Source: a virus
Length of the DNA stretch: 46,193 bases
Direction: 5' to 3' (one strand)
IMG/VR virus record: IMGVR_UViG_3300025889_000202
Span: 1 to 46,193 of that record
This document shows positions 1 through 46,193 of the stretch, piece by piece. The number at the start of each line of letters is the position of its first letter. Position 1 is the stretch's first letter. The position numbers and the translations under genes are program-made. The notes below the pieces were generated by a model. That model saw only the letters and a program-made list of their open reading frames with translations, did no database searches and was not told where the DNA came from.

Positions 1-138
1 CACAGGGTGAGCAAACCTCTGACGTCGGAACGGCCTTGCGCCGTGCAGTCGGGCAAAACGCGAGCGGCCCGATCTACTCCTACCTCTGCCGCAAACCGAA
101 GGATTGGCACGAGGCCGATCAGAGGCAGAAGCAGGAGC
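1..138. repeat. Terminal redundancy, left copy
   Basis: These 138 bases recur at 46056-46193 with two differences: C at 3 versus G at 46058, and A at 129 versus T at 46184. Each mismatch lies within about 10 bases of a contig end, which suggests end-of-read errors. The overlap shows that the sequence closes into a circle of about 46,055 bp. An assembly of circularly permuted, headful-packaged DNA or of a circular excised form would look like this. Confidence 0.93.
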
Positions 139-287
139 GAAACGATCGCATGATGGAGCACATCCGGGGCGGAAAGTCGCCCATGGACATCTCCACACGC
201 GGTCAGCCCGGCAAGGGGCTCTCTCAATCTGACAACGTGTATGGCGCCGAGGGCATCAGCCTTCAGGAGCATCGCACGAGGTCATAA
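1..287 (+). CDS. Hypothetical head-region protein, C-terminal part (gene crosses the contig join)
   Basis: This is the 3' part of a gene that begins at 45728. Joined across the 138-bp overlap it is in frame and gives 204 residues. The visible end is rich in Gln, Arg, Gly and Ser and shows no recognised domain. It lies between the scaffold-like gene and a decoration-like gene, so a head or capsid-associated role is likely but not shown. Within this fragment the first ATG is at 36, but the true start is at the other end of the window. The copy at the right end carries a TAG at 46184 where this copy has AAG; the AAG reading is taken as correct because it keeps the frame open for another 52 codons. 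Confidence 0.7.
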   Translation, partial: QGEQTSDVGTALRRAVGQNASGPIYSYLCRKPKDWHEADQRQKQERNDRMMEHIRGGKSPMDISTRGQPGKGLSQSDNVYGAEGISLQEHRTRS

Positions 288-304
288 CCTCAACAGGAAA
301 CCAA

Positions 305-883
305 ATGGCAAACTCTGATACTCCGTTCGGGTTCAAACCCGCACGGAAGCTCGGCGCCATGAACACCACGGGCGGCGTGAACCGCTATTACCGTGGTACT
401 GGCGACGCGAACAACCTGTTCATCGGTGACCCGGTGGACCTCGGCGGCACGGGCGACACGGCGGGCGTTCCCTCCGTTGTCCGCGCTACGGCCGGCTCTG
501 GCGGCTATGCCGTCGGTGTCGTGGTCGGCATCGAGAACAACACCTCCGACAACCTTGGCCGGACCTATCTGCCGGCTTCGACGGCGGGGTATGTGCTCGT
601 GTGCGATGACCCGGATGAGGTGTTCATCATCCAGGAAGATTCCACCTCGGCCGCGCTGGCTGTCACGGATATCGGCCTCAACGCCGACTTCGTGATCGGT
701 TCCGGCAACACCACGACCGGCATCTCCGCAACCGAGCTGCAGACCAGCTCGATCAACACCACCAACACGCTGCAGCTTCGCGTTCTGGGCCTCTACCCGG
801 ACCAGAAAAACGAAGTTGGAACGAACGCCAAGTGGCTGGTTCGTTTCAACCTGCACCGCGCACGCTACACCACGGGAGCCTAA
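305..883 (+). CDS. Virion structural protein upstream of capsid (decoration-like)
   Basis: The product is 192 residues, rich in Gly, Thr, Ser and Asn, with the beta-type composition of capsid-decorating or head-fibre proteins. It starts with MANSDTPFGFKP, an opening I associate with phage structural proteins encoded just before a major capsid gene. A Shine-Dalgarno-like AGGAAA lies 7 bases before the ATG. The capsid gene follows after 3 bases, so the two are probably translated together. No catalytic motif is visible. The decoration role comes from position and composition. Confidence 0.7.
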   Translation: MANSDTPFGFKPARKLGAMNTTGGVNRYYRGTGDANNLFIGDPVDLGGTGDTAGVPSVVRATAGSGGYAVGVVVGIENNTSDNLGRTYLPASTAGYVLVCDDPDEVFIIQEDSTSAALAVTDIGLNADFVIGSGNTTTGISATELQTSSINTTNTLQLRVLGLYPDQKNEVGTNAKWLVRFNLHRARYTTGA

Positions 884-886
884 GCC

Positions 887-1795
887 ATGACCGAAGTCCG
901 TGGTACACTGCCCAAGGCACTATGGCCGGGCGTCAAGGCTTGGTGGGGTCAGGAATACACCAAGCATCCGGAAGAACACAAAATGGTGTTCGAGCTGGAT
1001 ACCTCCGAGAAGAACCACGAGGAGGAAGTTGAACTGGCGGGCATGGGCCTCGCCTCGGTCAAGTCGGAAGGCGCGTCGTCGATCTACGACAACCTCCGTC
1101 AGGGCCCGGTGACCTACTACACCCACCTGAACTACAGCCTCGGTTTCATCGTGACCGAGGAAGAGTTCGACGACAACCAGTACGAGAAGGTCGCCAAGGC
1201 CCGCACGCAGGCCCTTGCGTTCTCCTTCCGCACGACCAAGGAAGTGGTGGCGGCCAACATCCTCAACCGCGCCGGCACGTCGGGTTACACTGGCGGCGAC
1301 GGCAAGACGCTCCTTGCGACGGATCACCCGCGCATGGACGGCGGCACCTACGCCAACCGGACGACGGCTTACGCCGACCTGTCCGAGGCGGCGGTCGAGG
1401 ACCTGCTGAAGCTGATCATGAAGGCCGAGAACTCCGTCGGCTTCCCGATCGCGCTGATGCCGAAACGCCTGATCGTTCACCCCGACCTGGCGTTCGATGC
1501 GACCCGCATCGTCAAGAGCACCCTGCAGAGCGGCACGGCGAACCACGACGTGAACGCGATGAAGGAGATGCAGATCTTCAGCGAAGACCCGATGGTCTAT
1601 CACTACCTGACGGATGCGGACTCGTGGTTTATCACCACGAACGCGCCGAACGGGCTGAAACTGTATCAGCGCAAGAACCGCGTGATCCGCCGCGAAAGCG
1701 AGTTCGACACCGACAACCTGAAGGTGAAGGGCATCGAGCGCTTTTCTGTTGGCTGGACGGACCCGCGCGGGGTTTACGGAAGTCTCGGCGCTTGA
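887..1795 (+). CDS. Major capsid protein (Mu gpT-like family)
   Basis: The 302-residue product has the length and layout of an HK97-fold major head protein of the Mu gpT-like group. It has an N-terminal arm rich in charged residues, a stretch around residues 85-125 with FIVTEEEFDDN and a central DGKTLLATDHPRMDGG segment typical of that family. It would assemble the icosahedral shell on the scaffold encoded just upstream in the circular genome. The start has GGGAG 9 bases upstream. The capsid type differs from P22 gp5 although the tail genes downstream are P22-like, which indicates a mosaic head/tail combination. Confidence 0.83.
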   Translation: MTEVRGTLPKALWPGVKAWWGQEYTKHPEEHKMVFELDTSEKNHEEEVELAGMGLASVKSEGASSIYDNLRQGPVTYYTHLNYSLGFIVTEEEFDDNQYEKVAKARTQALAFSFRTTKEVVAANILNRAGTSGYTGGDGKTLLATDHPRMDGGTYANRTTAYADLSEAAVEDLLKLIMKAENSVGFPIALMPKRLIVHPDLAFDATRIVKSTLQSGTANHDVNAMKEMQIFSEDPMVYHYLTDADSWFITTNAPNGLKLYQRKNRVIRRESEFDTDNLKVKGIERFSVGWTDPRGVYGSLGA

Positions 1796-1870
1796 GAATA
1801 ACTGTCTAACTGTGCTAGTATTTTTCGGTTAGGCTCTGTCCAACCCTAGTGGTCCGGGCTATAGTCTGGC

Positions 1871-2536
1871 ATGCCCAGAATTGAACCCGGACCACCTTGC
1901 GTTATTTGTTCAAAACCGAGTGTCGCAAAGAACCTCTGCGCGACGCACTACAAGCGATTTTCGCGTCACGGCCACGTTGATCAAACGAGGGCAAGTGACT
2001 GGGGGGCGCGAGAGAAACACCCGCTCTACGGAAAATGGACTTGGATGCGGCGGAGCAAACTTGGTTGCTCTGAAGAGTGGAAAGATTTCTGGTTGTTTGT
2101 TGCCCAAATGGGTGATGCGCCAGAAGGAAGATTTTGGTTGAAACGTCGGGATAAAAGCCGACCATTCAGTTTGGAAAATTGTTATTGGGCTGTGCCTGTT
2201 GCGTCATTGCGCAAAGAATCGACTCTCGCTGAGAAAGCTTCGCGGCAACGCGCTTGGACGGCAAAAAACAAGCTACGCGTGAAGAATACCGAACTGAAAC
2301 GCAGTTTTGGAATTACGCTTGCTGATTATGACCGGATGCTGGAAGAGCAAAACGGCGTGTGCGCTGTTTGCGGTCAACAGGATAAGCACTATCGGTTAGC
2401 GGTCGATCACTGCCACACCACGAATAAAGTTCGCGGGCTGCTTTGCAGCCCATGCAATCTAGGAATTGGAAAGTTTAAGGACCAACCAGACCGGTTGGAA
2501 GCGGCAGCCGCTTACCTAAGACGATCCGCAGCTTGA
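1871..2536 (+). CDS. HNH / endonuclease VII-like homing-type endonuclease
   Basis: The 221-residue product has a C-terminal recombination endonuclease VII (treble-clef HNH) module: CxxC at about residues 164-167, then VDHCHTTNKVRGLLC with the catalytic histidines, and a second CxxC pair. The N-terminal half has its own Cys/His cluster (CVICSKP...CATHYKRF) and probably recognises DNA. The gene sits between the capsid gene and a conserved small head gene, preceded by 75 bases of AT-richer spacer. Its base composition is visibly poorer in GC than that of its neighbours. This is typical of a free-standing homing endonuclease that has invaded a structural operon. No intron boundary is visible, because both flanking genes are intact. 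Confidence 0.82.
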   Translation: MPRIEPGPPCVICSKPSVAKNLCATHYKRFSRHGHVDQTRASDWGAREKHPLYGKWTWMRRSKLGCSEEWKDFWLFVAQMGDAPEGRFWLKRRDKSRPFSLENCYWAVPVASLRKESTLAEKASRQRAWTAKNKLRVKNTELKRSFGITLADYDRMLEEQNGVCAVCGQQDKHYRLAVDHCHTTNKVRGLLCSPCNLGIGKFKDQPDRLEAAAAYLRRSAA

Positions 2537-2546
2537 GAGCCTAGCC

Positions 2547-2783
2547 ATGGGCATGATCAGAACCCCGCCCATTCGCATCTGCCAGCGGACGGGGTTCAAG
2601 GTTCCGGCATCCGAGATGCGTCAGGAATGGACCGGGCTATGGGTCTGGGCGCCCTATTGGGAGCCGAAGCATCCAATGCTCGACCAGCAGCCTCCCCGTG
2701 GTGAACGGATAAAACCGGACGCCACGGGACCGGGCTCTGACAGGCACCTTGAGCCGGGCGAAATCACACGGGAGGACCTCTGA
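2547..2783 (+). CDS. Small conserved head-region protein
   Basis: The 78-residue protein contains RICQRTGFKVPASEMRQEW and GLWVWAPYWEPKHP, a pattern I associate with small proteins next to phage head-completion genes. No enzyme motif is visible. Its stop overlaps the start of the gp4-like gene by one base (TGATG), so translation is coupled. The homing endonuclease gene appears to have inserted between it and the capsid gene. Confidence 0.62.
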   Translation: MGMIRTPPIRICQRTGFKVPASEMRQEWTGLWVWAPYWEPKHPMLDQQPPRGERIKPDATGPGSDRHLEPGEITREDL

Positions 2784-3469
2784 TGGCTACGTCTGGCGTC
2801 CGCGACAGTTCCAACATCGCGACCAGCATAATCACGCAGGCGCTGCGCAAGATACAGATCGGAGTTGGCGGTGAAACGCTGGCTGACGAGTATGCATCTG
2901 CCGGCGTCGATGCGCTGAACACGCTGATCCGTACATGGGCTGTCGATGGCGTCAGGCTGTGGCTGAACGAGACGCAGACCGTGACACTTGTGGCGGGGAC
3001 ATCGCAATACACGCTGTCCCCGCGCACTCTTGAAGTTTTCCAGGCATATCGCCGTTCCGATGGGACAAACGATATTCCTGTGCGCATTTTCACGCGGGAA
3101 GAATACTCCCGCCTTCCAAACAAGACGACGACGGGAGCGCCTTACGCGGTCTGGATTGACCGCCGGATTGGGACAAGCGTCGCCACGGTTTATCCGGTTC
3201 CGACATCGGCGGAGGTAGCTTCGTCCATGACCCTCCGTCTGGATGTGAAACGCCAGATCGAGGACGTGACCGCGACAACCGAGGAAATCGAGTTTCCGCC
3301 GGAATGGCTCAAGGCGCTGATCTACAATCTGGCGGTGGAACTGGCGCCGGAGTTCAACAAACAGCCGTCCGAGCTGGTCATCATGCAGGCGATGGAGAGC
3401 TACAACCTGCTTCGCGGCAATGACCGTGAGGGCTCCGTCTATATCCGCAGGGCGCCGCAATGGCGTTGA
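2783..3469 (+). CDS. Head-to-tail accessory factor, P22 gp4-like
   Basis: The 228-residue product resembles P22 tail accessory factor gp4, which binds the portal ring after packaging and extends the neck. The N-terminal alpha-helical region (residues about 10-60) carries an ALRKIQIGVGGETLADEY-type stretch, followed by a beta segment (TVTLVAGTSQYTL) and a C-terminal helix of the FPPEWLKALIYNLAVELAPEF type; this order is characteristic. P22 gp4 also has muramidase activity, but I see no residues here that would prove it. The next gene, gp10-like, overlaps by 10 bases and preserves the P22 gp4-gp10 order. Confidence 0.8.
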   Translation: MATSGVRDSSNIATSIITQALRKIQIGVGGETLADEYASAGVDALNTLIRTWAVDGVRLWLNETQTVTLVAGTSQYTLSPRTLEVFQAYRRSDGTNDIPVRIFTREEYSRLPNKTTTGAPYAVWIDRRIGTSVATVYPVPTSAEVASSMTLRLDVKRQIEDVTATTEEIEFPPEWLKALIYNLAVELAPEFNKQPSELVIMQAMESYNLLRGNDREGSVYIRRAPQWR

Positions 3470-4884
3470 ATATCCCGTTGGCGACAGCGGCGGCCAATGC
3501 CACGGTGGCGGGCCTGCCGGACAAACGCTGCCACAACGTCTATCTCGAGCCGGACCCGACGGACCCGAAGAACGAGACGGTGCTGGTCGAAACGCCCGGC
3601 AGCCTGCAGCGCAATGACTTCTCAGGGGCCTGCCGTGGCATGTGGCAGGCGGATGGACATGCCGGCGGCAAGATTCTCGTGGCGCATGGAACGACCATGG
3701 CCACCTATGACATCGGGACGAATACGGCAGGCACGCTGACCGGCTCGACGGCGGGCACGGACAACGGGGACTTTGCCTTTACCGAGGATGAGGGGTTCGG
3801 CCTGTTTGATGGCGACCTCTATGTGTCGGACGGCACCGCGATTGCAGCGGTGACGGATGCGGATTTTGCGACGCTGCTGTCAGATGCAGGCGCGACGGCG
3901 TTTACCTCGGTCGCGACGATGGGGCAGCGCGGCCTTTTCACCTACGGCCCGCGCTTCGGGTTCACGGCGGTTCTGGACCTCGATAACACGACGGCGCTGA
4001 ACTACTACACGGCGGAAAGCTCGCCGGATGATCTCGTAGCTGGCCGCGTGCTGGGGGAGCTTTACTACCTGTTTGGCACGCAGACGATCGAGGTTTGGGC
4101 GCAGACGGGCGATGACGCGGACCCGTTCGCGCTTCAGCCTGGCATGACGCAACAGGTCGGCTGCCTGTCGCGGTCCGGCATCATCAAGACCGACAACGCC
4201 ATCATGTTCGTGGACGTAGACCGGAACATCCGCCGTCTCGGGGTTGGCGGCTCAGAAATTATCTCGCAGCCATGGGTGACGCGGCTTCTCAAGCAGGCAG
4301 ATGTGGATGAAATCCTCGGCTTTACCTATGTTGATGAGGGCCACATCTTCGCTGGCTGGCGCACGCCGTACGGGACGGCGGTGTTCGACGTGATGAATGC
4401 ACAATGGCACACGCGCGGCACGCTGAACACGGATACGTGGCGTTATACTCATGTGGTGAAGGCCCAGAGCCGCATCTTTGCCTGCGACGCAACCGGGCAG
4501 TTCGATGAACTGAGCCGGGATTATGCCTCGGAGTCGATGCCGAACGCGACGACGACGGGCGATGTGATCCAGCGCATGTTTTCCGCGTTCCTGCCGGCGG
4601 GGCATTTCGAGACGATCCCGGCGGTGCAGTTGATCGTGAGCCAAGGCGTCGGGACGTCGGCCAGCGATGCACTCGATCCGCTTATCGGAATGCGCATTTC
4701 TGTGGATGGCGGGCAGACATTCACGGCCAAGCGGAACCGGAAACTCGGTGAGCAGGGCGTTTATGATGAAGCCACGATCTGGCGGATGAACGGCTCGGCG
4801 CTGCGCCGTGGGGTGGTGTTCCTGTTCGAGAAAACCGACCCGGTAAAAGCGGCTTACAAGGCGCTCCAGAGGGTGGACGCATGA
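3460..4884 (+). CDS. Packaged-DNA stabilisation protein, P22 gp10-like
   Basis: The protein has 474 residues, close to the usual length of P22 gp10, which closes the tail tube and holds packaged DNA in the head. It is beta-rich, with repeated blade-like segments (for example YDIGTNTAGTLTGS and FVDVDRNIRRLGVGG). The closing segment includes ISVDGGQTFTAKRNRKLG, typical of this family. It overlaps the gp4-like gene and is followed by a small gene overlapping by 4 bases. Assignment rests on recalled family similarity plus gene order. Confidence 0.82.
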   Translation: MALNIPLATAAANATVAGLPDKRCHNVYLEPDPTDPKNETVLVETPGSLQRNDFSGACRGMWQADGHAGGKILVAHGTTMATYDIGTNTAGTLTGSTAGTDNGDFAFTEDEGFGLFDGDLYVSDGTAIAAVTDADFATLLSDAGATAFTSVATMGQRGLFTYGPRFGFTAVLDLDNTTALNYYTAESSPDDLVAGRVLGELYYLFGTQTIEVWAQTGDDADPFALQPGMTQQVGCLSRSGIIKTDNAIMFVDVDRNIRRLGVGGSEIISQPWVTRLLKQADVDEILGFTYVDEGHIFAGWRTPYGTAVFDVMNAQWHTRGTLNTDTWRYTHVVKAQSRIFACDATGQFDELSRDYASESMPNATTTGDVIQRMFSAFLPAGHFETIPAVQLIVSQGVGTSASDALDPLIGMRISVDGGQTFTAKRNRKLGEQGVYDEATIWRMNGSALRRGVVFLFEKTDPVKAAYKALQRVDA

Positions 4885-5102
4885 ACCAGAAGCAGGTGGC
4901 GTCGGCTCGCCGGATTCTGCTGCAATACAGCGACCGGGTGCGGCTCAGGATCGAGCGGGACGGACCGTTGACGACGCTGACACCTTATCTCATCGCCAAC
5001 CCGGAAACCGAAGGCACGTCAATCACCATCACGCGCGACCTGACCAATGACGCGGCGGTGGCGCAGGCGATGATCAGCAGCATCGAGGCGCTCCTTGGCT
5101 GA
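4881..5102 (+). CDS. Small hypothetical tail-region protein
   Basis: The 73-residue protein is not recognised. It has a basic N-terminal helix (QVASARRILLQYSDRVRLRI) and a Thr/Ile-rich middle. It overlaps the gp10-like gene by 4 bases (ATGA) and the following Ig-like protein by 8 bases, so it belongs to the tail operon. Confidence 0.6.
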   Translation: MNQKQVASARRILLQYSDRVRLRIERDGPLTTLTPYLIANPETEGTSITITRDLTNDAAVAQAMISSIEALLG

Positions 5103-5628
5103 CATCGAAGCCCCTACCGTACCCCCGCAGCCATGGTTTGACCCGAAGACGGGCGCGGCCACCGAAGCGTTCCGCCGGTTCATTCTTGGCGAGCGCGGGC
5201 GGGTGACGAACGTCAACAGCGGCGTGGCGCAGGCTCGTGCGGCGGCAGCGCAGGCGCAGACCACAGCCGACGCGGCGGCGCAGGCGGCCAATGATGCTGT
5301 CAATGGCACCGCTGGCGGGCCAAGCTTCTATGTGACGATTGATCAGCCTTTCGTGGGCGGTCAGCGGTTTGGCACGGGCTCGGTGACGACAGACACGGCG
5401 ACGGCAACGCCAACGGGCGGGACGGGGCCTTATACCTATGCCTGGGCCTATGTCTCGGGCGATGCCGGGCTGAGCGCCAACTCTGGCACGTCGGCGGCGA
5501 CAAGCTGGACCGGGTCGATCACGGCGCTGGGTCAGGACAAGACGGCGGTCTGGCGCTGCACGGTCACGGATTCACTCGCTGCAACCGCGTCATCGACGGT
5601 TGGCGTTTCCATCACTGAACTGAGCTAA
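5095..5628 (+). CDS. Tail protein with coiled coil and Ig-like domain
   Basis: This 177-residue protein starts with TTG at 5095 inside the end of the previous gene. Residues about 43-70 form an Ala/Gln-rich coiled coil (AQARAAAAQAQTTADAAAQA). The C-terminal 90 residues look like a bacterial Ig/PKD-type beta sandwich (GTGPYTYAWAYVSG... VWRCTVTDSLAATASSTVG). In P22 the tail-needle gene follows gp10, so this may be the needle or a tail-tip component, but the sequence alone does not prove it. Ig-like domains on tails commonly bind cell-surface carbohydrate. Confidence 0.6.
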   Translation: MADIEAPTVPPQPWFDPKTGAATEAFRRFILGERGRVTNVNSGVAQARAAAAQAQTTADAAAQAANDAVNGTAGGPSFYVTIDQPFVGGQRFGTGSVTTDTATATPTGGTGPYTYAWAYVSGDAGLSANSGTSAATSWTGSITALGQDKTAVWRCTVTDSLAATASSTVGVSITELS

Positions 5629-5638
5629 GGGCAAATCC

Positions 5639-6742
5639 ATGGATTGGATGCAACTCCTGCTGTCGGCGGGCTCCAACCTGCTTGGCGGCTACATGGCTGG
5701 TCAAGGCGGGCAAGCTGCGGCGGATGCGCAGACCAACGCGGCGAACCAGAACGCAGCGCTGCAGCGCGAGATTTACCGGGATCAGCGCGGCCTTGCGATG
5801 CCGGGCTACATGACCGGTGGCGCAGCGACCAACAAGCTGGCGGCGCTGTTTGGCATCGCCCCGCAGGACTACGCCCGCGCATTCCAGGGCGGGAACAATT
5901 ACGGGTATGGGACCTACAATCCGAACGATTGGGGCGCGGGCCAGCCGGTGCAGGGCCATACGGGCGGCGGCGGCAACAATCTCGGTGCGGGCATCGCTGC
6001 GGGCGTCCTGACGGGCAACCCGCTGCTTGGCCTCGCAGGCGGCATGATCCGCAATGGCGGCGACAACTGGCAGACGCTCGGCACATCGGCCCCGACCGGC
6101 TTCGATTATAACGCCTACTGGAACAGCAACCCGGATCTGCAGACGGACGCCAACGGCTGGAACAAGCCGGACGTTCAATCGCTCTTTGGCGGCAACCGTG
6201 ACGCCTATCTCTGGTGGCACTACAACAACTTCGGCCGCAACGAGGGCCGCACGCTGCCGACCGTCGGCGGTGGCACGGGGACCGGAACGGGAACCGACAC
6301 CGGAGGCGGGACGGGAACCGGCGGCACGGCCACGGCGACGAACCCGCTGCAGGAGTTCTACGACAGCCCCTACATGAAGCTGGCGACGACGCTGAATAAC
6401 CAGCAGTTCGACCAGATCAAGGGCCAGATGGGCGCGGCCGGCAAGTCGATCAGCGGCGCGGCGGAAGGCCGGTACGCCAAGACGCTGGCCGGGAACACTT
6501 ACGGCGCGTTCGGGGATTACACCAACGCGCTGCGCTCGCTGGCGGGCATGCAGCAGACCTCAACCAGCCAGATCGGTAACGCGGCGAGCCAGTACGGTTC
6601 GCAGGCCGGAAACGCCATCACGCAGGCCGGAAACGCCCGCGCCAATGCGCTTTCGTCCGCATATCAAGGCTGGGGTCAGGGCATCAGCGGCGCGCTGGGC
6701 TCGGTGAGTGACTTCGGCAAATCCAACGGGTGGTGGGACTGA
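5639..6742 (+). CDS. DNA ejection / internal virion protein (P22 gp7-like position)
   Basis: The 367-residue protein begins with a hydrophobic Gly-rich helix (MDWMQLLLSAGSNLLGGYMAG) followed by an Ala/Gln-rich helix. Residues about 214-238 are a low-complexity Gly-Thr linker built from GTGTGT-type units. The C-terminal part is Ala/Gly/Gln-rich and helical. This architecture and its place after the tail accessory genes fit the first of three ejection proteins that form the trans-envelope channel in P22-like phages. A clear AAGGG ribosome site lies 7 bases before the ATG. Confidence 0.62.
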   Translation: MDWMQLLLSAGSNLLGGYMAGQGGQAAADAQTNAANQNAALQREIYRDQRGLAMPGYMTGGAATNKLAALFGIAPQDYARAFQGGNNYGYGTYNPNDWGAGQPVQGHTGGGGNNLGAGIAAGVLTGNPLLGLAGGMIRNGGDNWQTLGTSAPTGFDYNAYWNSNPDLQTDANGWNKPDVQSLFGGNRDAYLWWHYNNFGRNEGRTLPTVGGGTGTGTGTDTGGGTGTGGTATATNPLQEFYDSPYMKLATTLNNQQFDQIKGQMGAAGKSISGAAEGRYAKTLAGNTYGAFGDYTNALRSLAGMQQTSTSQIGNAASQYGSQAGNAITQAGNARANALSSAYQGWGQGISGALGSVSDFGKSNGWWD

Positions 6743-8124
6743 TGGCAGTCAACATGCTGATGCCGCAACTCGCAGGTGCGGCGCCTATGGCGGCAAACGA
6801 TCCGATGGTGCGCGGCGTCTCCGCGCCCGCTCTGGCCGGCGCCGGGCGTCAGATGACGCGCTCTGCCGCTGCCATGCCATCCCCGCAGATGACCCCGGCG
6901 CCGCAGCCGAAGAACGCGCTGTTGCAGAGCCTCGGAACCGCGATCGATGGATTCCGGCGCGGCTTTGATCCACAGGGCTGGCAGCAATCGCGCGATACCG
7001 CGAAAGCCGACCAGATGGACAAGGCCAAGCAGACCCTTGCGCTGATGCAGCAGCAGCGGTCATTGCCGGAACAGCAGCGCGCGGTGTGGTGGAAGCAGAA
7101 CGCGCCCGTTATCTCCCAGATCGTGGGGCAGGACGTCTCGCAGATGCCGCTCGACCCCAGCAAGTTCACGGACCAGGCGCTTGATGGCCAGATCGCGGCG
7201 CTCTCGGCGCGTCTTGGCATGGGCCCGCCGACGCCGGAGCCGATGACGGCTTACCAGCAGGCGCTACTGAACGCCCCGGTGAAACTGGGCCCCGGAGACG
7301 TGCTTGGCACGGTGAAAGACGGCGAGTTCGACCAGATTTTCTCGGTTCCAAACAGGCCGACGGCTGATGGCGCGGATTTGGCGCACGGTGGGGTGCAGTC
7401 CGTACAACCTTTGTCGGATGGGCGCCTCCTTAAGATGTTCCGGGACGGGACATCGCAAGTGGTAGAAGACCCGGCTTCTGGAAAGCCAGCCATTGCCCGC
7501 CAGAACTACGGCACACTCATGGCTGGCGATACGCCGTATATGTTCAACCGCAACGCGGGACCCGGTACGCTTCAGCAAGTTGTGGCCCCGGAAAAGGTCG
7601 GCCAAGATGCTGCAACGGTCGCGGGCATCACGGCTCTCGGCAAGGCCGCGACAGACGCCAAGATCCAGCTTCCGGCGGCAGCCGCGCAGCTTAGCAACGT
7701 CATTGGCGTTGCCGAGCAGCTCCGCAACCACGAAGGGTTCAAGGGCCTCTATGGCGGTCCCGTCGAGGCAGGCGCAGGCGCGATGGGCGCACGCTTTGGA
7801 GCCGACGCAGAAGCGCAAGCGCTGGTTGACCAGCTTGGCGGCGAGGCGTTCCTGCAGGCTGTCAATGCGTTGCGAGGCTCGGGCCCGATTTCGGAACGCG
7901 AAGGTCTGGCGGCGCAGCAAGCGCAATCGCGGCTCAAGAACTACAACCAGAGCGATGAAGCAGCGCAGCGCGCCTTGGACGACTTCATCGAACGCGCCGG
8001 CAACGTCTATCTGCTGACCATGCTCAAGGCCAAGGTTCCGTTCTCGGACCAGCAGCTTGCGGCGCTGACGCCACGCCAGCGGGCGCTGGTTGCCGAATGG
8101 GCGCGCGTCGAAGGCGCTCAGTGA
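6742..8124 (+). CDS. DNA ejection / internal virion protein (P22 gp20-like position)
   Basis: This 460-residue protein starts at the ATG at 6742, which overlaps the previous stop (TGATG); an in-frame ATG at 6730 lies inside the upstream gene and is less likely. It is rich in Ala, Gln and Pro, has an N-terminal Met-rich segment, long amphipathic helices around residues 290-450 and no enzyme signature. Gene order (second of three large proteins between the tail neck genes and the tailspike) supports an internal ejection protein. Confidence 0.6.
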   Translation: MAVNMLMPQLAGAAPMAANDPMVRGVSAPALAGAGRQMTRSAAAMPSPQMTPAPQPKNALLQSLGTAIDGFRRGFDPQGWQQSRDTAKADQMDKAKQTLALMQQQRSLPEQQRAVWWKQNAPVISQIVGQDVSQMPLDPSKFTDQALDGQIAALSARLGMGPPTPEPMTAYQQALLNAPVKLGPGDVLGTVKDGEFDQIFSVPNRPTADGADLAHGGVQSVQPLSDGRLLKMFRDGTSQVVEDPASGKPAIARQNYGTLMAGDTPYMFNRNAGPGTLQQVVAPEKVGQDAATVAGITALGKAATDAKIQLPAAAAQLSNVIGVAEQLRNHEGFKGLYGGPVEAGAGAMGARFGADAEAQALVDQLGGEAFLQAVNALRGSGPISEREGLAAQQAQSRLKNYNQSDEAAQRALDDFIERAGNVYLLTMLKAKVPFSDQQLAALTPRQRALVAEWARVEGAQ

Positions 8125-8405
8125 ACTATCAGGTGGACAAACAGAACGGCGACCAGCGCGCCGATCAGAGTGTATAGAAAATAGATGTGCGATTTGACCC
8201 GCACATACCAATCCTCGATCTGATCCGCCCACAGATGCGGGTTGTCCCGAGGAAGGCGAAGCCGGTTGAACGCGCTTCGCTGCTGGTTGTTCGGGTCAAT
8301 CATTTCGTTGGACGGTTTGCGCCGTCCGTCTCCGAGCAATCCATAGCCTGCCACGCAGACCACCACGCCTAGCGCGAGGACGGTCACAAAATCTGTTGCG
8401 CTCAT
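8118..8405 (-). CDS. Antisense small membrane protein inside the ejection cassette (moron-like)
   Basis: The 95-residue minus-strand product has two predicted membrane segments, near residues 7-24 (VTVLALGVVVCVAGYGLL) and 73-93 (FLYTLIGALVAVLFVHLIV), separated by a charged loop. It fills the only gap (8125-8417) in an otherwise tightly packed plus-strand operon, and its stop overlaps the plus-strand stop at 8124. Its GC content looks lower than that of the flanking genes. Opposite orientation, separate composition and a membrane product suggest a moron expressed from the prophage, perhaps for superinfection exclusion. The ribosome site is weak (GGA about 9 bases upstream) and the function is unknown. 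Confidence 0.55.
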   Translation of the reverse strand: MSATDFVTVLALGVVVCVAGYGLLGDGRRKPSNEMIDPNNQQRSAFNRLRLPRDNPHLWADQIEDWYVRVKSHIYFLYTLIGALVAVLFVHLIVH

Positions 8406-8417
8406 TCAGGGTTATCC

Positions 8418-11400
8418 ATGGCAACCGCACCCCAGCTCACGAAGAAAGAACGTGCAGCGGCCGAGAAAGCTGCCCGTGAGCTAAAGACATCTTACGAAAC
8501 GACGCAGGCGCGCAAGGCTGAGCAGGCGTCTAATGCACTGAAACGGCAACAGAGCCAGCAGTTTTACCGGGATTTCAACCAGCGCATGGACGCCATGGGC
8601 CCGATCGGCCCCGGCATCCAGTACCGGCAATCGCTTTCGCCTGATGGCAACATTCCTGGCGGGCCGGACATCCGCGCCATGGCGCCGGCGGAGAATGACC
8701 CCGCCCGTGCTCCGAAGATGATCGCCAACACGGCTCCGCGCGGCATGGATCTGAGCAAGCCTGCGGCCCCCGAGCGCGGCCCCGCCATGGTTGGCATGGG
8801 CGCCGGCGGTCCCGAGGGGCCATCGCCGCCAGCCAACTACGCCTCCGACCTTCTGGCGCGTCTTGGCAATCCACAACCGACGCCTACCGCAACGCCAGAC
8901 CAGCCGACGGTGGCCCCGACGGGCGATTATGCTTCGGACCTCCTGTCGCGTGTGGGAAGCTCGCAGGCGCCGGCCAACAAGTATGTAGACCCGTCTGCAA
9001 TGGAAGCGTTTGCGGCGGCCTATGGCCCCGGCAAGATGTCGTTTCCGGGCAAGGACAACAACGCTTATTTCATCACAGACAACGACCCGAACAAGGCAAA
9101 AATCCTCGTCCACAGGCCGGTCCCGACCAAGACGGGCAACAACTTCAACGACTATTTCGTCGCCGTCCCGCTGTCATCGATGAAGGACGGCAAGTTCTTC
9201 GTGGACGGCGTGCCGACATCGCCGGTCAAGAAGGGGCGCGAGAAAGTCAGCCCGTTCAGCGCATGGGCATCGGCCAACATCAACTCTGCCACGTTCGGGC
9301 AGGGCGACAAGATTGCGGGCGCGATCAACGCCACAATCGATCAGGTCGGCCAGCTCGCCAATCGCTATTCCACGCCCAACCCGAACGCGCCAACGCCATC
9401 ATGGGCCGAGTCCTATGCGCAGCGGCAGGGACAGGCGCGCGAGTTTATGGGCGATGCCCGGAATGATGAGCCCGGTTGGTCAACCGCTGGCGATGTGACT
9501 GGCTTCCTCCAGCCCGGCGCCATGGCAGGCAAAGTCGGCGGCAAGCTGGTTTCTCCAATCACAAATGCGCTCATGAAGTCGGGCAGCGCGCCGATCAACC
9601 TGATGGGCAAGGTGCTGAACCTTGGCGCGCAGGGCGCGGCGGGCGGCGCAGCTTTCGGCTATACCGCAGGGGCTGAAAACGAGGCTCTGGCGAAAGGAGA
9701 GGAATCGCCCGGGCTTATGTCGCCTGAACGGCTTGCGGCTGCACAGACCAATGCGGCCTATGGCGCCGCGTTTGGCGCGGCCATGCCGATCGTTGCGCCT
9801 GTCGTGCGCCCCGTTGTCAATGCGCTGTCCGGCGTCGGCGCAAAGATCGTTGAGCCGATCATGCCGGGCGCAGTCGCGGCGAACAATCGGCGCATTGCGA
9901 CGGATGCTGCCCGCCGATCCTTTGAGCGGTCAGGCATTGTCACGGTCGAGGATTTTGCGCGTCGCGCGGCGAAGTATGGCGACAAGCCCGTCATGGCCGG
10001 CGAGATGGCGCAGAACACGCTGTCCAATCTGGTGTCGCTCACGCGCCAACCCGGAACCACGGCGGAAAAAGCCATGGCAATCCTTGAAGATCGCGTTGCA
10101 GGACTGCCCAGCAGGCTCCTGAAAGACATTGCCGACGAAACAGGGCTGAACCCGGAAGAGGTTTACGCTTCGCTTGAGCAGATGGTGAAGACCAGCCGGG
10201 CCAAGGCTGCGCCGCTCTATGAGGCTGCGGAGGCCGCGCCATTTGCCGAGACGGCAAACCTTGAACGGATCGTGCGCGACTCTCCGACGTTGCGCAGCCT
10301 GTATCCGATCGCTGTGAACCGCGTGCAGAACCAGGCTGTCCCGCTGATCGGTCAGGCCGACCAGATGCCGCCGCTCAAGGTCTATGACGAGCTGAAGCAG
10401 CTTGTGGATGAGGAAATCACCAAGCGCGTCGCCAACGGGCAGGGAATTGATGACCTTGAAGGCATCAGAAAAGCCCTTGTCACCGAGCTTGACACGATTT
10501 CGGCGCAGGCGGCCACAGGAGCAGAGGTTCCGCCGCTGGCGGCCAGTTCGTATGCCGCAGCGCGCGAGGCAGGCGGCGAGGCTCCGCGTATTCAGGCCGG
10601 ACTGAAAGCAGGCGAGCGCGCCTTGCAGGGTCGCGGCGTGGCGCAGGACATCGAACGCGAGGTTGCGGCGCTCACCGGGCAGGAGTTGGACGCCTACCAG
10701 ATTGGCGTTCTGCGCAACATCGTCGGGAGCGTTGAGCGGGGGACACTGACGCCGCGCCGGATCAACAGCCCGGACTTTCAGAAGCGTCTCAAGGCCGTGT
10801 TTGGCGATCCGGCTGCGCAAGGCATCACGCGCAAGTTTGGTATCGAGGCGGAACTGTCCCAGAAAGGCGCCCGCATCAACCCCAACATCAACTCGGTGAC
10901 GCCGCAGGTCTTGCGCGGCGGGCCGTCGGCAACCGGCGATGCGCTGATGCAGATGGGGCAAAGCGCAGCGCGCGGAAACTTCAAGGATGCGCTTATCAGC
11001 GGGGCCGCCAACATCATCAACATGGTGCGCAGGGCTGGATACTCCGAGGAGCAACTGAACGCCATCGGTGACATTCTCATGTCGTCGCCGGATGATGCGA
11101 TGAAGCGCCTGTTTCCGGGTCAGACACCAAGCCCGGGCAGCATTCCGCCGCCGATCCCGCCAGCGGGTCAGATCCGCAAGAACCCGCCGGGGTCACCACC
11201 TGGCAGCGGAGGCGCGCAACCACCTCGCAACGCGCTGGCGCCTGGAGCGTCAACCGGACAAAACCCCGCCACGCTCGGCCTGTCTCCGTCCGACCATCTC
11301 GCATACATCGAGGCTAAATATCCGCCTGCTGGCCCTAATCAGCCGCCACCTTACTTTGTGGCCGCGTCGGCTATTCGTCGCCACGGTGGAGACGTGCAAG

Positions 11401-11648
11401 CCGCAACGCGGGAACTAGCGGATTATGCTGCGCACCTGAAGAAGCAGAGGGCAGCTCCAGAGGTTGTCGAAAACGCCGAGCGTGCAGTCCGCGCCGCTGC
11501 TGACGTTGACCCAATGTTCTTTGATGACGCCGTTTTCAATGCGCGCATGAAGGGCGAAATTCAGGCGCGTGGCCCTGATGCTGTTGAAGCATTACGGAAT
11601 GCGCCACCGCCGGAAAGCGCCCCCAAGCCCCCGCCCGTAAAGAACTAA
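8418..11648 (+). CDS. Large internal virion / DNA ejection protein
   Basis: The 1076-residue product is the third and largest ejection-type protein. It opens with a basic Lys/Ala-rich coiled coil (residues 1-60), then has Pro-rich linkers, long Ala-rich helices (about 430-900) and a low-complexity Pro/Gly-rich stretch (about 895-960, PSPGSIPPPIPPAGQ). Two short repeated segments, NYASDLLARLGNPQ and DYASDLLSRVGSSQ, occur near residues 139 and 169. I see no transglycosylase or protease catalytic motif. Its position just before the tailspike matches P22 gp16-like proteins, but the call rests on context and composition. Confidence 0.62.
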   Translation: MATAPQLTKKERAAAEKAARELKTSYETTQARKAEQASNALKRQQSQQFYRDFNQRMDAMGPIGPGIQYRQSLSPDGNIPGGPDIRAMAPAENDPARAPKMIANTAPRGMDLSKPAAPERGPAMVGMGAGGPEGPSPPANYASDLLARLGNPQPTPTATPDQPTVAPTGDYASDLLSRVGSSQAPANKYVDPSAMEAFAAAYGPGKMSFPGKDNNAYFITDNDPNKAKILVHRPVPTKTGNNFNDYFVAVPLSSMKDGKFFVDGVPTSPVKKGREKVSPFSAWASANINSATFGQGDKIAGAINATIDQVGQLANRYSTPNPNAPTPSWAESYAQRQGQAREFMGDARNDEPGWSTAGDVTGFLQPGAMAGKVGGKLVSPITNALMKSGSAPINLMGKVLNLGAQGAAGGAAFGYTAGAENEALAKGEESPGLMSPERLAAAQTNAAYGAAFGAAMPIVAPVVRPVVNALSGVGAKIVEPIMPGAVAANNRRIATDAARRSFERSGIVTVEDFARRAAKYGDKPVMAGEMAQNTLSNLVSLTRQPGTTAEKAMAILEDRVAGLPSRLLKDIADETGLNPEEVYASLEQMVKTSRAKAAPLYEAAEAAPFAETANLERIVRDSPTLRSLYPIAVNRVQNQAVPLIGQADQMPPLKVYDELKQLVDEEITKRVANGQGIDDLEGIRKALVTELDTISAQAATGAEVPPLAASSYAAAREAGGEAPRIQAGLKAGERALQGRGVAQDIEREVAALTGQELDAYQIGVLRNIVGSVERGTLTPRRINSPDFQKRLKAVFGDPAAQGITRKFGIEAELSQKGARINPNINSVTPQVLRGGPSATGDALMQMGQSAARGNFKDALISGAANIINMVRRAGYSEEQLNAIGDILMSSPDDAMKRLFPGQTPSPGSIPPPIPPAGQIRKNPPGSPPGSGGAQPPRNALAPGASTGQNPATLGLSPSDHLAYIEAKYPPAGPNQPPPYFVAASAIRRHGGDVQAATRELADYAAHLKKQRAAPEVVENAERAVRAAADVDPMFFDDAVFNARMKGEIQARGPDAVEALRNAPPPESAPKPPPVKN

Positions 11649-11671
11649 CCCCACAACCAGCTCAACGTTTC

Positions 11672-11703
11672 GCCCGCTCATCGCAGCGGGCTTTCAGCAT
11701 TTG
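11672..11703 (+). terminator. Intrinsic terminator before the tailspike gene
   Basis: The stem GCCCGCT (11672-11678) pairs perfectly with AGCGGGC (11685-11691) around a 6-base loop, and the sequence continues TTTCAGCATTT. It separates the ejection genes from the tailspike, so it could lower tailspike expression or end the upstream transcript. Confidence 0.55.
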
Positions 11704-11715
11704 GAGCAACGCCAA

Positions 11716-13815
11716 GTGACCGCAGCCGTCTTCATCCACAACGCTGTTCTCAATAGCGCAGCGGCTTCTGGCGCGAAGTGCTACACCTACAACAAGAACA
11801 CCACGACGCCAAAGACCGTTTACACCAACGTCGGGCTGACCACTGCGGCGGCCAATCCTGTCGTCTCGGATGCGGACGGCAAGATCAAGTTCTACTTCGA
11901 CGACACCACGAACTTCACCTTCGTTGTGAAGACATCGGACGGCGCGACGACGCTGCTGGAGGCCGACTACACGGCTAGCGGCGAAACGCTCGTGATCACT
12001 TACGCCGACGTCGATAACTGGAACTCGTTCCAGGAGGCAATCGGCTCTGGCGATGCGTCCACCCTGACAGTCACATCCACGGGCGGAACCTCGAAAACGC
12101 TGGCGGCATGGACTGACGACATCAAGGACATCACGACGGACAGCGGCATTGTCTACGCTGCCGACTATGTGACGATCGGGTCCACGTCCGACCAATCGAC
12201 GCAGATGCAGGCGGCGCTGACAGCGGCGACGGGTGGCAAGTTGATCCTGCCGGAAGGCACGATCTACTGCAAAGGGCTAAGCATCCCGCCAGACACCGAC
12301 ATCGAGGGCGTCAACGAAGATACTTCGATCCTGAAACTGCCCGCCAGCTCAAACACCTATGTTCTGGCATCCGAGGGCTACATTCAGAATAACTCATACG
12401 TGGACACGGGCGGCCGGTACACGCACTTCACGGTTGACGGCAACAAGTCGAACCAGTCGGTTGCCAAGCCTGCGATGATCCTGCGCACCTACCGCAGCCA
12501 TTGCTCGGCGCTCACGGTGCAAAGCTCCAAAGGCAAGGGCCTGCTGCTTACGGCGCTGTCGGCCAATTCCACGGCTGTCAGCAACGGCATGGCCGAAAAC
12601 GTGTTTGACGAGGATTGCACGTTCCAGCTCAACGATGAGGAAGGCTGGTACGGCGAGGACGGCTCATCGACGCAGCTTGCCGATTGGGTTCTGGAAACCT
12701 GCGTCTTCTACGGCAACGGCGGCACGACGAAATACAACTGCTACGCCGAACGCTCTGCCGGCGCGAAGTTCCTCAACTGCCAGATGTATTCCGGCGGCAT
12801 CGGGGAAGCGTATTTCGACAAGGCTGCCCGGATGGTCATTTCCGGCAACCACATCGACATCACGACTGCGGGCGCCACATCCGGCAACGTCTACGGCCTG
12901 CGCGTGCTGCTTGGCGGACATGCAACCGTCGCCATCACCGGCAACCAGTTCCACAACTCGAAAGCCTCTGCCGGGTCTGTGACTTGGCAGCATATGCTCA
13001 TCAGCTCGGCGGAAGCCGACGCCATTGCAGCGGTGGCAGGGAATACCTTCTACAGCGAGAGCTTCAGCCATACTGCTTGGGCCCATACGGGATCGGGCTA
13101 TTCCTGCGATGACGGGAACGCCTATTACCAGACCACGCAGCCCACGCCATCGGCAACCGTGCGCCGTGGCTTGCAGTCCAATTCCAGCGGCGCATGGACG
13201 ATTGACCAGGCGGTCACGCTCAACGAGTTCTTCACCCAAAGCCTCGCGGGCGGCTCATCTGTCGGCATCACGACATCAGGCGAGGGCACGACGAACTACA
13301 CCCTGCGCCGCCATGGATCGAGCGCGCTAGGCCCCGGCATCATCGGCTACTCGGCGCGCGGCACGATTGCGTCGCCTAGCAGCATCAACCAGTTTGACGA
13401 GACATTCCGCATCACGGCGGGAGGCTATTCCTCCAGCGCATTCCGTGACGCCGGTTATATCCGTCACTACGTTTTCGCAGCGACGCCAAGCTCAACCGAC
13501 ATGGAAGGGCAATGGCGCATCGAGGCATGCGCGGCCGGTTCTGCGTCCATCACTGAAATCGCGCGCTTCAGCCATGCCAACGGCTTCGCCATGTTTGGCG
13601 CGAACACGGTGGTTGACGCCGCGCGCGGCATTCGCACGGTCAGCTACACCAGCACGCAACTTAACGACATCACCAACGCTGTAAACACGGCGAACAAGGC
13701 GGCTGGAAAAATGGTGTGGAACTCCACAGCGTCCAAGCCTGTCTGGGCCGTTGGATCGACTGCCGGAAGCGTCTGGGTCGATGGCGCCGGCTCAACCGTG
13801 AACACGCCGGTCTAG
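11716..13815 (+). CDS. Tailspike / receptor-binding protein with beta-helix
   Basis: The chosen start is GTG at 11716 (699 residues), because GGAG at 11703-11706 is correctly spaced and the reading then opens with MTAAVFIHNAVLNSAAASG, a typical tail-adaptor opening. Residues 1-110 form a particle-binding domain. Residues about 160-450 have pectate-lyase-like parallel beta-helix character: an entry of the form ADYVTIGSTSDQSTQMQAAL and repeated short strands such as ISGNHIDITTAG and ITGNQFHNSKAS. The C-terminal part is beta-rich and may trimerise. The family often degrades host capsule or O-antigen; which sugar is attacked cannot be read from the sequence. Confidence 0.75.
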   Translation: MTAAVFIHNAVLNSAAASGAKCYTYNKNTTTPKTVYTNVGLTTAAANPVVSDADGKIKFYFDDTTNFTFVVKTSDGATTLLEADYTASGETLVITYADVDNWNSFQEAIGSGDASTLTVTSTGGTSKTLAAWTDDIKDITTDSGIVYAADYVTIGSTSDQSTQMQAALTAATGGKLILPEGTIYCKGLSIPPDTDIEGVNEDTSILKLPASSNTYVLASEGYIQNNSYVDTGGRYTHFTVDGNKSNQSVAKPAMILRTYRSHCSALTVQSSKGKGLLLTALSANSTAVSNGMAENVFDEDCTFQLNDEEGWYGEDGSSTQLADWVLETCVFYGNGGTTKYNCYAERSAGAKFLNCQMYSGGIGEAYFDKAARMVISGNHIDITTAGATSGNVYGLRVLLGGHATVAITGNQFHNSKASAGSVTWQHMLISSAEADAIAAVAGNTFYSESFSHTAWAHTGSGYSCDDGNAYYQTTQPTPSATVRRGLQSNSSGAWTIDQAVTLNEFFTQSLAGGSSVGITTSGEGTTNYTLRRHGSSALGPGIIGYSARGTIASPSSINQFDETFRITAGGYSSSAFRDAGYIRHYVFAATPSSTDMEGQWRIEACAAGSASITEIARFSHANGFAMFGANTVVDAARGIRTVSYTSTQLNDITNAVNTANKAAGKMVWNSTASKPVWAVGSTAGSVWVDGAGSTVNTPV

Positions 13816-13825
13816 GGAGCATCAC

Positions 13826-14296
13826 ATGGGCATCGAGCTATTCAACGCGGAAGACCGCGAAATCCTGGCGTCGCACATCGGGGAGCTTCATCTATCCGAC
13901 GCGCTGTTGGAACGGTTTCTGGCAAGCGCCGTTGCGCAGGCAAGCGAGTTTGCTGCGGCCAATGAGCATCCTGAGCCGACAGAGGCGGAAGCTGTCGCGC
14001 AGATGATGCGGAACATGCGCATTGCTCTGGGCCATCACTCTGGCGAGGACGGGCGATTGAAAGCCGCTCCTGTCACCGACCTGTCGGAGAACTTCGCAGA
14101 CCTGATGTTTTCCGACGAGACAACGGAAGAAGCTCGTCAGCGCCTGACGCTGGAAATGAAAGAGCTGCGCCATGTGCTGCAATCGCCATCGCTGCAACCG
14201 AACCCGGATGGCTCGGTGGGGCTAACCCAAGATCAGATGCAGCGATTGCAGGATCTGGAACGAAGGCAGGCGCTGGGCAAGTGGCTCAACGCCTAG
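13826..14296 (+). CDS. Hypothetical protein after the tailspike
   Basis: The 156-residue acidic protein is not recognised. It is mostly helical and contains DSLSDALLERF-like charged helices and an EEARQRLTLEMKELRHVL helix. It has a GGGAG ribosome site and no membrane segment or signal peptide. Its position between the tailspike and the lysis genes allows either a tailspike chaperone-like or a lysis-linked role; neither is shown. Confidence 0.55.
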   Translation: MGIELFNAEDREILASHIGELHLSDALLERFLASAVAQASEFAAANEHPEPTEAEAVAQMMRNMRIALGHHSGEDGRLKAAPVTDLSENFADLMFSDETTEEARQRLTLEMKELRHVLQSPSLQPNPDGSVGLTQDQMQRLQDLERRQALGKWLNA

Positions 14297-14320
14297 GACT
14301 GCACGGAAGGGCTGGGAAAC

Positions 14321-14728
14321 ATGGACGAAGAAGTCAACGAGCGCCTCAAGGCGATCAAGCGTGAATTGCGTGAACTCGGGGAGGACGTCGAACAGCTTCG
14401 CAAGCGCAAGGCAAATGGAGAAGACGTGGAACAGATCGTCGCCAAGGTGGCCGCCATAGAGAGCGAGATGCGCTCCAAGTTCGCGTCCCTGTCATCGGAC
14501 AGTCAGGAAGTCCGCCACGGGCTCCAGAAGCTCACGGAAGCAATCGACCACCTGCGCAATGAGCTGGGCACGCACAAGCGCGAAGTCAACACGCTACAGG
14601 ACCAGCAGAAGATCAACTCTTGGGCGCGCATTCCGGTGTTCGGATGGGTGCTGATGGCTGTCGGCATCTTCGCGGTGCTCCAGCTCGGCCTGGAGCGCTG
14701 GGCTGAGTTTCAGGGGATGGGCCGATGA
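14321..14728 (+). CDS. Coiled-coil protein with C-terminal membrane anchor
   Basis: The 135-residue protein has heptad-type coiled coil over residues 1-100 (EDVEQLRKRKANGEDVEQI, LTEAIDHLRNELG) and one hydrophobic segment near the C-terminus (FGWVLMAVGIFAVLQLGL). It overlaps the next membrane protein by 4 bases and precedes the endolysin. An accessory lysis or holin-modulating role is possible from context only. Confidence 0.58.
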   Translation: MDEEVNERLKAIKRELRELGEDVEQLRKRKANGEDVEQIVAKVAAIESEMRSKFASLSSDSQEVRHGLQKLTEAIDHLRNELGTHKREVNTLQDQQKINSWARIPVFGWVLMAVGIFAVLQLGLERWAEFQGMGR

Positions 14729-15759
14729 GGCTGCCAACCAAAGCCGAATGGCTTTCGGCGGGCCGCTGGATCAAGGACCACGCCCCCGCCTTCACCGTTT
14801 CCTTCGTCACGTTCAGCGCGCTCTGGGCGGCTGTGTGCCTTGCGTGCCTGACGCTCTATGTCTGGGACGCGAAGTTCTATGCCTCGCTGGCCCCGCCCGG
14901 AATGGAACTGACGTTCCAGACCGCTGGCATCGTGTTCCGCACCTTCGTCATTTTTGGCGGCCTTGCCATCGTCTGGCTGAAGACCAACAAGCTGAACCCT
15001 GCGGCCGGACGGACCTTGCGCTTCATCTGGACCATGGGCCTTGTGGCGTGCGGCATCGCCGCCCTTGGCTTCGTCACAGAGGGCAATGACTACCACTACC
15101 GCAAGAACGCGGCAATCACGCAGACGGAATCGGCATCGACCGAGACGGCGGATTCAATCATCAGCCGGGCGGAAACCGAGAAAGCCGCGATCCGCGCGGA
15201 CCGTGACCAGCTTGTGGCCGCTGCCCGCCAGTCGATGAACCTCGTGCTGGATGACGGCAACTCGAAGAACGATGATGTCTCGACCTACGAGGCAAACATC
15301 GCGCGATACCAGAGCGAGGCTCAGGCCAAGCTGGACGCGCTGGACGACAAGATCGAGGCGGCAGAGAACAGCCGACTGGAAGCCAAGCAGACGGCCACGG
15401 CGAAGGCCATAGGCGATCCTGCGCTGCCCGCAGTGTTCCAGGCCCCCGCGCGTTACTGGCCGGGCTTCGATGGCCTGATCTTCCGCGACATCTTTGCCAT
15501 CTTCTGGGTGGTGCTTCTGGAAGCCTGCGGCAGCGTCGGCGCGCAAGCCCTGCTGGCCGTGCAGATGGCGCTCTCCAAGCGCAAGCAGGCGCAGGAGAAC
15601 GGTGCGAAGGGCGGGGAGGAATCCGCCCGCAAGCGTCGCAGCGAGAAGCTCCAGAAAGTCATCGAGTACATGCGCGAGACGCGCCCCACGAAAGCAGACC
15701 TGACAGAGGACAAGGAAGACGATGGCGATAGCAATTCTGCGCCGAAGGCCGCCGAGTGA
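14725..15759 (+). CDS. Multi-pass membrane protein with central coiled coil
   Basis: The 344-residue protein has three hydrophobic segments in its first 120 residues (around FVTFSALWAAVCLACLTLYV, IVFRTFVIFGGLAIVWL and TMGLVACGIAALGFV). A long periplasmic or cytoplasmic coiled coil follows over about residues 130-225, then a fourth membrane segment (IFAIFWVVLLEACGSVGAQA) and a Lys/Arg-rich tail. It overlaps the endolysin gene by 38 bases. Topology and place in the lysis cluster fit a lysis or envelope protein, but no known holin family is recognised. Confidence 0.55.
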   Translation: MRLPTKAEWLSAGRWIKDHAPAFTVSFVTFSALWAAVCLACLTLYVWDAKFYASLAPPGMELTFQTAGIVFRTFVIFGGLAIVWLKTNKLNPAAGRTLRFIWTMGLVACGIAALGFVTEGNDYHYRKNAAITQTESASTETADSIISRAETEKAAIRADRDQLVAAARQSMNLVLDDGNSKNDDVSTYEANIARYQSEAQAKLDALDDKIEAAENSRLEAKQTATAKAIGDPALPAVFQAPARYWPGFDGLIFRDIFAIFWVVLLEACGSVGAQALLAVQMALSKRKQAQENGAKGGEESARKRRSEKLQKVIEYMRETRPTKADLTEDKEDDGDSNSAPKAAE

Positions 15760-16951
15760 GCTGCTGCCATCAAAGGCGGCGCTTGACCTCATCCGGCATT
15801 TTGAGGGCCTGAGCCTTACCGGCTATGGCGATGTCATCGGCGTTGCAACGGTGGGCTATGGCCATACCGGGCCTGACGTGGTGATCGGAAAGCAGATCAC
15901 GCTTGCCGAGGCCGATGCGCTGCTCGAAGCCGACGTTGCAAAGCATGCGCAGATCGTACGTGACAGCGTGCAGGTCCAGCTTACACAAAGCGAGTTCGAC
16001 GCGCTATGCTCGCTGGCGTTCAACCTTGGCTATATCCCGCGCTCCATGAAAGCCGCGCTGAATGGCGGGGTGACGGACAAGGGCAAGGTTCTCGATCCTG
16101 GCTCCTACGGATCGGCCCTGCTGGAGTTTCCGCGCAATTGCCGGGCAGGGGGCAAGCCGCTCAAAGGGCTGTACCGCCGCCGCCTAGCGGAAGCGTGCGT
16201 GTTCAATGATCTGCCGTGGGAAAACGCGTGCAGCATCTCCGTCATCAAGTTCGGCACCCTGCCGAATGGCGAGATTGATCCCGACGCCACGACCACGCTT
16301 GAGGACACGCTTATGCGCGCCCGGCTGGATACGTCGCGCCCGCCTGATACCAGCGCCACGCTGACCAAGCCGTGGTCCGAGCTTGTACCCCCGCCGAAGC
16401 CAGAGGCGAGCGTCACCATCATCGAGGACAAGGACGAGCTTGTTCTCACCACCCCTGCGGCTCCGGTGTCCGTACCGGCGCCAGCGGCGGGACAGCCGGC
16501 GGAGCCACCCAGCCCACCGCCGGCTGCTCCTGCCAAACCGTTGCCGACGCCTGCTTCTCTTGGCAGTGGGCAGGCCGAGGCAAAGCCGGTGGCGATTGGA
16601 CCCAATAGCCCCCCAGCCCCCCAAGCGCCACCGGCACCCGTTGCACCGCCCGCACCGCCCGCGCCGCCCGTGAAGGCAGCGCCACCGCCTGAGCCCCCGC
16701 CGCCTCCGCTACCGCCGCCCAAAGACCCGCTTCCGGTGGATCTGACGGACCCGAAGGACATGCTTCTAAGCCGTCGCTTCTGGGGCCTTGCGGTCACGGC
16801 GATTGGCACAACGCACGTCATCCCAACGGACTGGTCGAAGTGGATGGCGAACGAAACCACGCGCGAGTTCGTCTCATGGATCGCTGTCGTGCTGGTGGGC
16901 GTGATCCTCTACCAGTGGGGCAAGGTCAAAGCGAAGAGGCCGCTGAAATGA
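15722..16951 (+). CDS. GH24 endolysin with Pro-rich linker and C-terminal membrane domain
   Basis: Residues about 17-165 are a T4-type lysozyme (GH24) that cleaves the peptidoglycan glycan backbone. The catalytic triad spacing matches T4 lysozyme: Glu28, Asp37 and Thr43 within FEGLSLTGYGDVIGVATVGY. The protein is then unusual. After about residue 240 comes a Pro/Ala-rich linker of roughly 100 residues, followed by a 60-residue end with two hydrophobic segments (FWGLAVTAIG and FVSWIAVVLVGVILYQW) and a basic tail. This looks like an endolysin fused to a membrane or holin-like domain. The 409-residue length is more than twice that of a simple phage lysozyme. The stop overlaps the next start (ATGA). 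Confidence 0.85.
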   Translation: MAIAILRRRPPSELLPSKAALDLIRHFEGLSLTGYGDVIGVATVGYGHTGPDVVIGKQITLAEADALLEADVAKHAQIVRDSVQVQLTQSEFDALCSLAFNLGYIPRSMKAALNGGVTDKGKVLDPGSYGSALLEFPRNCRAGGKPLKGLYRRRLAEACVFNDLPWENACSISVIKFGTLPNGEIDPDATTTLEDTLMRARLDTSRPPDTSATLTKPWSELVPPPKPEASVTIIEDKDELVLTTPAAPVSVPAPAAGQPAEPPSPPPAAPAKPLPTPASLGSGQAEAKPVAIGPNSPPAPQAPPAPVAPPAPPAPPVKAAPPPEPPPPPLPPPKDPLPVDLTDPKDMLLSRRFWGLAVTAIGTTHVIPTDWSKWMANETTREFVSWIAVVLVGVILYQWGKVKAKRPLK

Positions 16952-17289
16952 ACCTCGCAATGATCGGATCGACCCTTTGGGGATGGATCAAGCGCATCCC
17001 TGATTGGGTGCTGTGGGCAATCGGCGTGATCCTGTTTCTGAAGTTCGTGGACATGAACGCCGAGCGGCGCGGGCGCGAAAAGCAGAAGCAGTCGGACCAA
17101 GTGAAGCAAGCGGAGATAAAGGCCGCAGTAACCGAGCGTACCAGCGAAATCATTTCAGAGGAACGAAACCATGCGGACCAAGCTGTTGCGGCTCGCGATA
17201 GTGGCGCTGTTTATCCCACTGCTGATAGCGTGCCAGACGAAATCGGGAGCGTCCTATTCCGAGGTGAAGGACGCGACAAAGCCGGTTGA
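16948..17289 (+). CDS. Inner-membrane spanin (Rz-like)
   Basis: The start at 16948 overlaps the endolysin stop (ATGA) and gives 113 residues. A single N-terminal membrane segment (VLWAIGVILFLKFVDM, residues about 20-35) is followed by a charged helical ectodomain (REKQKQSDQVKQAEIKAAV). The last 119 bases of the gene overlap the lipoprotein gene in another frame. This is the classical Rz/Rz1 arrangement, in which the pair fuses inner and outer membranes after peptidoglycan is degraded. Confidence 0.72.
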   Translation: MNLAMIGSTLWGWIKRIPDWVLWAIGVILFLKFVDMNAERRGREKQKQSDQVKQAEIKAAVTERTSEIISEERNHADQAVAARDSGAVYPTADSVPDEIGSVLFRGEGRDKAG

Positions 17290-17440
17290 TGATCTGCGCG
17301 TCAAGCTCCTCATAGAGTTCTGTAGGGGACAAACCCCGCAGGCCATCACGTCTGAAGCATACGATACTTGGCCGCCAGACGCGAAGGCATACGCCACGAA
17401 CAACGTGGCCCAATGGTTGGCGGCTGGGTGCAACCTCTAA
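17171..17440 (+). CDS. Outer-membrane spanin lipoprotein (Rz1-like)
   Basis: The 89-residue product begins with a lipoprotein signal peptide: MRTKLLRLAIVALFIPLLIAC with lipobox LIAC and lipidated Cys21. It starts inside the Rz-like gene and extends beyond it. It is longer and less proline-rich than lambda Rz1. Function follows from the lipobox together with the overlapping Rz-like partner. Confidence 0.72.
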   Translation: MRTKLLRLAIVALFIPLLIACQTKSGASYSEVKDATKPVDDLRVKLLIEFCRGQTPQAITSEAYDTWPPDAKAYATNNVAQWLAAGCNL

Positions 17441-17450
17441 GGAGATTATC

Positions 17451-17633
17451 ATGAAGTTTGAAGTGACGCTCGACAACGCCTTGGACGTGATCGGCACAGC
17501 GTCGGCAGCCTATGTCGGCTATGTTCTGACGGGCGGCAAGCCCATTCCTGGATTTGCTGAGCTTGTGCCGTTTATCGCAGCGGTCGCGCTCGGCATCTTC
17601 ACATGGCGTCAGGTTCGCAAGAACAACGCCTAG
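17451..17633 (+). CDS. Small membrane protein, holin-like
   Basis: This 60-residue protein has two short hydrophobic stretches (ALDVIGTASAAYVGYVL and LVPFIAAVALGIFTW) and a basic C-terminus (RQVRKNNA), a layout common to small class II/III holins. An excellent AAGGAG ribosome site lies 7 bases before the ATG. It is the last gene of the late block. The holin label is inference from topology and context. Confidence 0.55.
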   Translation: MKFEVTLDNALDVIGTASAAYVGYVLTGGKPIPGFAELVPFIAAVALGIFTWRQVRKNNA

Positions 17634-17646
17634 CCTCCCGCCTACT

Positions 17647-17668
17647 CCCCCGGCTTTAGGGCCGGGGG
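17647..17668. terminator. Convergent-operon hairpin
   Basis: A perfect 8-bp GC stem, CCCCCGGC (17647-17654) with GCCGGGGG (17661-17668), closes a 6-base loop. It lies between the end of the rightward late operon (17633) and the end of the leftward operon (17752). No good U-tract follows on either strand, so it may act as a weak or bidirectional terminator. The remaining 83 bases to 17751 hold nothing I recognise. Confidence 0.45.
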
Positions 17669-17751
17669 CTGTTGCCCATGTCCGACCGTATCAAGCTTAT
17701 ACTCTACACAGCGTTCTGTTTCGAGTTCATTTGCCTCACGGCTGTGATGCT

Positions 17752-17994
17752 TCAGCGGGAGCCGTGGTGAGGGGGAGCGGGCAGGGGCATCCAGTAAACC
17801 GGAGGCGGCGACACTCCGCAACGCGCCAAACCCTGATAACCGGGGACCATCCAGCCCATTGCGCCGTACCATCCGCCCTGAACGTTTCTGTCCCAACGCG
17901 CAACTGTCTGCATCGCCCGCCCAAGATCAAACCAGACGACTAGAATTTCGGTCCCATCCTTCGGCGCGCTTTCAATCGGAAGCCACTCGCTCAT
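17752..17994 (-). CDS. DUF551-like small protein
   Basis: From the ATG at 17994 the 80-residue product begins MSEWLPIESAPKDGTEILVVW and ends with a YWMPLPAPP motif, the two ends that define the DUF551-type phage proteins. The longer upstream reading is rejected because this start has a GGGAGAAG ribosome site and overlaps the previous stop by 4 bases. The function of the family is not known to me. Confidence 0.72.
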   Translation of the reverse strand: MSEWLPIESAPKDGTEILVVWFDLGRAMQTVARWDRNVQGGWYGAMGWMVPGYQGLARCGVSPPPVYWMPLPAPPHHGSR

Positions 17995-18233
17995 CCCATC
18001 TTCTCCCTGATGGCTTCCATCACTTCCGCGCTCGGGTTCGGCGTGTCGTCCCAGCGCCACCATTGCCACCAGCGTTTCGGCTTCCAGCCGCAGTGCGCAG
18101 CGTTGCGACAGGCGGTGACGCGGACCATATGAAGATCGCGGCCCTCAGTCGTCCATGAGGTCTTGCGTCCGTCCAGTCCGCTCCAGTGAACGGTCTGCTC
18201 AAACGTGTAAGGAACGTTCTGAACTTCGCTCAT
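17991..18233 (-). CDS. Hypothetical Trp-rich protein
   Basis: The 80-residue protein is not recognised. It contains CRNAAHCGWKPKRWWQWWRW, a Cys/Trp-rich cluster that could bind a metal or nucleic acid. Its stop overlaps the DUF551-like start (ATGGGATGA), so the two are co-translated. Confidence 0.5.
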   Translation of the reverse strand: MSEVQNVPYTFEQTVHWSGLDGRKTSWTTEGRDLHMVRVTACRNAAHCGWKPKRWWQWWRWDDTPNPSAEVMEAIREKMG

Positions 18234-18245
18234 CCCATCTTCTCC

Positions 18246-18587
18246 TCAGCCTGCGTCATTGCTGAACTCCGGGGCGGCTAGCGGCGTTTCACCGCCCATT
18301 CTATCCCAGTGAAATGTTACTGCGACCATCGTAAAACAAACGATGCCCAGCACTAGGACATAGAGAGTGGCGTCGTATGCTTTGTCGTGATCGCGCTCCT
18401 TTATCGCGCGAATTGCTCGAACGCTTTGCACGATAAAACAAAGCATGAGCGCCGCGAGGCTGATGTACCAGCCCCAGAACCAAAAGGCTGCTATGACGGC
18501 AACGATGCCGCCAACGGTTCCAACTACTCCGAGCAGAAAGCGAACCGTCGCTTCGCCCCAGCTACGTTCTCTCACTGTCGCGCTCAC
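18246..18587 (-). CDS. Small membrane protein, GTG start
   Basis: The likely start is GTG at 18587 because GGAGGTGA lies at ideal spacing upstream; an ATG 27 bases earlier has no such site. The 113-residue product has three hydrophobic segments (FLLGVVGTVGGIVAVIAAFWFWGW, ISLAALMLCFIVQSV and ATLYVLVLGIVCFTMVAV). Function is unknown. It overlaps the end of a 21-residue mini-gene upstream (GTGA). Confidence 0.55.
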   Translation of the reverse strand: MSATVRERSWGEATVRFLLGVVGTVGGIVAVIAAFWFWGWYISLAALMLCFIVQSVRAIRAIKERDHDKAYDATLYVLVLGIVCFTMVAVTFHWDRMGGETPLAAPEFSNDAG

Positions 18588-18649
18588 GGCTTCACCTCCG
18601 GGGCGGCATCCCACATGGCGGCGAAAGCTCGTTCCAACTTCGGGTTCAT
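18584..18649 (-). CDS. 21-residue mini-gene upstream of membrane protein
   Basis: The reading MNPKLERAFAAMWDAAPEVKP starts at 18649 with AGGAG 6 bases upstream and stops in overlap with the GTG of the next gene. Good ribosome site and stop-start overlap support translation, either as a small phage peptide or as a coupling leader. Confidence 0.4.
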   Translation of the reverse strand: MNPKLERAFAAMWDAAPEVKP

Positions 18650-18675
18650 AGATAGCTCCTGCGGGTAGAGTGGAA

Positions 18676-18735
18676 TTGTTGGGGCAAGCGTCTTATAAGA
18701 CCTTGACTCTGAATGCGGTGAGAAATCCCCAACAA
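18676..18735. other. Candidate attP region
   Basis: Immediately downstream of the integrase gene, a 9-bp inverted repeat TTGTTGGGG (18676-18684) / CCCCAACAA (18727-18735) encloses a perfect 12-bp palindrome GTCTTATAAGAC (18690-18701). Phage attP sites usually adjoin int and contain inverted core-type integrase sites. No tRNA 3' end is recognisable, so the host target cannot be named. Confidence 0.35.
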
Positions 18736-18754
18736 GTCGCGTAAGTGATTGATT

Positions 18755-19900
18755 TTATTCACCGGCTGCGTTTCCCCTAGGGACTGCCAGCGGATTTTTA
18801 GCCGCTTGATTGCGCAAGACTTTTGCCCCTGTTGGGGCAGGGGGAAGGGCCTGTTGGGGCGCCCCGTAGATGCTTGCCAGCGCTTCCGTCGCCATTCCGG
18901 CTCGTTCTGCCTTGGCCGTATAGGTCGCGGCTTGCTGGTGCGTCGAGTGCCCGAGCACGGCCATGATCTGGTGAGGCGTGCAACCTGCCTCGGCCATTCG
19001 CGCCGCAGCGGCCTTCCTGAGCCCGTGGAATGAGCATCTGGGGTGAACCCCTGCCTCCCGGCACCATTCCCGAAACTTGTTCTGTAGGCCCTTCCCCTGC
19101 TTGAAGGGCAGGCCATAGCCTGTCTCCAGGTAGGTCAGGCCCTTGCCCTGCCATGCGTCCAGCGCAGCCCGCAAGGGCGGCACAATGGGAATATCCACTT
19201 CGACAGCCCGGCGCCCGGCGTTCTTCGCCTGTGTGAACCGGAGCCGTCCGTCGCGCTCGTGGACGCGGCCAATCCTGACAGCATCCCCAATCCGCTGCGC
19301 CGTGTAGATCCCCAGCGCATAGGCTGTCCGCGCCTGCGTTCCCAGCGGGTGGCGGGCCTCATAGGCCGCGCAATCCTCCGCGGTCCACGTCCGGTGGCCG
19401 TCGCTCTTGTGCTTCTTGCGGCGCACGCCTGCGGTGGGGTCCAGCGTCACCAGTTCCTCGTCTATGGCGTGGCGGTAGACAGCACGCAGGGCTGAAAGCA
19501 ATTCCTTGCCGGCCGCGAACTCCCGTTCCTTGATCGCCCTGCGGATGATCTGCGGATCAATCACGGCAGGCATCTGCCCGATCTTGGCCGTGAGCTTGTC
19601 CAGCAGCCTTTCGCGCGGGGCCTGCGTCAAGCGGCTGAGCGCGCGAAACTCGGGGCTGATGAGGTAGGACCGGACAATATAGGCAAACGTTCCCCGGCGC
19701 GGCTTCATCGGCTTGGCGTCTGCGGATGCTTCCCCATTCCTGGCGGCGAAGTAGGCGAGGGCAAACGCCTCGCTTTCGATGTCATCGGGAAGGCGGATCT
19801 TCTGTTGGCCGCGAATGCGGAAGTAGAAGCGGACCTTGCCATATCGGTCCACGTCGCGGTGTACGTGCTTCCAGTTACCGAGCGCCATGGCCGCCTTCAT
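18755..19900 (-). CDS. int: Tyrosine recombinase integrase
   Basis: The 381-residue protein is a tyrosine-family site-specific recombinase that joins attP and attB and, with an excisionase, reverses this. An N-terminal arm-binding region (RYGKVRFYFRIRGQ) precedes a SAM-like core-binding domain (about 70-160). The catalytic domain shows Arg203 (YTAQRIGDAVRI), His292 and Arg295 (FHGLRKA), His318 (VLGHST) and nucleophile Tyr327 (AATYTAK). All key residues are present, so it should be active. It overlaps the AlpA/Xis-like gene by 4 bases and adjoins the candidate attP. Confidence 0.93.
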   Translation of the reverse strand: MKAAMALGNWKHVHRDVDRYGKVRFYFRIRGQQKIRLPDDIESEAFALAYFAARNGEASADAKPMKPRRGTFAYIVRSYLISPEFRALSRLTQAPRERLLDKLTAKIGQMPAVIDPQIIRRAIKEREFAAGKELLSALRAVYRHAIDEELVTLDPTAGVRRKKHKSDGHRTWTAEDCAAYEARHPLGTQARTAYALGIYTAQRIGDAVRIGRVHERDGRLRFTQAKNAGRRAVEVDIPIVPPLRAALDAWQGKGLTYLETGYGLPFKQGKGLQNKFREWCREAGVHPRCSFHGLRKAAAARMAEAGCTPHQIMAVLGHSTHQQAATYTAKAERAGMATEALASIYGAPQQALPPAPTGAKVLRNQAAKNPLAVPRGNAAGE

Positions 19901-20109
19901 ATCTTAACCCCAGCCCAAGGGTTAGCGGAGACGGTTGGCAATTCGTAAAGCGTTTCCTCCAGCTCAGTTCGCAGCCAGAAAAGGCGGCGTGTGTCAGGGT
20001 ATTGACGCGCCTTAGGCATGTGGCCGCGCTCAACCAGCTTGTCGAAGGTCGCAGGGGAAACCCCGACGAACTCGGCAGCCTGTCTGCGATTGAGCGCGGC
20101 GGGGCTCAT
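19897..20109 (-). CDS. AlpA/excisionase-like helix-turn-helix protein
   Basis: The 70-residue product carries a MerR/AlpA-type winged helix-turn-helix: LNRRQAAEFVGVSPATFDKLV followed by a basic wing (PKARQYPDTRRLFWLRTELE). Its ATGA overlap with int is the usual xis-int arrangement, so it is probably the recombination directionality factor or a regulator of int. Confidence 0.75.
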   Translation of the reverse strand: MSPAALNRRQAAEFVGVSPATFDKLVERGHMPKARQYPDTRRLFWLRTELEETLYELPTVSANPWAGVKI

Positions 20110-20137
20110 CCACCGCCTCCAAGAACTGCGCGGGCGC

Positions 20138-20398
20138 TCATTCTCCGTCCCTTCCTGCTGCTAGATATGCTGCGATAGCGTCGGCCAGTTTGTCGCGCAG
20201 ACTGAACGATGTTGAGCCGCGATAAATTCCTTCAGCCACCTCCAGCGCCTTCTCATCCACCCCCGCCAGCTTCGCCTTCAGCGCGGCGTTTTCTGCTTCG
20301 AGGAAGGCGAGGCGGTCAGCGGCTTCGCACTTATAACAGCGCCCATCGCAGTAACAGTCCGCGAGAAGATGCTCGATCAGCTCTTGCGTCGTGCTCAT
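20138..20398 (-). CDS. Small hypothetical protein with Cys cluster
   Basis: The 86-residue protein starts with a Cys-rich segment (CYCDGRCYKCEAADRL) that may bind zinc, followed by a short coiled coil (FLEAENAALKAKL). Function is not recognised. It overlaps the ImmA-like gene by 4 bases. Confidence 0.5.
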   Translation of the reverse strand: MSTTQELIEHLLADCYCDGRCYKCEAADRLAFLEAENAALKAKLAGVDEKALEVAEGIYRGSTSFSLRDKLADAIAAYLAAGRDGE

Positions 20399-20610
20399 TG
20401 ACTTGTCCTCGCAAACAGCTGCCCCAGCCGAAATGCCATCAGCGCATTCGGCACCCTGTAGCGCTTCGCAAGACGCTCTATTTTGTGGTCATCGAGGAGA
20501 TCAACGCCAGCAGCGTCGCGGCGCACCCACTCCTCTGGCATTAGGAGTTCAATCGCAAAGGCGTTAGCCTCCGCGTCTAGTTGATCCCAGTCAACATCAA
20601 GGTCTGTCAT
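20395..20610 (-). CDS. ImmA/IrrE-like C-terminal fragment without HExxH
   Basis: The 71-residue protein contains DAEANAFAIELLMPEEWV and a closing helix pair, IERLAKRYRVPNALMAFRLGQL. These match the region that follows the zinc motif in ImmA/IrrE metallopeptidases, the enzymes that cleave phage-type repressors. The upstream HExxH segment is absent, both in this gene and in the neighbouring gene. It may be a non-catalytic repressor-binding remnant or a partner protein. It has its own start and overlaps both neighbours, so it looks like a maintained gene rather than debris. Confidence 0.6.
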   Translation of the reverse strand: MTDLDVDWDQLDAEANAFAIELLMPEEWVRRDAAGVDLLDDHKIERLAKRYRVPNALMAFRLGQLFARTSQ

Positions 20611-20918
20611 GACCGGGGCTCCTGTGGCTCAAGCGGGAGAAGCGAAAAAACGCAGTAGCCGGGTTCGATGCCGAACTGCCCGCCTTGCAGGATTGGGCCA
20701 ACGCGGAAGGTCAGAGTCCCGCTTGGCATTGGGTAGCTGGAAGTGTCGCCACGTTGGTCTTTGTAGCAGCGTGCGGTCGGCTCACCGTCAAATCGATAGA
20801 GCTTTACGATGTCGCCCGCTTGGAAGAACCTGTCGTTCTTGCGAACCTCAAATAGTTTTTCGCCGCGTTGTACCGCATCCCAATACGCGGTCCATGTCTT
20901 GAGTTCGTGCGTAGCCAT
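20607..20918 (-). CDS. ASCH/DUF3850-like protein
   Basis: The 103-residue protein begins HELKTWTAYWDAVQRGEKLFE followed by VRKNDRFFQAGDIVKLYRFD, the hallmark of the DUF3850/ASCH-like small RNA- or nucleotide-binding family found in phages. It ends with a GGQFGIEPGYCVFSLLPL strand pair typical of that fold. Role in the phage is unknown. Confidence 0.72.
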   Translation of the reverse strand: MATHELKTWTAYWDAVQRGEKLFEVRKNDRFFQAGDIVKLYRFDGEPTARCYKDQRGDTSSYPMPSGTLTFRVGPILQGGQFGIEPGYCVFSLLPLEPQEPRS

Positions 20919-21827
20919 CTACCCCTCCCCACGCTTGGTTACTGCCAGCTTGTTGCGGACGTAGGCGTACATGGCCGCGAATGTCTGGCGATGCAGGCCA
21001 TCCATCGTCATTGAGTAGGGCGGCTGTTTGGCTGGCGTGTATTTCGTTTCGCCATGCGCCTTATCGTGCTCGTCCAGCAACTCCCGCAGCGCCTCCAGCC
21101 CCTCGTCTCGCGCTGGCGTCGGGGGCGAAGCGGACAGACGATCCACAACCGTGTCGATCAGATCGCAGGCTTCGTATTCGCCTTGCTCTGTGAGATAGTT
21201 GGCGAGCTTCTTGAGCTTGGCCATCAGCCCCGTCGAGATGGTCGCGCCGGGCGTCGCAAAGGGCAGGCCGTCCAGAAGCGACCGCATGCTGACGCACTCT
21301 GGCCGATGCGGGATCGCCTCGCCTTCGCGGCCAACTGACGGACAGCGCGCGGAACAGAACTCAGGCTGCGCAAGGTGGAGATAGTCGAGTGCCAGATCGG
21401 CGAGCGCGGCCTCGTCCCCCGCAGGCGCCTGAAGGGCTGAGAGCGCGGCGCGGGCATCTTCATACGCGCACATCTCGTCAAACTCGTCAGCCTCAAGAGA
21501 GGCGCGGCCAGCGATTTCGCGCTTGCGTTGCACGATGTTCTTAAGGATCGCCCTCGCCACCCTCTCCACCACATCATCAGGCGCGGCGCGGGATGCTTCA
21601 AAGGCGGTGAGGGCTTCGCGTGCCTGTCTAAACGCGCCAACCCAAAGCGTGTGGTCGGGCGAAAGGTCTGGCATACCTTTGCGCTGATGCGATGTCTGGA
21701 TGCTGACAACTGTATCGTCAGTCTCCTCGCGCCAGTCCTGTGATGGATGGTCTACGTTTTCTTGCGCCACTAGACTATCTGCGAACGGCCGCAGCGCATC
21801 AGCTAGCTGTTGAGTTACGTCTGTCAC
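20919..21827 (-). CDS. Hypothetical accessory protein of modular composition
   Basis: The 302-residue protein looks like several short phage modules joined together. It has an N-terminal LADALRPFADSL-like motif, a PDHTLWVGAFRQAREAL stretch, a middle Cys pair (CSARCPSV...RPEC) and a C-terminal helical part ending in MYAYVRNKLAV. Such mosaic proteins are frequent in accessory early operons. No enzyme motif is visible. Confidence 0.5.
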   Translation of the reverse strand: MTDVTQQLADALRPFADSLVAQENVDHPSQDWREETDDTVVSIQTSHQRKGMPDLSPDHTLWVGAFRQAREALTAFEASRAAPDDVVERVARAILKNIVQRKREIAGRASLEADEFDEMCAYEDARAALSALQAPAGDEAALADLALDYLHLAQPEFCSARCPSVGREGEAIPHRPECVSMRSLLDGLPFATPGATISTGLMAKLKKLANYLTEQGEYEACDLIDTVVDRLSASPPTPARDEGLEALRELLDEHDKAHGETKYTPAKQPPYSMTMDGLHRQTFAAMYAYVRNKLAVTKRGEG

Positions 21828-22213
21828 TTGGGTTGCTCCTGAGTGGGGAGGGTGAAGCCGATCAAATTTGCGGCTGCCTGTAGCGCCTCAATCGTCAGTC
21901 CTTCTGGCAATCGGTAGTGTGTCGCCTGCCCACAGAAGTCCGACCAGCACCGAACAAGATGGCGACGCTTGCGCTCCGCTTCGATTGTCTCGGTCATGTG
22001 CTCGCGAGATAGGTATACCTCGCCGTACAAGCGATCATCATCATGTACGCGCAGGTCATCGAGTGCTACACGGGCAATGCTTTTCCATGTGTCCCCGTAC
22101 TCGATAGTTGCCCACAGTCTTCCGAGCTTGGTGACAACCGCCTCGCCATGGACTTCGCCTCTGTATGCGAGGACAAGTTTCTGGCCGACCTCAAGGCCGT
22201 GTATGTTGTTCAT
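21824..22213 (-). CDS. Hypothetical protein
   Basis: The 129-residue protein is not recognised. Its N-terminus (GLEVGQKLVLAYRGEVHGEAVVTKLGRLWATIEY) suggests a small beta-barrel of the SH3/KOW type. The C-terminus is helical with a Cys pair. It overlaps both neighbouring genes by 4 bases. Confidence 0.5.
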   Translation of the reverse strand: MNNIHGLEVGQKLVLAYRGEVHGEAVVTKLGRLWATIEYGDTWKSIARVALDDLRVHDDDRLYGEVYLSREHMTETIEAERKRRHLVRCWSDFCGQATHYRLPEGLTIEALQAAANLIGFTLPTQEQPK

Positions 22214-22605
22214 CTCGGCACTACCTTTCCGCTCACAGTCCGTTTGAATTTCGCGTCACGCCTGAACCCCGCGCTCTCAATAGTCCGGCGCGACTGGATC
22301 TGCGGGCCACGTTCGGCGCGGCGCGATGCCTGGCTAGACGTTGTGCCGTTCAGCCGCTTGGTCTTGGCGATCCGGCCCTTGTCGGTCTTGTCTTTGGGCT
22401 TTGTGCAGGGAAGGCACCAGAGAGCGCGGTTGCTGAGTTCGTTGGTCCCGCCTAGGTGTAGCGCGTGCAGATGCTCATCGCGGACCTTGCCGCGTTTCAG
22501 CTTGCAGCCGCACTTTGCGCACTTGCCGCCTTGGGCAAGGAAGAGAACTGCGAACTCCCAACGTGTGAGGGGGCGGCGCTTCACGGGGGCGGGGATTTCA
22601 GGCAT
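22210..22605 (-). CDS. HNH endonuclease
   Basis: The 131-residue protein has a compact HNH motif: CAKCGCKL, then DEHLHALHLGGTNELSNRALWC and CLPC, giving the zinc cysteines and the H-N-H order. The C-terminal half is basic and probably disordered. Such small HNH proteins occur in phage early operons and may nick DNA or help recombination. It lies close to NinB and the Rad52-type gene, which supports a role in DNA processing. Confidence 0.75.
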   Translation of the reverse strand: MPEIPAPVKRRPLTRWEFAVLFLAQGGKCAKCGCKLKRGKVRDEHLHALHLGGTNELSNRALWCLPCTKPKDKTDKGRIAKTKRLNGTTSSQASRRAERGPQIQSRRTIESAGFRRDAKFKRTVSGKVVPR

Positions 22606-22870
22606 TGCCAGCCGTCTCCCCGCTAAGCACAGCCAACGAAGTCATTAGCCGCACGTATTCGTCCTGAAGTCGCAGAAGGCTTTCACGCACCATAACAGCG
22701 CGGTTTACCTCATCGCTCCACTCGCCAGCGCCGACTGTGGCGCCGCCAGTGTTGTCCGTGGCGCTGACCATGACAACGCATTCAAAACCTTTGCGCGAAA
22801 GGCGCTCAATCAGCTTGTTGACTTCCGCTAAGACAACCTTTTCCTGATGGCTTTGGTTCCCAATGCTCAT
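22598..22870 (-). CDS. Hypothetical protein
   Basis: The 90-residue helical protein is not recognised. It has a strong ribosome site (GGAGGGCGGG) before the ATG at 22870 and overlaps the HNH gene by 8 bases. No domain is visible. Confidence 0.48.
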   Translation of the reverse strand: MSIGNQSHQEKVVLAEVNKLIERLSRKGFECVVMVSATDNTGGATVGAGEWSDEVNRAVMVRESLLRLQDEYVRLMTSLAVLSGETAGNA

Positions 22871-22900
22871 CCCGCCCTCCGCAATCCTTGCGCTAGAAAC

Positions 22901-23311
22901 TCAAACATCCGCATGCTCTTTGAATTTGACGCCCCGCTGCGCACCGAATGCTGAGATAAGCTCCATGCAGTCGGACATCTCGGAGACGGAAAGCTCTGAC
23001 GAGCGGACGCCAAGGTCATAGAAGCCCGTCCCATCTTCGTTCGGCACAACAAGCGTTTCGCGCTTGAACATGGCGAGAAAAAACCGCTTCCAGTTCTCCG
23101 GTGACATGCGGATCGGGCGCCCGAACACGTCGGTCCAGCCGATCTGTCTGGCAACGTCCCCGATCATGGCGTGAAAGCGTGCGTTCTGATCCAGCGTGCG
23201 CTTGGGATCGGTGAACGTGACGCGCGTTTCCTTTTCTGCCGTGAGGCAGAGCTGGGCAGCTTCGCGCCGCTTCTCATCGTTCCACAGGACCAGAAGCTTG
23301 CGGCTCATCAT
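22901..23311 (-). CDS. ninB: NinB-like recombination protein
   Basis: The 136-residue product matches the NinB (lambda Orf) family, which binds single-stranded DNA and SSB and helps load annealing proteins during phage recombination. Typical segments are DPKRTLDQNARFHAMIGDVA, a WKRFFLAMFKRE helix, DGTGFYDLGVRSSELSV and the closing AFGAQRGVKF. Two adjacent ATGs (23311 and 23308) could serve as start. It directly follows the Rad52-type gene with a 4-base overlap, a natural functional pair. Confidence 0.85.
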   Translation of the reverse strand: MMSRKLLVLWNDEKRREAAQLCLTAEKETRVTFTDPKRTLDQNARFHAMIGDVARQIGWTDVFGRPIRMSPENWKRFFLAMFKRETLVVPNEDGTGFYDLGVRSSELSVSEMSDCMELISAFGAQRGVKFKEHADV

Positions 23312-24069
23312 TCAGCCGCCTGCATCATGGCCGTCAGACGGCCCAGCGCCAGCGTGCGCGCCTCCTGTACGCGGTTGTACTCGCGCGGATAGTGCTCTTT
23401 CAGTTGGGTCAGCGTCCGAACAGCGTTCTTCATCAACGCATCGACGGCTTCGGCATCCGGCGCTTTCTCGATCTTCTCGATCAGGCCATTCGCGCGTTTC
23501 TTGTGCTCGGGAACCGGAAGCGGGGCGGGGGCCTCATCCTCTTCCTGGCCCTCGTCGTCGCCCTCATTGTCATTGACGATCTGCGACGGACCGACATTGG
23601 CGCGTGTCTTGTCATAGAGCGCAAGGCCGAACTGATTGCCGAACGTGACCAGCGCCCGCTTCATGGCGTCCGTCTCGGCCTCCTTGATGGCGCTTTCTAT
23701 GGCCTCCCCCAGAGCATTGTCGCGGGCAAAGCCCGAGCCAAAGCCGATGCCTTCGCGCGACCGGGCGCCACCTTCACCGTGAACCGTGACGCGGACCTTG
23801 GCGACGCAGCCGACGCGCCATTGCTTTTCGGTGCGGTTGTTCTTCGTCACGTCAACAAGGTCGCGGTTCGTCTCGCGCCACTCGACCAGCTCACGCTCCC
23901 ATGCGCCGAAGCCAAAGATCCGGTTGGCTTCCGCGATGGCGTGCCAGCCCTCGATGTAGGACAGCGACTGCCCGGCCTGCGAGCGTTTGGCGACGTGCTT
24001 GGGGTTAAGGTTGTCCGCGAGGAGCTTCTGCTGCTCGCCTGAGAAAATATCGGGCTTCACTTCTTCCAC
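23308..24069 (-). CDS. Rad52-type single-strand annealing protein
   Basis: The 253-residue protein belongs to the phage Rad52/22-like annealing family. Hallmarks are SLSYIEGWHAIAEANRIFGF (residues about 36-55), GAWERE, and the EAETDAMKRALVTFGNQFGL stretch near residues 130-149, followed by ALYDK. The C-terminal part is acidic (about 165-185) and then a helical region, perhaps the SSB-contact tail. It anneals complementary strands in phage recombination and replication-fork repair. It overlaps the Gp157-like gene by 13 bases and NinB by 4. No partner exonuclease is recognised nearby. Confidence 0.88.
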   Translation of the reverse strand: MEEVKPDIFSGEQQKLLADNLNPKHVAKRSQAGQSLSYIEGWHAIAEANRIFGFGAWERELVEWRETNRDLVDVTKNNRTEKQWRVGCVAKVRVTVHGEGGARSREGIGFGSGFARDNALGEAIESAIKEAETDAMKRALVTFGNQFGLALYDKTRANVGPSQIVNDNEGDDEGQEEDEAPAPLPVPEHKKRANGLIEKIEKAPDAEAVDALMKNAVRTLTQLKEHYPREYNRVQEARTLALGRLTAMMQAAE

Positions 24070-24449
24070 TCCACTTTCAGGGTTTCGGATTGTTCGATCT
24101 TGCAGCCGGGGACGGCCATGCCGGACATGACGCGGGCCTTGATGCGGGCGTCATTGCGGCTCGGCTCAAGGTCAAAGAACTCGTCTGGCACAGCGTCGGG
24201 GTCTTCCACCTTCAGCTTCGGCGGCGTCTTCACGATGGACACTTTCGCCAGCGGCGAGGCGTCTTGAGCAACGCCAGCGGACTGCATAAGCTCGCGGATG
24301 CGGTCGCGCTGATCGGCGGCGCGGTCGGCAACGGCCTTGCGGTTTTCCTTGGCTTCCTTCTCAGCCTGGATCGCTGCGCGTTCTTCGGCTTCAATTGCCG
24401 ACAGTTCTTCGATCATCGAGGCGAGAGGCCAGTTTGCGCTGTCAGCCAT
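24057..24449 (-). CDS. Gp157-like protein
   Basis: The ATG at 24449 is chosen because GGAGG lies just upstream and the frame opens MADSANWPLASM; an earlier ATG at 24470 lacks a ribosome site. The 130-residue product has an Ala/Glu-rich coiled coil (about 15-60), then SIVKTPPKLKVEDPDAVPDE and a closing AVPGCKIEQSETLKVEW, the order seen in the Siphovirus Gp157 family often found next to annealing genes. Biochemical function is not established to my knowledge. Confidence 0.72.
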   Translation of the reverse strand: MADSANWPLASMIEELSAIEAEERAAIQAEKEAKENRKAVADRAADQRDRIRELMQSAGVAQDASPLAKVSIVKTPPKLKVEDPDAVPDEFFDLEPSRNDARIKARVMSGMAVPGCKIEQSETLKVEWKK

Positions 24450-24450
24450 C

Positions 24451-24573
24451 TTACTTCCTCCAAGGATCAAAAGGTTTAGCCCCGCGCCGTTCTGTCAGCG
24501 CGCACAGGGCAATGATTGCGGCGAGAATGAAGACGAGCGCGTATGCGATGGGGTGGAACAGCATTTCGCTCAT
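24451..24573 (-). CDS. 40-residue single-pass membrane protein
   Basis: The reading MSEMLFHPIAYALVFILAAI... carries one hydrophobic segment (residues about 8-27) and a basic tail ending KPFDPWRK. Its start overlaps the preceding stop (ATGA), and its stop lies 1 base before the Gp157-like start. Tight packing supports a real small gene. Confidence 0.5.
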   Translation of the reverse strand: MSEMLFHPIAYALVFILAAIIALCALTERRGAKPFDPWRK

Positions 24574-24797
24574 TCGGGTTTCCCCGCGAGGCCGCAGTAG
24601 CCGGGACGTTTTCCGGGCTCGCCGAAGCGCTTATCTTCGCGCCACGACATGCAGGCAGAGCCGATGCATTCAGATCCTATGTGCCGCCCACCCTCTGTCC
24701 TGTTCGGGGCGGCGGCATACCCGTATGACGTGGTGCTCCAGACCCGCGCAAACGGGCACCACCTCTCTTTAGCTTCTTTTTCCGTGTACGTGCTCAT
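24570..24797 (-). CDS. Small Cys-containing hypothetical protein
   Basis: The 75-residue protein contains RWCPFARV, IGSECIGSACMSWR and GYCGLAGKP, a set of conserved-looking Cys and Trp positions found in small phage proteins of unknown role. Zinc binding is possible. It overlaps both neighbours by 4 bases. Confidence 0.58.
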   Translation of the reverse strand: MSTYTEKEAKERWCPFARVWSTTSYGYAAAPNRTEGGRHIGSECIGSACMSWREDKRFGEPGKRPGYCGLAGKPE

Positions 24798-25021
24798 TTC
24801 CGCACCACCAGTTCCACGACCTTGCTGTCCGCCTTGATGGCGATGCGTTCATAGTCCCGCGCCATCGCTGCGCTGAGCTTCTCCAGCAAGTCGGCCCGTT
24901 GCTCTGCCATGCGTGCGGCTTGTTCGACTCCGTGGACAGCTGCGTCCATCCTGCGCAATGAACGCAGCAGGGCGTCTGTGGAGCGAGAGCGGCGGAAGTT
25001 CACGGGGATGATGTTGGTCAT
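24794..25021 (-). CDS. Small coiled-coil protein
   Basis: The 75-residue protein is a basic N-terminus (NFRRSRSTDALLRSLRRMD) followed by a helical coiled coil (EQAARMAEQRADLLEKLSAA). Function is not recognised. It overlaps both neighbours by 4 bases. Confidence 0.48.
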   Translation of the reverse strand: MTNIIPVNFRRSRSTDALLRSLRRMDAAVHGVEQAARMAEQRADLLEKLSAAMARDYERIAIKADSKVVELVVRK

Positions 25022-25404
25022 TTGGTGCGCTCAGCTTTCACCAGCGCCACGAAATCCGCGCGCTCAGCAGGCGTCATGTTATGGATGTTGCTGAGGTTCG
25101 ACATTCGGTCGAAAATGTCGGACTTCACCTTCGCGACCCCTTCGCTGAAGCGGACGCCACGCTCTATGATTGCGGTGCGCCAGTACAAGTAATCCGCAGG
25201 GGTCAGCACAATGCCGGGAGCAAATTCCTTGCCATCAGGCCCAACAGCTTTAACGCTTAACCTTCCGAATGCTTTCGATACCTCAGGGCCAGACGCGACC
25301 ACGAGCGTTTCGAGGAAGTCCAGAAACTCTAAATGTTCAGCCGTGGCTCGTGCGGATGCACCGTTGACGAGTTCAACAAGCCTCAAGATTGTTCCCTTGC
25401 TCAC
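25018..25404 (-). CDS. Hypothetical protein, GTG start
   Basis: The probable start is GTG at 25404, which overlaps the previous stop (GTGA); the longer ATG reading would run through the neighbouring gene. The 128-residue product is mainly helical (GTILRLVELVNGASARATAE) with a short beta segment (KAVGPDGKEFAPGIVLTPADY). No domain is recognised. Confidence 0.5.
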   Translation of the reverse strand: MSKGTILRLVELVNGASARATAEHLEFLDFLETLVVASGPEVSKAFGRLSVKAVGPDGKEFAPGIVLTPADYLYWRTAIIERGVRFSEGVAKVKSDIFDRMSNLSNIHNMTPAERADFVALVKAERTK

Positions 25405-25673
25405 AGCACCGCCCTTCCATCTTCCGCCGCCATCCGCTTGAACCGCTTCAGCGTAAGCGCGGCGTCCAGCGGGCCGTTGTTCCGGCGGGTGTTGATCTCG
25501 AATCCAGGCGCATGGTCGCAGGTGCATTTCGCAACCCGATCTTCCAGAGCTTCGATGTGCTTCTCCGTCGCCTTGATGTGAGAGACGCGGACGCCGGCAA
25601 TGGCATCGTGGTCATGCTCGTAGCGTTGGCGGATCTTCGCGAAGGCTTCGCGGATTTCTTGGGCGAGGGTCAC
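25401..25673 (-). CDS. Hypothetical protein
   Basis: The 90-residue protein has a helical N-terminus (EIREAFAKIRQRYEHDHDAI) and a CTCDHAPGFE motif with two Cys and one His. It is not recognised and overlaps both neighbours by 4 bases. Confidence 0.48.
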   Translation of the reverse strand: MTLAQEIREAFAKIRQRYEHDHDAIAGVRVSHIKATEKHIEALEDRVAKCTCDHAPGFEINTRRNNGPLDAALTLKRFKRMAAEDGRAVL

Positions 25674-26107
25674 TTGGTTTCTCCAGTGGCTTTGGCGATG
25701 GCAGCGCGGATTTTCGCGGTGAGCGCATTGTAATTGCGGATGCTGTACTCAGCCTTGTCCTTCCCCGTCGCGGTCGGCTGACTGATGAAGCGGTACGCGT
25801 CTTCGAGAGCGGCCAGAAGATCAGGAGCCCCCGCGATCAGGTGGGCGTTGAGCGCGGCGCGGGCGGCTTCGACTTCGGGCCAGCGAAGGAAATAATTGAC
25901 GTGCTGACCGCCGTTGCCGGGATGATCAAGGCGCGCAAACAACCCACTAAGCGCCGCCTCCAGCACCTTCACCCGCTCCGCTTGCGCGCGGATGAGCGAG
26001 GCGGCGGCGTCTATGTCGATGCTTTGCCGCGAAATCTCTGGAGCGTTGTCCGCGTGACTGCGTAGCCGCTCGCAAAGCGCAGCAATCGCTTCCGACGCCG
26101 CGCTCAT
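25670..26107 (-). CDS. Hypothetical Ala-rich accessory protein
   Basis: The 145-residue protein is helical and Ala-rich (DAAASLIRAQAERVKVLEAAL), with a short central HPGNGGQHVNYFLRWPE segment. Such proteins are common in leftward early operons of lambdoid-type phages. Function is not known. Confidence 0.48.
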   Translation of the reverse strand: MSAASEAIAALCERLRSHADNAPEISRQSIDIDAAASLIRAQAERVKVLEAALSGLFARLDHPGNGGQHVNYFLRWPEVEAARAALNAHLIAGAPDLLAALEDAYRFISQPTATGKDKAEYSIRNYNALTAKIRAAIAKATGETK

Positions 26108-26307
26108 GCTGCTTCTCCACGCTGATCGATGAGGGCGAGAATTTGCTCGGGGGTTTCGCGAACCCTCTCGTACTCTCCGGTGTCGGAAAATTGGACGAGC
26201 GTAGCTTCGCCTCCAGGGCAGATGCGGCGGAAGTAGGCAACGTGCTCAGGGTTCACAAAGATCGAGTGGTCGGCCTCGATCGTCAGCTTGATGAACTTCG
26301 CCATCAC
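26104..26307 (-). CDS. Small FlbD-like protein
   Basis: The 67-residue protein reads FIKLTIEADHSIFVNPEHVA then TLVQFSDTGEYERVRETPEQILALI, a beta-rich pattern like the small FlbD family (residues, insert, then an E-x-x-E-E-hydrophobic closing helix). The similarity is modest and the role is unknown. Its last seven residues (DQRGEAA) are identical to those of the next gene upstream. Confidence 0.5.
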   Translation of the reverse strand: MMAKFIKLTIEADHSIFVNPEHVAYFRRICPGGEATLVQFSDTGEYERVRETPEQILALIDQRGEAA

Positions 26308-26654
26308 GCGGCCTCCCCACGCTGATCGTGTGCGAAGTCGGCGGCTTGCAGCTTGGCGTCTTCATTCCAAGCATCGATGAGTGCGTTACGCGCTGCGTCA
26401 GCGACCTGACCCCAGCGGGAGCGATCCTTGGCAGGGACTTCATTGAGCCCGTAGAACTGAAGCCGTGACGTGCAGGCGAACAAATCCCAGCCCGCCTCGG
26501 AGAGTTTCAGGCGATCCGCGACCGCATCAAGCGCCAGTTCGTACATTTCACGGTCGGCGCTTTCGGGAAGCTCAAGCCAGCTCATCGCTGTGGCTTGATG
26601 GTGCGTCCAATTGCGCGCCATGCATTCGATTTCGCTAGGGCTGTAGGCGCTCAT
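26304..26654 (-). CDS. Hypothetical protein
   Basis: The 116-residue helical protein is not recognised; it contains LTHHQATAMSWLELPE-like and LQFYGLNEVPAKDRSRWGQV segments. It ends with the same DQRGEAA peptide as the downstream gene, which suggests exchange through short homology. Confidence 0.48.
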   Translation of the reverse strand: MSAYSPSEIECMARNWTHHQATAMSWLELPESADREMYELALDAVADRLKLSEAGWDLFACTSRLQFYGLNEVPAKDRSRWGQVADAARNALIDAWNEDAKLQAADFAHDQRGEAA

Positions 26655-26656
26655 TT

Positions 26657-26854
26657 TCAGTACTCCCGATGATGTGCTGTTTCAGACGCGTCCGCACAAA
26701 GCGGGCAGCGAAGGGGGCGGTGGGTCAGCTCGTGCAGCTCGTCCTGCGCTTCAGCCATCGACGCGCGAGTTCTCATCAGCGTGCGTTCCGTGTGGCGGCC
26801 GCAGATCACGCAGGGGCCGGACACTTTGGCTTTCAGGGTCAGGGTGGCTGGCAT
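26657..26854 (-). CDS. Small zinc-finger-like protein
   Basis: The 65-residue product has two CxxC pairs (CVICGRH near residue 15 and CPLC near residue 51) and is likely a single zinc ribbon. It shares its first five codons (MPATL) with the pentapeptide gene just upstream, and its start overlaps that gene's stop by one base. Confidence 0.55.
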   Translation of the reverse strand: MPATLTLKAKVSGPCVICGRHTERTLMRTRASMAEAQDELHELTHRPLRCPLCADASETAHHREY

Positions 26855-27483
26855 TACGACACCGCCTCCGTCTGCTGGACTTCAGCCGCGACCGTCGCTG
26901 CAAAGAAATCCAGAATGCGCAGGGTTTCGCGCGCCTTGGCCGTGTCGGGGTATTCAGAGGCGACGTGAGCACGGTAGGCGTCGATGGTCATGAAGCGGCA
27001 GCCCGCGACGATCTTCGGCGGGCCAGCTTCCATGTCGAACAGGTTGAACGTATAGCCGCCGTTGATGCGCGAGACGCTGGCGAGGATGCGCTTAATCTTT
27101 TCGCCGCTGAGGTCCGCGCCGCTGAGGTACGCGTCGCTGAGGTCCGCGCCGCTGAGGTACGCGCCCCTGAGGTTCGCGCCGCTGAGGTCCGCGCCCCTGA
27201 GGTACGCGCCGCTGAGGTACGCGCCCCTGAGGTCCGCGCCCCTGAGGTACGCGCCGCTGAGGTTCGCGCCGCTGAGGTTCGCGCCGCTGAGGTTCGCGCC
27301 GCTGAGGTTCGCGCCGCTGAGGTTCGCGCCCCTGAGGTCCGCGCGGCTTTTCACAGCCACTCGCACAGCCAGCCCCAGCTTGATCGACGGCAACTCGTCT
27401 AACGCGCAGTCGATTTCAGCCGTGAACATCACTGCGCCGGAAAAGCGGTTTTTGATTTCGTATTTCTGCAGGGTGGCTGGCAT
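26854..27483 (-). CDS. Pentapeptide-repeat protein
   Basis: The 209-residue protein contains 16 uninterrupted pentapeptides of the form A(D/N/Y)L(S/R)G at residues 48-127, which should fold as a right-handed quadrilateral beta-helix. An N-terminal beta domain ([18 protein letters not shown]) and a C-terminal domain ([16 protein letters not shown]...) flank it. Some family members mimic DNA and inhibit gyrase, but many have unknown roles and nothing here decides. It is the first gene of the leftward operon, directly behind the operators, and so should be made earliest and most strongly. The repeat DNA is almost perfectly periodic, so the copy number may vary. Confidence 0.82.
27103..27342. repeat. 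Sixteen 15-bp tandem repeats encoding pentapeptides
   Basis: The unit on the + strand is close to GCGCCGCTGAGGTTC, with changes confined mainly to three positions (GCT/CCT and TTC/TAC/TCC). Five adjacent units are nearly identical, which suggests recent slippage or unequal exchange. Confidence 0.85.
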
Positions 27484-27510
27484 GGCCGTCTCCGTTGATG
27501 CTCATTGGCG

Positions 27511-27525
27511 TAACACGGGACGTTA
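27511..27525. promoter_or_regulatory. Operator site 1 (leftward promoter region)
   Basis: The sequence TAACACGGGACGTTA is an inverted repeat with TAAC/GTTA arms. It lies 28 bases before the pentapeptide gene start, where the leftward early promoter must be. It shares its pattern with three other sites in the immunity region. Confidence 0.6.
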
Positions 27526-27544
27526 TGCCATGCAAGCGGGAAAA

Positions 27545-27559
27545 TAACGTACGGCGTTA
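27545..27559. promoter_or_regulatory. Operator site 2 (leftward promoter region)
   Basis: The sequence TAACGTACGGCGTTA sits within the longer inverted repeat AATAACGTACGGCGTTATT (27543-27561). Its centre is 34 bp from that of site 1, close to three helical turns, which would let repressor dimers contact each other. Confidence 0.62.
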
Positions 27560-27561
27560 TT

Positions 27562-28062
27562 ATTTTCGCAGAGCGTTAGAAACACGTCGGTTTTTCAGTC
27601 ACGCATAGGCGCCCCTTTTCCACCTCCCGGTCTGGGGAATGCCCGACCGTGAGCCGCTGACGAGGCGGAGCGCGCGAGCGCCGTGTACTCAGTTGTTGGG
27701 CCGCTAGGCGACCCGTGGCGTTGTCCCCGCCACTCCACTGGAAGCTTTTTTCGGCGCTTCCACGAACTAGCTGGCTCGGGTGGTCATCCCGCCGACAGTC
27801 TAGTCCGTTCCCGACCGCGTGCCGGGGTTGCCGGCAAATCCCACCGTACAGGTCGCGGGGCGCAAGGGGTCAGCGTTGCCCGCAGTTTTGATTCGGCGCT
27901 TTGACGGGAGCGACGCAAACCGTGGGCGACACATCATATCACCGGGTGTTGCGCAAAATGCGTTGTGCGGCTATAAGCGAACCGCGTCGCACGCATTTGG
28001 ATGCTCGCTTCATCCAGTTGGCCCGGGGACTCTCGCCAGAGACCCGGGCCTTTGCGTGTCTT
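27562..28062 (+). ncRNA. Candidate structured non-coding RNA in the immunity region
   Basis: About 500 bp between operator site 2 and the end of the repressor gene holds no convincing gene on either strand. On the + strand it contains successive hairpins: TGGAAGC/GCTTCCA (27739-27762), TGCCGG/CCGGCA (27820-27836), an 11-bp stem with one bulge (27956-27998), TGGATG/CATCCA (27998-28016) and a strong terminator (28020-28062). Hairpins followed by an intrinsic terminator suggest a rightward untranslated RNA that might start near the operators. No known RNA family is recognised and no promoter is certain. Confidence 0.35.
28020..28062 (+). terminator. Strong rightward intrinsic terminator
   Basis: GGCCCGGG (28020-28027) pairs with CCCGGGCC (28043-28050), with an inner TCTC/GAGA stem and GCCA loop, followed by TTTGCGTGTCTT. 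The T-rich side is on the + strand, so it ends a rightward transcript coming from 27.5-28.0 kb rather than the leftward repressor transcript. Confidence 0.65.
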
Positions 28063-28080
28063 AGCCCAAGTCACGGGCCG

Positions 28081-28095
28081 TAACAAGAAGTGTTA
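28081..28095. promoter_or_regulatory. Operator-like site 3 (end of repressor gene)
   Basis: The sequence TAACAAGAAGTGTTA keeps the TAAC-N7-GTTA arms and overlaps the repressor stop codon. It is the weakest in the inner positions but is flanked by the same G and T as site 1. It may be an auxiliary site for looping, or a chance match. Confidence 0.4.
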
Positions 28096-28458
28096 TGAGT
28101 TGAGAGCGGCTCGCAAGATGACGAGGGCTTTTTCAGCTTTCTTGCGGTCAAGGTCGCGAATGAAGCGCATCAGGTCCACGACTTCGGCAGGCTGGCGCGG
28201 GTCAACGGAAATGAGCTCTGACGGTTCACAGCCAAGCGCATCGCCCAAAGCATTCAGGATTTCCTCGGAATAGGGCTGAAGCCCGCGTTCGATCCGGGAC
28301 AGGCTCATGGCGGAGATCAGCTCGTCCCCGCCTGGTTCCTTCTCCATCCGGCTTGCAAGTCGCTGCAATGACAGGCCGCGAAGCTCGCGCCACTGCTTGA
28401 TGAAGTGCTTCCCTAACACCCGCTTTGCCATGGGAAACGCGGTAGCACGCGAATCCAT
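28093..28458 (-). CDS. XRE-family phage repressor (CI-like)
   Basis: The 121-residue product has a lambda-repressor/XRE helix-turn-helix (residues about 18-75): FIKQWRELRGLSLQRLASRM, then ISAMSLSRIERGLQPYSEEI and LNALGDALGCEPSELI. The C-terminal 45 residues form a helix for dimerisation (DLMRFIRDLDRKKAEKALVI); no LexA-like autoprotease domain is present. It is divergent from the Cro-like gene and flanked by the 15-bp operators, so it is the likely lysogeny repressor. No ribosome site precedes either ATG (28458 or 28431). A TACAAT -10 box ends 6 bases before 28458, which would give a leaderless mRNA. Confidence 0.8.
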   Translation of the reverse strand: MDSRATAFPMAKRVLGKHFIKQWRELRGLSLQRLASRMEKEPGGDELISAMSLSRIERGLQPYSEEILNALGDALGCEPSELISVDPRQPAEVVDLMRFIRDLDRKKAEKALVILRAALNS

Positions 28459-28463
28459 GTTTC

Positions 28464-28497
28464 ATTGTATCGGTCAACGTTAGATTGCCAGTTGACA
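28464..28497. promoter_or_regulatory. Divergent immunity promoters
   Basis: On the minus strand TACAAT (28464-28469) is a good -10 box for the repressor, although its -35 is weak. On the + strand TTGACA (28492-28497) is a consensus -35 for the Cro-like gene, with the weak -10 TACGTA at 28515-28520. Both would place transcription starts almost at the respective ATG codons. Confidence 0.45.
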
Positions 28498-28501
28498 GAT
28501 A

Positions 28502-28516
28502 TAACACCCCGCGTTA
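28502..28516. promoter_or_regulatory. Operator site 4 (rightward promoter)
   Basis: The sequence TAACACCCCGCGTTA lies between the TTGACA -35 and the -10 of the rightward promoter, 11 bases before the Cro-like start. A bound repressor would block RNA polymerase there. Confidence 0.62.
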
Positions 28517-28527
28517 CGTACGGGGGC

Positions 28528-28761
28528 ATGAAACACCCGCTTGATACATTTTTCGAGGCGACAGGGCTGACGCCGACCGAGTTTTGCCGCCGGGCAAACA
28601 TCTCTGCGATGACGCTGAGCCGCCTGCGCCGTGGCGAGGGCGAATGCTCAACCGGTCTGATCCGGCGGGTTGCAGCAGCCACGCAAGGCGCGGTCTCGGA
28701 AATCCAGATCATCGCTGCATTCGAGGCCATCAAGCGCACCAAGACCGCAGGGGCGGCGTAA
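28528..28761 (+). CDS. Cro-like helix-turn-helix regulator
   Basis: The ATG at 28528 gives 77 residues; an upstream ATG at 28465 would run through the promoter and is rejected. The helix-turn-helix is DTFFEATGLTPTEFCRRANI followed by SAMTLSRLRRGEGECSTGLI. It is the first gene rightward from the immunity region and divergent from the repressor, so it is most likely a Cro-type switch protein. GGGGG precedes the start, but the promoter geometry may make the transcript nearly leaderless. Its stop overlaps the next start (TAATG). Confidence 0.75.
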   Translation: MKHPLDTFFEATGLTPTEFCRRANISAMTLSRLRRGEGECSTGLIRRVAAATQGAVSEIQIIAAFEAIKRTKTAGAA

Positions 28762-28946
28762 TGCAGGGCCAACCCCGACTTGCATTAGCCCCCTATCATA
28801 CCCGGGCGATTGTTTCGACCCCCGCTCAATCCGCGCGCAGAAGCCAGCGCACGGCCAGCGCCAGCCAGACAGTTCAACCGTCCCCCCCGACCCCCCGAGC
28901 TGATCTGGCTGGCGCGCTCCTCTCCAACGGAGCCTCCCATGACTGA
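28761..28946 (+). CDS. Small Pro/Ser-rich hypothetical protein
   Basis: The reading from 28761 (61 residues) overlaps the Cro-like stop by one base and ends 8 bases into the next gene. It is rich in Pro, Ser, Ala and Gln, with no domain. Position is the main support; composition is compatible with a shadow frame, so confidence is low. Confidence 0.35.
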   Translation: MQGQPRLALAPYHTRAIVSTPAQSARRSQRTASASQTVQPSPPTPRADLAGALLSNGASHD

Positions 28947-29169
28947 CTCAAAGACCGCAGAGCGGAAGAAGCTGAGCGCCGATTTCCGCATTCACAAAAA
29001 GCGCGACGGCCTGATGGTGCTGCGCCAGTCGGATCATCGTGGCGACTTTCTTGATTTCTTCGAGGGCGTCGCCTTCCGCCTCGGCTTCGGCCTTCCCAGG
29101 CGCATCCTGAACTGGTTTTCGCCTGATGGTTCCGTGCAGGTGCGCCAAACACCCGGAGCCCAACCATGA
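28939..29169 (+). CDS. Small hypothetical protein, paralogous N-terminus A
   Basis: The 76-residue protein starts MTDSKTAERKKLSADFRIHK with a GGAG ribosome site. Its first 13 codons are almost identical to those of the next gene; the remainder is unrelated (GDFLDFFEGVAFRLGFGLPR). Function is unknown. Confidence 0.52.
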   Translation: MTDSKTAERKKLSADFRIHKKRDGLMVLRQSDHRGDFLDFFEGVAFRLGFGLPRRILNWFSPDGSVQVRQTPGAQP

Positions 29170-29420
29170 CTGAAGCAAAGACCGCAGAGCGGAAGAAGCT
29201 GAGCGTCATCCCGAAGGGGCACTGGCGGAACAAATGGTACTCGCCGTTAGCAACCTCATTTCATGATGGCGTGGAGCCCGCAGGAACAAACATCGGCGTC
29301 ATCAGGTTCCCATCCGAAGCTGCGGCCCGCGAACACGCTGTGGCTTGGAAGCAAGACTACGCAGGCGACCCTGAAGCGGACGCATCGGTTTATCTCGGCC
29401 CCGTCTTTTTCCCCGACTGA
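29166..29420 (+). CDS. Small hypothetical protein, paralogous N-terminus B
   Basis: The 84-residue protein starts MTEAKTAERKKLSVIPKGHW. Thirty bases within its first 42 (29176-29205) are identical to 28949-28978 in the preceding gene. The body contains IGVIRFPSEAAAREHAVAWK and an acidic end. It overlaps the previous stop by 4 bases. Function is unknown. Confidence 0.52.
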   Translation: MTEAKTAERKKLSVIPKGHWRNKWYSPLATSFHDGVEPAGTNIGVIRFPSEAAAREHAVAWKQDYAGDPEADASVYLGPVFFPD

Positions 29421-29496
29421 AGCGAACCCGACGCGCTGACACGCGCCGGGCCCGCCTGACTGCCAGCCAATCAACTCGCGATGGAACCGCGATCAC

Positions 29497-30282
29497 ATGA
29501 CTGACCAGCGTTCAAATAGCCAGGAAATGCGTCAGCGCAATGGCGGGGCGCAGAAGCTGCGGGTGCTCGACCTGTTCAGCGGAATTGGGGGCTTTCATCT
29601 GGGCCTGGAGCGCGCCGGTGGCTTTGAAACGGTCGCGTTTTGCGAGCGCAACACATGGTCAGCCAAGTCCCTCCCCAAAGGAATACCAGTTCATGCCGAT
29701 GTCACATGCCTCAACGCTTCCGACGTCGGACCTGTTGACGTCATCTGCGGTGGATTTCCTTGTCAGGACGCTTCCATCGCCAACGTTGAAGGCGCCGGAA
29801 CTGACGGCGAGCGCACTGGCCTTTTTCGACACATCATCAGACTTGCTCGCGATCTACAACCCGAACTCATCATCCTGGAAAACGTCCCAGAGCTGCTTAA
29901 TAGAGGGTTCGGAGACGTTCTCGGAGCGTTGGCCGAAATCGGGTACGATGCGCAATGGGATTGCGTATCAGCGTCCTCACTGGGACTTCCTCACAAGCGT
30001 GAACGTCTCATTATTGTTGCCTACCCCCAATGCTCGGGACGATCGGGATCTCTGCCGGACAGGAACATTTTTGTCCGCGCGTTTGAGGCATTCGCCAAGC
30101 ATGGCGACACAGTTGCTGACGGTTGGGCGGCACTGGTCCGAAGTGAGCCTGTTCTACGAGAGCGCGATGGGCTTTCCCTCACAATGGAGCGCCGGCGTCT
30201 ATTCCAGTGCGGTAACGCCGTAGTCCCTCACAAGATCGAAGCCATCGGCCGCGCCATTCTCGAAGCGAGGGCCGCAGCATGA
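29497..30282 (+). CDS. C5 cytosine DNA methyltransferase
   Basis: The 261-residue protein methylates cytosine C5 in DNA. The ordered motifs are visible: motif I DLFSGIGG (about residues 25-32), motif IV GGFPCQD with catalytic Cys89, motif VI ENV (128-130), motif VIII HKRER (166-170) and motif X GNAVVP (239-244). The target-recognition segment between VIII and X is short, about 65 residues, as in compact phage enzymes. No restriction endonuclease accompanies it, so it is an orphan enzyme that could protect phage DNA from host restriction or alter regulation. Most of its length is also open in another frame with family-like features. Confidence 0.9.
   Translation: MTDQRSNSQEMRQRNGGAQKLRVLDLFSGIGGFHLGLERAGGFETVAFCERNTWSAKSLPKGIPVHADVTCLNASDVGPVDVICGGFPCQDASIANVEGAGTDGERTGLFRHIIRLARDLQPELIILENVPELLNRGFGDVLGALAEIGYDAQWDCVSASSLGLPHKRERLIIVAYPQCSGRSGSLPDRNIFVRAFEAFAKHGDTVADGWAALVRSEPVLRERDGLSLTMERRRLFQCGNAVVPHKIEAIGRAILEARAAA
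29540..30223 (+). CDS. Possible overprinted gene within the methyltransferase
   Basis: A second frame (+1 relative to the methyltransferase) stays open for 227 codons. From about 29750 it reads DFLVRTLPSP, then NPNSSSWKTSQSCLIEGSET, RWPKSGTMRNGIAYQ, LLPTPNARD and MGFPSQWSAGVYSSAVTP. I recall this series of motifs from many phage proteins annotated beside or as methyltransferases. The motifs coincide with methyltransferase motifs IV, VI, VIII and X. It may be genuine dual coding or a conserved shadow frame. The start codon is uncertain. Confidence 0.3.
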   Translation: MAGRRSCGCSTCSAELGAFIWAWSAPVALKRSRFASATHGQPSPSPKEYQFMPMSHASTLPTSDLLTSSAVDFLVRTLPSPTLKAPELTASALAFFDTSSDLLAIYNPNSSSWKTSQSCLIEGSETFSERWPKSGTMRNGIAYQRPHWDFLTSVNVSLLLPTPNARDDRDLCRTGTFLSARLRHSPSMATQLLTVGRHWSEVSLFYESAMGFPSQWSAGVYSSAVTP

Positions 30283-30623
30283 CACAAGACCTCGTTGACC
30301 TCATCGCAGAGCGCACACGCGAACTTCACTACGGATCGCCCACAAGCGCTAAAGCCGCCGGCAAAGCATCCATTCGCGCCAGTAGCACTTCCTTTGCCAT
30401 CCTGAAGGATCTCGCCGCAAACGGCCCCAGCACGCCGGATGAGGTTGCCGAGCGCATTGGAAAGCGCCCCGACCAGACCCGCCCGCGCTTCAGCAGCCCT
30501 CTGCTCGAAAACGGATGGATCGAGGACACTGGCCTCTTTCGCACATCAACCGCGCTGGCTGGCGAAGCTTACGTTTGCCGCATCACAGACGCAGGCCGCG
30601 CGATCATTGGGGGTGGGGAATGA
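30279..30623 (+). CDS. Small winged-helix-like protein
   Basis: The 114-residue protein resembles a winged helix: FAILKDLAANGPSTPDEVAE, then RPDQTRPRFSSPLLENGWIE and an end (VCRITDAGRAI) typical of MarR/phage HTH proteins. It overlaps the methyltransferase and helicase genes by 4 bases each. It is probably a DNA-binding regulator or helicase-linked protein. Confidence 0.6.
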   Translation: MTQDLVDLIAERTRELHYGSPTSAKAAGKASIRASSTSFAILKDLAANGPSTPDEVAERIGKRPDQTRPRFSSPLLENGWIEDTGLFRTSTALAGEAYVCRITDAGRAIIGGGE

Positions 30624-32026
30624 GCGACGAAGCTGATCCTGTCGTGCGCCGCACTGTTTCCGAACAGCTTGGCCGGCAGCTAGAGGGCGCGCTGATCGCG
30701 TGTGCGTTTGGCAACCCTGACCTCTTGAACACGTTCGACGCATTGCCAGAGCCGGGGGACTTCCTTGCTGGCTGGAACCCGGTGATCTGGGAATGCGTGC
30801 TTGAGGCGCGCAAGGCTGGCGAGTTCAGCACAGCCCGGTTTGTTGAACACCTGAAAGCGCATAGCTTTACGGTGGAAGAGGTGAACGCTGTCATTTCCAG
30901 CGTTAGCCAGACATTCCTTTACTCGGAAGAGGTCAAGCGCGCCGTTGAGTTTCTGCGTGATCGTCGGCTTGTGCTGCGCTCGCAGACATGCGTGCAAGAG
31001 TACCTGACTGCGCTGGAACGCGAGCCTTATTACAAGGCCAGCGGAAGCCTCGACCTGCTGCAACGCCAACTGGCGGATGTGGCTGCGAACTCCACGGCGC
31101 TGGATTCCTGGCAGTTTGGAACAGACGTGTCCAACGCCATGGCGGCCTGCGTCAAAACGGGCTGGACGGACTATGACGAGATGACGGGCGGCTTTGAGCT
31201 GTCGTCTTTCGGCCTGATCGGCGCCCGGCCATCGATCGGCAAGTCTGCGGTCATGTGCAGCGTGGCGCACAATATCGCGTCGCGTGGCGAAGGCATTGGC
31301 ATTTTTTCGCTGGAGATGAAGGCTTACGCCCTGCAATGCCGCATGGCTTCAGCACGCATCTACCGGCCCCGCACCGTGATCGGCGGGAACAGCGGCAATC
31401 CGTATTACGAGCCGTTCCTGAAGGGCCGGATGCCGGACGGGCCGCATCATCGCGGCATGCTGGTTGGCCTGAACGAAGTCCGAAAAATGCCGGTGGCGTT
31501 TGACGACTCCAAGGGCCTGAAGGTGTCCGACATTCGCGCCCGCGTTCGCCAGCTCAAGGCGAAGATGGAACATAAGGGCTTCCCCCTGCGTGTCGTGTTC
31601 GTGGACCACATTGGCCACGTCAGCCCCGAGAAGAACCGGAACGGCAACAAGACGCAGGAAGTGACCGACATTTCCAAGGGCCTGATGGATATGGCCGGCG
31701 AAATGGACGTGGCGGTTGTCGCCCTGGCGCAGCTTAACCGTGGAACGGAAAGCCGGGGCAACAAGCGCCCGACGCTGGCGGACCTGCGGGATTCCGGCTC
31801 GCTGGAACAGGACGCCGCGCACGTCACCTTCCTCTATCGCGGCGAGTACTACGCCGAACGCTCCAATGGATCTGACGAAGATGGTGAACGCGTCGAGCGC
31901 AACACCATGGAGCTGATCGTCGCCAAGCAGCGCAACGGCCCGGTGGGGACGGTGAAGCTGTTTTGCGAGATGGGCGCCAACGCGATCATGGACCGCGAAG
32001 ACGAGTTTCAGGCGAGGGCGGCATGA
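30620..32026 (+). CDS. DnaB-type replicative helicase
   Basis: The ATG at 30620 overlaps the previous stop and gives 468 residues. An N-terminal helical domain (about 12-140) precedes a RecA-type motor. Walker A is GARPSIGKSA (201-210), the SLEM motif follows at 230-233, Walker B ends in VVFVDH (Asp329), and the LAQLNRGTESR and LRDSGSLEQDAA segments are the usual DnaB sensor motifs. The enzyme unwinds DNA at the phage fork. It lies directly before the initiator gene that contains the iteron origin, which it would be loaded onto. Confidence 0.9.
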   Translation: MSDEADPVVRRTVSEQLGRQLEGALIACAFGNPDLLNTFDALPEPGDFLAGWNPVIWECVLEARKAGEFSTARFVEHLKAHSFTVEEVNAVISSVSQTFLYSEEVKRAVEFLRDRRLVLRSQTCVQEYLTALEREPYYKASGSLDLLQRQLADVAANSTALDSWQFGTDVSNAMAACVKTGWTDYDEMTGGFELSSFGLIGARPSIGKSAVMCSVAHNIASRGEGIGIFSLEMKAYALQCRMASARIYRPRTVIGGNSGNPYYEPFLKGRMPDGPHHRGMLVGLNEVRKMPVAFDDSKGLKVSDIRARVRQLKAKMEHKGFPLRVVFVDHIGHVSPEKNRNGNKTQEVTDISKGLMDMAGEMDVAVVALAQLNRGTESRGNKRPTLADLRDSGSLEQDAAHVTFLYRGEYYAERSNGSDEDGERVERNTMELIVAKQRNGPVGTVKLFCEMGANAIMDREDEFQARAA

Positions 32027-32949
32027 GCAGGTTTTCAGCAGTCTCAAGCGCGGCTTTGGATGATAAGCGCCTATCGGGCGCCGACATTCTCGTGCTGGCT
32101 GCCCTTGGCTACCACACAGACAAAGCGGGCTGGTGCTTCCCGTCGCAAGCCACCATTGCCGAGCGTGCGCGCCTGTCCAGGCAGGCCGTGAACGACTGCA
32201 TGAAACGGCTCGTCAAGTTCGGCTACGTCGAGCGCTACATCCCCGAAAGCGGCAATTTGCGGGAGATCAGATACCGCACGGTGCTGGATGGAACTAGTGC
32301 CCCTGAGGCTGTTGAGACACCACAGATTGTACCTGTCGCCTCAGATGACAGGTCACCTGTCGCCTCACACGACAGCGACTTGTCGCCTCAGATGACAGGT
32401 ACTGTCGCCTCACCTGACAGGACCTGTCGTCCTACACGACACAAACAAGAACCAACTAACCAATCCAAAGAACAAGATAACACTGAAGCCCTGTTCCTAG
32501 AGGTCTGGGCGCCATGGGAACGCAACTGGTCAAAAGCCAAGATTGCCCGTCGCGGCGATGGCAAGGCCAAGACTTTTGAGCAGTTCAAGCGCAAGGCCAA
32601 GACGACTGACCCCGCCGTCATTCGCTCCGCAGCGCTTGCTTTCCTCGCCAAAGCCGATCCGGCCTTTCTGCCTGGGCTGAGCGTCTGGCTCAACAAGGAA
32701 AGCTGGGACACCGGCAACGTCGTTTCGATCGACAGCGGCAACCGCGACCCGGACTGGCCCACCGCGTTGGCCGACTGGCTCGCCAACAAGGGCTGGCCCG
32801 AAGCCCTTGGCCCGAAGCCGCACGAAGCTGGCTACCGTGGCCCGCTGGAGCCGCTGCGGCCATTGCTGGCGGGCAAGGACCCCAGCCATCCCATCGTTGC
32901 AGTCCTCATAGCCAAGCTGGCGAAGCAATCGCAGGCGGTGGCCCGATGA
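32023..32949 (+). CDS. Replication initiator-like protein (winged helix) containing the origin
   Basis: The 308-residue product has an N-terminal winged helix (DKRLSGADILVLAALGYHTD, ATIAERARLSRQAVNDCMKR LVKFGYVER) like phage replication initiators and O-type proteins. Residues about 95-155 form a low-complexity linker encoded by the iterons (VASDDRSPVASHDSD). The C-terminal half is helical, with a FLEVWAPWERNWSKA segment, and could contact the helicase. The ATGA overlap with the helicase gene couples the two. As in lambda O, the protein probably binds the repeats inside its own gene. Confidence 0.75.
   Translation: MSRFSAVSSAALDDKRLSGADILVLAALGYHTDKAGWCFPSQATIAERARLSRQAVNDCMKRLVKFGYVERYIPESGNLREIRYRTVLDGTSAPEAVETPQIVPVASDDRSPVASHDSDLSPQMTGTVASPDRTCRPTRHKQEPTNQSKEQDNTEALFLEVWAPWERNWSKAKIARRGDGKAKTFEQFKRKAKTTDPAVIRSAALAFLAKADPAFLPGLSVWLNKESWDTGNVVSIDSGNRDPDWPTALADWLANKGWPEALGPKPHEAGYRGPLEPLRPLLAGKDPSHPIVAVLIAKLAKQSQAVAR
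32331..32442. other. Iteron array, probable replication origin
   Basis: Five copies of an element close to CCTGTCGCCTCANNNGACAGG begin with TGTC at 32334, 32358, 32381, 32403 and 32425, spaced 24, 23, 22 and 22 bp, about two helical turns. Each has inverted arms CTGTC/GACAG. The copies degrade towards the right. They are followed by A-rich DNA (about 32437-32485) suited to melting. This is the layout of a lambda-type origin within the initiator gene. Confidence 0.75.
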
Positions 32950-33437
32950 GCCGTGAAATAAACTCTGTCCCGACGGTCTACAACGGCATCCGCTTCCGGT
33001 CTCGGACGGAGGCCCGCTGGGCGGCGTTCATGGACGCGCTCGGGATTGGCTACGATTACGAGCCGTTCCGCTTCGCGCTTTCCGTGGGCGGATTCTACGT
33101 GCCGGACTTCTGGGTGAAGACGTTCAATGCCTGGCTCGAAGTGAAGCCAGCCAACGACTACATCCGCAAGCAGGAACGCAAGAAAGCGGAACAGTTCTGC
33201 ATCGACAATCCGGGGCCGCGCTTCTGGATCAGCAACGGCCACCCGCGCGCCGTCACCGCCTACATCGAAGAAATCACGGATCTGCCAGAAGACTGGAAGC
33301 ACTGCCGCATTCTTGAAAAGGCGGGCGAGCAGGGCGCGCTGATCGTGGCCCGTGAAGAAGGCGGCGAGGCAGTCGAGACGGCACGCATCCGCCGCGCGTT
33401 CATGGCTGCGCAAGCAGTCGGGGCGTTTGCCGCATGA
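32946..33437 (+). CDS. PDDEXK-type nuclease-like protein
   Basis: The 163-residue protein has the catalytic pattern of a small restriction-fold nuclease: an early Glu in FRSRTEARWAAFMD, then FYVPDFWV (Asp) and WLEVKP (E-x-K), with spacing normal for VRR-NUC or resolvase-like phage enzymes. It may cut branched or foreign DNA during replication. It overlaps the initiator gene by 4 bases. Confidence 0.72.
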   Translation: MSREINSVPTVYNGIRFRSRTEARWAAFMDALGIGYDYEPFRFALSVGGFYVPDFWVKTFNAWLEVKPANDYIRKQERKKAEQFCIDNPGPRFWISNGHPRAVTAYIEEITDLPEDWKHCRILEKAGEQGALIVAREEGGEAVETARIRRAFMAAQAVGAFAA

Positions 33438-33478
33438 CCATCGCATCAGAAATCGCAAAACTGGAAGGAGCCGAGTAG
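33434..33478 (+). CDS. 14-residue translational-coupling mini-ORF
   Basis: The reading MTIASEIAKLEGAE begins in overlap with the nuclease stop (ATGA) and ends with TAG immediately before the ATG of the DnaA-like gene. It contains the AAGGAG that serves that gene. It may only deliver ribosomes to the next start. Confidence 0.3.
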   Translation: MTIASEIAKLEGAE

Positions 33479-33883
33479 ATGAATGCCGGGCTGGGAATCC
33501 GTATCAAGGACATTCGGCAGGAAGTCGCTGCCACATTTGGTTTGACCGAGCGCGAACTGCTGATGCATACGCGCAAGCGGCACATCGCATGGCCGCGTCA
33601 GATCGCCATGGCGATGGCGCGTGAACTCACTGACCGCAGCTATCCACTCATCGTGCGCGAGTTCGGGCTGGGCGATCATACCACAGCCCTTTTCGCGGTG
33701 CGCAAGGTCAAGCAGCGCATGGCGACGGACCCGAAGTTCACTGAAGCCTATGACAGCATTCGTGAGCGTATTCTGGCGCGTCATCCTGCGCCGGTGGAGC
33801 CCGTTCTTGCTGAGCTTCCCATGCTGAAGCCCGTGCGGTTGAGCGCGACGTTCCGCGTCCAGCCGATGGAGATGGCAGCATGA
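33479..33883 (+). CDS. DnaA domain IV-like DNA-binding protein
   Basis: The 134-residue protein matches the C-terminal DnaA-box-binding domain: IRQEVAATFGLTERELLMHT RKRHIAWPRQIAMAMARELT, then EFGLGDHTTALFAVRKVKQR, which corresponds to the DnaA signature around DHTTVL. The AAA+ ATPase region is absent. It may bind DnaA boxes in phage or host DNA, either assisting phage replication or interfering with host initiation. AAGGAG precedes the start. Confidence 0.83.
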   Translation: MNAGLGIRIKDIRQEVAATFGLTERELLMHTRKRHIAWPRQIAMAMARELTDRSYPLIVREFGLGDHTTALFAVRKVKQRMATDPKFTEAYDSIRERILARHPAPVEPVLAELPMLKPVRLSATFRVQPMEMAA

Positions 33884-34245
33884 CCAAGTTCAACGCACGT
33901 AAAGTCACCATCGACGGCATCGACTTTGCCAGCCAGGCCGAAGGCAACCGCTACAGCCAGCTCAAGATGCTGGAGCGCGCCCGCGAGATCAAGGCGCTTG
34001 GGGTTCACCCGCGCTACCCGCTCAAAGTGAACGGCGTGACTATCGGCGTCTACACGGCGGACTTTGCGTATTTCGAGGGCGGGCGGCAGATCACCGAAGA
34101 CGTGAAGGGCATTGTGACGCCCGAAGCCTCGCTGCGCATGCGCCTGTTCATGGCGCTGTACCCGACACACGAGCTTCGCATCGTGGACCGCAAAGGCAGC
34201 TGGGAGAAGTTCAAGCAGCGCGCGGTTGCGGAGGTGGCGGCATGA
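33880..34245 (+). CDS. DUF1064-like nuclease
   Basis: The 121-residue protein matches the DUF1064 phage family with a PDDEXK fold: FASQAEGNRYSQLKMLERA (Glu), YTADFAYFE (Asp) and EDVKG (E-x-K). The start MTKFNARKVTIDGIDF is typical. A role in processing recombination or replication intermediates is inferred. It overlaps both neighbours by 4 bases. Confidence 0.83.
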   Translation: MTKFNARKVTIDGIDFASQAEGNRYSQLKMLERAREIKALGVHPRYPLKVNGVTIGVYTADFAYFEGGRQITEDVKGIVTPEASLRMRLFMALYPTHELRIVDRKGSWEKFKQRAVAEVAA

Positions 34246-34562
34246 AGCGCGAACCTACCGAACGCGATGAAGCCATCGCCCGCATGTTCAAGGCCAGCTA
34301 TTCCTATGACGACATCGCCCGCGCGCTTGGCCTGACGCGCAATCAGGTGGCTGGCGTCTGCCATCGTCGCGGGCTCAAGCGACCAGTCAAGCAGCCCATT
34401 ATCAGCGAAGCCGAGCAAGCAGAGCGCGCCATCGACCAGCGCGACTTGGATATTCTCTGCGACGTAAAGGAAGGCCACAGCCGCCGCCAGATCGCCAAGC
34501 ATTGGGGCGTGTCGGAATCGTTTGTTGGCCGTCTCATTGAAGCTGCGAGGGCGGCAGAATGA
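34242..34562 (+). CDS. GcrA-like helix-turn-helix protein
   Basis: The 106-residue protein holds two helix-turn-helix units. The first, SYDDIARALGLTRNQVAGVC HRRGLKRP, resembles the N-terminus of GcrA, the alphaproteobacterial cell-cycle regulator that binds methylated promoters. The second is SRRQIAKHWGVSESFVGRLI. It lacks the GcrA C-terminal RNA-polymerase-binding part. A regulator of phage or host promoters is likely. Confidence 0.6.
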   Translation: MKREPTERDEAIARMFKASYSYDDIARALGLTRNQVAGVCHRRGLKRPVKQPIISEAEQAERAIDQRDLDILCDVKEGHSRRQIAKHWGVSESFVGRLIEAARAAE

Positions 34563-34945
34563 ACCCCGGCTATGACATGGCTATGCACGCGCGCCGCAAG
34601 GAGCAGGCAGAAGCAGCGATAGAGCAGGGGCTGGGCTTTGCCCATCTTGGAGCAAAGTGGAACATCACCAGCGTGGCCGCACGCGATTGGTGCCTTAAGC
34701 GACTGACTGAGGACCAATGCGAAAAGCTTTCCGAGAACGGACGGCTGGCTGTGCATCGGACTTCGGCCAGCGTCGCAGACCGGCTTGAGCTGATCGCGCT
34801 ATGCCGCCGCGCTGGCTGGACTGATGCGAAAGTAGCCCGCGCAATCGGATGCTCGCGCTCTGGCCTTTGCGATTGGCTCAAGCGCAACGCGCCGGATGGC
34901 GTGGCTGATGCTCTGCAAGATTTCCGCGATGAGGAGGCCGCCTGA
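34559..34945 (+). CDS. Helix-turn-helix hypothetical protein
   Basis: The 128-residue protein contains two HTH-like segments, FAHLGAKWNITSVAARDWCL and AGWTDAKVARAIGCSRSGLC. The rest is helical. It overlaps the GcrA-like gene by 4 bases and the following gene by one, and is probably another DNA-binding regulator. Confidence 0.58.
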   Translation: MNPGYDMAMHARRKEQAEAAIEQGLGFAHLGAKWNITSVAARDWCLKRLTEDQCEKLSENGRLAVHRTSASVADRLELIALCRRAGWTDAKVARAIGCSRSGLCDWLKRNAPDGVADALQDFRDEEAA

Positions 34946-35223
34946 TGCCGTCTCCCAAGTACATGTTCGAAAAGCCCCGGCAAGACGTGGTTCCGCGTCC
35001 GAGGCAAGCGCCCAACCAGTTCTGCCGGAAGGCGACCTACGCTGGCGGCAAACTCACTGAGTGCCACAAGCCGACAGATGGCCACACCTACTGCCCCGAT
35101 TGCCAGACCTATCTGGTGACGATGCTGGACCGGCCAGCGAACCAGCCAACCAAGCGCGCAAGACTTCATCCGTGGGCGGAGGAAGGTCTACAGCGCGCGC
35201 AACGAGCCAAGCGAACCGCGTAG
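34945..35223 (+). CDS. Small zinc-binding-like protein
   Basis: The 92-residue protein has Cys and His in the order FCRKATYAGGKLTECHKPTD, then YCPDCQTYL. The spacing recalls the Cys/His end of GcrA, so this could be a separated C-terminal GcrA-like module, but the match is loose. A generic zinc ribbon is equally possible. Confidence 0.5.
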   Translation: MPSPKYMFEKPRQDVVPRPRQAPNQFCRKATYAGGKLTECHKPTDGHTYCPDCQTYLVTMLDRPANQPTKRARLHPWAEEGLQRAQRAKRTA

Positions 35224-35250
35224 CGTTTCAACAGACAAGGAACAGAGACA

Positions 35251-35826
35251 ATGGCACTGATCGATGAACTCAAGCAACAGCGCGCAGAGATGGATGAGAA
35301 ATATCACCGCGCCATCGCTGACGGAAGTTATTACTGCGGTAGGCTGAACGACCTCGACACAGCCATTGCCGCCCTAGAAGCTCCGGCTCAGCCACACGGT
35401 GAGCTGCGTGACGCGCCCCCCGCCGCGTCGGAGAACAGCGGGGACCAATTCACCGTGACCGCACCAACCGGCGAGACAGTCACCATCACGGTTGATGCCG
35501 AGGAAGCCGAGTATTTTACGCCCGCTCCGGCTGAAGACTTCACCCTCCTAGACCCCGCCGTCCTGCGTGATGAGCCGGATGAAGTTGAGGCTGAACCAGA
35601 AGGCTACGCGCCTGTCGTGGACGATGAGCCCGTGCTTGACGCCACCGAGCTTGCGCAAGTCACCATCGACCAGGTTCCCCCGACCGCTGAAGTCATCAAG
35701 GACGCGACCGGCCGCGCCAAGTTCGCCCTGTTCGGCGGACAGACGCACGAGGTTGTCGAGCCCTCGAACACCGAAGCCGATTTCTGGGCGCGTGCGCTGT
35801 TCCCCAAAAAGAAGGAACAGGCATGA
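35251..35826 (+). CDS. Acidic hypothetical protein
   Basis: The 191-residue protein has a helical N-terminus (IDELKQQRAEMDEKYHRAIA), a beta segment (QFTVTAPTGETVTITVDAEE) and a long acidic, Pro-rich middle. The end, FALFGGQTHEVVEPSNTEAD, looks folded. No family is recognised. An AAGGAA ribosome site precedes the ATG. Confidence 0.52.
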   Translation: MALIDELKQQRAEMDEKYHRAIADGSYYCGRLNDLDTAIAALEAPAQPHGELRDAPPAASENSGDQFTVTAPTGETVTITVDAEEAEYFTPAPAEDFTLLDPAVLRDEPDEVEAEPEGYAPVVDDEPVLDATELAQVTIDQVPPTAEVIKDATGRAKFALFGGQTHEVVEPSNTEADFWARALFPKKKEQA

Positions 35827-36020
35827 TCCGCTCCCTGTTCATCATCGCCACATGCGTAGCCGCAGCCATTGTTCTGCTGCTGGTGGTGTTTCCGTGGCTG
35901 GTCGCCTCGCTGGCGCAAGCCGTCGCGGCCATGCTGATCCTAGCGCTCATCGCCTACGCTGGCGCAGAAGCGTGGCCCCACATTCGCGCTTACCTTCAGA
36001 AGCGGAGGATCATGGAATGA
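35823..36020 (+). CDS. Small two-segment membrane protein
   Basis: The 65-residue protein is almost entirely hydrophobic (SLFIIATCVAAAIVLLLVVF and AVAAMLILALIAYAGAEAW) and ends with a basic tail. It overlaps both neighbouring genes by 4 bases. Role is unknown. Confidence 0.52.
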   Translation: MIRSLFIIATCVAAAIVLLLVVFPWLVASLAQAVAAMLILALIAYAGAEAWPHIRAYLQKRRIME

Positions 36021-36115
36021 CGTGGGAAATAGCAGCATCGATTGCAGCCGCTGTTGCGCTCGGCGTGGCAATTGGCTGGATCGTCTGGATGATGCAGCCG
36101 GGAAAGGGCGACTAA
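36017..36115 (+). CDS. 32-residue membrane peptide
   Basis: The reading MTWEIAASIAAAVALGVAIG... has a single membrane segment. It starts in overlap with the preceding stop (ATGA) and ends in overlap with the next start (TAATG). The tight stop-start arrangement on both sides supports translation. Confidence 0.48.
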   Translation: MTWEIAASIAAAVALGVAIGWIVWMMQPGKGD

Positions 36116-36681
36116 TGGGCAAGGGAGGCAGGCCGCGCAAGCACATGGCCGAGCGCCATCCCTGCGGTAAGATCATCCGCAAGGAGATGGACGAAAGCGT
36201 CTGGCCAACGGCTGAAGTCATGGAGCGTCGCAAGGCGCTTCTCGGCAGCGCCAGCGCACGGGGCGAGCTGGAGTGCCCCATTACCCTGCTGGGTTCACGC
36301 ATCGACGCAGACCAGCAGCACGCAGCTCGCAAAGCCAAGCGGATCTATGAGCTGTTCGCCATGGCCTCGAGCCTGCCGCGTATCGTCTCTGGCCAGCTCC
36401 AGGATTATGTTCAGGGCTCCTGCGCCGGGGGCGGGCTGCCAGCAGACATCGCCACGGAGTATGTCGCGGCATATAATGAACTGCGCCGGGCGGTCTTGCG
36501 CGAAGTCCGCTGGCGGTTCCGCTTCAGTCCGGATCGCATGGGCGCCGCATCCCGCCAGTCATGGCGCGCGGTGCAGGAACTCGCTCAAGGCCACATGCCG
36601 CGCAACCTTGACGCACTACGGATAGGGCTCGACGCGGTTGTGGATTACTACGAGTTGAAAGATCAACGGAAAGTCGCTTGA
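36115..36681 (+). CDS. Hypothetical protein at the end of the early operon
   Basis: The 188-residue basic protein begins MGKGGRPRKHMAERHPCGKI, an AT-hook-like start found in several alphaproteobacterial phage proteins. The remainder is helical, with no enzyme motif. As the last early gene, followed by a strong terminator and then the late region, it occupies the position of a lambda Q-type late regulator; that is positional inference only. Confidence 0.5.
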   Translation: MGKGGRPRKHMAERHPCGKIIRKEMDESVWPTAEVMERRKALLGSASARGELECPITLLGSRIDADQQHAARKAKRIYELFAMASSLPRIVSGQLQDYVQGSCAGGGLPADIATEYVAAYNELRRAVLREVRWRFRFSPDRMGAASRQSWRAVQELAQGHMPRNLDALRIGLDAVVDYYELKDQRKVA

Positions 36682-36720
36682 CGGGCGACGTGAATTGCAC
36701 CAATTTCCGAAACCAAGAAT

Positions 36721-36756
36721 GGCGGTTCCTTGCTCGGGAGCCGCCTTTTGCTTTTT
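36721..36756 (+). terminator. Intrinsic terminator ending the early operon
   Basis: GGCGGTTCC (36721-36729) pairs with GGAGCCGCC (36737-36745), one G-U pair, followed by TTTTGCTTTTT. It separates the early operon from the gene at 36765 and argues against a TTG start at 36678 for that gene. Confidence 0.8.
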
Positions 36757-36764
36757 GGGGGTCA

Positions 36765-37148
36765 ATGTTCACCCAGCACGCGCTCCGCGCCATGGCCGAC
36801 GCACGATGGATAGCGGACGCGGAGACTGAGGCCAGTCTGACCTATGTGGTGGAGTGCCTGACCCAGCCGGACCCGGACGGGACAAGCGAGCTGGAACTGC
36901 TGTACCGCACCTATCCGATCGAGAACGAGCGCAACCACATGGCGCGCAAGGCCGGGTGGCAGCATCTCCGCCGCCGGTTCCGCAATGACTACGTGTTCTT
37001 CTCGGCGGACTGCCCCGATGATGGCCGGTGCAGGTTTCATCTGGCGGTGTCCGACGTGCCGATCACGGATACGACCCCGCAAGCTCACCGCACGTATTTC
37101 CTGAATCTTCTCAAGCCTCGCGACGAGTGGATCACGCCGGGCAAATAG
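36765..37148 (+). CDS. Hypothetical protein after early terminator
   Basis: The ATG at 36765 has GGGGG at good spacing. An upstream TTG frame start (36678) would place a terminator inside the gene and is rejected. The 127-residue product is not recognised; it contains HMARKAGWQHLRRRFRNDYV, possibly DNA binding. Its transcript would need readthrough of the terminator (antitermination) or a promoter within it. Confidence 0.52.
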   Translation: MFTQHALRAMADARWIADAETEASLTYVVECLTQPDPDGTSELELLYRTYPIENERNHMARKAGWQHLRRRFRNDYVFFSADCPDDGRCRFHLAVSDVPITDTTPQAHRTYFLNLLKPRDEWITPGK

Positions 37149-37157
37149 GCCGCAAAG

Positions 37158-37292
37158 CTAGTATCTGCTGCGCCGCTGATCGTCAGCGACGAGCAGCAGA
37201 ACAATCCCGATCAAGCAGAACACAAACGGCGCTCCGCCTAATCCCGTCCACAGACCCCACAGCAAAAACGCAAGTCCGGCCAAACCCAGCAT
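37158..37292 (-). CDS. 44-residue minus-strand membrane protein
   Basis: The reading MLGLAGLAFLLWGLWTGLGG... contains two short hydrophobic segments and a charged end (DDQRRSRY). A strong GGAGGGG site lies 4 bases before the ATG. It lies beyond the minus-strand terminator of the next gene, so it needs readthrough or its own promoter. Confidence 0.42.
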   Translation of the reverse strand: MLGLAGLAFLLWGLWTGLGGAPFVFCLIGIVLLLVADDQRRSRY

Positions 37293-37342
37293 AGCACCCC
37301 TCCGCGCTGGCAGGAGGATCACACGCATGCCGGGCAAATGAA

Positions 37343-37370
37343 AAGCCCCCCGGATTTCTCCGAGGGGCTT
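37343..37370 (-). terminator. Minus-strand intrinsic terminator
   Basis: AAGCCCC/GGGGCTT with inner CGGA/TCCG arms and a 4-base loop lies 4 bases past the stop of the membrane gene at 37375. Read on the minus strand it is followed by TTTTCATTT. Confidence 0.75.
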
Positions 37371-37374
37371 CTGC

Positions 37375-37851
37375 TCAGGCTGCTTTTTTCCAGCGAATGT
37401 CAGCGAGCTGACGGCCGGGGTTCACGATGGGCGCCTTTTTTTCGGGGATGTCCCGGGCGAAGGCGTAGACCGAGCCGACGTTGAAGAGGCTGAGCGCCCC
37501 GCTCGCCGGCCACAGGGCCCACTCAGGGGCGAACTGTTCGCGAGCATTGAGCCATTCAAGGCCCATGTGGACCATCGTTGCCTCGAAGAAGAGGCAGAAC
37601 GCGGTTTGCACCAGAACCACCGCTAGGGTGATCCAGGCCTGCTTCCTGATAGCTTCCTCGATACGGAGGGCTGACCGGGACAGCAGCAGCGACAGGGCGA
37701 CGAAGGGCGGGGTAAGCAGCACCCCGGTCGGCACCCAGTCGAGGTTCCAGAAGCGGCACACACCGTAGAGGATGGCGGAGCCGACGAGCGTGTAGCAGGC
37801 CCAGAGTTCGAGGGCTTGCGTGGAACCGGCGGATTTCGTGTTATAGTACAT
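37375..37851 (-). CDS. Multi-pass membrane protein, independent transcript
   Basis: The ATG at 37851 (158 residues) has GAAGGA 10 bases upstream; a longer frame to 38019 would consume the promoter region. Three to four hydrophobic segments are visible (LWACYTLVGSAILYGVC, VLLTPPFVALSLLLS, ITLAVVLVQTAFCLFF, and a weaker one near ALWPASGALSLFNVG). The gene is transcribed against the late block, has its own terminator and an upstream region with TAAC/GTTA half-sites. This is the profile of a lysogenic-conversion or superinfection-exclusion gene, but no family is recognised. Confidence 0.6.
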   Translation of the reverse strand: MYYNTKSAGSTQALELWACYTLVGSAILYGVCRFWNLDWVPTGVLLTPPFVALSLLLSRSALRIEEAIRKQAWITLAVVLVQTAFCLFFEATMVHMGLEWLNAREQFAPEWALWPASGALSLFNVGSVYAFARDIPEKKAPIVNPGRQLADIRWKKAA

Positions 37852-38127
37852 TGTCAGAGGGTCCTTCTCTGGCCGGGCTCGGGTGAGGTTACCGCCTCCC
37901 CGGGCCCATCTGATTTTCAATCTGCTCTCCGGGTTTTCCCCGTGCAGTAAGGTGAATCTAGCGGCGTTCCCTAACGCTTTCGCCGTTACATCTAGCGTTA
38001 TCTTTGCAATATACTTCAACTCTTCGTGAGTTCCGAAGTATTCGCCAAGTCCAATCGAAGTATTCGCAAGCAGGGGCGCTCATCTCAATTCCGGGATGAG
38101 CGCCAATCAGCATGAAAGGCGCCCCTG
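37852..38127. promoter_or_regulatory. Divergent promoter region between membrane gene and late genes
   Basis: The 276 bases carry operator-like TAACGCTTTCGCCGTTA (37972-37988, TAAC-N9-GTTA). On the late-gene side there are two mutually exclusive hairpins: GGCGCTCATC/GATGAGCGCC (38075-38104) and CAGGGGCGC/GCGCCCCTG (38071-38127). No convincing sigma-70 promoter is obvious. This should be where leftward membrane-gene and rightward late transcripts begin. Confidence 0.42.
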
Positions 38128-38823
38128 ATGCCGCAACCACCGATGAGACTGCCCAACGGCGTAACGACGGCGGGTCCGACCGACCCGCTGGGCATGTACG
38201 GCGCGCCGGACCCGACGAAATGGCACGAGTGCTTCGATGATTTCGACACTTACGTTGCCGGTGACTGGACCATCACCAACGCCTCGTCGGGAACGATTGC
38301 GCTGACCGACATTGACGGCGGCGCCATCCTCATCACGAACAACACGTCCGACGACAACGCTGTCTTCCTCAACAAGAAGGGCGAGAGCTTCCTGCCGACG
38401 GCCGGCAAGCGGTCGATTTTCAAGGCCCGGTTCAAGCTGTCCGATGCGACGCAATCGGATTTCGTGATCGGCCTGCAGATCACCGACACGACGCCGCTGG
38501 ACGTCACCGACGGGATCTATTTTCTCAAGACGGACGGCGCGGCCACGCTGGACGTGATCTGCCGCAAGAACGCAACGACGGGTTCGACTTCGGCCACGGC
38601 CATCACGACGCTGGCGAACGACACCTTCGTCACGGTGGCGTGGTATTATGACGGCGTGTCGAGCCTGAAATACTACGTCAACGACGTGCACCTGGGCACG
38701 CTGGACGCTTCCTCCACCTACCTGCCGGATACCGAGCTTACCATCAGCATTGGCCTGCAGAACGGCGAGGCTGCGGCCAAGACGGCGACGATCGACTACT
38801 ACTTCGCCGCGCAGGAACGCTAG
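38128..38823 (+). CDS. Virion structural protein, lectin-like
   Basis: The 231-residue protein has the composition and strand pattern of a concanavalin-like jelly-roll domain: FDDFDTYVAGDWTITNASSG, KRSIFKARFKLSDA, VTVAWYYDGVSSLKYYVNDV and ELTISIGLQNGEA. Phages use such domains on head or tail surface proteins. It is the first gene of the late block. Confidence 0.62.
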   Translation: MPQPPMRLPNGVTTAGPTDPLGMYGAPDPTKWHECFDDFDTYVAGDWTITNASSGTIALTDIDGGAILITNNTSDDNAVFLNKKGESFLPTAGKRSIFKARFKLSDATQSDFVIGLQITDTTPLDVTDGIYFLKTDGAATLDVICRKNATTGSTSATAITTLANDTFVTVAWYYDGVSSLKYYVNDVHLGTLDASSTYLPDTELTISIGLQNGEAAAKTATIDYYFAAQER

Positions 38824-38825
38824 CC

Positions 38826-39470
38826 TTGCTGGCGATCTGCACGCCGGTTTACCGGCAGGTGGAGGCTGACTTTCTCACGTCATTGTCCCGGACCATGGAG
38901 CTTGGCGGCATCCGCTGGCTCCATGTGAAGGGGCATGCGAACCTCGCCCGGTCCCGCAATTACCTTGTCCAGGAAGCGCGGGACCGCGGCGCTGACCAGA
39001 TCGTGTTCATCGACTCCGACATTGGCTGGGAGCCCGAGGCGCTTGGCCAGTTGTTCGACTGCCCGGAGGAATGCCGGGTGGTTGCCGGCGCCCCGCAGCG
39101 CCGGGATGATGGCGTGATCCGCTTCTGCTCGATGCCTGACCGCATCATGCGCAGGGAGGGTCAGTTGATCAGCGGCATCGGGGCGACCGCATTCATGCGG
39201 ATCGCTGCCTCGGTGTTCGATGAGCTGGAGAGCAAGGTTCCGGCCTATGCCTATCAGGGCAAGCAGTATCCGGCTTTTTTCCAGACCCCTGTTCAGGATG
39301 GGGAATTGCTGGACGAGGACGTGTTCTTTTCGCGCCTGTGCAAGGCGAACGGGATTGAGGTCTGGCTGAACCCGGAAATCCCGCTGCGTCACTGGCATCA
39401 TTCACCGCTCACCGCCGTCATGGCTGAGCACGTCAAGTTCAAGCCTCTGAGGGAGGCCGTAAATGGCTGA
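38826..39470 (+). CDS. GT-A fold glycosyltransferase-like protein
   Basis: A TTG start at 38826 is used because the fold needs the first strand, LAICTPVYRQVEADFLTSL. The 214-residue protein then shows LARSRNYLVQEARDRGADQI, FIDSDIGWEP (the D-x-D metal motif) and a late LDEDVFFSRLCKANGI, the normal order in GT-A enzymes that transfer sugars from nucleotide donors. It may glycosylate a virion protein or modify host surface glycan. It lies between structural genes, 2 bases after the preceding stop. Confidence 0.75.
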   Translation: MLAICTPVYRQVEADFLTSLSRTMELGGIRWLHVKGHANLARSRNYLVQEARDRGADQIVFIDSDIGWEPEALGQLFDCPEECRVVAGAPQRRDDGVIRFCSMPDRIMRREGQLISGIGATAFMRIAASVFDELESKVPAYAYQGKQYPAFFQTPVQDGELLDEDVFFSRLCKANGIEVWLNPEIPLRHWHHSPLTAVMAEHVKFKPLREAVNG

Positions 39471-39840
39471 CAACAAAAAGGTAACGCTGGCTGACGGCGT
39501 AGAGGTCAAGGCGCAATATGTGCTGAACGTCGGCGGGTCCAGCGGCAACCCTGCCGGTGATGGCTCGTCCAACACGGGAACAGTCACGTCCGTCAACGAC
39601 ACGGCGTCCAGCACAACGCTTCTGGCTGCCAATTCCGGTCGCTACGGCGCGACAATCTGGAACGACTCGACGGCAATCCTCTACGTGCTGCTTGGTTCAG
39701 GCACCGCCTCGGCCACCAACTACAGCGTCAAGCTTCAACCGGATCAGGGATACGAGGTTCCCTACGGCTATACCGGCATCATTGTTGGCATTTGGGCTTC
39801 CGATGCTTCCGGCGCCGCCCGCGTCACGGAATTTACCTGA
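39463..39840 (+). CDS. Small virion-type structural protein
   Basis: The 125-residue protein is rich in Gly, Ser, Thr and Asn with beta strands (TTLLAANSGRYGATIWNDST, YVLLGSGTASATNYSVKL). Such proteins commonly form head fibres or decorations. It overlaps the glycosyltransferase by 8 bases, which makes it a possible glycosylation target. Confidence 0.58.
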   Translation: MADNKKVTLADGVEVKAQYVLNVGGSSGNPAGDGSSNTGTVTSVNDTASSTTLLAANSGRYGATIWNDSTAILYVLLGSGTASATNYSVKLQPDQGYEVPYGYTGIIVGIWASDASGAARVTEFT

Positions 39841-40319
39841 TGCCCATTCTCACCGGACCCTCCACATTCCGCGTTCTGGCTTCTTCCGCCGTCAAGGTGG
39901 ACAAGACCGGCGACACCAACGAAACGGCGCTGGCCACGATCACCATTCCCGCCGGATCCATGGGCGCCAACGGCATCCTGCGGGTCACCACCCTGTGGAC
40001 GCATACGAACAACGCCAACACCAAGACCTGGCGTATTCGCCTTGGCGGCATCAGCGGAACGCAATTTGCCACCATCGCCAGGACCACAAGCGCAACAGAC
40101 GGTGACATGCGGATCATCCAGAACCGCAACAGCCAGTCATCGCAGGTAGCTTTCCCGGCCACGCAAGGCGTCGGCTTCGGCTCCAGCACCAGTGGTGTGG
40201 CTTCTGGCTCGATCGACACTAGCGCAGCGCAGGATCTTGTTCTGAGCGCCCAGCTTGGCGTTGGAACCGACACAATGTCGCTGGAGCGCTACATCGTCGA
40301 AATCCTCTATAAAGCATAA
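39840..40319 (+). CDS. Virion-type structural protein
   Basis: The ATG at 39840 overlaps the previous stop (TGATG). The 159-residue product is beta-rich (ALATITIPAGSMGANGILRV, TWRIRLGGISGTQFATIART) and resembles minor structural or tail-fibre-tip proteins. No catalytic motif is visible. Confidence 0.58.
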   Translation: MPILTGPSTFRVLASSAVKVDKTGDTNETALATITIPAGSMGANGILRVTTLWTHTNNANTKTWRIRLGGISGTQFATIARTTSATDGDMRIIQNRNSQSSQVAFPATQGVGFGSSTSGVASGSIDTSAAQDLVLSAQLGVGTDTMSLERYIVEILYKA

Positions 40320-40330
40320 CGGAGACGCAC

Positions 40331-40735
40331 ATGGCGCGCCGGACGAGCAAACCGGACGCGAAGAAGCCCGCAGGCGGAAGACCCCGGCTTTACGAGAGCG
40401 CCGAGGAGTTTGCCGCCAAGGTCGAGGCATATTTCAACAGCGAAGAGGGACAGCAGTTCCCCACGCTGTCTGGACTGTCCGTCTTTATGGACTTCAGCGA
40501 CCGCGAGTCATTCTCAAAGTATGCCGACTACGGCGATCAGTTTTCCCGCACAGTAAACAAGACACGCATGCGGATCGAAGCGCACAGGCACCGCGCGCTC
40601 ATCGCAAAGGACACATTCACGCCGGGTATCATCTTCGACCTGAAGAACAATCACGGCTGGAAAGACAAGCAGGAAGTGGAGGTTACGGGCAACCTCGCCG
40701 CGTTGCTCGCTGAGCGCCGGAAGCGTCGATCGTGA
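40331..40735 (+). CDS. Terminase small subunit
   Basis: The 134-residue product begins with a basic arm and GGRPRLYESAEEFAAKVEAYF, then PTLSGLSVFMDFSDRESFSK (helix-turn-helix) and FDLKNNHGWKDKQE, a series typical of small terminase subunits. It recognises the packaging site and regulates the large subunit. The gene overlaps the large terminase by 4 bases. Confidence 0.82.
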   Translation: MARRTSKPDAKKPAGGRPRLYESAEEFAAKVEAYFNSEEGQQFPTLSGLSVFMDFSDRESFSKYADYGDQFSRTVNKTRMRIEAHRHRALIAKDTFTPGIIFDLKNNHGWKDKQEVEVTGNLAALLAERRKRRS

Positions 40736-42225
40736 CGGACGATGACCTTGCCCTGCTGGACTGGCTGGCAGAGTGCACACACGACCCGCTCAAGTTCGTG
40801 CTCGAAGGCTTTCCATGGGGAGAGCCGGGCGAACTGGCGACAGAGAAGGGACCGGACGCCTGGCAGGTCGAACACCTGAAAGCGATCAGGGACAGTCTGG
40901 AACGCGACCCGCACCAGCCGATCATGGAAGCGATCGCCTCCGGTCACGGTATCGGCAAGTCAGCGGATGCGGCGTGGCTGATCCTCTGGGCCATCTCGAC
41001 GCATGAGAACAGCCGGGGCGTGGTGACGGCGAACACCGAAAACCAGCTTCGGACCAAGACATGGGCGGAACTGGCGAAATGGCATCGCCTGTTCATTGGC
41101 CGGCACCTGTTCAAGTTCAACGCGACCAGCATTCACGCGGCTGACCCGGCGCTGGAGAAGGAATGGCGCATTGACGCCATCCCGTGGAGCGAGCGGAACA
41201 CGGAAGCGTTCGCCGGTTTGCACAACAAGGGCAAACGGGTATTCGTTCTCTATGACGAGGCGTCCGCTATCCCCGACATCATCTGGGAGGTCACCGAAGG
41301 CGCGCTGACGGACGAGGGTACGGAAATCCTGTGGCTGGTCAGGGGAAACCCGACGCGGAACACGGGCAGGTTTCGTGAGTGCTTTGGCCGGTCCAAGCAC
41401 CGCTGGCGGACCAAGCAGATCGACAGCCGCACGGTGAAGATCACCAACAAGGACCAGATCCAGCGATGGATCGATGACTACGGCGAGGATTCGGACTTTG
41501 TGCGGGTCAGGGTGCGCGGCGTGTTCCCGCGTGCTGGCTCGATGCAGCTCATATCGGGCGATGTGGTCGAGGAAGCCCGCAAGCGGCGGATCGAGGCGAA
41601 CCCGACGGACGCGATTGTCCTGGGTGTGGACGTTGCCCGCTACGGGGATGACCAGAGCGTCATCGCCATCAGGCAGGGAAGGGACGCGGCGTCGCGGCGC
41701 TGGCGGCGATACCGGAACCTGAACACGATGCAGTTGGCGTCCGAGGTCCACAAGATCGCCTGCGAGCTTCGCGCCGATGCCATCTTCGTGGATGGAACAG
41801 GGGTAGGCGCTGGCGTGGTTGACCGGCTGGAACAGCTCAATCTGCCAACAGGGTGCATGGTGTTCGAGGTCAACTTTGGCGGCCAGCCTGACGCGCAATG
41901 GGCAGGTGACCAAGCCCGCATGGCCTACAAGGTCGATGAGATGTGGTGGAACATGGCGCAATGGCTGAAGCGCGGCGCCATCCCGGATGAGCAGGAAATC
42001 GAGGACGATCTGATCGGACGCGAATACGGCTACACGACCGACAACGCGATCCGGCTGGAGAAGAAGGAAGACATGAAGAAGCGCGGGCTTTCCTCGCCGG
42101 ACAATGCCGACGCGCTGGCGCTGACCTTTGCGTATGCCGTTGCCCCGAGGGCAAGCGAATACGCGGCTTCCGAGCATGACATGCACCGGCGCGCACGCAG
42201 CCGCGATCAAGCAACAGGCTACTGA
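40732..42225 (+). CDS. Terminase large subunit
   Basis: The 497-residue protein is the packaging motor and headful nuclease. Walker A is GHGIGKS (residues 71-77), Walker B VFVLYDEAS with Asp175-Glu176. The RNase-H-like nuclease domain begins LGVDVARYGDD (Asp300), continues with FVDGTGVGAG (Asp354) and ends DNADALALTFAYA. All metal ligands appear present. It follows the small subunit and overlaps the portal start by one base. Confidence 0.93.
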   Translation: MTDDDLALLDWLAECTHDPLKFVLEGFPWGEPGELATEKGPDAWQVEHLKAIRDSLERDPHQPIMEAIASGHGIGKSADAAWLILWAISTHENSRGVVTANTENQLRTKTWAELAKWHRLFIGRHLFKFNATSIHAADPALEKEWRIDAIPWSERNTEAFAGLHNKGKRVFVLYDEASAIPDIIWEVTEGALTDEGTEILWLVRGNPTRNTGRFRECFGRSKHRWRTKQIDSRTVKITNKDQIQRWIDDYGEDSDFVRVRVRGVFPRAGSMQLISGDVVEEARKRRIEANPTDAIVLGVDVARYGDDQSVIAIRQGRDAASRRWRRYRNLNTMQLASEVHKIACELRADAIFVDGTGVGAGVVDRLEQLNLPTGCMVFEVNFGGQPDAQWAGDQARMAYKVDEMWWNMAQWLKRGAIPDEQEIEDDLIGREYGYTTDNAIRLEKKEDMKKRGLSSPDNADALALTFAYAVAPRASEYAASEHDMHRRARSRDQATGY

Positions 42226-44387
42226 TGATCCAGCCACTTGAAGAGTTCGACCCGATGAGCCCCGACGGTTCACCGGCTCACGAGGGTATGGAAAGCCCGG
42301 AGCTGGAGAACCAGGAGCAGGCGCAGGGCGATGATGACTACGGCGATGCGCAGGTGTTGCCGCTTGAAATGATCGCCATGCAGGGCATTGACCTTGCCAT
42401 GGTGCTGGATGATGAAGCGCTGGGCAAGATCGCCAACCAGTGCGTCGAGACCTTCGAGCGCGACAAGGCTGACCGCGCCGAATGGGAAGGCGAATACGAT
42501 GCCGTGATGGCCATGGTCTCGGGCGAACGGACGCCGAAGTCCTTCCCGTGGCCCGGCGCTGCCAACGTCAAGTATCCGCTGATCATGACTGCGGCGCTGC
42601 AGTTTGGCGCCCGGGCTTATCCCGCCATTGTGCGTGGCCGGGACGTGGTGAAGATCGCCCTCAATGGCGATGACCCGGACGGCCAGAAGCGCGCCCGCGC
42701 CGATCGCGTCGCCGCTCACATGAACTGGCAACTTCTTGAGGAGATGCCGGAATGGGAAGAGGAAACGGACAAGCTGGTCCACATGCTGCCGGTGACGGGC
42801 TGCATGTTCCGGCAGGTGATCTGGGATGCGACGTATTCGCGGCCCAAGACCTCGCTGGTGAGCGCCAAGGATCTGGTGGTGAGCCAGAGCGCCAAGGACC
42901 TTGAAACCGTCCCGTGCTTTGCCAAGACGTTCGACCTGTTCCCGCATGAGATCATCGAGCGGGTCAGGGCCGGGCTCTACAAGGACCAGCTCGACAAGAT
43001 CAAATGGACGGATGAGGAGAAGACCAAGGCGGAGGACATGCTGGAATGTCACTGCCGGTACGATCTGGACGAGGACGGGTACGACGAGCCCTATATCGCG
43101 ATTATCCACAAGGAGAGCCGCTCGCTGCTGAGCCTGAAGGCGGGCTTCTGGCCGAAGGGCGTGGAGCGCGGGCCGGACGGCAAGGTGATGCGCGTCCGCC
43201 GGCATGTGGAGTTCATCAAGTACGGGTTCGTGCCTGACTTCCGGGGCCGGTTCCTTGACGTCGGATTCGGCCATCTGCTGGGCGAACACAACAAGATCAT
43301 CAACACGACGATCAACCAGCTATTCGACGCGGCGACGGACCAGAACGCGGGCGGCGGGTTCATCGGCAATGGCACGTCCATGAAGGGCGGGGCGCTGGAG
43401 TTCCAGCCTGGCGAGTGGAAGATGATCAACGCGCCGGGCGGCAGCCTGCGGGAGAACATCGTCCCGCGTCCGACATCGCAGCCGAGCCCCGTGCTGTTCG
43501 AGCTATTGGGCATCATGGTTGAGGCAGGCAAGGAAGTCGCCTCGATCCGTGACGCTCTCACCGGAGAGGCGAAGGCCAATCAACCCGCAACCACAACGCT
43601 GGCAATCATCGAGCAGGGGCTGCAGGTCTTCTCCTCCATCTACAAGCGCATCTACCGCGCCTTGGGCAAGGAACTCGGGCTGATCTTTGAGCTGAACAGC
43701 GCGTACCTGCCGGACCAGCAGTATTTCACGGTGCTGGACAACCAGCAGGCAATCGCCAAGCAGGATTATGATCTGGAAGGCCGCGACGTTCGCCCTGTGG
43801 CTGACCCGTCGGTGACGACGAGCGCGCAACGTCTGGCCAAGGCGCAGTTTCTTGGCTCGTTCGTGGGCGATCCGCTGCTGGACCAGCGCGAAATCCGCCG
43901 CCGCATGCTTGAAGCTGCCGAGATCGAGGACATCGAGAAGCTGCTGCCGCAACCTGGCCCGCAGGACCAGATGCAGATGGCGATGCAGATGGAAGGCGCA
44001 CACGCCGAAATCGAAGAGAAGAAGCAATCGGCGTTCCAGAAGAACGCGGACGCCAACAAGAAGATCGCGGAGACCGAGAAAATCCGCATGGAGACGGCCA
44101 TCCGGCCGATTGAGGCTGCAGCCGGCGTGGATGCGCAGGACAAGCAGCAGGACCTGAACGCGAGGAAGCAGGATGGCGCCGACAGAAAGCAGGAGTCGGA
44201 TGAGCGACTCCGCGAAAGAGAGATGGGAGGAATGGCTATCCCTCCCGGAAACGGAGGCCCTCAAGACGGCCTTCAAGCGCCGGGCGCAATTCCTCAAATC
44301 CCGATGGGCGGACAGCCTGTTCAACCACCCGGTGGACCCGCAGTCGGGGGATTACCCGGACCTCAGGGCCAAATCCCAAGTGTTTGA
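42225..44387 (+). CDS. Portal protein, P22-like
   Basis: The 720-residue protein has the size and features of P22-type portals: GERTPKSFPWPGAANVKYPL, then TGCMFRQVIWDATYSRPKTS, and DFRGRFLDVGFGHLLGEHNK. A long helical barrel-like C-terminus (about 590-670) follows, ending in a Pro/Gly-rich tail. It forms the dodecameric ring through which DNA is packaged and ejected. The last 188 bases are also used by an 80-residue gene in another frame. Confidence 0.87.
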   Translation: MIQPLEEFDPMSPDGSPAHEGMESPELENQEQAQGDDDYGDAQVLPLEMIAMQGIDLAMVLDDEALGKIANQCVETFERDKADRAEWEGEYDAVMAMVSGERTPKSFPWPGAANVKYPLIMTAALQFGARAYPAIVRGRDVVKIALNGDDPDGQKRARADRVAAHMNWQLLEEMPEWEEETDKLVHMLPVTGCMFRQVIWDATYSRPKTSLVSAKDLVVSQSAKDLETVPCFAKTFDLFPHEIIERVRAGLYKDQLDKIKWTDEEKTKAEDMLECHCRYDLDEDGYDEPYIAIIHKESRSLLSLKAGFWPKGVERGPDGKVMRVRRHVEFIKYGFVPDFRGRFLDVGFGHLLGEHNKIINTTINQLFDAATDQNAGGGFIGNGTSMKGGALEFQPGEWKMINAPGGSLRENIVPRPTSQPSPVLFELLGIMVEAGKEVASIRDALTGEAKANQPATTTLAIIEQGLQVFSSIYKRIYRALGKELGLIFELNSAYLPDQQYFTVLDNQQAIAKQDYDLEGRDVRPVADPSVTTSAQRLAKAQFLGSFVGDPLLDQREIRRRMLEAAEIEDIEKLLPQPGPQDQMQMAMQMEGAHAEIEEKKQSAFQKNADANKKIAETEKIRMETAIRPIEAAAGVDAQDKQQDLNARKQDGADRKQESDERLREREMGGMAIPPGNGGPQDGLQAPGAIPQIPMGGQPVQPPGGPAVGGLPGPQGQIPSV

Positions 44388-44442
44388 GGAGCTTAGCCAA
44401 CTGAACGTGAGCATGATCGAGGAGCTGATGAACTATGAGTGA
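44200..44442 (+). CDS. Small protein overlapping the portal C-terminus
   Basis: The ATG at 44200 has AGGAG 4 bases upstream. The 80-residue helical product (SAKERWEEWLSLPETEALKT, KRRAQFLKSRWADSLFNHP) uses 188 bases of the portal gene in another frame and then continues past the portal stop. The independent tail, ribosome site and overlap with the GroES-like start support a real gene. Function is unknown. Confidence 0.62.
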   Translation: MSDSAKERWEEWLSLPETEALKTAFKRRAQFLKSRWADSLFNHPVDPQSGDYPDLRAKSQVFEELSQLNVSMIEELMNYE

Positions 44443-44794
44443 GAACACGACCGGAATCGAGCCGACGGAGTTCAACGTGCTGGTGCGGCTGGACCGGACC
44501 AGCGGCAAGATCGGGAGCCTTTACGTTCCCGACGAGAAAAAAGACCGCGACCAGGCGCTCAACATCTATGGAACGCTCGTGGCCGTTAGCCCGCTGGCGT
44601 TCACATATGATGACTGGAAGGGTGTTGATGAACACCACATTCCGAAGGTCGGCGAGCGCGTCATCATCGCGAAGGGCGCCGGGCTCTACATCACGGACAA
44701 GGAAAGCCCGGATGGCGAGTTCTACCGCCTGATCAAGGACAAGGACGTCGCGGCCATCGTGCGCACGCCCAAGAAGGCCAGCAAGGCGGCCTGA
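44435..44794 (+). CDS. GroES-like co-chaperonin
   Basis: The 119-residue protein has the beta-barrel pattern of Cpn10: EFNVLVRLDRTSGKIGSLYV, a mobile-loop-like DEKKDRDQALNIYGTLVAVS, KVGERVIIAKGAGLYI and an end like VAAIVR. T4 gp31 and similar phage proteins replace GroES so that the host GroEL chamber can fold the capsid protein. Its location between portal and scaffold genes fits that use. The mobile-loop residues that contact GroEL are not obvious. Confidence 0.75.
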   Translation: MSENTTGIEPTEFNVLVRLDRTSGKIGSLYVPDEKKDRDQALNIYGTLVAVSPLAFTYDDWKGVDEHHIPKVGERVIIAKGAGLYITDKESPDGEFYRLIKDKDVAAIVRTPKKASKAA

Positions 44795-44799
44795 ACCCC

Positions 44800-45738
44800 A
44801 TGAGCACCGAAAGAGAATACGAAGCCGGGACCGAACTGGACCCGGAGGCGGAAGCTTTTGCCGAAAAGGAAGCTGCTGCCGAGGAAGCCCCGGAGCCGCG
44901 CAAGGAACGGGTACGCGAACCTGACTTTGACGCCAGCGCGCCGAAGCAGGAAGCAACGCCTGATCCCGACGAGGAGCGCGCCGCCCGCATGGGCTGGGCT
45001 CCCAAGGAGCAATGGCGTGGCCCGCCGGATAAGTGGGTGGACGCCAAGACGTTCGTGGAACGCGCGAACCCGGCTATTCTGCTGGAACGCATGGACAAGA
45101 TGGCGCGGGAGTTCGACGAGAACTCGAAGCGTCTGGAGCGGATGAACGCCCGGGCGCTTGAGCGCCAGCAGGCCGAGTTCCAGCAGCAGATCGAGGACAT
45201 GCGCCGCCAGCGTGACGAGGCGGTGATGCAGCGGGCGCAGAACGGCGACATCGCCGGCGCCCGGCAGGTTGCCCAGCAGTGGGACAACCACATCAACCAG
45301 ACCGTTGCGAACAACACGAGCAGCGATCCGCCTGACACCGAAGCCTCGACCCGTTCGTGGATGCAGGCCCACCCGGAGTTCGCCTCGAACCGGCGCTTTG
45401 CCGCAGCGGCGACGGCTGAACTGGACCAGGTGATCAAGGACATGGGCAACCGGCCCGGCGTCACCTACGCGGATTTCTATGCCGAGCTGGACAAGCGCCT
45501 GGCCGAGGACTTCCCGCACGTCTACCAGAAGCAGCAGGGCCAGCAGAAGCCTGCGGCCAACGGAGCGCCGCCGCCTGACATGCGCCAGATGGACGGCGTG
45601 CGCATCAGCGCCAAGAAAACCACCAACTATGCCAGCCGCCTGCCGGCCGCCGCCCGCGCACAGGGCGAGCGTTTCGTGAAGCAGGGCGCATTCAAGGACC
45701 TTGAGTCCTACGCGAAGGATTTCTTCAATGACAACTGA
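44800..45738 (+). CDS. Scaffolding protein
   Basis: The 312-residue protein is acidic at the N-terminus, has a strong coiled coil (residues about 88-150, LLERMDKMAREFDENSKRLE, QQIEDMRRQRDEAVMQRAQN) and a basic C-terminal end (RISAKKTTNYASRLPAAARA) that could bind the capsid. It lies between the portal and the capsid genes, the normal place of a scaffold. No protease motif is seen. Confidence 0.78.
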   Translation: MSTEREYEAGTELDPEAEAFAEKEAAAEEAPEPRKERVREPDFDASAPKQEATPDPDEERAARMGWAPKEQWRGPPDKWVDAKTFVERANPAILLERMDKMAREFDENSKRLERMNARALERQQAEFQQQIEDMRRQRDEAVMQRAQNGDIAGARQVAQQWDNHINQTVANNTSSDPPDTEASTRSWMQAHPEFASNRRFAAAATAELDQVIKDMGNRPGVTYADFYAELDKRLAEDFPHVYQKQQGQQKPAANGAPPPDMRQMDGVRISAKKTTNYASRLPAAARAQGERFVKQGAFKDLESYAKDFFNDN

Positions 45739-46193
45739 GATGAACGAGCCGCAACTGCCGCCCGCGCCGACGCGCGCCCGCCGTGGCCGTCCGCCCAAGG
45801 CTGAAGCTGCCGCCGTCGAGCGTCCGCTGGACAACCAGAACGAGGTCGAGGAAGCCCCGCGCGTGCGGGCGACCCGTGCGGAGGCGACGCAGCGTGAGCG
45901 CCGGCGCCGTGGCTCGAACGACGCCACCTCGGACATGAAGCTTGGATTCAGGTTCAAGCCTGACCCGAACTATGAATATCGCTGGATCAACCACGGCGTT
46001 GATGGTCAACGCATCAAGGACAAGACCATCGACGACGACTGGGACATGGTTTCGTCAGAGGGTGAGCAAACCTCTGACGTCGGAACGGCCTTGCGCCGTG
46101 CAGTCGGGCAAAACGCGAGCGGCCCGATCTACTCCTACCTCTGCCGCAAACCGAAGGATTGGCACGAGGCCGATCAGAGGCAGTAGCAGGAGC
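45728..46193 (+). CDS. Hypothetical head-region protein, N-terminal part (gene crosses the contig join)
   Basis: From the ATG at 45728 (overlapping the scaffold stop by 11 bases) the protein runs off the window end and continues at position 139 of the left side, 204 residues in total. The N-terminus is basic with an AT-hook-like RRGRPPK; the middle has KLGFRFKPDPNYEYRWINHG. In this copy a TAG at 46184 truncates the frame, but the left copy reads AAG. Small proteins of this kind lie between scaffold and capsid genes in related phages; function is unknown. Confidence 0.68.
46056..46193. repeat. Terminal redundancy, right copy
   Basis: This duplicates positions 1-138 with two mismatches (46058 and 46184). 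The second creates a stop codon in an otherwise open frame and is most likely an assembly error. Confidence 0.93.

Follow-up and report, generated by a model that had tools for sequence, protein, structure and literature searches.

A non-coding insert between the repressor gene and the left early promoter of a temperate phage, and a possible leftward small RNA gene within it

The lambda genes rexAB, which are lysogen-related cargo, lie between cI and the left promoter; they share their map position with the stretch of phage DNA described here, but they are protein genes rather than RNA. Untranslated phage RNAs located beside immunity functions have also been described, among them OOP, sar, sas, c4, and STnc6030 (PMC12197685, PMC7067206). 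Like the present stretch, lambda OOP and P22 sas/sar lie beside immunity functions, but they are antisense to a known gene, while this stretch is antisense to nothing recognisable. GOLLD and ROOL (Rfam, PMC12286853) are long structured phage RNAs, whereas the stretch has no Rfam match. No RNA occupying the slot from repressor to left promoter is described in the literature searched, which was mainly open papers. The stretch at 27562-28078 is a non-coding insert in this slot and, if it is a gene, would most likely be a leftward, repressor-controlled small RNA gene, a reading to which we give a probability of about 0.35.

A non-coding stretch between predicted operators

The virus record IMGVR_UViG_3300025889_000202, which was analysed at its full length of 46,193 bases (the window), has 61% GC and belongs to a temperate phage. 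Its immunity region consists of a leftward operon with a pentapeptide-repeat gene in first place, the 27562-28078 stretch, a leftward HTH repressor gene, and rightward cro-like and replication genes (Table 1). In the candidate left early promoter an operator lies within the spacer, an arrangement that matches the right promoter. A 10.4-kb contig is 99.99% identical to the record and gives no independent evidence; its one-base difference falls in near-perfect 15-base tandem repeats (27102-27356) inside the pentapeptide-repeat gene. A tyrosine-integrase-like gene, read from the sequence, is located at 18755-19900, distant from the stretch, and therefore an attachment site is unlikely there.

Table 1. 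Features of the immunity region (positions in the window) and copies of the conserved Rhizobium RNA (positions in each locus).
Feature	Position	Strand	Basis or remark
Pentapeptide-repeat protein, first in leftward operon	26854-27483	-	Pfam E 5.3e-34
Candidate left early promoter	27507-27535	-	Sequence; TTGCAT (27530-27535), 17 bp, TACGCC (27507-27512)
Predicted operator TAAC-N7-GTTA	27511-27525		Inside left early promoter; 34 bp from 27545 operator
Predicted operator TAAC-N7-GTTA	27545-27559		Left edge of insert
Non-coding insert, left operators to repressor stop	27562-28078		Six-frame codon score; six relatives without insert
GC-rich hairpin, 8-bp stem, inner CTCT/AGAG	28020-28050	-	5' hairpin of leftward RNA or + strand terminator, by reading
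-10-like TAAGAC, candidate leftward promoter	28058-28063	-	17 bp from -35, 7 nt before hairpin; 3/6, weak
-35-like TTGTTA, candidate leftward promoter	28081-28086	-	Inside operator 28081-28095; 4/6 consensus, weak
Predicted operator TAAC-N7-GTTA	28081-28095		Begins on repressor stop codon; register as in L011-L015, L022
Repressor gene, HTH_31	28093-28458	-	Pfam E 8.4e-9
Candidate right promoter TTGACA-17-TACGTA	28492-28520	+	Sequence; operator 28502-28516 within spacer
Cro-like HTH gene	28528-28761	+	HTH_31 23.2 bits (read from 28525), under cut-off 27
Putative slot RNA, RHph_N2	L004:4705-5175	-
Putative slot RNA, RHph_I3_18	L190:3018-3480	-
Putative slot RNA, Rhizobium sp. J15 prophage (L025/L090)	L025:6700-7160	-
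Putative slot RNA	L019:6900-7350	-
Putative slot RNA	L021:6880-7330	-
Putative slot RNA	L195:1503-1968	+
Putative slot RNA	L207:931-1395	+
Putative slot RNA	L212:9996-10465	+

From about 27460 to 28090 there is no coding signal, with a codon log-likelihood below zero in all six frames, and six-frame read-through translations gave no credible match to Pfam or PHROGs (best E 0.043). The stretch is non-coding, and the statement of the earlier note that neither strand carries a convincing gene is borne out by these scores and searches. A hidden or broken gene was rejected on the negative codon scores and the lack of any protein-family remnant, and a tRNA or tmRNA was rejected as well. An overlooked small protein gene is very improbable: + strand frames of 81 codons (27819-28064) and 73 codons (27683-27904), for example, are present, but they share the negative codon score and the absence of a family match, and frames of such lengths are common in 61%-GC DNA.

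The earlier note had recognised no RNA family in the stretch, which agrees with Rfam, which contained no match to the whole record at gathering and none to 27450-28150 when E values up to 5 were admitted; the models of GOLLD, ROOL, OLE, and HEARO were presumably part of the library searched. No relative of 27562-28078 was present among phage and plasmid sequences, and in IMG/VR, searched via a nominal translation, the sole match was the identical contig. The fetched loci gave only short weak matches within the insert. Matches in 50 genomes or records were merely 14-43 nt long, with E values of 0.015 or weaker; 76 genomes had none, and 385 genomes had just two, of 26 nt (E 7e-4) and 40 nt (E 1e-3). 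The remainder of the phage is complementary to the stretch only in chance matches of 16-18 nt.

Within the immunity region the palindrome TAAC-N7-GTTA is found in exact form at 27511, 27545, 28081, and 28502, and from these places and from relatives the sites are taken to be repressor operators. Among 15 loci with related repressors in which operators were inspected, six (L011-L015 and L022) have an operator on the repressor stop, the next one 34 bp on, and then immediately the left operon. The record retains the 34-bp pair at 27545/27511 and has a further operator at 28081, where the repressor stop lies, with about 500 bases in between. Since six relatives do without the stretch and operators stand on either side of it, it is most readily understood as an insertion between operators, in the slot between the repressor gene and the left early promoter. 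Because it is bounded in this way, the repressor control that had been proposed is plausible for any transcript, while transcription itself, its direction, its control, and any function are what we infer.

The slot in Rhizobium phages holds a conserved RNA

Gene calls were made on 91 loci with a home-made caller. In many Rhizobium phages the slot measures 0.8-1.2 kb and holds small convergent genes and unannotated DNA. Comparison of Rhizobium phages and prophages indicates that a conserved, covarying RNA of about 460 nt, predicted to be untranslated, lies there between repressor and left promoter (Table 1; further copies in L208, L211, L213, and L214). Over six sequences it has 67-92% identity, and many of its gaps are not multiples of three. 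The covariance model R3 matches 12 loci, 11 of them distinct, with 160-196 bits for the six sequences used to build it and 126-153 bits for six later ones. In the alignment of the 12 loci, which was fitted to the model and half of which had built it, 94.8% of cells are paired and 25 of 49 pairs show two-sided changes; none of 500 shuffles reached as much, and slid versions were at most 44.6% paired. Rfam contained no match to this RNA at gathering and, at E up to 5, either none or two weak ones on the opposite strand (E 0.32 and 3.9).

Models R1 and R2 had been built on the repressor strand, which was later judged not to be the RNA, and R3 on the opposite strand. Covarying pairs number 32 of 108 on the RNA strand (score 0.341) versus 22 of 92 on the repressor strand (0.260), the structures of both strands being derived from the same alignments. 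The RNA strand also shows GNRA-type loops in the sequences, as well as TTG-17-(-10), a short A-rich leader, and a very stable 5' hairpin in every one of the 11 copies (10 distinct) for which upstream sequence exists, a count that is descriptive, as the promoter-like box had been noticed before it was counted. On the covarying pairs, the loops, and this box together, the strand of R3 is trusted, and the Rhizobium 5' hairpin as terminator of a repressor-strand sRNA was rejected. The palindrome of the presumed operator is, by reading, often found just upstream of the RNA start, and the opposite strand of that start resembles a T-tailed terminator. Caution is therefore needed with a stable T-tailed hairpin, which may mark the 5' end of an opposite-strand gene.

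The favoured strand runs toward the repressor. A repressor of the family of the record phage is convergent downstream in six of the 12 loci (L004, L025, L019, L021, L211, and L212), and in L211 and L212 the final hairpin ends 17-18 nt short of its stop. L207 and L214 gave no match to that family, L208 and L213 have too little sequence to place a repressor downstream, and a repressor of a different type is nearby in L190 and, by reading, in L201.

Similar to the stretch, the Rhizobium RNA occupies the slot between repressor and left promoter, is non-coding and of similar length (about 460 nt), adjoins operator-like palindromes, and has TTG-17-(-10), a leader, and a stable hairpin at one end. 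Unlike the stretch, it is conserved and covarying. Its predicted direction is toward the repressor. In the region of the stretch R3 reached at best 4.6 bits and R2 2.0 bits; R1 gave a weak 9.5 bits (+ strand, 27981-28063), covering the hairpin and tail alone, and an nhmmer profile of 11 Rhizobium sequences had no match. Homology between the two is not detectable by these sequence and covariance searches. By analogy with the conserved RNA in the same slot, an RNA gene in the stretch is plausible.

It is doubtful, although conceivable, that the slot is a dedicated RNA-gene site in alphaproteobacterial temperate phages, with the Rhizobium RNA found across repressor types and the record phage carrying a second RNA, unrelated or very diverged, operator-started, and tied to immunity. 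If so, a long untranslated RNA would stand under repressor control in temperate phages of a large bacterial class and could naturally be considered for a part in exclusion, anti-defence, or control of the switch; the Rhizobium phages would make this testable in culture. For the names of these phages nothing was found in the open literature, and the papers found on Rhizobium temperate phages and structured or non-coding RNA concerned only riboswitches, ribosomal leaders, regulatory motifs, and structure prediction.

Two sets of matches were rejected as copies of this RNA: the match in G859 is, by reading, protein-coding DNA, and those of R1 in L196-L200 look, by reading, like terminators only. 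The annotated protein QIG75041.1 of RHph_I3_18 (L190:3039-3449) covers this RNA, reading from the opposite strand, and is unlikely to correspond to a real gene.

Folding, the hairpin at 28020-28050, and direction

The stretch had been described as hairpin-rich, which did not hold up: by one uniform definition its hairpins number four, the average for 517 nt being 3.15, and 40% of tiles reach four. The + strand, for which the structure had been proposed, folds no better than chance (z -0.72 and -0.80 against shuffles) and takes the median place among 50 background 517-nt tile/strand folds. The minus strand folds better than its shuffles (z -2.79 and -3.13), with one 160-nt piece at z -3.76; values of -2.8 or lower were found in six of the 50 folds, one of which is the stretch itself.

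The ordinary hairpin density and + strand folding, together with the lack of detected conservation, are consistent with a stretch that makes no RNA, namely a spacer or decayed cargo module which sets the operator distance (536 bp, 27545 to 28081), perhaps for looping. Small cargo genes in the Rhizobium slot speak for this as well, and we regard it as quite possible. However, the six-frame searches show no gene remnant, relatives manage without that distance, and a promoter-like start adjoins the operator.

The earlier note had also placed a very strong T-tailed terminator, read rightward, at the repressor end of the stretch. The stable GC-rich hairpin is there: at 28020-28050 the + strand forms a structure of -22.3 kcal/mol, which by stability places it within the top 11 of the 332 hairpins in 46 kb and second among those followed by at least four T in eight. 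The tail, TTTGCGTGTCTT, is poorer than claimed, with T at four of its first eight positions and seven of its first 12, where an intrinsic terminator is defined by at least five T in eight after the stem, and a standard terminator scan did not list it.

An untranslated RNA running rightward from near the operator at 27545 to this hairpin, and so sparing the convergent 3' end of the repressor gene, would account for the seven T in 12 bases and the rank of the hairpin; a -10-like TATTAT overlaps that operator, the Rhizobium RNA has the same direction and in L211 and L212 ends shortly before the repressor stop, and the weak R1 match lies on the + strand. Against these points, no -35 is present and the promoter scan of the + strand yielded no rightward promoter, the fold is the genome median, the tail misses the five-in-eight rule, R1 was built on the non-RNA strand of the Rhizobium family, and the leader of a leftward RNA explains the same T tail. 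We consider such a rightward RNA unlikely. An RNA in the slot, as had been suggested, is backed indirectly by the Rhizobium RNA, but its rightward direction is weakened, because TTGTTA-17-TAAGAC precedes the hairpin on the minus strand and the + strand offers no promoter; the direction is probably to be reversed.

For a leftward RNA, the promoter-like start in the stretch points away from the repressor, while the hairpin tail fits the opposite direction. The Rhizobium start and this minus-strand start together lead us to lean, with low confidence, to a leftward rather than a rightward RNA. In this reading the weak promoter TTGTTA-17-TAAGAC, with its -35 in the stop-codon operator, would drive a minus-strand RNA that starts near 28051, opens with the hairpin 28050-28020, and extends about 480 nt toward the left promoter; bound repressor would turn it off in the lysogen. 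Consistent with this leftward RNA are the operators flanking the insert, the six relatives that carry operators and promoter alone at that place, the minus-strand folding, and the covarying Rhizobium RNA in the same slot with its similar promoter-leader-hairpin start. When the hairpins of -15 kcal/mol or lower are taken from both strands of the 46 kb (73 in all), two have TTG-17-(-10) 4-11 nt upstream; 28020-28050 is the more stable of these, and neither is on the + strand. When spacers of 16-18 bp are allowed, seven listings at five places result on the minus strand, so that the test is not sharp, and the same strict scan recovers three of 10 Rhizobium loci, so that it is not sensitive.

Several observations count against the leftward RNA. 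The candidate promoter matches only seven of 12 consensus bases, two of 73 may be a chance occurrence, and the minus-strand z is reached by five of 49 other tile/strand folds. The sole sequence relative found is the 99.99% identical contig, and no terminator is apparent where the insert ends on the left. Moreover, the Rhizobium RNA runs the opposite way, and its covariance models have no match here. For a role in regulating the immunity switch or acting on host RNA, both of which had been suggested, nothing was found in support.

Elsewhere in the window, the + strand carries strong terminator-like hairpins at 36721-36745 and 37875-37907, and the T tail of the former is far better than that of the hairpin at 28020-28050.
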